In this document: in pieces, positions 1 to 40,155 of the stretch
Numbering within the stretch: the first letter of the stretch is position 1
Layout of the letters: the number at the start of each line of letters is the position of its first letter
DNA from: an uncultured Bacteroidales bacterium
GTDB taxonomy: Bacteria; Bacteroidota; Bacteroidia; Bacteroidales; Paludibacteraceae
Reading direction: 5' to 3'
DNA: 40,155 nt
Assembly (NCBI GenBank): GCA_900320865.1
Contig: ONTT01000016.1
Span: 1 to 40,155 of the forward strand
Notes under the pieces: generated by a model
What the model saw: only the letters and a program-made list of their open reading frames with translations
What the model was told of the DNA's origin: nothing
Databases searched by the model: none
Made by a program: the position numbers and the translations under genes

Positions 1-1
1 T

Positions 2-292
2 ACCACCCACCGCACTGCGGCATCCTCGAACCCCAACTGTCAACGCATCTACTCCTTCGAAGCAGACCGTTACAAACGTTCCACTCCGCTGACGTCCAAT
101 GAGTTGGATGCACGCGCACGCTTCGCCGCTGTAGCAGCTGCTGTGAAGGCTCGTAAGAGCGATCTGAACTCGATCACTCAGGACCAGATCAACTTCGCTG
201 CTCAGAAGGATCAGCCGGGTGGTAAGAAGACCATGAAGGCTTACCTCTGGAAAGTCTGCGGCGAGGCGTATGATGCCGAGCATCAAGGCTAA
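2..292 (+). CDS. C-terminal part of an unrecognised conserved-looking protein (5' end outside window)
   Basis: An open frame runs from the window edge to a TAA at 290-292 and gives about 96 residues. I do not recognise the family. The visible part is soluble and basic, with an Ala/Arg-rich helical stretch (around residues 37-50) and a Lys/Gly-rich stretch near the end. It has no membrane segment or signal peptide, but the N-terminus is missing. Codon use looks like that of the neighbours and a strong terminator follows 32 bp later, so this is probably a real gene that ends a transcription unit. An internal ATG at 104 is unlikely to be the start because the frame stays open and protein-like upstream of it. 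Confidence 0.6.
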   Translation, partial: TTHRTAASSNPNCQRIYSFEADRYKRSTPLTSNELDARARFAAVAAAVKARKSDLNSITQDQINFAAQKDQPGGKKTMKAYLWKVCGEAYDAEHQG

Positions 293-323
293 TGAGCCGC
301 AAAATGCAGTAAAATCTGCAAAA

Positions 324-359
324 AATGGCATACACGCTTGTGTATGTCATTATTTTTTT
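324..359 (+). terminator. Intrinsic terminator of the upstream gene, overlapping the ffh promoter
   Basis: A 12-bp stem (324-335 with 340-351, one G-T wobble) closes a GCTT tetraloop and is followed by a T-rich run ending at 359. It lies 31 bp after the stop of the first gene. The loop carries the TTG of the ffh -33 element, and the T-run forms the promoter spacer. Confidence 0.8.
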
Positions 360-368
360 GTACTTTTG
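337..368 (+). promoter_or_regulatory. ffh promoter (Bacteroidota type)
   Basis: CTTG at 337-340 serves as the -33 element and TACTTTTG at 361-368 as the -7 element, with a 20-bp spacer. The ATG of ffh is 46 bp further on. The promoter is superimposed on the preceding terminator hairpin. Confidence 0.8.
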
Positions 369-414
369 CGCCCGATTTTGGATATATGTACGTAGAATAA
401 ATCACAAAAGATAT

Positions 415-1713
415 ATGTTTGATAATTTATCGGAACGATTAGAACGAAGTTTTAAGATTCTTAAAGGCGAAGGCCGCATCACGGAGATTAACATCGCGGA
501 GACCGTAAAAGATATCCGCAAAGCGCTGTTGGAAGCCGATGTGAACTACAAGACGGCGAAGCAGTTTACCGACCAGGTGAAAGAGAAAGCGCTGGGTCAG
601 AACGTCATCACGGCGGTACGTCCCGGCCAGTTGATGGTCAAGATCACGCACGATGAGTTAGCGGCCTTGATGGGCGGCGAAGCGCAGGAGATTAACCTCA
701 AAGGTACTCCGGCAGTCATCCTCATGGCGGGTCTCCAAGGTAGCGGTAAGACAACCTTTGCATCAAAATTAGCCAATTATCTGCAGACAAAGAAGGGCAA
801 GAAAGTGATGCTCGTGGCCTGCGACGTCTATCGTCCGGCTGCTATCGAGCAGTTGCGTGTATTAGGCGAGCAGATTAACGCGAAAGTATATACCGGTGAG
901 AACGAGTCGAACCCCGTTAAGAAGGCGCAGGACGCTATCTCGGAGGCACGAAAGTTCGGCTATGACGTCGTGATCGTCGATACGGCCGGTCGTCTGGCTG
1001 TGGATGAGCAGATGATGCAGGAGATATCGGCTATCAAGCAGGCTATCACGCCGAGCGAGACCTTGTTCGTGGTCGATGCCATGACCGGTCAGGACGCTGT
1101 GAACACCGCCAAGGAGTTCAACGAGCGTCTGGATTTCGACGGAGTGGTACTGACGAAACTCGACGGCGATGCCCGCGGTGGTGCGGCGCTGTCTATCCGC
1201 TCGGTAGTCAATAAGCCGATTAAGTTCATCGGTACGGGCGAGAAGATGGAGGCACTTGATGTGTTCCATCCCGCGCGTATGGCCGATCGTATCTTAGGAA
1301 TGGGTGACGTGGTGAGTCTCGTGGAGCGAGCGCAAGAGCAGTACGACGAAGAGGAGGCACGTCGCATCAGTAAGAAGATCGCCAAGAACCAATTCGACTT
1401 CAATGACTTCTTAGGTCAGTTGAACCAGATCAAGAAGATGGGTTCGATGAAGGAGTTGATGGGTATGATCCCGGGTATGGACAAAGCGCTGAAAGGCGTG
1501 GAGGTGAGTGACGATGCGTTCAAACCCATCGAGGCGATGATCAATAGTATGACGCCTGCTGAGCGTGCGAACCCGAGTCTGCTGAACGGAAGTCGCAAAG
1601 CCCGTATCGCCAAAGGCGCAGGTGTAGATATCGTAGCACTCAACCGCTTCCTCAAACAATTCGAGCAGACCTCGAAGATGATGCGGAAGGTGCAACAGAT
1701 GAAAAGACGGTAG
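415..1713 (+). CDS. ffh: Signal recognition particle protein Ffh (SRP54 GTPase)
   Basis: Ffh binds 4.5S RNA and signal sequences of nascent inner-membrane proteins and, as a GTPase, delivers ribosomes to FtsY. The 432-residue product has the family order: helical N domain, G domain with P-loop GLQGSGKTT (106-114), DVYRPAA, DTAGR (189-193) and TKLDGDARGG (from 247), then a Met-rich M domain. The length is normal. I chose ATG 415 because the protein then begins MFDNLSERLE, the usual family start. The open frame reaches back to 325, but that lies upstream of the promoter and is not family-like. It is the first gene of a probable operon with the His-rich gene, folD, prfA, rsmE and PAP2. Its 3' end carries the first copy of a short AAGACGGTA repeat. 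Confidence 0.97.
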   Translation: MFDNLSERLERSFKILKGEGRITEINIAETVKDIRKALLEADVNYKTAKQFTDQVKEKALGQNVITAVRPGQLMVKITHDELAALMGGEAQEINLKGTPAVILMAGLQGSGKTTFASKLANYLQTKKGKKVMLVACDVYRPAAIEQLRVLGEQINAKVYTGENESNPVKKAQDAISEARKFGYDVVIVDTAGRLAVDEQMMQEISAIKQAITPSETLFVVDAMTGQDAVNTAKEFNERLDFDGVVLTKLDGDARGGAALSIRSVVNKPIKFIGTGEKMEALDVFHPARMADRILGMGDVVSLVERAQEQYDEEEARRISKKIAKNQFDFNDFLGQLNQIKKMGSMKELMGMIPGMDKALKGVEVSDDAFKPIEAMINSMTPAERANPSLLNGSRKARIAKGAGVDIVALNRFLKQFEQTSKMMRKVQQMKRR

Positions 1714-1769
1714 TCTAATCGTTTGAGTGTGACGAAATAAGAAAAGACGGTAATTGGCGGAAGACGGTA
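1701..1769 (+). repeat. Three spaced copies of AAGACGGTA at the ffh / His-rich gene junction
   Basis: GAAAAGACGGTA occurs at 1701-1712 (ffh stop region) and exactly again at 1741-1752. A shorter AAGACGGTA follows at 1761-1769, inside the first codons of the next gene. The arrangement suggests the junction was built by local duplication. No function can be assigned. Confidence 0.6.
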
Positions 1770-2245
1770 AGACATATCAGCCGGGATGGGGTGAAGATCA
1801 GAAGAAACATCATCACCACCATCATCACCATTATCAGGGGGAGAAAGAAAACAACCGGAGATGGGGTGGCGAACTACGTATGCGCGACAAACAGGCGTAC
1901 TACGGGCTGATTGCCGTTTGTGTGGTCGTGGCATTAGTGGGTCTCTATTCCCTGCTGACGCTCATCATCCGCGAGGTGAAAGCCATGCCGATGGATGACC
2001 CGAAGAGCGAGTTAGCCGTGGATGAGTTACGTATTCATAAAGTGGCGGAACAGGATGCGCTCATCGCCGGAGACAGTCTGGCGCAAGCTATGGAGATGGA
2101 CTCTGCGATGATTCGTCACGTGCAGATAGAGACACGACCGGTGTATCGTCCGCCTCGCAAAAATACCGAATGGTATATCACGCGGCGAGAGTGGCGCGAT
2201 ATATTCGAAAACATGAAACGCTGGAGAAAAGACCAAGAAGAATGA
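1754..2245 (+). CDS. Small membrane protein with a native octahistidine run, function unknown
   Basis: The 163-residue product has a hydrophilic N-terminus containing eight consecutive histidines (residues 19-26), one hydrophobic segment (about 48-72) and a charged C-terminal region rich in Glu, Arg and Trp. This predicts a single-pass inner-membrane protein. I do not recognise a named family. The start is TTG 1754, directly after an in-frame TAA at 1751; the only other good candidate is ATG 1880 (residue 43), which would remove the His run. The codons after TTG read as a plausible protein, so I prefer the long form. The stop overlaps the folD start as ATGA, implying translational coupling. 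The His run may bind Ni or Zn; this is inference. Confidence 0.65.
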
Positions 2246-3126
2246 TACTATTAGACGGAAAGAAAGTAGCGGCCGAGAAACGGGCTGAGTTGCGCGAGAC
2301 GATCGCACAGCTGCAGGCAGCAGGCAAACGAGCACCCAAATTAGCCATCGTCATCGTAGGACATAACCCTGCGAGCGAGACCTATGTGGCCAATAAGATC
2401 AAAGCCTGCGGGGAAGTAGGTATCGAAGCCGAGAAGATCGCCTTCGAAGCCGATATCACCGAGCAGCAGTTATTGGCCGAGGTGAGCCGACTGAACCACG
2501 ATGCTACCATCGACGGCTTCATCGTGCAGTTACCGCTGCCGGAACATATCTCGGAGACCACGATCATGAGTGCTATTGATCGCCGAAAAGATGTAGATGG
2601 TCTCACGCCGGAGAACGTAGGACGCACCGTACAAGGTCTGCCGTCTATCATCAGCGCTACGCCGCGCGGCATACGCGAACTGTTGGCGTATTATCAGATA
2701 CCGACGGAAGGCAGACATGTGGTGGTGATCGGTAGGTCTAATATCGTCGGCAAACCCATCGCGATGCTGCTGATGCAACGGCCGTACCTGAGTCTGCCGA
2801 GCATGAGTGCCGCTTCATTAGGCGACGCCACCGTGACGATCTGTCACTCCAAGACCCGCGACCTGAAGTCGATCTGCCTCACCGCCGATATCATCATCGT
2901 AGCTGCCGGATGCCCGAAGTTACTGACGGCAGACATGGTGAAAGAAGGGGTGACTATTATTGACGTAGGTATCAACCGCGTGGACGGTAAACTCGTGGGA
3001 GACGTCGATTTTGAAAACGTAGCACCCAAAGCCGCCTATATAACCCCCGTACCCGGTGGCGTAGGTCCGATGACGATCGTAAGCCTATTGCAGAATACGC
3101 TGCAGGCGTATGAGTGTAAGGTGTAA
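2242..3126 (+). CDS. folD: Bifunctional methylenetetrahydrofolate dehydrogenase / methenyl-THF cyclohydrolase FolD
   Basis: FolD interconverts 5,10-methylene-, 5,10-methenyl- and 10-formyl-tetrahydrofolate in the cytoplasm, supplying formyl groups for purines and initiator tRNA. The 294-residue product shows the substrate-site Tyr-x3-Lys (YVANK, residues 52-56), [10 protein letters not shown], the NADP-binding GRSNIVGKP and the C-terminal PGGVGPMT. I chose ATG 2242 because the family begins with a short strand like MILLDGKK; the frame is open further upstream, but that overlaps the previous gene and is not family-like. The ATGA overlap suggests coupling to the His-rich gene. The final codons and stop lie inside a heptamer array, so the C-terminal Lys-Val is encoded by repeat units. 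It cooperates with GlyA and GcvP, encoded elsewhere in this window. Confidence 0.96.
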
Positions 3127-3183
3127 GGTGTAAGGTGTAAGGTGTAAGGTGTAAGGTGTAAGGTGTAAGGTGTAAGGTGAAAG
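3114..3183 (+). repeat. Heptanucleotide tandem array (GTGTAAG)n between folD and prfA
   Basis: Nine perfect GTGTAAG units (3114-3176) are followed by one variant, GTGAAAG (3177-3183), which directly abuts the prfA ATG at 3184. The folD stop (3124-3126) lies inside the array. Each junction contains AAGGTG, a partial Shine-Dalgarno match, so the array supplies whatever ribosome binding site prfA has. Confidence 0.97.
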
Positions 3184-4284
3184 ATGAACATTCTCGATAA
3201 AATAGACGGATTAGAGGCGAAGTTCCATGAGGTGAGTCTGTTGATTACGGACCCTGCGGTGATAGCCGATCAGGCGCGGTATGTGCGTCTGAATCGTGAC
3301 TATCACGATTTGGAGCGTGTGTTAGAATGCGCCCATCGTTATAAGAAAGCGGTGACGGACCTGCAGGATGCGAAGGACTTGTTCTTCAATGAGTCCGACC
3401 CGGAGATGAAGGAGATGGCGAAAGCGGAGATCGATGAACTCGAGCCGCAGATACCTAAACTGGAAGAGGAACTGAAGCTGCAGTTACTGCCGCAGGACCC
3501 GGAAGACGGAAAGAACGTGGTGATGGAGATCCGTGGCGGTACGGGAGGAGACGAGGCAGCTATCTTCGCCGGCGATCTCTTCCGTATGTACACAAAGTAC
3601 TTTGAGATCAAGGGATTCAAATATAGCGTGTCTTCGTTCACCGAAGGTGCAGCCGGCGGATACAAGGAGATCATCTTCAATGTAACCGGTCAGAACGTAT
3701 ATGGTACGCTCAAATATGAGAGTGGCGTTCACCGTGTGCAGCGTGTACCGGTGACCGAGACCCAAGGACGCGTACATACTTCCGCCGCTACCGTAGCGGT
3801 GTTGCCCGAGGCCGATGAGTTTGAAGTGCACATCAACGAAGGGGAAATCAAATGGGAGACCTTCCGTTCCGGCGGTGCGGGTGGACAGAACGTCAATAAG
3901 GTGGAGTCCGGTGTGCGGTTGCGTTATAACTGGAAAAATCCCAACACGGGCGAAGTGCAGGAGATACTGATCGAGTGTACCGAGACGCGTGACCAACCGA
4001 AGAACAAAGAGCGTGCTCTCTCGCGCCTGCGTACGCAGATATATGATAAGGAGCATCAGAAATATATCGATGACATCGCTGCCCGACGTAAGACGATGGT
4101 CTCGACCGGTGACCGAAGTGCGAAGATCCGCACGTATAACTACCCGCAGGGACGTATCACCGACCATCGTATCGGTTATACGGTCTATAACCTCGCGGCC
4201 TTCATGGACGGCGATATACAAGGCGTGATCGATGCGCTGCAAGTAGCCGAAAACGCAGAACGACTCAAAGAGAGTGAGTTGTGA
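3184..4284 (+). CDS. prfA: Peptide chain release factor 1
   Basis: RF1 recognises UAA and UAG in the ribosomal A site and triggers peptide release. The 366-residue product is full length, with an N-terminal coiled helical domain. The anticodon-like tripeptide PVT at 189-191 identifies RF1 rather than RF2 (which has SPF). The universal GGQ motif is at 233-235 in GAGGQNVNK; its Gln is normally methylated by PrmC. The ATG at 3184 directly follows the heptamer array and is the family start. It is probably co-transcribed with ffh and folD. No RF2-type programmed frameshift is present, as expected. Confidence 0.96.
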   Translation: MNILDKIDGLEAKFHEVSLLITDPAVIADQARYVRLNRDYHDLERVLECAHRYKKAVTDLQDAKDLFFNESDPEMKEMAKAEIDELEPQIPKLEEELKLQLLPQDPEDGKNVVMEIRGGTGGDEAAIFAGDLFRMYTKYFEIKGFKYSVSSFTEGAAGGYKEIIFNVTGQNVYGTLKYESGVHRVQRVPVTETQGRVHTSAATVAVLPEADEFEVHINEGEIKWETFRSGGAGGQNVNKVESGVRLRYNWKNPNTGEVQEILIECTETRDQPKNKERALSRLRTQIYDKEHQKYIDDIAARRKTMVSTGDRSAKIRTYNYPQGRITDHRIGYTVYNLAAFMDGDIQGVIDALQVAENAERLKESEL

Positions 4285-4383
4285 TTGGTGGTTGGTAAAT
4301 GGTAATTCAATAAAACCTTTCTAGGCGGAGGCCGCTCTTCCCGTTCCGTCGGGAAGACGCTCCGGGTAATTGGTGATTGGTAA
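4285..4383 (+). repeat. prfA-rsmE gap: ATTGGTR-type heptamers flanking a GC-rich hairpin
   Basis: The gap begins with degenerate heptamers (like ATTGGTG, GTTGGTA, AATGGTA) and ends with ATTGGTG ATTGGTA at 4369-4382, one base before the rsmE ATG. Between them is an 8-bp perfect stem (4336-4343 with 4350-4357) with a six-base loop, in a GC-rich stretch unlike its surroundings. No T-run follows, so this is not a typical terminator. It could be a palindromic insert or an RNA processing or translation-control hairpin. Confidence 0.75.
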
Positions 4384-5088
4384 ATGTATTTATTTTATTG
4401 TCCGGATATTGAAACGAAGCAGACGCTTTCTGAAGAAGAGAGCGGACACTGCGTGCGGGTGCTACGCTACAGCGTAGGGGATGAGATCTTGATTACAGAC
4501 GGAAAGGGTACGACCTATACGGCACGTATCACCAATCCGCATCCGAAGCATTGTGATTTTGAGATTATAAGCCGCGAGAAACAACAACCGCATCACGCTT
4601 TTCACCTGCACATCGCTATCGCGCCGACCAAGAATATCGAGCGCCTGGAATGGGCCATCGAGAAATGCGTAGAGATTGGTGTAGATGAGATCACGCCGCT
4701 CTTATGCCGTTTCTCAGAGCGCAAACAGTTGCGTACGGATCGCTTAGAGAAAATCATCCTCTCTGCTGCCAAACAAAGTTTGACACCTTACTTACCTGTG
4801 CTGCATGAGTTAACACCGTACGATGACTTTATTCGCGAACAAGCCGCTAAAGACCAACAATGCTTCATCGCGCATTGTTACAAAGAGGATAAACGGGTAC
4901 TGAAAAACGAGATAGAGCGGGGTAGAGACGTGCTGGTGCTGATTGGTCCCGAAGGTGATTTCAGTGAACAGGAAGTGGCGGATGCTCTGGCAGCCGGTTT
5001 TATTCCGGTCAGTTTAGGAAACAGTCGTCTGCGCACGGAGACAGCCGGTGTGGTAGCATGCCATACGGCGGTACTCGTGAACGAGTGA
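4384..5088 (+). CDS. rsmE: 16S rRNA (uracil-1498-N3)-methyltransferase RsmE
   Basis: RsmE uses S-adenosylmethionine to methylate N3 of U1498 in helix 44 of 16S rRNA on assembled 30S subunits. The 234-residue product has the expected N-terminal PUA-like domain followed by a SPOUT (trefoil-knot) methyltransferase domain. Knot motifs are GPEGDFSEQE (from 188) and LGNSRLRTETA (about 211-221). The length is typical. The ATG at 4384 follows an ATTGGTA heptamer and yields the usual family N-terminus. Its place beside prfA and ffh fits a translation-centred operon. Confidence 0.94.
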   Translation: MYLFYCPDIETKQTLSEEESGHCVRVLRYSVGDEILITDGKGTTYTARITNPHPKHCDFEIISREKQQPHHAFHLHIAIAPTKNIERLEWAIEKCVEIGVDEITPLLCRFSERKQLRTDRLEKIILSAAKQSLTPYLPVLHELTPYDDFIREQAAKDQQCFIAHCYKEDKRVLKNEIERGRDVLVLIGPEGDFSEQEVADALAAGFIPVSLGNSRLRTETAGVVACHTAVLVNE

Positions 5089-5100
5089 TGGTGAGTGGTA

Positions 5101-5184
5101 ATTGGTGATTGGTAATTGGTGATTGGTGATTGGTGATTGGTGATTGGTGATTGGTAATTGGTGATTGGTAATTGGTAATTGGTG
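5101..5184 (+). repeat. Heptanucleotide tandem array (ATTGGTG/ATTGGTA)12 running into the PAP2 start codon
   Basis: Twelve uninterrupted 7-bp units fill 5101-5184; units 2, 8, 10 and 11 end in A and the others in G. A degenerate unit precedes them after the rsmE stop. The last unit supplies TTG (5179-5181) and GTG (5182-5184), the only in-frame start codons near the beginning of the next gene. Confidence 0.97.
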
Positions 5185-5754
5185 AATGTAGATTTTTACA
5201 TATTAGAATGGATCAACGGGCATTATGCGGACTGGTTGGACACGGTGATGTGGACGATCAGTTGGCCGACGACCTGGATTCCGCTGTATGTGGTGCTGTT
5301 GGGGCTATTGGCCTGGCGTTACCGTAGTATCGAGTCGATGGCGTTGATCATTCTGGGACTCGTGTTAGCAGTTGGCCTGAGTGATTTCACTTGCAGCGGT
5401 ATCCTCAAACCTTTGGTTTGTCGGTTACGTCCCACGCATGAACCGGCGATTGGTCCGATGCACTTAGTGAACGGATATGTAGGCGGATTATACGGATTTT
5501 GCAGCAGTCATGCCGCCAACACGATGGCAATCGGTTTGCTCTTCAGTCTGCTGTTCCGCAATAAAATAGCTACCTCATGTATGATGACATGGGTAGCTTT
5601 GAACTGCTATAGTCGAATGTACGAAGGGGCACACTATCCGACGGATATCATGGCCGGTCTTCTGATTGGATCTCTATGGTCTGTTCTGATTTGGCTGGCA
5701 TTAACGCGTTGGTGCCACGTGGACGCCTCGGCAACTCCGCAGGGTGGTTCATAA
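5182..5754 (+). CDS. PAP2-family membrane phosphatase
   Basis: Members of this family dephosphorylate phosphatidic acid, phosphatidylglycerol phosphate or undecaprenyl pyrophosphate on the outer face of the inner membrane. The 190-residue product has several hydrophobic segments and all three PAP2 signatures: K-x6-RP (Lys76, Arg83, Pro84), Ser-His in place of PSGH (Ser109, His110), and SR-x5-H-x3-D (Arg145, His151, Asp155). Substrate cannot be decided from sequence. The start is non-ATG: GTG 5182 (preferred) or TTG 5179, both within the heptamer array; the nearby ATG at 5186 is out of frame and hits a stop at once. The last 107 bp overlap the convergent Spy-like gene. Confidence 0.88.
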   Translation: MNVDFYILEWINGHYADWLDTVMWTISWPTTWIPLYVVLLGLLAWRYRSIESMALIILGLVLAVGLSDFTCSGILKPLVCRLRPTHEPAIGPMHLVNGYVGGLYGFCSSHAANTMAIGLLFSLLFRNKIATSCMMTWVALNCYSRMYEGAHYPTDIMAGLLIGSLWSVLIWLALTRWCHVDASATPQGGS

Positions 5755-6055
5755 AGCGCTCAAACTCCTCCGGCGTCAACAGCACCCGGAGTTCATTATA
5801 AATAGCTTGCATACGCTCCATGTTTTCGGCACGGGAAAGACCCTTCTGACGATAACGAGCGTACTTAAGATGCATCTTATAAATCGTGTCAATACGCACA
5901 GAGTCTTTGATTTCGAGTTCGCGCACCAGTCGTCTCGTTTGACTTAAGGCCTCCTCCTCGGGAGTGCGTTGAGGTCGATTAGCGATGGGATCTTGCGCCC
6001 ATAACATACCCCCCAAAAGGGTACAGAACAGAAAAAGAGATAATTTTTTAATCAT
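5648..6055 (-). CDS. Secreted Spy/CpxP-like small helical protein
   Basis: The 135-residue product begins with a clear signal peptide (basic MIKK, hydrophobic core, cleavage probably after WA at 19-20). The mature part is charged and helical, with a repeated Arg/Glu pattern and an LTPEEFERF segment of the kind found in Spy/CpxP-like periplasmic proteins and their Bacteroidota relatives. This suggests a periplasmic stress or chaperone role, inferred from composition only. It is transcribed toward the PAP2 gene and overlaps its 3' end by 107 bp. Its start lies only 45 bp from the divergent permease gene, and no good -33/-7 pair is seen for it in that gap. Confidence 0.75.
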   Translation of the reverse strand: MIKKLSLFLFCTLLGGMLWAQDPIANRPQRTPEEEALSQTRRLVRELEIKDSVRIDTIYKMHLKYARYRQKGLSRAENMERMQAIYNELRVLLTPEEFERFMNHPAELPRRPRGTNALMPAKSEQTIEIQSEDRP

Positions 6056-6100
6056 ACACCAAATTAGCGGGTAAAACTCAATAATTTCACTACAAAAATT

Positions 6101-7330
6101 ATGCCAAATAACGCCTTTAAAATAGCCTCGCGTCTATATTTCTCGCAACAGGGTAAAGAGCGCACTTCCCGACCGGCCGTTCGGGTGGCTTTGGCAGGTA
6201 TGATTGTGGGTGTAGTGGTGATGATTCTGACGATCTGTATTGTGGTCGGTTTTAAACAGACTATCACGCAGAAAGTAGCGGGTTTCGGAGCGCATATTCA
6301 GGTCGTTTCGTTCGATAATAACAACACCTATGATCTGCAACCAATCGAGGTGAGTGACAGCTTGCTGACCCAATTGGGTAGTTATGAGCATGTAGTGGCT
6401 GTCGCACCGTTTATCACCAAACCAGGCATGCTGAAGACCGACAGTGCGTTCAAAGGGATCGTGTTGAAGGGTACCGACTATTGGGATTTCTTTGCCCGCA
6501 ATATTGTGGAAGGTGCGCTGCCGGCGAAACCGCAAGAGGTGCTAATCTCTCGTGTCGCTGCTAACCGTTTACAGCTCCATGTAGGGGAGGCGATCACGGG
6601 TTATTTTGTGGACGAATCGGATGTACGAGCACGTCGTTTTTCCATCTCCGGAATATACGATACAGGCTTTTTGCAGTTTGATGACTTATTTGTACTGACA
6701 CCGCTCGAAACGGCGCGAAGACTACAATCGTGGAATTTGAATACCTATTCGGGAGTGGAAATCCTCATTGATGATATAAAAAATCTAGATGAGACGGCAG
6801 ACGAAATTTACTTCGCGGTAGTGAACAAACTGGACGAAAACGGGTACAAAGCGTACTTCGTGGAGACCCTGCAGGACCAGAACCCGGCGATCTTCTCTTG
6901 GTTGGATTTGTTGGATATGAATGTGGTGGTGATCATCGTGCTGATGTTGCTTGTGGCCGGTTTTAATATCGTCTCGGGTTTGATTATCTTGATACTGGAT
7001 GGAATTCAGTTAATCGGTACTTTAAAAGCTTTAGGCGCAGACAACCGTTTCGTGCGTCGGATATTCCTCATTCAGGCGGCCCTGCTGATCGGCAAAGGGG
7101 TACTATGGGGCAATATCATCGGTTTAGCTTTAGCTGCCCTGCAGTATTTCGGTCATATCGTGCCGTTGGAAGCTGCTACGTATTACGTAGATGCGGTACC
7201 TATTGCGTTTGCATGGACCTGGATCATCGTGCTGAACGCTTTGACGATAGGTCTGTCCCTGTTGATTCTGCTGCTGCCATCGATGATTATTACAAAGATT
7301 AATCCGGCACGTGTAATGCATTTTGAGTAA
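6101..7330 (+). CDS. ABC transporter permease of the LolC/LolE (FtsX-like) type
   Basis: The family is the membrane subunit of LolCDE-type exporters that extract lipoproteins from the inner membrane using ATP hydrolysed by a separate LolD subunit. The 409-residue product has one N-terminal membrane segment (about 29-52), a large periplasmic MacB-like domain (about 55-260), then three membrane segments (about 265-300, 315-345 and 365-395) forming the FtsX domain. This is the standard LolC/E plan. No ATPase subunit is encoded next to it, so its partner must lie elsewhere. The stop overlaps the next start as TAATG, which suggests coupling to the GSCFA gene. It could be a related FtsX-like permease with another substrate. 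Confidence 0.87.
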   Translation: MPNNAFKIASRLYFSQQGKERTSRPAVRVALAGMIVGVVVMILTICIVVGFKQTITQKVAGFGAHIQVVSFDNNNTYDLQPIEVSDSLLTQLGSYEHVVAVAPFITKPGMLKTDSAFKGIVLKGTDYWDFFARNIVEGALPAKPQEVLISRVAANRLQLHVGEAITGYFVDESDVRARRFSISGIYDTGFLQFDDLFVLTPLETARRLQSWNLNTYSGVEILIDDIKNLDETADEIYFAVVNKLDENGYKAYFVETLQDQNPAIFSWLDLLDMNVVVIIVLMLLVAGFNIVSGLIILILDGIQLIGTLKALGADNRFVRRIFLIQAALLIGKGVLWGNIIGLALAALQYFGHIVPLEAATYYVDAVPIAFAWTWIIVLNALTIGLSLLILLLPSMIITKINPARVMHFE

Positions 7331-8178
7331 TGAAACTGCAGACGACTGTAGATATCAAGCCTTCAAAATGGCAAATCGGGTATGAGGATAAAATCCTCCT
7401 GCTGGGTTCGTGTTTCTCGGACGAGATAGGTGCGCAGATGATGCAGCGCCACTTATCTGTGACCTGTAATCCCTTCGGTACACTCTATAACCCGCTTTCT
7501 ATTGCGCAGGCCATGCAGATGAAAGAGCTGCCGGAATTGGTGCAGCACGAGGGTCTCTGGCACTCTATGGCGCATCACGGTTCGTTCTCTCGTGCGGATA
7601 AGTCCGAAGCGGAACTGGCTATTCGGCAATCCATCGAGACGATGCAACAAGCCATCCAAGAAGCGACAGTTGTCATCATTACCTTCGGTACAGCCTGGGT
7701 TTATGAGATGAAGGATGAAGGGTTTCCTGTTACGGGTTGCGGGGTAGTAGGCAATTGCCATAAGTTACCGGAGAGTTGTTTTACCAGAAGACGTCTGACA
7801 GTAGAGGAGATTGTTGCGGTATGGCAACCCATCTTGCAGCAATATCCTGATAAACACTGGCTCTTTACCGTTTCTCCGATTCGTCATATCAAAGACGGTT
7901 TGCATGAGAACCAGTTGAGCAAAGCAACTTTGTTGCTGGCGATAGAAGAACTTCGAACTCAGCATCCGGAAGTCAGTTATTTCCCGTCGTACGAAATTCT
8001 ATTGGACGAACTGCGCGATTATCGTTTCTTTGCCGATGATCTGGTGCATCCTTCAAGTCTGGCGGTGAACTATATCTGGGAGCGGTTTGCAGCTACGTTC
8101 TGCAGCCCTCAAACGCAGAATGAGATGGTGCTTGAGCATAAGCGTTGGAAGCAATCGCAACACATTCCTTTGCATTAA
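7330..8178 (+). CDS. GSCFA domain protein
   Basis: The 282-residue product carries the family-defining GSCFS at residues 26-30, followed by DEIG and the conserved NPFGTLYNP. These are typical of the GSCFA family (PF08885), SGNH-hydrolase-like proteins common in Bacteroidota. A later DDLVHPS segment fits the Asp/His part of an SGNH-like catalytic site, so an esterase or acyl-transfer activity is plausible but unproven. There is no signal peptide. The ATG overlaps the permease stop by one base, so the two are probably co-translated; whether they share a role is unknown. Confidence 0.88.
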   Translation: MKLQTTVDIKPSKWQIGYEDKILLLGSCFSDEIGAQMMQRHLSVTCNPFGTLYNPLSIAQAMQMKELPELVQHEGLWHSMAHHGSFSRADKSEAELAIRQSIETMQQAIQEATVVIITFGTAWVYEMKDEGFPVTGCGVVGNCHKLPESCFTRRRLTVEEIVAVWQPILQQYPDKHWLFTVSPIRHIKDGLHENQLSKATLLLAIEELRTQHPEVSYFPSYEILLDELRDYRFFADDLVHPSSLAVNYIWERFAATFCSPQTQNEMVLEHKRWKQSQHIPLH

Positions 8179-8199
8179 GCAAAGATTTTTCACTTTTTA

Positions 8200-8231
8200 T
8201 TTGCGTATATCAAAAATTTTTACTACCTTTG
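8200..8231 (+). promoter_or_regulatory. Promoter of the secreted protein / DPP-IV unit
   Basis: TTTG at 8200-8203 and TACCTTTG at 8224-8231 are separated by 20 bp. The -33 side reads TTTGCGTATATC followed by an A-rich spacer, the best match to the extended motif seen elsewhere in the window. The leader to ATG 8252 is about 15 bases. Confidence 0.85.
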
Positions 8232-8251
8232 CGGCGTCTTAGTATGTGCGT

Positions 8252-9511
8252 ATGAAATTGCTGTGCATTATACTCGCCGTGATGTCTTGGGTCGTGGAAT
8301 CCAAGAATTCGGTAAGCTGCCAGGGTACTCCTCCGGAGTCTTGTTCTGCGCACTATTCCTGTTCTTATCAAAAAGGCACCGTTCGTGCGAACGATGTAGC
8401 GACGCTTCAATTGACGTCCCTGGGGGGTATCACCATCGAGGGCGTAGAGGTGTATATGCGTTCGAATAAGAGTGCCGGTGCGGGTGTGCTGACCTTGAAA
8501 GTGAATGGGCAGACAGTAGTTACTAAGTCGGGTACGTTCAAGGATTGGACCGGCGATTACGATAACGAGAATTTTCACACAATTCCGCTGCTTTCGACGG
8601 CTGTGGCCGGAGCGCAGGAGATGGAGATTCGATTGGAAGGTATCGAGAACTCACTATATATCGAGAAATACGTCATCTCCTACACGCCTGTTGCGCCGCG
8701 CACGGTGACTTTGTTTTACGGCGCACGTGAATGGGAACAGTTAACTGAAGCGCAGGGTGGGGCCGGTGTTGTTCTGCCGTTGGTATCGGACACAGCGAAC
8801 TGGTATTTTGCGGGTTGGAGTGATTCGGATTTCGGTTCCAGCACATCAAAATCCCACACGCTCTATGCGGCCGGTGAACGGTTCTATCCTTCTGCGGACT
8901 GCAGCCTCTGGGCTGTCTTCGCTTGGCAACCGCTGAAGGAAAAAGGGTATTTGATAGATTTGCAGTCAGGTACGTATCTGTATGTGAATAGCACGAGTAA
9001 CCAAGCCTTGAGTGGTGTACCGTTGGAGGGCAAGATGGCTGCAGCGGATGTGGATAACAAAAACCTAAACTTGCATTATTATGTGCATTTTACTGACGCA
9101 CAGACGGCTTATATCACGCATGTAGCGACCGGTACCCCGATAGGATATTCGGGCACGGAGATGGCTGCTACGGCTTCTGCCTGGCAGGTATATCACGAAG
9201 GTGACCAGACCCTGTTCTATATGACGTACGAAAACAAGACCTATGTCCTCTGGCTGAATATTCAAGACAAAACGGAAACTACTACTTATGCCGGTTTGTT
9301 GCCTGCTACGCCGGGCACTTCTCCGATGCACCTGCAGTACGTTCAGACGACCGACGAGAATTATTATACCTGTCATCCCGAGTGGGCGCAGGGAATGGAT
9401 CGTACAGCCGAAGACCAGAGTGGAGTGCAAGATAAGGCACGGTTTTTGATGCATCTCGGTCAATATGACTTGCTATTGATTAACGGACAAAAAATGATTC
9501 ATCAACGATGA
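8252..9511 (+). CDS. Secreted protein of unknown function, coupled to DPP-IV
   Basis: The 419-residue product starts with a short hydrophobic signal-like segment (MKLLCIILAVMSWVV). The first third is beta-rich (about residues 40-145) with Gly/Thr-rich strands. A middle segment with WYFAGWSDSDFGSS and LWAVF resembles the InlB/Listeria-Bacteroides repeat that appears in many surface proteins of this phylum. The C-terminal third has no recognisable domain. No lipobox or T9SS C-terminal domain is evident. I prefer ATG 8252; a GTG two codons earlier is possible. The stop overlaps the DPP-IV start as ATGA, so the two proteins are probably made together. A surface or periplasmic partner of the peptidase is possible but is inference. 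Confidence 0.75.
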   Translation: MKLLCIILAVMSWVVESKNSVSCQGTPPESCSAHYSCSYQKGTVRANDVATLQLTSLGGITIEGVEVYMRSNKSAGAGVLTLKVNGQTVVTKSGTFKDWTGDYDNENFHTIPLLSTAVAGAQEMEIRLEGIENSLYIEKYVISYTPVAPRTVTLFYGAREWEQLTEAQGGAGVVLPLVSDTANWYFAGWSDSDFGSSTSKSHTLYAAGERFYPSADCSLWAVFAWQPLKEKGYLIDLQSGTYLYVNSTSNQALSGVPLEGKMAAADVDNKNLNLHYYVHFTDAQTAYITHVATGTPIGYSGTEMAATASAWQVYHEGDQTLFYMTYENKTYVLWLNIQDKTETTTYAGLLPATPGTSPMHLQYVQTTDENYYTCHPEWAQGMDRTAEDQSGVQDKARFLMHLGQYDLLLINGQKMIHQR

Positions 9512-11526
9512 GACTATTACTGATATTATCTGTTTTATCCGGAATCCTATCCGGAGAGTATAATGCGAAAACGCTTTCTTCTGCAGAGCAGGACAGTATC
9601 TTAACTGCTCTCTGTCCTGTCGTAGAAGAGGAGGGTGTGAGCACCCGTTATCGCTTGGAGAAAGAGAATGAAGAGCAGTTGTTCCGTCGTTCTCAAGTAG
9701 CCGATTGGTATATCTTTGATACCCAGAAGAACAAACGCAAAGCACTTGGCAAAGGTTTGCAATTAGGTCAAGTTCGCGATGCGAAGATGAGTCCGAACGG
9801 ACGATATGTAGCGTTCGCCAAAGACAACAACCTCTATATTCATAAATTGGATTTCGGTACAGAGGTGGCGGTGACGAAGGATGAGAACCCGGATATCATC
9901 AATGGTGTAGCCGATTGGTTGTACGAAGAAGAGTTCGGAACAACCGCGCTTTTCGCTTGGAGTCCCGACTCGAAGATGTTAGCGTTTGTGCGTCTGGACG
10001 AGACCGAAGTGCCCACGTTTTCGTGGGATGTATATGGTGATACCCAATACCCGACGAGCGAGAGTCTACGCTATCCGAAAGCGGGTTGTAAGAATGCCAA
10101 AGCTTCGGTGTGCGTCTATGATGTGGCGGCGAAAACGATTGTGACGATGCAGGTGAACTCCGAGAAAGCGGACGTCTATTTCCCTCGTCTGAGATGGTAT
10201 AATGCCACCACACTCTTTGTGCAGCGGGTGAATAGGGACCAGAATAAGATGGAGATCTTCTCTTGTAATGCCAAATCGACGGTTTCCTATCCCTGGTACA
10301 GCGAGGAAAGTAAGCAATACTTCGTGGATTACAGTCTGTTTGACCAGTGGATATGGTTGAGCGACGGTAAGATGATCGTCTTGAGCGAACAGGAGGGTTG
10401 GCGTCGGGCGTATCTGTATGGTAGCGATGGTGTCAAGACCCGTGCTCTGACGCCGGAAGGTATCGATGTGACGGCACTCTATGCTGCGGATGAGAAAGCG
10501 CAGATCCTGTATTATCAGGCGGCTCCGATTCCGGCTATCCGACAAATCTACGGTGTGAGTCTGAAAGCCGGTGCGACTCCTGTTCAGATTTCCGAAGGCG
10601 AAGGCATGCACAGTGCCCGTTTTTCACACGATGCACACTATATGATCGAATGTTATCAGTCGTTCCAGACACCGAATACCTATACGCTGTATAAGGCCGA
10701 GAAAGGGAAATGGAAAAAAGAACGGGTACTGGAGGATAATAAAGCTCTGCGTGAGGCATGGCAGGCAAACCAATTACCGGAGCCTCAGTTGATGACTATT
10801 CCGAATGGCAAAGGGCAAGAGTTGGAGGCTATGCTGATGTTACCCAATTCCCATTTGACTCAATCTCCCCTCGTTGTGATGCATTATAGTGGTCCTGCAA
10901 GTCAGCGCGTGCTTAACAGATGGCGTAAACGTTTTGAGTACGCTTTGGTGGAGGCCGGCTATGCCGTGTTGATCGTGGACCCGAGGGGTAGTGACTGCAA
11001 GGGTAGAGCATGGCGGAATGAGACCTATATGAGTCTGGGAGTGAAAGAGGCAGAGGACTTGATTGCTGCAGCGAAAGCTATCGGTGAACGGGAGGATATC
11101 GATGCGAACCGTATAGCCTTGATGGGATGGAGTTACGGCGGCTATCAGACACTGATGACGATGAGTCAGAAGGGACATCCGTTTAAAGCGGGTGTGGCTA
11201 TTGCGCCGGTGACCGATTGGAAACTGTATGACAGTGCGTACACGGAGCGTTATATGCGTCGTCCGCAGGTGAATGCACGCGGTTATAAGGAAGCGTCGTT
11301 GCTCCCCAGAGCGAAGGACCTGACAGGACAGGTGCTCATTATTCACGGTACAGGGGACGATAACGTACACGTGCAGCAGACGATGCAATATATCGATGCG
11401 TTAGTGCAAGCCGATAAGGATTTTGAGATGCAACTCTATCCGGACGACAATCATTTCCTCAAGAAAGGCAATAACTCCATACATATGCATAAAAGAGTGC
11501 TTCGTTTTTTTGAGCAAAACCTATAA
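9508..11526 (+). CDS. dpp4: Dipeptidyl peptidase IV (serine peptidase family S9B)
   Basis: DPP-IV removes X-Pro or X-Ala dipeptides from the N-termini of peptides, usually in the periplasm or on the surface, feeding peptide-fermenting Bacteroidota. The 672-residue product has an N-terminal hydrophobic signal segment, a beta-propeller with the substrate-amine-binding double Glu (DWLYEEEF, about residues 140-147), and an alpha/beta hydrolase domain. The catalytic triad is complete: Ser542 in GWSYGGY, Asp617 in GTGDDNVH, and His649 in DDNHF. The length is slightly under the usual 720-760. It is coupled to the upstream secreted protein by a 4-base overlap. The 33-bp gap before the MFS gene has no clear promoter. 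Confidence 0.94.
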   Translation: MRLLLILSVLSGILSGEYNAKTLSSAEQDSILTALCPVVEEEGVSTRYRLEKENEEQLFRRSQVADWYIFDTQKNKRKALGKGLQLGQVRDAKMSPNGRYVAFAKDNNLYIHKLDFGTEVAVTKDENPDIINGVADWLYEEEFGTTALFAWSPDSKMLAFVRLDETEVPTFSWDVYGDTQYPTSESLRYPKAGCKNAKASVCVYDVAAKTIVTMQVNSEKADVYFPRLRWYNATTLFVQRVNRDQNKMEIFSCNAKSTVSYPWYSEESKQYFVDYSLFDQWIWLSDGKMIVLSEQEGWRRAYLYGSDGVKTRALTPEGIDVTALYAADEKAQILYYQAAPIPAIRQIYGVSLKAGATPVQISEGEGMHSARFSHDAHYMIECYQSFQTPNTYTLYKAEKGKWKKERVLEDNKALREAWQANQLPEPQLMTIPNGKGQELEAMLMLPNSHLTQSPLVVMHYSGPASQRVLNRWRKRFEYALVEAGYAVLIVDPRGSDCKGRAWRNETYMSLGVKEAEDLIAAAKAIGEREDIDANRIALMGWSYGGYQTLMTMSQKGHPFKAGVAIAPVTDWKLYDSAYTERYMRRPQVNARGYKEASLLPRAKDLTGQVLIIHGTGDDNVHVQQTMQYIDALVQADKDFEMQLYPDDNHFLKKGNNSIHMHKRVLRFFEQNL

Positions 11527-11559
11527 TTAGAAATTTTAATTTCATTTAAAATAAATACT

Positions 11560-12807
11560 ATGAGTACAAAACAATCTAATTCTTTGCGAATTATCACGAT
11601 CATTGCCATGATGTTTCTTTATGCGATGATTGCATTTGTGACGAACCTGGCGGCTCCGGTGGGTAAGATCTGGGAGCAGACGTTCGAGGGGAGCGCGCAT
11701 GCTGGTGTAATGGGCATGATGGGTAACTTCTGTAATTTCCTAGCCTATTTGATCATGGGTATTCCTGCTGGTAATTTCTTGGCTAAGAAGGGCTACAAGA
11801 AAACTGCGCTGACAGCTATTTTCCTTGGATTTATTGGTATTGCAATCCAGTGGTTGAGCGGAGTGTTTGACAGTTTCTTTGTTTATCTGTTCGGTGCGTT
11901 ACTTGGCGGTTTCTGCGTATGTATGCTGAACACGGTAGTTAACCCTATGTTGAACCTCCTTGGTGGTGGAGGAAAGAGAGGAAACCAATTGAACATGGTT
12001 GGCGGTACATTAAACTCGCTCTCCGGTTCGTTAACGCCGATGCTTGTTGGTGCGCTCGTTGGTCAGAGTCTCGAAGGGAAATCAATTGATAACGTGAATG
12101 TTGTGCTGTATATTGCAATGGCTGTCTTTGCGATTATTTATCTTGTGATCCGTCTGACTCCGCTTGCTGAGCCTGCCGGTGCCGGACAGACAGTAGTGTA
12201 CGAGCGTTCGCCTTGGGCTTTTCGTCATTTGACGTTAGGCGTGATCGCAATCTTCTTCTATGTCGGCGTTGAGGTGGGCATTCCTGCTACGTTGATTAGT
12301 TATTTGAAACCGATGGTAGGTTTTGCAGCTGCCGGATTTATTGCCGGTCGATACTGGCTGTTGATGCTCATCGGCCGTTTTATCGGCTCGGCAATTGGCG
12401 GTAAAGTTAGCAGCCGCACGATGGTGATTTGTGTCTCTGTTGTGGCGATCGGATTGATGGCGGCCGCTATGGCAATAGGTGATAGCATCATGGTTAAGAC
12501 CTTTGCGCAAGGCGAAGTGATTGAAGTTCCGTTGGCATCCACCCTTTTGGTTCTCTGTGGTTTGTGTACCTCAGTTATGTGGGGATCTATCTTCAATATG
12601 GCAACAGAGGGACTTGGTAAATATACTGCTAAGGCTTCCGGTATCTTCATGATGATGGTCGTCGGAGGTGGTATAGTTCCGTTGGTTCAGAGTTCAATTG
12701 CAGACCATCTCTTGAGTTATATCGTACCTATCATCGGCGTAGCGTACATCCTCTTCTACGCCCTTTGGGGAAGCAAAAACGTAAATAAAGACATTAAAAT
12801 CGATTAA
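11560..12807 (+). CDS. Major facilitator superfamily sugar transporter (FucP/GlcP-like)
   Basis: The 415-residue product is hydrophobic throughout, with about 12 predicted membrane segments and the MFS loop motif near GNFLAKKGYKK (about residues 72-82). The overall pattern is closest to proton-coupled hexose permeases of Bacteroidota. The substrate cannot be read from the sequence, but the ROK kinase gene 4 bp downstream suggests import of an unphosphorylated hexose that is then phosphorylated. The ATG follows a 33-bp AT-rich gap after DPP-IV. Confidence 0.85.
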   Translation: MSTKQSNSLRIITIIAMMFLYAMIAFVTNLAAPVGKIWEQTFEGSAHAGVMGMMGNFCNFLAYLIMGIPAGNFLAKKGYKKTALTAIFLGFIGIAIQWLSGVFDSFFVYLFGALLGGFCVCMLNTVVNPMLNLLGGGGKRGNQLNMVGGTLNSLSGSLTPMLVGALVGQSLEGKSIDNVNVVLYIAMAVFAIIYLVIRLTPLAEPAGAGQTVVYERSPWAFRHLTLGVIAIFFYVGVEVGIPATLISYLKPMVGFAAAGFIAGRYWLLMLIGRFIGSAIGGKVSSRTMVICVSVVAIGLMAAAMAIGDSIMVKTFAQGEVIEVPLASTLLVLCGLCTSVMWGSIFNMATEGLGKYTAKASGIFMMMVVGGGIVPLVQSSIADHLLSYIVPIIGVAYILFYALWGSKNVNKDIKID

Positions 12808-12811
12808 TAAC

Positions 12812-13768
12812 ATGAAAAAGTATGCTTTAGGTATCGACTTGGGCGGAACGGGCACCAAGTTCGGTTTGGTAAACGAAGACGGACAGGTTCTTCGCAGTAA
12901 TTCAATCCCGACGCAGCAATATCCGGATATTGACGAGTATTGCGATGTGCTGTGCGACGGACTCAAGCGTCTGGTGGCAGACGAAGGGCTTGAACTCTCC
13001 GATATAGTGGGTATCGGCTGTGGTGCGCCGAATGCGAATTTCTATTCGGGTTGTATCGAACAGGCTCCGAACCTTCCGTGGAAGGGTGTAGTACCGTTCG
13101 CTAAACTCATCAGCGAGCGTATGGGTGTAAAATGCACGATCACCAACGACGCTAACGCAGCGGCGCAGGGTGAGATGATCTACGGCTCTGCACGCGGTAT
13201 GAAGAACTTCATCGTCATCACGCTCGGTACCGGTGTAGGTTCGGGTATTGTGATCGACGGTAAGTTGCTCTACGGACACGACGGTTTTGCCGGTGAGTTG
13301 GGTCACTGCAAGATCGATCATAGCGGTAACGGACGTCTCTGCGGTTGTGGTCAAAAAGGTTGTATCGAGGCTTATGCTTCGGCTACAGGCGTGGCACGTA
13401 CGGCCAAAGAGATTGTTACTTCTACCACCCAGCCGACCTTACTGCGCCAAGTAGCAGACATCAATAACATCACCTCCAAAGATGTATTTGATGCCGCAGA
13501 GAAGGGTGATCTGGTAGCGAAGGAGATCTTTGATTACACCGGTCGTCTGTTAGGAGAGAAACTGGCTGACTTCGTTCATTTCTCCAGCCCGGAGGCAATC
13601 ATCCTCTTTGGTGGTCTTACCAAATCCGGTCACTGGATTATGGATCCGATTCGTGAGGCGCTTGATGCAAACCTGATGCCTATATGGAAGGGTAAGATCC
13701 CTGTATCGATCTCCGTTCTCAAAGACAGCGACGCCGCTATCCTCGGTGCTTCTTCACTGGCTTGGTAA
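12812..13768 (+). CDS. ROK-family sugar kinase (glucokinase-like)
   Basis: This enzyme phosphorylates a hexose with ATP, making glucose 6-phosphate if it is a glucokinase. The 318-residue product has the N-terminal phosphate-binding DLGGTGTKFG, the sugar-site TNDANAAAQGE, a glycine-rich LGTGVGSG, the ELGH sugar-binding motif, and the ROK zinc motif CGCGQKGC followed by Glu. There is no N-terminal helix-turn-helix, so it is a kinase rather than a repressor. It sits 4 bp after the hexose permease. Its product would enter glycolysis through Pgi, encoded at 22229-23569. Mannose, fructose or N-acetylated hexoses remain possible substrates. Confidence 0.9.
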   Translation: MKKYALGIDLGGTGTKFGLVNEDGQVLRSNSIPTQQYPDIDEYCDVLCDGLKRLVADEGLELSDIVGIGCGAPNANFYSGCIEQAPNLPWKGVVPFAKLISERMGVKCTITNDANAAAQGEMIYGSARGMKNFIVITLGTGVGSGIVIDGKLLYGHDGFAGELGHCKIDHSGNGRLCGCGQKGCIEAYASATGVARTAKEIVTSTTQPTLLRQVADINNITSKDVFDAAEKGDLVAKEIFDYTGRLLGEKLADFVHFSSPEAIILFGGLTKSGHWIMDPIREALDANLMPIWKGKIPVSISVLKDSDAAILGASSLAW

Positions 13769-14397
13769 AACTACGCGATATATGGCAAGCACTTTACCCG
13801 TATGGTGTATTCCGTACGGGTAAAGATGTTTACCTGACCTTTGATGACGGCCCTATACCGGAAGTAACACCAAAAGTGTTAGCCATCCTGGATAAGTACG
13901 GCATTAAGGCCACATTCTTCATGGTAGGAGAGAATATTGACAAGCATCCTGAAGTGTTTGCTCAGGTGTTGGCAGCCGATCATTCTATCGCTAATCACAC
14001 CTATAATCACCTCAAAGGATGGAAGACAAGTTTCGGTGAATACATGGCGAATGTGGAAAAATGGGAAGAAGCTGTGTCTCGTAATATGCCCCATGGCTAT
14101 CCTGCTCCGGTTCTAAACCGGTTCAGGCCGCCTTACGGCAAAGCGACGCTTCGTCAACGGAGGGCGCTGCATAAGAGAGGGTACCGGTTGATTTATTGGG
14201 ATATCTTAACGCGCGATTATGATGCGTCGGTGACTCCAAAGGCGATGCTGCAGTTAATACAACGGGAGACACGCCCGGGCAGTATCATCAATTTTCACGA
14301 CTCGTTGAAGTCAAACGAGCGGATGTTAGAAGTGCTACCACAAGCCATCGAATGGCTGCAAGCGCAGGGCTATACGCTGCGCACGTTAAATAGTTAA
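13762..14397 (+). CDS. Polysaccharide deacetylase (NodB homology domain)
   Basis: The 211-residue product is a nearly bare NodB domain (carbohydrate esterase family 4), which removes N-acetyl groups from peptidoglycan, chitin-like or other amino sugars with a divalent metal. All motifs are present: TFDDGP (Asp28, Asp29), H-x3-H (His79, His83), RPPYG (from Arg122), DILTRDYD, and INFHDS. No signal peptide is seen, so it is either cytoplasmic or exported unconventionally. The start is TTG 13762, overlapping the kinase stop by 7 bp; no in-frame ATG exists before the first catalytic motif. The overlap implies coupling to the ROK kinase gene, though a functional link is unclear. Confidence 0.88.
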   Translation: MVKLRDIWQALYPYGVFRTGKDVYLTFDDGPIPEVTPKVLAILDKYGIKATFFMVGENIDKHPEVFAQVLAADHSIANHTYNHLKGWKTSFGEYMANVEKWEEAVSRNMPHGYPAPVLNRFRPPYGKATLRQRRALHKRGYRLIYWDILTRDYDASVTPKAMLQLIQRETRPGSIINFHDSLKSNERMLEVLPQAIEWLQAQGYTLRTLNS

Positions 14398-14398
14398 G

Positions 14399-16156
14399 AT
14401 GGTTTTACTACGTAAAACATTATATGTTGTTTTTGCGGCGATGCTGCTGGCGAGTTGTGCTAACAGGGGCATCGGTCCGCAAGGGGGTCCAAAAGACTCC
14501 ATCCCTCCTGTTCCCTTGAAGTCGGAGCCGGAGATAGGTGTGCTGGAATGGAAAGGAAAACGCATCGAGGTGACCTTCGATGAGTATATCCAACTCGATA
14601 ATATCGCGGCGAATATGATGATGTCGCCGCCTCAACAAAATCCACCGGACGTCAAAGCGCGCGGTAAACGACTGATCATACAGTTTCAGGACTCGCTGCG
14701 CGATAGCACGACCTATACGATTGATTTCGGAAACGCGGTGTGTGACTTCCGCGAGAAAGTGCCGCTACACGGCTATTCGTTTTATTTCTCTACCTGGTCG
14801 GAGATAGATACCCTCGAGACGATGGGCTATGTCTATGACGCCGAGACGCTCAACCCGTTGTCGGGTATTACCGTAGGTATTCATACAGATCCATCGGATA
14901 CAGCCTTTGTGAAGCATCCGTTTACACGCATCGCCAAGACTGATTCGGTCGGTTTCTTCCGCATTGGTAATGTGCATGCAGGTACGTATCGTTTGTATGC
15001 CGTGGAAGATATCAGCCGTGACTATCGATTAACGGTGGGTGAGGCATTGGCTTTCACGCAAGAACCGATATCTGTCTATCCGGTAGTTCGCGATACCACG
15101 GATACAGTCCCGTATGTCGGACCGCTCTCAACACTCTTCCTTTTTAAGGAACAGCAGCAGAAACTCTATCTGCAGCGTACCTTGCGCGATGAGCAACATA
15201 GGGTAGTGCTCCTCTTCTCTTCGGCTCCGGACAGCTTGCCGTCTATTCGTCCGTTAATAGACACGCTGCATCATCATGTGCAGTATTCCACCAAGGGTGA
15301 TACGGTGACTATATGGCTGACGGACAGCACGTCCATCGGTATAGACTCTCTGTTCTTCGAGGCACGATATCGTCAGACCGATTCATTGAATCACCTCGAG
15401 TGGTACACCGATACGCTGCGTGCTATCTGGCGAGCACCCCGAATGACGGCGAAGATGCAGGAAGCGCAGGACCGTAAGAACCGCAATAGACGGTTGGAAC
15501 TGAAATGCAATGCGCGCAAAGATTTTGAGGTATATGATACTTTGCAGTTGGTGTCCACGACGCCTCTGCGCGACATTGATACAGCGGCGATTGCTATCTA
15601 TGAGCGGGTGGATACTACGCGAAAGAGTGTTCCGTTTACGTTCGCTCCGTATGATTCGTTAACGGTGTGCCTACGTTTCATCGCGCCGCTCGAACCGGCC
15701 AAAGAATACGAGTTGCACTTGGATAGCGGTGCCCTGCACGACGTCTATGGTATCACACATATCGATGCCAACTACGCGCTGCAGGTGAAGGCCAACTCCG
15801 ATTACGCGACGCTGAATGTGAAGATCACGCCCTTTGACCCGAATGCCCGTATACAACTGCTCAATAACAAAGATAAAGTGCTTCGCGAACTGCCAGCTGC
15901 GGAAGAGGGTGCTTTCTTCGAGTACCTCAAGGCGGATACCTATTATCTGCGTCTGTACATCGATAGCAATGGCGATGGGAAATGGACAACCGGTTCATGG
16001 GAGGAGCATCGCCAACCCGAAGAAGTGTATTATTTCCCGGGGAAGGTACAAACGAAGTCAAACTGGGACTTTGAGGAAGTATGGGATTATACGGCCAAAC
16101 CGCGTATGGAGGCCAAACCCAAAGAGTTGATTAAGGCTTCTTCTAAGAAGAAATAA
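14399..16156 (+). CDS. Lipoprotein with Ig-like (Big_5) domain
   Basis: The 585-residue product begins with a lipoprotein signal peptide whose lipobox LASC places the acylated cysteine at 20. Directly after it is GPQGGPKDSIPP, a sequence found in a widespread Bacteroidota lipoprotein family with an N-terminal SbsA/Big_5 Ig-like domain (about 35-135). A carboxypeptidase-regulatory-like beta domain (about 140-200) follows, and the long C-terminal region is rich in Asp/Thr. It is probably outer-membrane anchored. Function is unknown; a structural or envelope assembly role is inferred. It begins 1 bp after the deacetylase stop and ends 2 bp before pnuC. Confidence 0.85.
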   Translation: MVLLRKTLYVVFAAMLLASCANRGIGPQGGPKDSIPPVPLKSEPEIGVLEWKGKRIEVTFDEYIQLDNIAANMMMSPPQQNPPDVKARGKRLIIQFQDSLRDSTTYTIDFGNAVCDFREKVPLHGYSFYFSTWSEIDTLETMGYVYDAETLNPLSGITVGIHTDPSDTAFVKHPFTRIAKTDSVGFFRIGNVHAGTYRLYAVEDISRDYRLTVGEALAFTQEPISVYPVVRDTTDTVPYVGPLSTLFLFKEQQQKLYLQRTLRDEQHRVVLLFSSAPDSLPSIRPLIDTLHHHVQYSTKGDTVTIWLTDSTSIGIDSLFFEARYRQTDSLNHLEWYTDTLRAIWRAPRMTAKMQEAQDRKNRNRRLELKCNARKDFEVYDTLQLVSTTPLRDIDTAAIAIYERVDTTRKSVPFTFAPYDSLTVCLRFIAPLEPAKEYELHLDSGALHDVYGITHIDANYALQVKANSDYATLNVKITPFDPNARIQLLNNKDKVLRELPAAEEGAFFEYLKADTYYLRLYIDSNGDGKWTTGSWEEHRQPEEVYYFPGKVQTKSNWDFEEVWDYTAKPRMEAKPKELIKASSKKK

Positions 16157-16158
16157 AC

Positions 16159-16824
16159 ATGAAACGGCGGGTCTTTGACTATAGCTTTCTGGCCATCGGT
16201 CTTTTGGTGCAGGTAATCACGTTTTGGATAGCGAACCGCTATCTGACGACGACGAATCATCAGCCTTGGCTGTCTCTGTTAAGCGGCTGTCTGGGTATCT
16301 GTTCCGTCTGTCTGGCCTCGCAGGGTAATATTCTCACCTATGCGTTCGGCTTTGCGCAGGTAGGTACCTATATGATACTGGTCATCGCGAATCGTCTCTT
16401 GGGCCAGGTTGCTCTTAATGTCTTCTATCTCATCACGATGGTCTATGGCGTGTACGTCTGGCGTCAACGTCTGCACGAGAACACCCGCACGGTTACTCCG
16501 CGTCGTTTGTCTCTCCGCGCGATCCTTCCCATCGGAGTGGGTATGCTTCTTTTCTCGGCCTTAGCCGGGTGGGGGTTAAGCACATGGACCGGCAATCCAC
16601 AACCGTACTTGGATGCATTTACATCAATACCTGCACTTGTGGCGCAGGTATTGATGATTCTTGCTTTCCGCGAACATTGGTTCATTTGGCTCGCGGTAGA
16701 TATATTAAACGTGATTCTTTGGCTGCGGGTAGGGGACTATTGCATGGCCGCGCAGTATATCTTCTGGTGCGCTAACTGCATCTACGGTCTTCGCCGCTGG
16801 AAGTCCATCGCTTCGGAGGCCTAA
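16159..16824 (+). CDS. pnuC: Nicotinamide riboside / mononucleotide transporter PnuC
   Basis: PnuC is an inner-membrane facilitator for nicotinamide riboside, used for NAD salvage. The 221-residue product has about seven membrane segments and the family's Trp/Asn-rich substrate region near the C-terminus (WLAVDILNVILW, then IFWCANCIYGLRRW). It is the last gene of this plus-strand run and ends 7 bp from the convergent DUF4837 gene. No riboswitch is possible in the 2-bp gap before it. Specificity for riboside rather than thiamine (PnuT) or riboflavin (PnuX) is assumed from the general resemblance only. Confidence 0.87.
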   Translation: MKRRVFDYSFLAIGLLVQVITFWIANRYLTTTNHQPWLSLLSGCLGICSVCLASQGNILTYAFGFAQVGTYMILVIANRLLGQVALNVFYLITMVYGVYVWRQRLHENTRTVTPRRLSLRAILPIGVGMLLFSALAGWGLSTWTGNPQPYLDAFTSIPALVAQVLMILAFREHWFIWLAVDILNVILWLRVGDYCMAAQYIFWCANCIYGLRRWKSIASEA

Positions 16825-16831
16825 TCGCTTC

Positions 16832-17854
16832 TTATTTGCGGGCAGACGCTGTCTGCTCATTCGGCATTTTCAGCGAATAGAGGATGGCTTCAATCTGTCT
16901 CAACGCATTCCGTTTCTTTTGACCCGCTGCATAGAGGAAAGCTTCGGCCGTCACGACACGTCCGTTCACTTGATCCAAACGGGTGAGACTGACGAACGGA
17001 CCACCCATCGCTTCACCGTCCAGTATCTTCCAAAGCCCTCTGGTCTCCACGGCATAGAAACCTCCTACGCTGTCGCGCAGAGCCGCTACACTGCGAGAAA
17101 CAGGCGGGAAATGTTTGAATTCCGTACCCATATGGCTACCAGGCACTTGTGCTGTGATTAACTTTCCCAACACCGCATCACGCGTCGCAATAATAGCGAC
17201 ATTACTGAATTGCTCTTGCGAGGTATACGGATAACTGTAGACCACGATATCTTTGCGCATCGGACCTTTGTTGTTGCAGCACCAGATTACATCCACCGAG
17301 TCAATCTGCTCATTTTTGATGAGGATAAAATCTTCCGGCACAAGCAGATCATAACCCTGTTTCTTCAAGGCCATTCGAACCTCTTTACTGGTGCTTACCC
17401 GATAAAACTGCAATTGACGAGCCAATTCTTCCCGCACAAACCAATCACGAATCACCTCGCCGTGATCCTTCCAATAACTCAAAAACTGCTCCTCATTCGG
17501 CGCTTGAATACGGATATACGCTTGCGGTTTGGACCACACGTTGCGGGAGTTGAGCACCTTAATCTGGGTGTATTTCTGCGGATTGATATCGATATAGAGA
17601 ATATTTCGAGTCGCTTTGAGCAGGTCGTCAAACTGGCCGGCCGTCACATGCGAAACCGTGAAATAGGGCTCCATCTGGGGTAAACCGTACATGTCACCGC
17701 CCATCGTCTCACACACCGCGGCTTTCACCGAGGCATCGCTGACAATAAGACACTCATAGATACTACCGGTCGCAGAAGTAAGCAGACGCTCACCCGAATT
17801 ACTGCAACCCAACAGCGCGAGGGCTGCTAAAATGAAAAGGCTGATTTTTTTCAT
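16832..17854 (-). CDS. DUF4837 family lipoprotein
   Basis: The 340-residue product has a lipoprotein signal peptide with LLGC (Cys17) and resembles the Bacteroidota-specific DUF4837 family. That family is of unknown function and is predicted to be envelope-anchored. The mature part is mixed alpha/beta with no catalytic motif that I can name. It is transcribed alone from a clear promoter at 17874-17905, divergent from the AraC regulator, which may control it. It converges on pnuC with a 7-bp gap. Confidence 0.82.
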   Translation of the reverse strand: MKKISLFILAALALLGCSNSGERLLTSATGSIYECLIVSDASVKAAVCETMGGDMYGLPQMEPYFTVSHVTAGQFDDLLKATRNILYIDINPQKYTQIKVLNSRNVWSKPQAYIRIQAPNEEQFLSYWKDHGEVIRDWFVREELARQLQFYRVSTSKEVRMALKKQGYDLLVPEDFILIKNEQIDSVDVIWCCNNKGPMRKDIVVYSYPYTSQEQFSNVAIIATRDAVLGKLITAQVPGSHMGTEFKHFPPVSRSVAALRDSVGGFYAVETRGLWKILDGEAMGGPFVSLTRLDQVNGRVVTAEAFLYAAGQKKRNALRQIEAILYSLKMPNEQTASARK

Positions 17855-17873
17855 TGCAATAAGATTTTCGCTG

Positions 17874-17905
17874 CAAAATTACAATAAATTTCTTAAATTT
17901 GCAAA
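17874..17905 (-). promoter_or_regulatory. Promoter of the DUF4837 lipoprotein gene
   Basis: On the minus strand, TTTG (17905-17902) and TAATTTTG (17881-17874) are separated by 20 bp, ending 19 bp before the ATG. Confidence 0.8.
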
Positions 17906-17920
17906 AAAGTCTTCAAAAAA

Positions 17921-17952
17921 TTTGTATATTTCCAAAAAAAGTAGTAATTTTG
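17921..17952 (+). promoter_or_regulatory. Promoter of the AraC-family regulator gene
   Basis: TTTG at 17921-17924 and TAATTTTG at 17945-17952 are separated by 20 bp with an A-tract in the spacer. It lies back to back with the DUF4837 promoter, the two -33 elements being 15 bp apart, so one protein bound between them could affect both genes. Confidence 0.82.
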
Positions 17953-17995
17953 CGCCAAAATTAATCAATCTTAATCCATCTAATACTTACTTAGT

Positions 17996-18862
17996 ATGAT
18001 TTTATCTACTGACTACATCTTCCTCACCGACGAGAAGGAAGGCTTTCGTATCTGCCGTGAGACGCGTACTACGTCTACTACTACGATGACCATTCTATAT
18101 GTTGAAAAAGGATATATGGATGTCTATTTTCACGAGAAGATGCTCCGCATTAATGCTGGAGATATGTTTGTTCGTATCCCCGATCCGAATCATAAATTAG
18201 GTCCGTATGAGTTATCGGAAGATCTGGAATTCAAGCAGATTACCGTCGGCGCGGAAATCTTTGAGAAAATTATGTTTGATCACCTGCGCGTGGAGCCGAA
18301 TTGGTACGCAAAGCAGGAGTATGTTAAGGAGCATCCTATCTTTCCTCTGAACCCGGTAAGCAAGGAGTTCTTCCTCGTTTATTTCAAGCTTTTGACCTTA
18401 CAGCTGGAGGATCGGCCGACGCAATATCGCTTGCAGATCCTGAATATGATCGCACGTGGCGGTACGATGGAGATGCTCAACTATTTGGATAAGTTAGCTG
18501 TTATTCCTAAGTTAGGAAAGGGACGTCTGTCCGTTAACCAGAGCGATTACACCTTCCTTGAGTTCACGCGCCTGTTGCACCAATATCCGCACGAGCGCGA
18601 GGTACAGTGGTACGCAGAGAAACTCAAAATCACGCCGAAATACCTGTCGGAGATTTGCAAAGCACGTAGCGGTAAGTCCGCAAGTGAATGGATTGCCGAG
18701 GTGACGGTAGCGGAGTTGAGGCATCTCTTGCGCGACACGACGATGCCAATTCGCGAGATTGCCCGCGTGATGGAGTTCCCGAATGCCAGTTTCTTCTGCC
18801 AATACACTAAGAAACATACGGGTCTCACTCCAAATCATTTCCGAAAAGAGAAGAAAGCATAA
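17996..18862 (+). CDS. AraC-family transcriptional regulator
   Basis: The 288-residue product has an N-terminal cupin-like sensing region (about 20-110, with the INAGDMFVRIPDPNHK segment) and a C-terminal pair of helix-turn-helix motifs (about 195-285). The latter include ITPKYLSEICKARSGKSASEW and the family signature ending NASFFCQYTKKHTGLTPNHFR. Such proteins usually bind direct repeats near their own or adjacent promoters. The divergently transcribed DUF4837 lipoprotein gene is the natural candidate target. The gene ends in a strong hairpin shared with glyA. Confidence 0.92.
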   Translation: MILSTDYIFLTDEKEGFRICRETRTTSTTTMTILYVEKGYMDVYFHEKMLRINAGDMFVRIPDPNHKLGPYELSEDLEFKQITVGAEIFEKIMFDHLRVEPNWYAKQEYVKEHPIFPLNPVSKEFFLVYFKLLTLQLEDRPTQYRLQILNMIARGGTMEMLNYLDKLAVIPKLGKGRLSVNQSDYTFLEFTRLLHQYPHEREVQWYAEKLKITPKYLSEICKARSGKSASEWIAEVTVAELRHLLRDTTMPIREIARVMEFPNASFFCQYTKKHTGLTPNHFRKEKKA

Positions 18863-18890
18863 GAAAGGCTGCCAACCGGCAGCCTTTCTT
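18861..18890. terminator. Bidirectional intrinsic terminator between the araC-type gene and glyA
   Basis: A perfect 13-bp stem (18861-18873 with 18878-18890) encloses a four-base AACC loop. The flank is T-rich in the plus direction, and the A-rich start of the stem gives T's for the minus direction. It sits between two convergent stops and can serve both genes. Confidence 0.88.
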
Positions 18891-18906
18891 ATTGTCTCAT
18901 CCGTTC

Positions 18907-20187
18907 TTACCATGCGAAGAGCGGGTGTTGCGTCATTTCACGATTTACTTCGGCGCGCACCGAAGCGATCACTGCTTCGCTCGTCGGATCTTGCAGCACG
19001 CGGTCGATCAACTCTACGATCCATGGCATCTTGTCCTCTTTCAGACCGCGAGTCGTGATGGCCGGAGTACCGAAACGAAGACCACTGGTCTGGAAAGCCG
19101 AACGGCTATCGAACGGCACCATGTTTTTATTGGTCGTGATGTCCGCGCTCACCAAAGCCTGCTCCGCTACTTTACCGGTCAACTCCGGGAATTTCGTGCG
19201 CAAGTCAATCAGCATCGAGTGGTTGTCTGTTCCGCCACTGATCACTTTATATCCCTTGTCCATGAAGGCTTGTGCCATCACGGCGGCATTGATCTTCACT
19301 TGCTTCTGATAGGTCTTGAAATCCTCCGTCAACGCCTCGCCGAAAGCAACTGCCTTAGCTGCAATCACGTGCTCTAACGGTCCACCTTGCGTGCCCGGGA
19401 AGACAGCGGAGTCGAGTAGGGCACTCATCTTCTTGATCTCACCCTTCGGCGTGGTCTTGCCCCAAGGATTATCGAAGTCTTTACCCATCAGAATCACACC
19501 TCCACGCGGACCACGAAGTGTCTTGTGCGTCGTGCTGGTAACGATGTGCGCATATTTCAACGGATTATCGAGCAAACCGGCTGCAATCAGTCCTGCTGGG
19601 TGTGCCATGTCGACCATGAAGATCGCACCGATCTCATCCGCCACACGACGAATACGGGCATAATCCCATTCACGACTATACGCACTTGCACCCGCAATAA
19701 TCAGTTTCGGCTTGTGTGTGCGTGCCTTCAACTCCAGATCATCATAGTTGACACGACCTGTCGCTTCGTCCAGATCATAACCGATAGCGTTGAACATCAA
19801 ACCACTGAAATTAACGGCTGAACCGTGGCTCAGGTGACCACCGTGACTGAGGTTCAAACCCATGAACGTATCGCCGGCCTTCAGACAAGCCATAAACACG
19901 GCCATGTTGGCCTGCGCACCCGAGTGCGGTTGCACGTTCACATACTCCGCGTCATACAGCTTTTTCAGACGATCACGGGCGATATTCTCTGCAATATCCA
20001 CTACCTCACAACCTCCATAATAGCGGTGTCCCGGATAGCCCTCCGCGTACTTATTAGTCAGCACGCTGCCCATGGCTTCCATCACTTGGTCACTCACGAA
20101 GTTTTCACTTGCGATTAACTCAATTCCTTTGGTCTGACGTTCGCGTTCGCGGCGGATCACGTCAAAAATCTCATTGTCTCGATTCAT
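18907..20187 (-). CDS. glyA: Serine hydroxymethyltransferase
   Basis: GlyA uses pyridoxal phosphate to convert serine plus tetrahydrofolate into glycine and methylene-THF in the cytoplasm. The 426-residue product is full length, with [12 protein letters not shown] at the N-terminus, the YPGHRYYGG substrate segment and the PLP lysine at Lys222 in [12 protein letters not shown]. Its products feed FolD and the glycine cleavage P-protein encoded in this window. It follows tRNA-Thr on the same strand, 63 bp downstream. No good -33/-7 promoter is visible in that gap, so glyA may depend partly on read-through past the tRNA terminator or on a weaker promoter. Confidence 0.97.
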
Positions 20188-20226
20188 GTGTTTTTAACGA
20201 TTGGCAATATACGATTTAAAATAGCA

Positions 20227-20249
20227 AAGGGGAACTGGATGTTCCCCTT
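20227..20249 (-). terminator. Hairpin 3' of tRNA-Thr
   Basis: A perfect 9-bp stem (20227-20235 with 20241-20249) with a five-base loop lies 1 bp past the tRNA 3' end. In the minus direction it is followed by TGCTATTTT, a weak T-run, so it may terminate incompletely or act in tRNA 3' processing. Confidence 0.65.
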
Positions 20250-20250
20250 G

Positions 20251-20323
<73 letters not shown>

Positions 20324-20334
20324 AAAAGCGGGTG

Positions 20335-20366
20335 CAAAAGTACTGCTTTTTTTTGATATACGCAAA
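20335..20366 (-). promoter_or_regulatory. Promoter of tRNA-Thr
   Basis: On the minus strand, TTTG (20366-20363) continues as TTTGCGTATATC with an A-tract. TACTTTTG (20342-20335) follows after 20 bp. The tRNA begins 11 bases after the -7 element. Confidence 0.87.
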
Positions 20367-20381
20367 TTTTTTAGCAAATAT

Positions 20382-20413
20382 TTTGCATAATTGGTATAAT
20401 TTTTGTACTTTTG
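20382..20413 (+). promoter_or_regulatory. Promoter of the T9SS plug gene
   Basis: TTTG at 20382-20385 and TACTTTTG at 20406-20413 are separated by 20 bp. The ATG at 20423 lies only 9 bases after the -7 element, so the transcript should be almost leaderless. Confidence 0.85.
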
Positions 20414-20422
20414 CAGCCGGAA

Positions 20423-21658
20423 ATGAAACGTTTTGCCTTCATAGTACTCCTTTTTGCCTGCATCTCCCACATGCATGCCCAGACGCACACGCGCACTTAC
20501 AACGAGAATATCCGTACACTGCGTGTGGAGCGGCAGGTGCTGCTCCTGGAGAATGGTATCGTGGATGGTTCGAATCCCGAGAACACGCTGCATATATCGT
20601 TCGATGAAATGAGCCACGACGTGCATTTCTATACCTATACAGTAGAGATGCTCCATAGCAATCTTTTGAGCAATGAGTATCTGCAGGGCTTCACGACGCG
20701 CGATATAACGGAGTATGACCACTCCATGAACACCAGTCGCGAATATACCCACTATCGTTTTGATTTTCCTAACGAGGACATGGCCCTCACGCAAAGCGGC
20801 GACTATCAGTTGACCATCTATGAAGACGGCAATCCAGACAATCGCATCGCTCAAGTGCAGTTCCGTGTAGTAGACCCGCTCGTGAAGATCGATGCGCGCG
20901 TGCGCACGAATACAGATAAGGAATTTAATGGCCGTTATCAGCAGGTGGACATCGATGTCAATACTTCGGCGCTCGATATCCGAGATCCGAAGGAAATACG
21001 CATCGTTGTAACGCAAAATAACCGCAAGGACAATGCGGTGTATCTCTCGCAACCTACGTTTGTTGAACCCAACCGTCTGCGTTATATCAATCAGCAAGCG
21101 CTCATCTTCGAAGCCGGTAACGAGTACCATCATTTCGATGCGTTCTCCTGTTTCTATGCCGGCTATGGTATCGACCGCGTCTATCATGAGATGGGCGACT
21201 ATAATGCACTGCTTTTCCCGAACGAAGTGGCAAAAGGGGAGTATATCCATGAGTTCGACTCGGATGGCCGCTTTGTTGTGAATGCGGAGCGCACGAACGA
21301 CAGCGACACCGAAGCCGAATATATGTGGGTGCATTGGACGCTTCCTGTGGAGAAACCTTGGCTGGATGGAGCGCTCTATATCGGCGGCGATATCTTCGAA
21401 AATGAACTCTCCCTGCGCAATAGAATGCAATACGATGCCGAAGCAAAATGCTACTGGCTCACAGCCCTTGTAAAACAAGGCGGTTATGATTATCAGTATT
21501 GGTTCTCGGGCAAAGGAACGCAAAACAAAACTACCACCCAACGTGTGGATGGTAGTTATTGGCAAACCGAAAATGAATACGCTGTATATGTTTACTGGCG
21601 TCCTTTCGGTGCTCGCCACGATCGCTTAGTCGGCGTCAAAGTCTTCAAAAGTAATTAA
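20423..21658 (+). CDS. Type IX secretion system plug protein (DUF5103 family)
   Basis: The DUF5103 family was identified as the plug that closes the periplasmic side of the giant SprA (Sov) translocon of the type IX secretion system. The 411-residue product has a signal peptide (cleavage probably after HMHA, residue 19) and the family's beta-rich N-domain with LHISFDEMSHDVHFYTYTVE and YTHYRFDFPNEDM. The C-terminal region is rich in Tyr/Trp, as is usual. It predicts that this organism secretes proteins by T9SS, although no SprA, GldK-N or C-terminal sorting domain is seen here. ATG 20423 is preferred over TTG 20411, which lies inside the -7 element. Confidence 0.87.
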   Translation: MKRFAFIVLLFACISHMHAQTHTRTYNENIRTLRVERQVLLLENGIVDGSNPENTLHISFDEMSHDVHFYTYTVEMLHSNLLSNEYLQGFTTRDITEYDHSMNTSREYTHYRFDFPNEDMALTQSGDYQLTIYEDGNPDNRIAQVQFRVVDPLVKIDARVRTNTDKEFNGRYQQVDIDVNTSALDIRDPKEIRIVVTQNNRKDNAVYLSQPTFVEPNRLRYINQQALIFEAGNEYHHFDAFSCFYAGYGIDRVYHEMGDYNALLFPNEVAKGEYIHEFDSDGRFVVNAERTNDSDTEAEYMWVHWTLPVEKPWLDGALYIGGDIFENELSLRNRMQYDAEAKCYWLTALVKQGGYDYQYWFSGKGTQNKTTTQRVDGSYWQTENEYAVYVYWRPFGARHDRLVGVKVFKSN

Positions 21659-21680
21659 CTTCTTCGCAACTTTTATCCGG

Positions 21681-21765
21681 GCCTCCGGATGCTATCCGGC
21701 CGCATGGCTATCTGCCTCCGGATGCTATCCGGCCGCATGGCTATCTGCCTCCGGACGCTGTCTGG
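21681..21765 (+). repeat. 33-bp hairpin-forming direct repeats between convergent genes
   Basis: Two identical 33-bp units (21681-21713 and 21714-21746) are followed by a diverged 19-bp third copy (21747-21765) that abuts the stop of the PepSY gene. Each copy contains a 6-bp stem with a GCT loop (CCGGAT/ATCCGG). In the third copy the stem is CCGGAC/GTCTGG, which keeps pairing through a compensatory pair and a G-T wobble. The hairpins may act as a 3' end or stability element for either transcript. Confidence 0.85.
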
Positions 21766-22200
21766 TTAATCATCTATTCTAATAAACGCACCGCGTTTAT
21801 CGAAAATCAGGTCGAGTTTATTATTTAACTCTACCTCCTGCTTCATCGTCTCGTACTTGTACTCTGTGATGGTTGCATTCGGGAAGGTCCTCTGTACGTA
21901 CTCTTTGATTTTTGCAGGTACAAAGACGCTGTCGATACCCATTTTGTTGCTTACTCCGATCAAACCGGCTTTCTCATCCAATTCAATCTTCGTACCATCG
22001 TCGATGGAGAACGTGTAATGATAATGACGGCCGATTCCTTTCTCACTCGTGATGAATTGAATCTGCTCCGTTTCGAAGTTCTTATGAATCTCTTCCTGTA
22101 CGATCTTCGGCAGAGCATCAAAAGCAATCGGTTGTTTACCGCGTGCCGACACTGTGAGACATACCATGCTCAACAGTGCAATAAATGCAAATTTCTTCAT
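21766..22200 (-). CDS. Secreted PepSY-like protein
   Basis: The 144-residue product has a signal peptide (MKKFAFIALLSMVCLTVSA) and a duplicated beta-alpha PepSY-like fold: one half around LPKIVQEEIHKNFETEQIQF, the other around VPAKIKEYVQRTFPNATITEY. This is the pattern of the small periplasmic PepSY-like (PF11396) proteins of Bacteroidota, whose role is unknown; ligand or inhibitor binding is often assumed. It lies 28 bp downstream of pgi on the same strand without a visible promoter, so it is probably the last gene of the lysS-gpsA-pgi unit. Confidence 0.83.
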   Translation of the reverse strand: MKKFAFIALLSMVCLTVSARGKQPIAFDALPKIVQEEIHKNFETEQIQFITSEKGIGRHYHYTFSIDDGTKIELDEKAGLIGVSNKMGIDSVFVPAKIKEYVQRTFPNATITEYKYETMKQEVELNNKLDLIFDKRGAFIRIDD

Positions 22201-22228
22201 TCTTATGTTGATTTTATATTCTTTCTAA

Positions 22229-23569
22229 TTAAGCAAGTCTTGCCTTAATTGCCTTACTCTCAGCCTCATAGCCCGGTTTGTCGAGCAAAGCAAACATATT
22301 CTTCTTATATGCCTCTACACCCGGCTGATTGAACGGATTAACGTCCAGTACATAGCCCGAGATACCGCAACCGCGCTCGAAGAAATAGATGAATTGACCG
22401 ATGTTATACTCGTCGATTTTCTCGAAGGTAATATGAATATTGGGCACACCGCCGTCTACGTGAGCGAGCTGCGTACCTAATTCAGCCATCTTATTTACCT
22501 CATCTACACGCTTACCTGCCAAGAAATTCAAACCGTCCAGGTTTTCCTCGTCCGTCGGAACGAACACTTTCTTGTTGGCTTTCTCGATCGAGATAACGGT
22601 CTCGAAGATCGTACGCTCGCCGTCCTGAATCCACTGACCCATTGAATGCAGATCGGTCGTAAAGTCAACGGAAGCCGGGAAAATACCCTTATGATCCTTA
22701 CCTTCGCTCTCACCGTACAATTGTTTCCACCACTCGCTGAAGTAGTGCAACTTCGGGTTGAAGTTCACGAGGATCTCGATCTTCTTTCCGCTGCGATAGA
22801 GGGCGTTACGAATAGCGGCATACTGGCAAGCCGGGTTCTCCGCGTATTTCACGCTTACATCCGTCGCTTTCTCCATGTCTTGCGCACCCTTTACCAGCGC
22901 TTTGATGTCACCGCCTGCTACAGCAATAGGCAGCAGACCAACAGGCGTCAGAACAGAGAAACGACCACCTACATTATCCGGAATAACGAAGGTCTTGTAG
23001 CCCTCTTTGGTAGACAAACTGCGTAAAGCACCTTTTGCGCGGTCGGTAACAGCAACAATACGATGTTTGGCCTCTTCTTTGCCTACTTGCTTCTCCAGCA
23101 TCGTCTTCAACAGACGGAAAGCCAGAGCGGTCTCGGTCGTCGTTCCGGACTTCGAGATATTGATGATACCAAACTGCTTGTCAGCCAGGAACTCCATCAA
23201 CTCAGCCAGATAGTCCTCACCGATATTGTTTCCTGCGTATACTACGTACGGGTTCTTGCGATCCTTGGCTACAAACGCATCGAATGCCGAAGCCAAAGCC
23301 TCATTCACCGCGCGCGCACCGAGGTACGAACCTCCGATTCCTGCTACGATCACTACTTCGCAGCGTTTACGCAATTCATCTGCACAGGCTTGCACTTCTG
23401 CCAGGAAAGCATCGGTGATAGAGGAGGGGAGATGAACCCAACCGATGTAGTCATTTCCGGCACCCTTTCCGTTCTCTAACAGTTGGTTTGCAGCCTCTGT
23501 GGCTGACTCTAATTGTTTTAATGCATCAGCTTTAACAAAGCTCGCTGCATTCTTTAAACAGATTTGCAT
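22229..23569 (-). CDS. pgi: Glucose-6-phosphate isomerase
   Basis: Pgi interconverts glucose 6-phosphate and fructose 6-phosphate in glycolysis and gluconeogenesis. The 446-residue product is of the short bacterial type with two SIS domains. Visible motifs are [21 protein letters not shown], the Pgi signature around [17 protein letters not shown], and [14 protein letters not shown] with the catalytic Lys region near the C-terminus. It begins 1 bp after the gpsA stop, so the two are co-transcribed. It links the hexose kinase and class III FBPase encoded in this window. Confidence 0.96.
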
Positions 23570-23570
23570 A

Positions 23571-24560
23571 TTATTGTAATTTAGTTGTTAATGACTTAAT
23601 AATAAGTTTCGCTTTCTGGCGGTTATAAAGTATCTCATACATCGCATCGACAATAGGCAGCGACACTTTGATGCGTTGATTTGCCTCATAAATGGCCTTG
23701 GTCCCGTAGAAACCCTCGGCTATCATCTCCATCTCCATTTGGGCCGCTTTCACCGAGTATCCGAGACCCAACATCTGACCGAATTGACGGTTCCTGCTGA
23801 ACTGCGAATAGCCGGTCACCAGCACGTCGCCCAGATAGCCCGATGCCGTGATGTCACGAGGCACATTACTCATGGCCGTAGCAAAACGCTGAATCTCCTG
23901 AATAGCATTCGACAGCAGCACTGCCTGGAAGTTATCGCCATAGTGCAGCGCCTGACACATGCCAGCCGCGATAGCATAGATATTTTTCATCACAGAACTG
24001 TATTCCAGCCCGATGACATCGCTCGAAATCGTGGTGTGCACATAGGCTGTCTGGAATAGTTTCGACCATACCTCCGCGTTCTGACGGTTCTCGCAACCGA
24101 TCGTCAAATAACTGAGTCGTTCCAAGGCAATCTCCTCGGCGTGACACGGACCTGCAATCACACCTAATTGGTCAAACGAGATACCAAAACGGTTGTGAAG
24201 ATAGTCGGTAATAATGACGTTTTCATCGGGAATCATTCCCTTTACAGCCGAGATAACGACCTTATGCGTCATGTCGCGACGAATCTTGTTCAATGTCTGC
24301 TTTACATAAGGAGAAGGAATAGCCAAAATCAGCACATCCGACTGAGCTACTGTCTGATTGATGTCCGCCGAAAAATGAATACGGCTCACATCAAACTCTG
24401 CGGCTCCTAAATACGAAGGGTTCTTTCCGGTCGAGATAAACTCATCAATCACCTCTTGACGGCGAATGAACCAGTTGATCTCACTTTGGTTTTGCATCAC
24501 AATTTTTGCCAAAGCCGTCGCCCAGGAACCTGAACCCAATATAGCAATTTTTCTATACAT
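23571..24560 (-). CDS. gpsA: NAD(P)-dependent glycerol-3-phosphate dehydrogenase
   Basis: GpsA reduces dihydroxyacetone phosphate to sn-glycerol 3-phosphate for phospholipid synthesis. The 329-residue product has the N-terminal Rossmann motif [10 protein letters not shown] (8-17), [14 protein letters not shown], and the catalytic-Lys segment [16 protein letters not shown] set the start at the ATG at 24560 because the family begins just before the Rossmann strand. A TTG four codons earlier (24572) is the only longer option and is less likely. The gene follows lysS after a 14-bp gap that contains a single ATTGGTA heptamer. Confidence 0.95.
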
Positions 24561-24574
24561 AGAAATTACCAATT

Positions 24575-26347
24575 CTAATTAACTTCCGGCTTCATCGTCG
24601 GGAATAACAATACTTCTTGAATGGTCGGCTGACCGGTCATAAACATCGCCAAACGGTCGATACCAATACCGATACCCGACGTAGGAGGCATACCGTATTC
24701 CAGCGCGCGCATAAAGTCGTGGTCAATTACCATAGCCTCGTCGTCACCCTTGTCGGCCAACTTCATCTGCTCCACAAAGCGGTTGTATTGGTCGATCGGG
24801 TCATTTAACTCGCTATAGGCGTTCGCCAACTCCTTGCCGTTCACCATCAACTCAAAACGCTCGGTCAATCCGGGCTTCGAGCGGTGCATCTTCGTCAACG
24901 GACTCATCTCAACCGGATAATCCGTGATAAAGGTCGGTTGAATGAACGTACCTTCGCACGTCTCGCCGAAGATCTCATCAATCAACTTACCCTTACCCAT
25001 ATGTTCCGTATCTTCTACACCTAATTTCTTCGCCTCTGCACGAATAGCATCCTCGTCCATCGAAGCCAAGTCCAAACCCGTCTTCTCTTTGATAGCATCC
25101 AAAATCGGCAGACGACGATACGGTGCTTTGAAATCCACTTCGTGATCACCGATCTGCACCTTCGTGCTACCGTTCACAGCAATCGCAATCTTCTCCAATA
25201 ACTGCTCCGTGAAACTCATCATCCAGTTGTAGTCCTTGTATTGCACGTACAACTCCATGCAGGTGAACTCGGGGTTATGGTTGCGGTCCATTCCTTCGTT
25301 GCGGAAGTTACGGCCGATCTCATAAACACCCTCGAAACCGCCTACAATAAGGCGCTTCAAGTACAACTCCGTCGCAATACGCAGGTACATATCTACGTCT
25401 AAAGAGTTATGATGCGTGATAAACGGACGGGCACTCGCTCCGCCAGCAATCTGCTGAAGAATAGGGGTCTCAACCTCGGTATAGCCTGCCTCGTCAAATA
25501 CTTGACGCATGGTACGTAAGATGGCTGCACGCTTCAGGAACGTATCCTTCACGCCCTCATTTACGACCAAATCCACATAGCGCTGACGATAACGTTGCTC
25601 CGGATCATTAAAGCCGTCATAAGCCACACCGTCTTTGTATTTCACAATAGGCAGCGGCTTCAGACTCTTGGCCAAAACCGTTAACTTTTTCGCGTGCACG
25701 GAAATCTCACCCATCTGAGTACGGAAAACGAAACCTTCAATGCCGATGAAATCGCCAATATCCAGCAGTTTCTTAAATACTACATTGTACATCTGCTGCT
25801 CCACAGTCAATCCACCATTTGCACCATTAGCACCATTTGTACCATTTGCACCATTTGTACCATTAGCACCATTTGTACCATTTGCACCATTAGCACCATT
25901 AGCACCATTTGTACCATTAGCACCATTTGTACTATTTGTACTATTTGTACCATTTGTACCATTTGTACCATTTGTACTATTCGCCTCCGGAACCGGCGCT
26001 TGTATATCATCGCGGCTCACGTATACCTGAATACGACCCTTCGAGTCCTGAATCTCGATAAACGAAGCCTTTCCCATGATACGCTTGCTCATCAGACGTC
26101 CGGCAATTCGTACTTCGTCACCCGTGTGCCAAATACGTTCACCATTGGCATTATTGAGCGAAGCGCTCATTTCACCATTGGCATCATTGAGCGAAGCGCT
26201 CATTTCACCATTATCCACAAATCCAGCCTTTATATCTGTGGAGTACCCGGTCACTTCATACTCCGCCGCAGGGTAGGGATCGATACCCATATCACGCATC
26301 GTCTGCAAACTCTGACGGCGTACAATTTCTTGTTCACTTAATTCCAT
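24575..26347 (-). CDS. lysS: Lysyl-tRNA synthetase (class II) with two repeat insertions
   Basis: LysRS charges tRNA-Lys in the cytoplasm. The 590-residue product has an N-terminal OB-fold anticodon-binding domain ([20 protein letters not shown]) and a class II catalytic core with motif 2 ([15 protein letters not shown]) and motif 3 ([12 protein letters not shown]). Without its inserts it would be about 510 residues, the family norm. The first insert (about residues 48-70) is a twice-repeated 11-residue unit with MSASLN. The second (123-179) is 19 Asn-Gly-Thr/Ala tripeptides directly after the SRDDI strand, in a surface loop. Both are in frame and the catalytic core is intact, so the enzyme is probably active. 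It heads the minus-strand operon, transcribed from 26448-26418. Confidence 0.96.
25811..25981 (-). repeat. 9-bp minisatellite (19 units) inside lysS
   Basis: Exactly 171 bp consist of nineteen 9-bp units, each coding Asn-Gly/Ser-Thr/Ala (the last is Asn-Gly-Gly). Codons are nearly invariant: AAT for Asn, GGT or AGT, then ACA, GCA or GCT. This indicates recent slippage expansion rather than old protein evolution. Thirteen consecutive units at the C-terminal end keep Gly at every third residue. Confidence 0.97.
26141..26206 (-). repeat. 33-bp tandem duplication in the lysS N-terminal region
   Basis: Two 33-bp copies (26141-26173 and 26174-26206) differ by one base and encode an 11-residue unit containing GEMSASLN. 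A partial third ACCATT follows. Each copy contains GAGCG AAG CGCTC, a short perfect hairpin. Confidence 0.95.
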
Positions 26348-26365
26348 TATAATGTCTTAATTTCT

Positions 26366-26384
26366 TAATTTTGTTACAAAATTA
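26366..26384. repeat. Perfect inverted repeat in the lysS leader
   Basis: TAATTTTG (26366-26373) and CAAAATTA (26377-26384) form an 8-bp stem with a TTA loop, 19 bp upstream of the lysS ATG. On the minus strand its first half is also a TAnnTTTG box, but no -33 element lies at the correct distance. A leader hairpin or a protein site is possible. Confidence 0.6.
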
Positions 26385-26417
26385 TCGTTTTTTGCGCATA
26401 ACAACGCAATTTCGGGG

Positions 26418-26448
26418 CAAAGGTACAACTTTTTTTTTACATATGCAA
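26418..26448 (-). promoter_or_regulatory. Promoter of the lysS-gpsA-pgi unit
   Basis: On the minus strand, TTG (26448-26446) continues as TTGCATATG with a nine-A tract. TACCTTTG (26425-26418) follows after 20 bp. The leader to the lysS ATG is about 65 bases. Confidence 0.85.
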
Positions 26449-26539
26449 GCGCGCACGAACATTTTTTGTAAAAACAACAAAAATGAACAATTATTCTTAA
26501 AAATCGAAATAATGCCCGGTAAGTATCCGGTTGATATCA

Positions 26540-26583
26540 AACCGTAGGGTAACCATAGTATAACCATAAGATAGCCATATGAT
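26540..26583 (+). repeat. Four 11-bp direct repeats upstream of gdhA (candidate operator)
   Basis: Contiguous 11-mers AACCGTAGGGT, AACCATAGTAT, AACCATAAGAT and AGCCATATGAT share the core A(A/G)CC(A/G)TA. The period is close to one DNA helical turn, so identical faces would be presented to a DNA-binding protein. The array lies about 80 bp upstream of the gdhA -33 element and directly follows the palindrome TTGATATCAA (26531-26540). The rest of the 376-bp lysS-gdhA gap is AT-rich and non-coding, apart from the promoters and palindromes listed separately. Confidence 0.7.
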
Positions 26584-26629
26584 AAAATGCATGTTTTTGC
26601 AAAAGTGTAACATATACTATATATATACT

Positions 26630-26645
26630 ATGTATATATATACAT
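26630..26645. promoter_or_regulatory. 16-bp perfect palindrome upstream of the gdhA promoter
   Basis: ATGTATATATATACAT is a perfect palindrome 18 bp upstream of the gdhA -33 element. A smaller palindrome, TTTTGCAAAA, is at 26595-26604. It may be a regulator site, or simply cruciform-prone AT-rich DNA. Confidence 0.5.
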
Positions 26646-26663
26646 TTTGATGTTTAAAATAAA

Positions 26664-26695
26664 TTTGCGTATGTCGAAAAAAAATTGTAATTTTG
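26664..26695 (+). promoter_or_regulatory. gdhA promoter
   Basis: TTTG at 26664-26667 continues as TTTGCGTATGTC and an A-tract. TAATTTTG follows at 26688-26695 after 20 bp. The ATG is 28 bases further on. Confidence 0.87.
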
Positions 26696-26723
26696 TGCGC
26701 AAATTTTGCAAATTTGGATGATT

Positions 26724-28079
26724 ATGGATAAACAAACTCAAGCGTACGTAGACAGCTTCATGGCTGATCTCAAAGCAAAGAATCCTGGTGAAAAAGAATT
26801 TCACCAAGCGGTACAAGAAGTAATAGAATCGGTTGCACCGATGATCATGGCATATCCTTACCTGCGCGAGCAGAAAGTAATGGAGCGTATCGTTGAACCC
26901 GAGCGTGTCATCATGTTCCGAGTTCCTTGGATGGACGATCAAGGTGAGGTGCAAATCAACCGCGGTTTCCGCATCCAGATGAATAGCGCCATAGGTCCGT
27001 ATAAGGGTGGTATACGTTTTCACGCATCGGTAAACCTCTCTATCATGAAGTTCCTCGCGTTTGAGCAGACCTTCAAGAATGCCCTTACAACTTTGCCGAT
27101 GGGCGGTGCCAAGGGAGGATCGGACTTCTCGCCGCGTGGAAAATCAGACGCCGAAGTGATGCGTTTCTGCCAGAGTTTTATGACCGAACTCCAACGTCAT
27201 ATTGGCGCTGACACAGACGTTCCTGCCGGAGATATCGGCGTCGGAGGTCGTGAAATCGGTTATATGTTCGGTCAATACAAGCGCTTGCGCGACGAGTTCA
27301 CGGGCACCCTTACCGGTAAAGGTCAACAATGGGGTGGTTCGCTCATGCGTCCTGAAGCTACTGGCTATGGAGCTTGTTACTTCGCTGAAGCCATGCTGGC
27401 TACACGTGGCGAGTCATTCGATGGCAAGAAGGTCTGCATCTCCGGAGCAGGAAATGTAGCGCAGTTTGCGGCACAAAAAGCCATGCGTCTCGGTGCAAAA
27501 GTACTCACGCTCAGCGACTCCGACGGTTTCATCTACGATCCGGAAGGATTGAACGAAGAGAAGATGACATACGTGTTCGAACTCAAGAATGTCCGTCGCG
27601 GTCGTATCAAAGAGTACGCTACTAAATATCCGCAGGCCCAATATTTCCCGGGTGAGCGTCCTTGGCGCATTCCTTGTGACATCGCCATGCCGTGTGCTAC
27701 CCAGAACGAGATAGAGAAAGCCGATGCAGAGAACCTGCTCAAGAACGGTTGTTTCTGCGTTACAGAAGGAGCAAACATGCCTTCTACACCGGAAGCGATC
27801 GCCCTCTTCCAAAATGCTAAGATCCTTTACAGCCCCGGTAAGGCATCCAATGCCGGTGGTGTGGCTACTTCCGGTTTGGAAATGACACAAAACTCTATGC
27901 GTCTGAAATGGACAGCCGAGGAAGTGGACCTGCGTTTACGTACGATTATGGCTGACATCCACGCTGCCTGCCTCAAATATGGTACAGAAGAAGACGGTTA
28001 TATCAACTACGTCAAAGGAGCCAACATCGCCGGCTTTATGAAAGTGGCTAATGCCATGGTCGAGCAGGGATTAGTTTAA
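26724..28079 (+). CDS. gdhA: Glutamate dehydrogenase (NAD(P)-dependent, hexameric)
   Basis: GdhA interconverts 2-oxoglutarate plus ammonia and glutamate, the main ammonia entry in many gut Bacteroidota. The 451-residue product has PYKGGIRFH, the catalytic Lys130 in LPMGGAKGGSDF, and a C-terminal Rossmann domain with SGAGNVAQFAA. This is the ~450-residue hexameric type. I place the start at ATG 26724, which gives the family N-terminus; an in-frame ATG two codons earlier (26718) and a TTG at 26706 are the alternatives. The upstream control region has phased repeats and palindromes, suggesting regulated transcription. The next gene starts 18 bp later and is probably co-transcribed. Cofactor preference is not decided here. 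Confidence 0.96.
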   Translation: MDKQTQAYVDSFMADLKAKNPGEKEFHQAVQEVIESVAPMIMAYPYLREQKVMERIVEPERVIMFRVPWMDDQGEVQINRGFRIQMNSAIGPYKGGIRFHASVNLSIMKFLAFEQTFKNALTTLPMGGAKGGSDFSPRGKSDAEVMRFCQSFMTELQRHIGADTDVPAGDIGVGGREIGYMFGQYKRLRDEFTGTLTGKGQQWGGSLMRPEATGYGACYFAEAMLATRGESFDGKKVCISGAGNVAQFAAQKAMRLGAKVLTLSDSDGFIYDPEGLNEEKMTYVFELKNVRRGRIKEYATKYPQAQYFPGERPWRIPCDIAMPCATQNEIEKADAENLLKNGCFCVTEGANMPSTPEAIALFQNAKILYSPGKASNAGGVATSGLEMTQNSMRLKWTAEEVDLRLRTIMADIHAACLKYGTEEDGYINYVKGANIAGFMKVANAMVEQGLV

Positions 28080-28097
28080 TACCTGTTGATTCGTCGA

Positions 28098-31043
28098 ATG
28101 GAAAGTAACTATACATCGTTGATGGAGAAGCGCGTGAAGCGAATTCTACTCGTGTGCAACAACTACGATAGCTTTGCACTCGAGGAGGATGGTCGTATCG
28201 ACGTGCAAATCGCGCAGGAGTATGCGGAATTGAACCTCTCGAATCCGCCTTCTATCACCCGTGCGGAGACCACGAAAGAGGCCTTAGCAATCATTGAGGA
28301 ACGCAAAGCGGCCCCTAAACTTCCCTTTGACCTCATTCTTACCATGTATAGCGTGGGGGAACTCGATGTGTTTGACTTTGCCAAAGAGGCAAAAAAACTG
28401 ATGCCGGAATGTCCGATCGTGCTGCTTTCCTCGTTCAGTAAAGAAATTTATAATCGTATCGAACAGCACGACCGCTCAGACATAGACTATTTCTTCAACT
28501 GGAATAACTCTACCGACCTCATCATCGCGATTATCAAACTGATTGAGGACCGTATGAACGCGCCGCACGATATCATCGAAGAAGGAGTGAGGGCGATATT
28601 GTTGGTTGAAGACAGCGTCCGTTATTACTCAACCTACCTGCCGCTCCTTTACAAATTGGTGCTCCAACAGAACCAGATAGCGATTCGTGATGCCCTGAAC
28701 GAGAAGCAGCAGTTACTTCGTAAAAGAGCGCGTCCAAAGGTACTTTTGGCTACTTGTTATGACGAAGCTCTCGAGACCTATCGCCGTTATGAGAAGAATA
28801 TCATAGGCGTCATTTCCGATATCGGTTTTGTCTTGCATAAAGGCGATCCGTCCAGCACGGAGAAATTAGACGCAGGTATCGATTTATGCCGATTAATTCG
28901 GCAAGAAAACCCCACGATGCCTTTCCTCATGCAGAGTTCGCAAGAATCCATGCGCTCTATTGCCAAGCAACTGAAAGTGGGCTTTGTGGTCAAGACCTCG
29001 AAGACCCTCACGCAGGAATTGAGCGCATACATTGAGCGGGAGTTCGGCTTTGGTGATTTCGTGGCAATAGATCCCCGTTCTGGCAAAGAAATTGCGCGTG
29101 CAAGCGACTTAGAAGCCTTTGAACGCGTGATATCCACCATTTCATCGGCTGCTTTCCGTCGGTTAAGTGATAACAACTATTTATCGAAATGGCTCTTTGC
29201 ACGTGGTCTGTTCGCAATAGGCAGACATGTGCAGAAACTGCAGATTCAGGACGAGACGGATATTGAAAATATCCGACAAACTAACATACGCCTAATTCAC
29301 GACTACCGTATCAACCAAGCGTTGGGTGTTGTAGCGCGTTATTCGCCCCAGACTTACAATGACACGATCTGGTTTGCCCGTTGTGGCGACGGAGCGATGG
29401 GAGGAAAGGGTAGAGGACTCGCTTTCTTGAATCATACGTTGCAGAAACACGATTTGTACGACCACTGGCCGCAATTGCGTGTGTTAGTACCCCGTACAAT
29501 GGTCATAACGACTGAATATTTCGACCGTTTCATTCACGATAACGGCCTGCAATATGTGATTAATGCCGATCTCACGGACGAAGAGATTCTCTCCGAGTTC
29601 GTTGCAGCGATGTTACCGGTAGATTTGCGCGAAGCCCTGCGTCATTTCATACAAGTGACGCAAAAACCGCTGGCTATTCGTTCGTCCAGTAAACTGGAAG
29701 ACAGTTATTACCAGCCTTTTGCAGGGGTGTACAGTACCTACATGATCCCGCACACCGAGAATGAAGACCAACAATTGCGATTGCTCAGCAAAGCCATCAA
29801 ATCGGTTTATGCCAGCGTTTATTTCGCCGCGGCACGTGGATATATCACGTCAACGGGAAATGTGATTAGCGAAGAGAAAATGGCCATCGTTCTGCAAGAA
29901 GTAAGCGGTGAAACCGAAGGAAACTACTATTTCCCGGTCATCTCAGGTGTCGCACGGAGTGTCAATTTCTATCCGGTGGGCAAAGAAAAACCTAAAGACG
30001 GTATTGTCAAACTCGCCTACGGATTAGGTAAAGTCGTTGTGGATGGAGAACAAGTGCTTCGTTTCTCACCAAAATATCCGAAGAACGTGCTCCAAACCTC
30101 TACGGTCGATTTGGCGATGCGCGAGACCCAGCAATCCATGCTGGCCTTGTCGCTTAGTCCGGAGAAATTCAAGACTTCTATAGACGATGCAGTCAACTTG
30201 GAACGATTCGCTATCCATGAGTGCGATCAGTTTGAGAGCTTAAAGATGATCGCTTCTACCTACGATCGCGAAAACATGCGCATCGTGGATTCCTGTTATC
30301 CCAACGGACCACGTATCGTCACTTTTGCACCGCAATTGAAGTTCAACACATTCCCCATAGCGGAAATCATCCGCACTTTATTGGATGTCGCGCAGCAGGA
30401 GATCAAAACACCCGTGGAGATTGAGTTTGCTGTGAACTTGGAGAGCGACCCGCAGATCTTCCATGTGCTCCAGATACGTCCTATCTCAGCCGATAGCTTA
30501 ACGGCGAAAGTGGATTGGAATACAGTCGATGAAACCGGAGCTTTTCTTAAATCCGGAAATGCCTTAGGAGTCGGAGACATTGAGGATGTACGCGATATCA
30601 TCTATCTGCGCCGCGATACCTTCGATATTTTGCGTACGCGCGAAATGGCACAAACAATACGGCAGTGGAATAATGTTATGCGTCAGGAAGGACGCTCGTT
30701 CCTCCTCATCGGTTACGGCCGTTGGGGATCGCAGATACCTACACTTGGAGTCCCTGTGCAGTGGAGCGATATCAGCGAGGCTAAAGCCATTGCAGAGTGC
30801 AGTTTGGAGAACTTCCGAATAGAACCCTCGCAAGGAAGCCATTTCTTCCAAAACCTCACTTCCTTCAATGTCGGCTATATGAATATTGATCCCTGGGCTC
30901 GCATGGATGATCAATACGATGAATCCGTATTAAATGCCCTGCCAGCAGTAGAAGAAACAGACCTCGTTCGACATGTCCGCTTGGAGAAGCCTCTCAAAAT
31001 GGTGGTAGACGGTTTTGCGAACAAAGGTATCATAAAATTGTAG
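28098..31043 (+). CDS. Tandem receiver-like protein fused to a PPDK/PEP-synthase ATP-binding domain
   Basis: The 981-residue product has three parts. Residues about 14-150 form a receiver-like fold without the acceptor Asp (LILTMYS), so a pseudo-receiver. Residues about 165-315 form a second receiver with an acidic pair Glu171-Asp172, candidate acceptor Asp241 in SDIGF, Ser280/281 and Lys299. Residues about 430-797 match the N-terminal ATP-grasp domain of PEP synthase/PPDK, with GGKGRG (435-440), RSSSKLED (528-535) and LQIRPIS (791-797). The swivelling phosphohistidine domain and the PEP-binding barrel are absent; a distinct C-terminal region of about 185 residues with GYGRWGS and GSHFFQNLTS replaces them. 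It therefore cannot perform the whole PEP-synthase reaction. I prefer ATG 28098 over TTG 28086. It probably shares the gdhA transcript. Confidence 0.88.
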   Translation: MESNYTSLMEKRVKRILLVCNNYDSFALEEDGRIDVQIAQEYAELNLSNPPSITRAETTKEALAIIEERKAAPKLPFDLILTMYSVGELDVFDFAKEAKKLMPECPIVLLSSFSKEIYNRIEQHDRSDIDYFFNWNNSTDLIIAIIKLIEDRMNAPHDIIEEGVRAILLVEDSVRYYSTYLPLLYKLVLQQNQIAIRDALNEKQQLLRKRARPKVLLATCYDEALETYRRYEKNIIGVISDIGFVLHKGDPSSTEKLDAGIDLCRLIRQENPTMPFLMQSSQESMRSIAKQLKVGFVVKTSKTLTQELSAYIEREFGFGDFVAIDPRSGKEIARASDLEAFERVISTISSAAFRRLSDNNYLSKWLFARGLFAIGRHVQKLQIQDETDIENIRQTNIRLIHDYRINQALGVVARYSPQTYNDTIWFARCGDGAMGGKGRGLAFLNHTLQKHDLYDHWPQLRVLVPRTMVITTEYFDRFIHDNGLQYVINADLTDEEILSEFVAAMLPVDLREALRHFIQVTQKPLAIRSSSKLEDSYYQPFAGVYSTYMIPHTENEDQQLRLLSKAIKSVYASVYFAAARGYITSTGNVISEEKMAIVLQEVSGETEGNYYFPVISGVARSVNFYPVGKEKPKDGIVKLAYGLGKVVVDGEQVLRFSPKYPKNVLQTSTVDLAMRETQQSMLALSLSPEKFKTSIDDAVNLERFAIHECDQFESLKMIASTYDRENMRIVDSCYPNGPRIVTFAPQLKFNTFPIAEIIRTLLDVAQQEIKTPVEIEFAVNLESDPQIFHVLQIRPISADSLTAKVDWNTVDETGAFLKSGNALGVGDIEDVRDIIYLRRDTFDILRTREMAQTIRQWNNVMRQEGRSFLLIGYGRWGSQIPTLGVPVQWSDISEAKAIAECSLENFRIEPSQGSHFFQNLTSFNVGYMNIDPWARMDDQYDESVLNALPAVEETDLVRHVRLEKPLKMVVDGFANKGIIKL

Positions 31044-31059
31044 AAAAAATCAATACTAT

Positions 31060-32772
31060 ATGACACTATTACTACAGATTATTACACTCATCGGTTCCGT
31101 TGCGATGTTGATGTACGGAATGAAGGTAATGAGTGAAGGCCTGCAGAAAATGGCGGGTAGTAAACTGAGCAATGTGCTCGGCACAATGACTACCAATCGT
31201 TTCTCGGGCGTACTGACCGGTGCTGGAATTACCGCGGCTGTGCAGTCCTCTACGGCTACAACGGTCATGACGGTCAGCTTCGTTTCAGCGGGCATCCTTA
31301 GTCTTTCACAGGCTATCTCAGTTATTATGGGTGCCAACATCGGAACGACTCTCACAGCATGGATCATGGTGCTTGGAGGCGGTTCATTCGACATGAGATT
31401 GGTGGTATATGCTACTATCGTCTTAGCGGTAGCACTCATATACACCAAGAAAAATGCGAACTTAGGCGACTTCCTGATCGGTCTCTCCTTGATGCTCCTG
31501 GGCTTGACTACCTTGAAGATCAACGCCACTGAGATGAAGTTGGATGAGATAGATGCGGTACGGAATTTCTTTGATGCCACATCCAGTTGGGGCTACGGCA
31601 GTTATTTCCTCTACCTCTTCGTCGGTGGTATATTGACCTTCGCTGTGCAGTCTTCAGCCGCGATCATGGCCATCACAATGACCCTCTGTTCTGTAGGTGT
31701 TTTACCGATTGATATGGGTATTTCGCTCGTCTTGGGCGAGAATATCGGTACAACGATCACGTCCAATATTGTAGCCTTGTCGGCTTCTATCCAGGCAAGA
31801 CGTGCTGCTATGGCGCACTTGGTATTTAACCTCTTCGGTGTGATCTGGGTACTTTGTATCTTCCGTCCGTTTGTAGGTCTTGTCTGCAAACTGTGGGCTG
31901 TACCTTTCGAAGCAGGGGTACGTCCGGAAGAAGGTATCTCTCCGGAGAAACTGAGTGCTATATTGGCTACGTTCCACACCTTATTTAATGTCATCAACAC
32001 CTGTATCTTAATTGGTTTTGTGAAGTATCTGGAGAAACTGGTGATCTGGATCATTCCGTCCAAACCCGAACAGAAAGATACGGACAGCCAATTGCGTTTC
32101 ATCTCCGGTGGTCTTATGTCCACATCCGAGTTGTCTATCTTGCAGGCTTGGAAAGAAGTACATGTGTTTGCCGTACGTACCCAACGTATGTTAGGTATGA
32201 TTCACGACTTGTATTATGAAACCGACTCAGCCCAGTTTACGAAGATATTCAGCCGCGTCGAGAAATACGAAGGTATTTGCGATCGTATGGAGTATGAGAT
32301 CGCGCAATACCTCAATAATGTAGCTGATGGTCGTCTGTCCGATCAGTCCAAACACGAGGTGCATAAAATGCTTCGTATTGTTTCGGAATTGGAATCGGTC
32401 GGAGACTCGAACTACAATCTGTCCCGTTTCATCCGTCATAAGCATGAGAATAATGTGAAGTATTCGGAAGACCAGGATAAGAACGTTGAGATGATGATGT
32501 ATCTCTTAAGTGGCGCAGAAGCCAAAATGGTAGAAGCCTTGGAGCACGTCAATATCTCCGAAGATGAATTCCATCAAATGACGAACATGGAGAACGAAAT
32601 CAATAATTTCCGTGATGAACTCAAGATGAAGAACATGCAAGACATCACGGATAAGAAGTACGACTACTCGGTAGGTGTCAACTACATGGATATCGTTCTC
32701 GAATTGGAGAAAATGGGCGACTATATCATCAACGTAGAAGAAGCAGTTTACGAGCATAAACATGATAAATAA
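31060..32772 (+). CDS. Na+/phosphate cotransporter family protein with PhoU-like tail
   Basis: The family imports inorganic phosphate with sodium. The 570-residue product has two inverted repeats of the transporter domain, each with a QSS motif (62-64 and 197-199) and ANIGTT or ENIGTT. About eight to nine membrane segments lie within residues 1-330. The C-terminal 200 residues form a helical PhoU-like domain (about 350-560). This is the common NptA-like architecture of Bacteroidota. It starts 16 bp after the receiver/PPDK-like gene and is 18 bp upstream of the SIMPL gene, suggesting a single transcript. Substrates other than phosphate cannot be excluded. Confidence 0.9.
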   Translation: MTLLLQIITLIGSVAMLMYGMKVMSEGLQKMAGSKLSNVLGTMTTNRFSGVLTGAGITAAVQSSTATTVMTVSFVSAGILSLSQAISVIMGANIGTTLTAWIMVLGGGSFDMRLVVYATIVLAVALIYTKKNANLGDFLIGLSLMLLGLTTLKINATEMKLDEIDAVRNFFDATSSWGYGSYFLYLFVGGILTFAVQSSAAIMAITMTLCSVGVLPIDMGISLVLGENIGTTITSNIVALSASIQARRAAMAHLVFNLFGVIWVLCIFRPFVGLVCKLWAVPFEAGVRPEEGISPEKLSAILATFHTLFNVINTCILIGFVKYLEKLVIWIIPSKPEQKDTDSQLRFISGGLMSTSELSILQAWKEVHVFAVRTQRMLGMIHDLYYETDSAQFTKIFSRVEKYEGICDRMEYEIAQYLNNVADGRLSDQSKHEVHKMLRIVSELESVGDSNYNLSRFIRHKHENNVKYSEDQDKNVEMMMYLLSGAEAKMVEALEHVNISEDEFHQMTNMENEINNFRDELKMKNMQDITDKKYDYSVGVNYMDIVLELEKMGDYIINVEEAVYEHKHDK

Positions 32773-32790
32773 TATCTAACATTTACAGAC

Positions 32791-33477
32791 ATGAAAAATA
32801 ATATTTTAGCAGGCGCATGTATCGCCATTGGTTTGACCCTTGCCGGTCTGTTCATTTATCTGGGAATTAACAAGTTCGCTAACAAAGACCGCGCAGTAAG
32901 CGTCAAAGGTCTTAGCACACGCGAAGTAGAGGCGGATTATGCGGTTTGGCCGCTGTCCTATGCATGGAGCGGAAATGATCTACCGGCTTTGTATACACAA
33001 TTGGAGAATGTCACCGCACGCGTAAAGCAACATCTCCTGTCCTTAGGTTTTGAAGAGTCCGATATCCGCCAGGGTAGTGTGTCGGTAAGCAATAACTGGG
33101 ATGGATACTATGGTACGCGTCCTGAGTTCAAGTATACCGTCAGCACTTCGCTCATCGTCTCTACCGACAAAGTGCAACTGGTAGTCGCTAGCCAAGGCAA
33201 AGAGTCTTCTTTGCTTAAAGAAGGCATCATTGTTACCACGGAGAAATGGAATCTGGATTATCAGTACAATGGACTGCCGGAGTTGAAACCGTCGATGATT
33301 GAAGAGGCTACCCAAAATGCACGTGCTGTAGCGCAGAAGTTCGCGGACGATGCACAATGCTCCTTAGGCTCTATCCGTCGCGCTAGTCAGGGCCAGTTCT
33401 CCATTGAGTCGGATAATTATCAGCCTTGGGTAAAACACGTACGTGTAGTCACAACTGTAGATTATTTCTTGGAATAA
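32791..33477 (+). CDS. SIMPL-domain (DUF541) membrane-anchored protein
   Basis: The 228-residue product has an N-terminal membrane anchor (about 5-26) and a periplasmic SIMPL domain. VSVKGLSTREVEADYAVWPL is the typical first strand, and DDAQCSLGSIRRASQGQFSI sits near the C-terminus. Members form oligomeric rings in the periplasm; function in Bacteroidota is not known. It probably ends the gdhA transcript. The 230 bp that follow hold the remnant of an NSS transporter rather than a complete gene. Confidence 0.88.
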   Translation: MKNNILAGACIAIGLTLAGLFIYLGINKFANKDRAVSVKGLSTREVEADYAVWPLSYAWSGNDLPALYTQLENVTARVKQHLLSLGFEESDIRQGSVSVSNNWDGYYGTRPEFKYTVSTSLIVSTDKVQLVVASQGKESSLLKEGIIVTTEKWNLDYQYNGLPELKPSMIEEATQNARAVAQKFADDAQCSLGSIRRASQGQFSIESDNYQPWVKHVRVVTTVDYFLE

Positions 33478-33481
33478 GCAC

Positions 33482-33672
33482 ATGAAGAGCGGAGGCTTCT
33501 CATCGAAAGTAGGTCTTATCATTTCTCTGCGTCCTCTTGTTTGGCCTTCCGCTTATTATGACGGAGTTCCTCGTCGGTAAACGCTCTGGGAAAAGTGTAT
33601 CTTGTTGCCCTGCGATGGTTGGTCCCGATTGCTATTATACTAATCTTCCTCAATAGCCTTGGGGTATTATAG
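33482..33672 (+). pseudogene. Remnant of a sodium-dependent (NSS family) transporter gene, internally deleted
   Basis: Three pieces of an NSS transporter (normally about 440-500 residues) occur in order in three different frames within 191 bp. ATG 33482 gives MKSGGFSSKVGLIIS, like the NSS N-terminus just before its first helix. Frame 33528-33593 gives CVLLFGLPLIMTEFLVGKRS, like the second helix and the following loop. Frame 33583-33672 gives ALGKVYLVALRWLVPIAIIL and then IFLNSLGVL with a TAG, like the NSS C-terminus. At least two out-of-frame deletions explain this. The assignment is from remembered family patterns. No intact copy is in the window. Confidence 0.72.
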
Positions 33673-33707
33673 ATAAGAAAGAAGCATTTAAGAATAAAAA
33701 TAGATAT

Positions 33708-34748
33708 ATGTTAAAAGATTCAATTCAAAATTTATTAGGTCAAGTGCGTGAAATGAACGCAGCTAACGCGGAAGAGTTGGAAGCGCTGCGTATCAAATAT
33801 CTCAGTAAGAAAGGTGAGATCACGACGCTTTTCAATGAGTTCCGTACGGTGCCTGCTGAGCAGAAACGTGAACTGGGTCAGTTATTGAACCAATTACGTC
33901 AAGAGACGGAAGGACGTATTAATGAGCTACGCGAGAAACTGGCCGAAAGCCAGGAAGCCAACGCAGAAAAACTCGACCTGACGCGTACACCCGATCCGAT
34001 CGCGTTAGGCACACGTCATCCTTTGTCCTTGGTAAGAGAAGAGATTATCGATATCTTCTCTCGTATTGGTTTTACCGTAGCAGAAGGACCGGAAGTAGAG
34101 GACGATAAACACGTCTATGGCATGCTGAATTTCGCACCCGAACACCCGGCGAGAGACATGCAGGATACGTTCTTTATTGAGAAAGAGATTGGGGTACAAA
34201 AACCCACAGACGTGCTGCTGCGTTCTCACACTTCTTCCGTACAGACACGTGTGATGACGAGCCAAAAACCGCCGATTCGTGTGCTTTGTCCGGGTCGTGT
34301 GTATCGTAATGAAGCCATCTCTGCCCGTGCACACTGTTTCTTCCATCAGGTAGAAGGACTCTATATTGATAAGAATGTCAGCTTTGCTGACCTGCGCGAA
34401 GCCCTGCTGTATTTTAGTAAGGAGATGTTTGGACCGGAGACCAAGATTCGTCTACGTCCGTCCTATTTCCCCTTCACAGAACCCAGCGCTGAGATGGATA
34501 TCAGTTGTAATATCTGTGGTGGTAAGGGCTGCTCGTTCTGTAAGAACACCGGTTGGGTGGAGATTCTTGGATGCGGAATGGTGGACCCGAATGTGTTGGA
34601 ATCTTGTGGTATAGATAGCAAAGAATATAGCGGATATGCCTTTGGAATGGGTGTGGAACGTATTACCAACCTCAAGTACCGAGTAAAAGACCTCCGCTTG
34701 TTCTCTGAAAACGATGTCCGTTTCTTGAAACAGTTTGAGAGCTGTTAA
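33708..34748 (+). CDS. pheS: Phenylalanyl-tRNA synthetase alpha subunit
   Basis: PheS is the catalytic alpha subunit of the (alpha-beta)2 PheRS that charges tRNA-Phe. The 346-residue product has the N-terminal coiled-coil (about 1-90) that grips tRNA and a class II core. The core contains HPLSLVREEI, the RVYRNEAISARAHCFFHQVEG motif 2 region, and the motif 3 GFAFGMGVERI-like segment (AFGMGVERITNLKY). A four-cysteine insert (CNICGGKGCSFCKNTGWVEI) is present, as in many relatives. pheT is not adjacent. The promoter is not obvious; the gene follows the NSS remnant, which may carry its expression signals. It ends in a 4-bp overlap with the convergent fbp stop. Confidence 0.96.
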   Translation: MLKDSIQNLLGQVREMNAANAEELEALRIKYLSKKGEITTLFNEFRTVPAEQKRELGQLLNQLRQETEGRINELREKLAESQEANAEKLDLTRTPDPIALGTRHPLSLVREEIIDIFSRIGFTVAEGPEVEDDKHVYGMLNFAPEHPARDMQDTFFIEKEIGVQKPTDVLLRSHTSSVQTRVMTSQKPPIRVLCPGRVYRNEAISARAHCFFHQVEGLYIDKNVSFADLREALLYFSKEMFGPETKIRLRPSYFPFTEPSAEMDISCNICGGKGCSFCKNTGWVEILGCGMVDPNVLESCGIDSKEYSGYAFGMGVERITNLKYRVKDLRLFSENDVRFLKQFESC

Positions 34749-36754
34749 GATAAACGCTCTCTTAATGTACCGGAACGGTACGCTTGAAGGAGTTGTTCGA
34801 GACTGTTAATCTGCTCGAGCAACTCTTTTCCTTTATCCGTGTCTTTAATATGCATGCGTTGTCCGCTGAAGTCCTGCAACAGGGTGCGGCTATGAATATC
34901 ACTGCCGGATAAAATAGCCTGTTCCCGACTCTCAAACGACTCGTGCTCAACTAACTGAATACCATGACTGTTGTATATCAGCGTATAGCCGGCAATACCT
35001 GTTTTCTCTTGATAAGGCTTTGAGAAGCCTCCGTCAATTACAAATCGCTTGCCATTCGCGCGAATCGGAGTCTCTCCTTTTATAGTGCGCACGGGCACGT
35101 GACCGTTGATGATTCGTCCCGTTGTAGGATCTAAACCGAACTCTTTCAAAATAGCTTCACATACCTTCTCGTCATCCGATAAAGTGAAATAGGCTCCCTT
35201 TTTCTCCTCTTGCGGTGCCTTGTCTGCAATAAAGTAGCGTTCGAAGGTAGTCATCTTATCCTTGTTATACAGCGGCGAGAATTCTCCCTCCCAAAGATAA
35301 AGCAGATAGTCCAGTGCATTTTGCTTGGTTTGACCAACACCATAATAGGCCTGCCGAATAATCTCATCCGTGCGGTCCATAAGCGCCTTGCCGGACACGC
35401 GTTTACCAAACACTTCCGCCTCGGAGAACGATCCGTCGGCATTTAATGGAATAGCCGCATGGTAGAGTAGGAAGCCGTTACGAACCAAATAGAGTGATCC
35501 ATGTTCATATAACAAGCGCAAATGACGCTGCATTTTCTCGCTCTTGCGGAAAGAACGCGCTAACTGCTTCATCAGATCCAACTCGTATTGACTCAACTCA
35601 TACGGCTGTTCGGAATCTATAGTCGGTAGATTGGTATCCGTTAACGGATAGGTCTTGCCCTCTAACGTAATTGTACCTGCCTTGAAATCAATCTTATCCA
35701 ACAGCGCACGGTGATCCATGTGCCATTCAGGATGACGAAGAACCGTTTGACCTTCTAACTTAAACTGGATGATCGATATCGCTTTGTGCATCTTGGCCAT
35801 CAGCTGTGCCGAACGGGTCAGACGCGGATTGTTCTCAAAATCTTTCGTCTGCCAGATTGTACACGGGTCATCCCCGTACACCGTCATCGCAAAGTTAGCT
35901 AATGGCAATAAGTTGATACCATAACCCTCTTCGAGGGTTTCAATATTGGCATAACGGATACTGACGCGCAGCACCGTAGCAATCAAAGCCCAGTTACCGG
36001 CCATCGCACCCATCCATTCGATATCGTGATTACCCCATTGGATATCGTAATCGCGCACCGTGGAGAGCACATCCAATATCTTAGCTGCACCCGAACCTCT
36101 ATCGAAGATATCGCCTACGATATGAAGCGTATCAATGGTCAGCGAGTGAATCAGGTAACTGATGACAATAATTAATTGATCCGCACAGCCGGTCTCAATA
36201 ATGGCATCAATGATCGCATTATAGTAGGTCTGTCTGTCTTTTTGCTCCAGACGTGACTCATGCAGCAATTCGCGGATGATATATGCGTACTGAGGCAGCA
36301 GCAGTTTCTCCACTTTAGAGCGACTGTACTTGATCGTAACCGCGCGTGCAATATCTACTACCTGATGCAAGCGTGTACGATACCAATCCTCCAGCGTCTT
36401 CAATTCGCAAATCTGTGAATTAAGACTGATAATACCATCTACTTGCTCGCCCGCATAAAAGCGTTTGATAATCTCTATGCGCTCATCCGGATAATAGATA
36501 AGCGCACAGAGAGCCCGTTTCTCTTCCTCCGCCATGGTGTCGCCATATACCTCGTCCACTTTCCTGCGTACTACTCCCGAGGCATTCTTAATCATATGAA
36601 TGAAGGCCATCGATGCACCATGAAGGTCACTCACGAAATGTTCGGTACCTTTGGGCAAAGATAGAATAGCACGAAGATTGATTAACTCCGTGATAACAGC
36701 TTGCGCATTCGGGAATTTCTCGCTCAGTAGGCGAAGATAACGTTCGTCAGTCAT
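34745..36754 (-). CDS. fbp: Fructose-1,6-bisphosphatase, class III
   Basis: This enzyme hydrolyses fructose 1,6-bisphosphate to fructose 6-phosphate in gluconeogenesis. The 669-residue product is full length for class III, a metallophosphoesterase-type FBPase found in Firmicutes and Bacteroidota. Metal-binding motifs are in order: FVSDLHG, HIVGDIFDRG and WGNHDIEWMG, with INGHVPVRTIKGETP near the C-terminus. It lies 21 bp downstream of hpf on the same strand and is probably co-transcribed, tying gluconeogenesis to stationary-phase ribosome hibernation. Its stop shares TTAA with the pheS stop. Confidence 0.96.
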   Translation of the reverse strand: MTDERYLRLLSEKFPNAQAVITELINLRAILSLPKGTEHFVSDLHGASMAFIHMIKNASGVVRRKVDEVYGDTMAEEEKRALCALIYYPDERIEIIKRFYAGEQVDGIISLNSQICELKTLEDWYRTRLHQVVDIARAVTIKYSRSKVEKLLLPQYAYIIRELLHESRLEQKDRQTYYNAIIDAIIETGCADQLIIVISYLIHSLTIDTLHIVGDIFDRGSGAAKILDVLSTVRDYDIQWGNHDIEWMGAMAGNWALIATVLRVSIRYANIETLEEGYGINLLPLANFAMTVYGDDPCTIWQTKDFENNPRLTRSAQLMAKMHKAISIIQFKLEGQTVLRHPEWHMDHRALLDKIDFKAGTITLEGKTYPLTDTNLPTIDSEQPYELSQYELDLMKQLARSFRKSEKMQRHLRLLYEHGSLYLVRNGFLLYHAAIPLNADGSFSEAEVFGKRVSGKALMDRTDEIIRQAYYGVGQTKQNALDYLLYLWEGEFSPLYNKDKMTTFERYFIADKAPQEEKKGAYFTLSDDEKVCEAILKEFGLDPTTGRIINGHVPVRTIKGETPIRANGKRFVIDGGFSKPYQEKTGIAGYTLIYNSHGIQLVEHESFESREQAILSGSDIHSRTLLQDFSGQRMHIKDTDKGKELLEQINSLEQLLQAYRSGTLRERLS

Positions 36755-36775
36755 AGGGCGGGGGAAAGAATGGTT

Positions 36776-37051
36776 TTATCCGTTTTTACGACGTTCTAAT
36801 TGAGTCTCAAGTGCATTCAGACACGCATCAATACCTTCTTCAAAGGTATCAGCCGTCTTCTCTGCAAATAAGCCTGCAATACGAATCTTTACTTCTTTGT
36901 TCAGATTGGTCTGCGGCTTTACTACCGACATACGAATCTCTACTTTGTCATCGCCGTTGAGGTGACGCTCAAAACGATTCATTTTCTTCTCGATAAACTG
37001 CTCCAGTTTGTCTGCCATTTCGAAATTTACGGCATTAATGGTCAAGTTCAT
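36776..37051 (-). CDS. hpf: Ribosome hibernation promoting factor (short HPF/RaiA type)
   Basis: HPF binds the 30S decoding region in stationary phase and promotes dimerisation or silencing of 70S ribosomes. The 91-residue product is the short form: MNLTINAVNFEMADKLEQFI, then basic helix KKMNRFERHL, strands, and a C-terminal helix. It lacks the long-HPF dimerisation domain, so a short-form mechanism is expected; which one is not shown. It is first in a minus-strand unit with fbp and divergent from gcvP, with overlapping promoters. Confidence 0.92.
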   Translation of the reverse strand: MNLTINAVNFEMADKLEQFIEKKMNRFERHLNGDDKVEIRMSVVKPQTNLNKEVKIRIAGLFAEKTADTFEEGIDACLNALETQLERRKNG

Positions 37052-37087
37052 AGTACTTAAAATTTAATGGGTTATTGAAATTTGTTG

Positions 37088-37119
37088 CAAAAATACAAAA
37101 TAATTTTGATATATGCAAA
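37088..37119 (-). promoter_or_regulatory. Promoter of hpf-fbp
   Basis: On the minus strand, TTTG (37119-37116) continues as TTTGCATATATC, with TATTTTTG (37095-37088) after 20 bp. It interlocks with the gcvP promoter. Confidence 0.85.
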
Positions 37120-37135
37120 AAAAAGTGTAACTTTG
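37105..37135 (+). promoter_or_regulatory. Promoter of gcvP
   Basis: TTTG at 37105-37108 and TAACTTTG at 37128-37135 have a 19-bp spacer containing an A-tract. The 37-base leader is too short for a glycine riboswitch. Confidence 0.85.
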
Positions 37136-37172
37136 CAGCGATTTTTACGAAAATAATAAGAACTATCTGGAT

Positions 37173-39995
37173 ATGAAGGTAAACTATTTGGAGTCCCGGC
37201 ATATTGGACTCAGGTCGGAAGACGAGAAAAAGATGCTTGAGGCGATCGGCGCAGAGTCAATAGAGGCTTTGGTGCGCGAAACAATGCCGGCAGATATCTT
37301 GCTGCCGGAATCCATTGATTTGGATGAACCCTATACGGAGCAGAAGATGCTGGACATCGCCGAGATGAGTCTGGCGGACAACGCCCCTGCTCGCTCGTAT
37401 ATCGGTCGCGGATGGTATGGGGCAATTACCCCTGCCGTCATTCGTCGTAATATCCTCGAGAACCCGGTTTGGTATACCTCGTATACCCCGTACCAGGCTG
37501 AGGTCAGTCAAGGCCGTTTGGAGGCATTGTTTGTATTCCAAACGATGATTAGCGACCTCACCGGGCTGCCTCTGGCTAACTGCTCGCTGCTCGATGAAGC
37601 AACCGCAGCAGCGGAGTCCGTCACGATGATGCGTAATTTGCGTTCACGCGACCAGATTAAAGTGAACGTACGGAAAATCTTTGTGGATGAGAAAATCTGG
37701 CCGAATACCTTATCTGTTTTGCGCACACGCGCGAAAGGACAAGATATCGAGATCGTTACCGGTAGTTATGCCGATTTTACGCCTTCTGCAGAGTTCTTTG
37801 GAGCACTCGTTCAGTGGCCCAATAGCGATGGCTCTATCGAGGAATACGATGCCTTTATCGAGGATTGCCATGCCGCCGGATTGAAAGTGACGGTTGTGGC
37901 GGATCTCATGGCTTTGGCGCTGCTCAAACCGCTTGATGCAGATATTATGTGCGGTACTGCCCAGCGTTTTGGTTTGCCGATGGGCTTTGGTGGACCTACT
38001 GCCGGTTATATGGCTACGCGCGATGAGTATAAACGCGATATGCCGGGTCGAATTATAGGTCTTAGCAAAGATAAATACGAGCGTCCGGCGTATCGCTTGG
38101 CTTTGCAGACACGCGAGCAACATATCAAACGCGAGAAGGCCACATCGAATATCTGTACAGCAGAGGCCTTGTCCGCCATGATGGCAGGTATGTATGGCGT
38201 TTATCACGGCGCGGAAGGTATTCGTGAAATTGCGGAGGGTATTCATGCCAAAGCTGCTTACCTGAGCGAGATGCTGCAGGCTTACGGATACACCCAAGAG
38301 AACGCGGAGTTCTTCGATACCCTGAAGATTACTGCAAGCGAAGCTGGAGAGAACTGGATAAATAACTTGCGTGAGAAGGCTGAAGACCTCGGTGTAAACC
38401 TCTATTATGACCCGCAAGGGTGGGTTGGCCTCTCGATCGACGAGACGGTTGATATCGATGACATGAATGATCTGATTGAACTCTTTGCAGAGGCTTCGGG
38501 TAATGTGCCGCAATACGAGGAGTCCGATGAGGCGTTTGAAGGTCTCTGGGCAATCGAGGAGAACCGTGTGCGCGAAGTGGACTATCTGCAAGCGCCGGTC
38601 TTCCAACTCTATCATACAGAGACGGAACTGATGCGCTATCTCAAGCGCTTGGACCGCAAAGATATCTCCCTAGCAACCTCGATGATCCCTCTGGGCAGCT
38701 GTACGATGAAGCTTAACCCGGCTGCAGCTATGATTCCTATCACTTTCAGTGGAGCCATGAACGTGCATCCTCTGGCACCGGAAGAGCAGGTAACCGGATA
38801 CCTTAATATTATGGAGGAACTCCAAAGTCAACTCTGTGCGATTACCGGTTTTGATGCCTGCACCCTGCAGCCCACATCCGGTGCAGCAGGAGAATATACA
38901 GGCCTCGTAGTGATTCGCGAGTTCCTGGAGCGTCAAGGTAAATCTCAACGTAAGGTTCTTCTTATTCCTGCTTCTGCGCATGGTACGAACCCTGCTTCTT
39001 GCGTGCAGGCCGGCTTTACACCATGCGTCGTAAAATGCGATGAACAAGGAAACACCGACCTGACGGATTGGAAAGCCAAAGCGGAAGAGAACAAAGACGT
39101 TCTGGCCGGCTGTATGATTACGTATCCGTCCACGCATGGTATCTTCGAACAGGCAATTCGTGAAATGATCGCTGCTGTGCACGATAATGGTGGACTGGTT
39201 TATATGGATGGAGCCAATATGAATGCGCAGATAGGTTGGACCAATCCTGCCTTCATTGGCGCCGATGTATGCCACCTCAATCTCCATAAGTCCTTTGCTT
39301 CTCCTCACGGAGGAGGCGGACCGGGAGCCGGAGCCGTATGCTGCGTGGAGAAGATGGCGGACTGTCTGCCGAGCGAAGATCATAACCGCGTCTCGTCTGC
39401 CCTCTACGGCAACGCGAATATGGCGCTGATCTCCTGGGGCTATATCGCCATGATGGGTGCTGAGGGTTTACGCCATGCTACAGCAGCGGCTATCCTCTCT
39501 GCCAACTACATGGCGAAACGTCTGAAAGATGCCTATGGCATCGTTTATACAGGTGCTACAGGTAGAGTAGGACATGAACTGATTCTTGACTGCCGCCAAT
39601 TCCATGCCATCGGCATTACCGAAGCCGATATCGCGAAGCGTCTGATGGACTATGGCTATCACGCACCTACGCTCTCTTTCCCGGTACATGGTACCTTGAT
39701 GGTAGAACCTACGGAGTCTGAGTCGTTGCAAGAAATTGACCGTTTCTGTGATGTCTTATTGCAGATTCGTCAAGAGATTGCTGATATCGAATCTGGTAAA
39801 GCGGATAAGACTGATAATGTGTTAGTTAACGCGCCGCACCCTGAATACGAAGTAGTAGCCGACGAGTGGAATCACGTCTATTCGCGTCGTGAGGCCGCAT
39901 ACCCGACGGAGTGGGTGGCTCAGACTAAGTTCTGGTGCCCCGTAGGTCGCGTAGATAACGGCTTCGGTGACCGTAACCTTGTTGCTAAATTCTAA
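37173..39995 (+). CDS. gcvP: Glycine dehydrogenase (decarboxylating), P-protein of the glycine cleavage system
   Basis: GcvP decarboxylates glycine with pyridoxal phosphate and passes the aminomethyl group to lipoyl-GcvH. GcvT then transfers its carbon to tetrahydrofolate. The 940-residue product is the fused form carrying both the N-terminal (about 1-430) and C-terminal (about 450-900) halves. The PLP lysine is Lys706 in HLNLHKSFASPHGGGGPGAG; the substrate tunnel motif PLGSCTMKLNPAA is also present. gcvT, gcvH and lpd are not nearby. It joins GlyA and FolD in the one-carbon network of this window. The leader is short and no regulatory RNA is seen. Confidence 0.97.
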   Translation: MKVNYLESRHIGLRSEDEKKMLEAIGAESIEALVRETMPADILLPESIDLDEPYTEQKMLDIAEMSLADNAPARSYIGRGWYGAITPAVIRRNILENPVWYTSYTPYQAEVSQGRLEALFVFQTMISDLTGLPLANCSLLDEATAAAESVTMMRNLRSRDQIKVNVRKIFVDEKIWPNTLSVLRTRAKGQDIEIVTGSYADFTPSAEFFGALVQWPNSDGSIEEYDAFIEDCHAAGLKVTVVADLMALALLKPLDADIMCGTAQRFGLPMGFGGPTAGYMATRDEYKRDMPGRIIGLSKDKYERPAYRLALQTREQHIKREKATSNICTAEALSAMMAGMYGVYHGAEGIREIAEGIHAKAAYLSEMLQAYGYTQENAEFFDTLKITASEAGENWINNLREKAEDLGVNLYYDPQGWVGLSIDETVDIDDMNDLIELFAEASGNVPQYEESDEAFEGLWAIEENRVREVDYLQAPVFQLYHTETELMRYLKRLDRKDISLATSMIPLGSCTMKLNPAAAMIPITFSGAMNVHPLAPEEQVTGYLNIMEELQSQLCAITGFDACTLQPTSGAAGEYTGLVVIREFLERQGKSQRKVLLIPASAHGTNPASCVQAGFTPCVVKCDEQGNTDLTDWKAKAEENKDVLAGCMITYPSTHGIFEQAIREMIAAVHDNGGLVYMDGANMNAQIGWTNPAFIGADVCHLNLHKSFASPHGGGGPGAGAVCCVEKMADCLPSEDHNRVSSALYGNANMALISWGYIAMMGAEGLRHATAAAILSANYMAKRLKDAYGIVYTGATGRVGHELILDCRQFHAIGITEADIAKRLMDYGYHAPTLSFPVHGTLMVEPTESESLQEIDRFCDVLLQIRQEIADIESGKADKTDNVLVNAPHPEYEVVADEWNHVYSRREAAYPTEWVAQTKFWCPVGRVDNGFGDRNLVAKF

Positions 39996-40006
39996 ACAGG
40001 CATCCT

Positions 40007-40155
40007 GTGAGAGAGAATATAAAACAAAAGTCCAACCTCCGCGAGCATCTGAAAGAGTACAGGCGTACCTTGCCGTGGATCATGCTCAAGGAGCTGTTCA
40101 TGATCGCCCTCAGTACGATCCCTTATGCCCTGACTGTGAACCAGCTGTTAGTGCC
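40007..40155 (+). CDS. Start of a YitT-like membrane protein (3' end outside window)
   Basis: A GTG at 40007, 11 bp after the gcvP stop, opens a frame to the window edge (49 residues). After a basic N-terminus it reads IMLKELFMIALSTIPYALTV then NQLLV. The latter resembles the first helix of YitT/DUF161 integral membrane proteins, which continue with a Gly-rich GGVTG. The family function is unclear. Co-orientation and spacing suggest transcription with gcvP. The assignment is tentative because only the start is seen. Confidence 0.55.
   Translation, partial: MRENIKQKSNLREHLKEYRRTLPWIMLKELFMIALSTIPYALTVNQLLV

Follow-up and report, generated by a model that had tools for sequence, protein, structure and literature searches.

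The window analysed here, a stretch of 40,155 nucleotides from an uncultured Bacteroidales bacterium of the family Paludibacteraceae, which appears to be a gut organism, raises the question of how a long tandem repeat came to lie, in frame, within an essential enzyme of translation. The host ORF scored 678.7 bits against NF001756 (cut-off 468) and 593 bits against TIGR00499 (cut-off 427.6), which places it within the curated class II lysS models as lysyl-tRNA synthetase (LysRS; Table 1). An earlier, sequence-only reading had described a 171-bp in-frame array of 19 units of 9 bp, and this was recovered both by TRF (25814-25981, period 9, 18.7 copies, 0% indels) and by an exact count of in-frame units, which in the sequence as assembled fill the tabulated interval.

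Table 1. Features of the lysS locus (window coordinates) and repeat sequences of the LysRS loops.
Feature	Coordinates	Strand	Basis or detail
lysS, lysyl-tRNA synthetase (LysRS), 590 aa	24575..26347	-	ORF; NCBIfam NF001756; solved LysRS are the best structure matches
Second in-frame repeat, loop 1, residues about 46-70	26138..26212	-	TRF; 33-bp unit, 2.3 copies, peptide of 25 residues
OB-fold strand beta3, residues 105-111, upstream edge of loop 2	26015..26035	-	AlphaFold2 model
Nonamer array, loop 2, residues 123-179, Asn-(Gly/Ser)-(Thr/Ala/Gly)	25811..25981	-	TRF and exact in-frame units
OB-fold helix, residues 182-197, downstream edge of loop 2	25757..25804	-	AlphaFold2 model and alignment to solved LysRS
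Unit types of the nonamer array			S = AATAGTACA; T = AATGGTACA; A = AATGGTGCT; a = AATGGTGCA; g = AATGGTGGA
Examples of LysRS loop repeats			VTGDGLPVTG; SNQQS; VESVECRVVES; STCNLKPETCNL; DRLQVAGDRLQVAG

The second codons of the units are GGT in 16 cases and AGT in three, giving 16 Asn-Gly and three Asn-Ser units, of which the final (19th) reads Asn-Gly-Gly. The unit types follow one another in the order S T T T S S A T A A a T A T a T A a g, and this recurring order of mixed units fits a history of multi-unit duplication. Near-invariant codons had been taken as a sign of duplication at the DNA level, and we confirmed this: Asn is encoded in 19 of 19 cases by AAT, a codon used for 45% of Asn in the genome sample (chance ~3e-7), and Thr by ACA in 10 of 10, against 17% (chance ~2e-8). 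A first-order Markov resample of a 550-kb sample of the source genome yielded 12 arrays, none of them of period 9, compared with 178 in the real sequence. The last 13 units form an uninterrupted Asn-Gly-X run, with Gly at every third residue as had been noted, and as in collagen Gly-X-Y. Unlike collagen, the array has no proline and occupies a loop of a translation enzyme, and a collagen-like structure was rejected, the match to Pfam Collagen (26.3 bits) falling below the cut-off of 27.2.

Two loops of LysRS are considered below: loop 1, which precedes the OB barrel, and loop 2, which in an AlphaFold2 model connects strand beta3 of the anticodon-binding OB fold to its helix and holds the array. 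The modelled fold comprises strands at residues 78-91, 94-100 and 105-111, the helix at 182-197, and strands at 200-209 and 215-224. Alignment to E. coli LysU (1e1o), whose residues 104 and 105 correspond to residues 116 and 184 of the LysRS studied here, agrees with this position of the array. The array had been placed immediately after an SRDDI strand; its site in the OB fold holds, but seven residues (QAPVPEA) intervene. A first model, with mostly close relatives as input, was poor (mean pLDDT 52), and a second, from wider relatives, was modest (mean pLDDT 65.3) with parts of the catalytic domain weak, so that only the order of the OB elements was taken from it; Foldseek ranked LysRS structures first with an rmsd near 15, and we therefore claim no distances. 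Residues 118-180 have pLDDT below 50, mostly ~30. The proposal that the loop is tolerated agrees, as to disorder, with the predicted pLDDT of ~30 through the array, and we regard a disordered linker, tolerated by an enzyme that still works, as the most likely product.

We compared both loops across 93 LysRS of the genus, whose members are given in record titles as Paludibacteraceae or Bacteroidales, many of them from ruminant or horse gut. The set was built from 90 loci in 89 genomes out of 101 (G029, with two LysRS copies, being counted twice) and three named records assigned to the genus solely from identity and their position in the tree; the other 12 genomes, in which LysRS was missing, partial or split, were left out, and 15 of 80 LysRS loci of relatives were unparsed for loops. 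Loop 1 ranges from 10 to 43 residues and loop 2 from 4 to 70, loop 2 having 16 residues in 59 sequences and seven in nine. Outside the genus, loop 2 had seven residues (eight counting the final M/L) in all 36 parsed loci of the 57 surveyed (18 loci and one further loop, in L292, were unparsed, and two loci belonged to the genus), in keeping with the claim that this loop is normally short. An exception beyond the genus is the LysRS of a Prevotellaceae UBA4336 locus (L101), with a heptamer-like repeat in loop 2 at positions 3323-3382 of that locus, possibly an independent case.

Within the genus, the loops change between close relatives, a point that the sequence-only reading had proposed to check by comparing related lysS genes. 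A close relative, G046, differs from the source LysRS at five positions over 395 residues from DIGDF onward and has a shorter nonamer array, with edges common to both arrays and different units and copy number. Another pair (L028 and L030) is identical over 393 residues from DIGDF onward, with unrelated sequences in loop 1. On a 92-row LysRS tree we counted at least 58 length changes in loop 1, at least 25 in loop 2, and 15 changes of repeat state (19 rows set as repeat-bearing), counts that are rough because 46 of 88 inner branches are weakly supported; L091 was omitted from the tree, and L029 passed p<=0.02 yet was not set as repeat-bearing. Tandem structure was detected in 25 of the 76 loops of at least 18 residues (shuffle p<=0.02; ~1.5 expected by chance), distributed over 20 of the 93 sequences, with lags of 7 or 14 in 15 loops, 9 in four and other values in six; the same shuffle test gave no tandem signal in the remaining 51. 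The sequence-only reading had held that unrelated sequence of the same length in relatives would argue against an expanding tract. Unrelated sequence is indeed found, its lengths varying widely instead of being the same, and this points to repeated replacement at a permissive site, not to one long-lived expanding tract.

These comparisons bear on two other explanations. That the array arose by faulty assembly or binning is very improbable: the genus records whose titles were inspected are metagenome assemblies, and a 171-bp array exceeds common short reads, so that its copy number may be wrong, but a nonamer array bounded by the same edges is present in a separate assembly, G046, and the units of the array vary in a non-random order. 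A single open frame moreover runs through both loops in all 90 loci from the 89 genomes (12 of the 101 having been left out), a result partly due to how the sequences were picked. An adaptive role, in which a flexible linker would alter tRNA binding, stability, oligomer contacts or, as the sequence-only reading also suggested, solubility of LysRS, would suit the modelled position within the anticodon-binding OB fold and has a precedent in Mycobacterium tuberculosis LeuA, where repeat number reportedly altered kinetics and feedback inhibition (PMC2704214). We nevertheless consider it improbable, given that close relatives have a 16-residue loop or unrelated repeats in its place, that loop length changes frequently on the tree, and that one species (L018) has only four residues in loop 2.

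Going beyond the sequence-only reading, we identified a second in-frame repeat in lysS, in loop 1, and similar inserts in many core genes across the genus. The 33-bp unit of this second repeat has a palindromic core, GAGCGCTTCGCTC, and partial copies of it occur at two other places in the source genome and in five of the eight other genomes searched. In this species Asn-Gly/Asp-type repeats occur in both LysRS loops, and neither repeat looks like an isolated slippage accident.

Words found in LysRS loops recur elsewhere. A 30-bp heptamer word, GGTTACGGGTGASGGGTTACMGGTTACGGG, was found with at most two mismatches in 31 of 101 genomes, with up to 35 matches each (overlaps counted). In G035 and G074 it occupies both LysRS loops, and in G006 it lies in a RuvA-like gene; its reversed control gave no match in the 101 genomes. 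Runs of three consecutive nonamer units turned up in 28 of the 101 genomes. The source genome has 28 overlapping matches, spread over 11 places, and the reversed control matched in none of the 101; the consensus of this family is AATGRTGMN. The GAGTTGA heptamer of the G053 LysRS loop occurs at seven places in G053, the loop itself lacking the first base of the query; reversing this word only shifts the register of the same repeat, which makes its reversed control uninformative. When ten LysRS loop words were searched, six had copies in the 0.92 Mb of genus samples, and the 0.40 Mb of family samples contained none of the ten. The loop word of G016 was found in seven other genomes.

Plain local slippage, with tracts born in place from chance near-repeats, without copying, and tolerated by permissive loops, is in our view rather unlikely as a full account. 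It would accommodate the different words found in most loops, the common edges and differing units of the source and G046 arrays, and the report from one survey that, among longer repeats, heptamers are the commonest class in most genomes, for which slippage has been proposed (PMC4679880, PMC4692102). It does not readily explain why one 30-bp word, identical down to its internal variants, occurs in two LysRS loops and in other genes, nor does it readily account for the 88 pairs of coinciding heptamer words in the source sample, where simulation on base composition only gave a mean of 4.1. The sharing of the 30-bp word between sites in both orientations relative to the host ORF favours copying between sites. 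Birth in place may explain some loops, since the exact G016 word has no other copy within G016 and four of the ten loop words had none in the 0.92-Mb genus samples.

We considered two further candidate causes. A single causal heptamer was rejected in view of the 42 distinct canonical heptamers among 78 arrays of the source sample. Transposition of the REP/RAYT type gained no support, although it may still play a part: with E<=0.001, the REP-associated Y1 transposase profile PF01797 had matches in 30 of the 101 genomes, 25 of which exceeded the cut-off, the matches being scattered, mostly weak, and weak in the source genome, and this search of the 101 genomes tied no transposase to the repeats.

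The words are biased in the frame in which they are read. Among the matches listed for the 30-mer, 16 of 30 loci encode VTGDGLPVTG, 13 encode PVTGNPSPVT from the reverse strand, and one is non-coding; the third open frame (LRVTGYRLR) was used at none of these 30. That 29 of the 30 are coding is no excess, as a genome that is 92% coding gives about that number by chance. For the nonamer, 30 loci of 28 genomes gave 25 readings as Asn-Gly/Asp-X, one in another frame and four non-coding, so that 25 of 26 coding loci share one reading, as do all seven nonamer runs, in five ORFs, of a 562-kb sample of the source genome. Frame probabilities were taken with open frames assumed equally likely. Selection for soluble, flexible inserts would leave a bias of this kind.

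We additionally surveyed arrays across whole stretches of genome. Of the 178 arrays in the source sample, 92 have a period of 7, 14, 21, 28 or 35. Arrays of these periods in ORF interiors numbered 35 per 509 kb of coding sequence in the source sample, 28 per 367 kb in 20 other species of the genus, and five per 351 kb in 20 stretches taken from the family's other genera (genus versus family, p ~5e-5, the stretches being hand-picked from known contigs and not random). ORFs were called by length only, and some arrays are ordinary protein repeats. Non-coding arrays numbered 51, 29 and 12, respectively, indicating that part of the coding excess is a general one. Outside the genus, 41 non-coding heptamer arrays were found in 503 kb of lysS-neighbourhood loci, and heptamer words are therefore not special to the genus.

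Several arrays lie in the window itself. Ten near-perfect GTGTAAG heptamers occupy positions 3114-3183 between two ORFs that we take to be folD-like and prfA-like; a GTGATTG array of 14.6 copies (5085-5185), of one of the two commonest word classes in the source sample, extends into the start of an ORF at 5179; a 33-bp unit different in sequence from that of lysS is present in 2.4 copies between two ORFs (21681-21759); and a His codon run (1808-1830) encodes eight His residues in the ORF at 1754-2245.

The genes that host repeats include core enzymes. Among ten ORFs hand-chosen from 28 for an NCBIfam scan, eight exceeded the cut-off, as MurF, FabD, LigA, SufS, AlaRS, DapA, SufB and PdxA, and two, a Clp ATPase and an RlmKL-like host, fell below it. 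The SufB array of the source genome has a period of 15, not 7 or 9 bp, and the PdxA array lies at the C-terminal end, outside any loop. A SufB-like gene contains different repeats in two species, apparently at the same loop. Further hosts, to judge from their sequences, are presumably RuvA, AroB, DXS, NtrC-like, RdgB, ValRS, MazG and YidC. Nonamer inserts were also seen in two species (L407 and L422) within putative receiver domains of what we take to be response regulators.

We propose, with a probability of roughly 0.70 (tempered because the open frames are partly a matter of selection of the sequences), that the LysRS array exemplifies a genus-wide, frame-filtered and neutral capture of short repeats in permissive loops, followed by slippage. 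Short repeats, mostly heptamers but also the AATGRTGMN nonamer family and the palindromic 33-bp unit, would keep arising within and outside genes. A repeat entering a core gene would survive only at a permissive surface loop, in phase and free of stops, and the orientations and frames that persist would be those giving a soluble, flexible peptide. Once captured, the repeat would expand and contract through slippage and through unequal duplication. The analysis shows the array and its frame, the hypervariable loops, the dispersed families of words, the frame bias and the recurrence in further core genes; we infer that the inserts are neutral and lie at the surface, that capture preceded expansion and that the enzyme works.

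A further-reaching version, which we offer as tentative, the odds being somewhat against it, is that the genus carries mobile or copied short words that spread into loops of core proteins and are filtered by frame into standard flexible linkers (NGA/NDE, VTGDGLPVTG, PVTGNPSPVT), so that a sizeable share of the core proteome would hold recently gained disordered inserts. If so, the mechanism of spreading would be new.

Frame-filtered capture has partial parallels among known repeats. Heptanucleotide direct repeats are known in cyanobacteria as STRR. The LysRS array lacks their tandem 7-bp unit, which the surrounding genome has. Such repeats are reported from cyanobacteria, Beggiatoaceae and some Bacteroidetes, mostly in intergenic positions near start codons in the cases described (PMC4679880, PMC4692102); the period-7 arrays dispersed through the source genome (92 of 178) resemble them, and differ in that many lie in frame inside core genes, the LysRS array moreover having a period of 9. 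The M. tuberculosis leuA VNTR, an in-frame 57-bp tandem repeat (PMC2704214), is likewise of variable copy number and in a core enzyme, but its abstract concerns a single gene, whereas here we propose a genome-wide process in loops of core proteins. High short-repeat density in coding sequence has been reported for Bacteroidota (PMC12699852).

A further parallel is with the Rickettsia palindromic elements, dispersed repeats inserted in frame within conserved protein genes and apparently tolerated, which are reported as 105-146 bp long with long stem-loops and terminal inverted repeats (PMC2229807). As with these elements and with in-frame MITE fusions, the genus repeats are dispersed, in frame and within conserved genes of one lineage. 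They are not stem-loops of 105-146 bp with terminal inverted repeats, consisting instead of 7-9-bp tandem words of many sequences and one 33-bp unit with a short palindrome. By this analogy the genus repeats would work like the Rickettsia elements, while differing in sequence, size and tandem make-up. Our searches of the PMC open library turned up no report of repeats inserted in frame into core genes of Bacteroidales or into LysRS, and tandem micro-repeats recurring in the same core-enzyme loops across a genus, with a clear frame bias, are new as far as our searches show.

If our reading is right, the many species of this genus offer a natural experiment in the acquisition of disordered loops by proteins: close relatives whose enzymes are otherwise almost identical differ in the words found at a given loop of LysRS or of another core protein. 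What is known from Rickettsia, repeats within conserved genes, would then apply also to tandem micro-repeats and to a lineage from the gut, and the finding would warn that such loops are unsafe for trees and for annotation.
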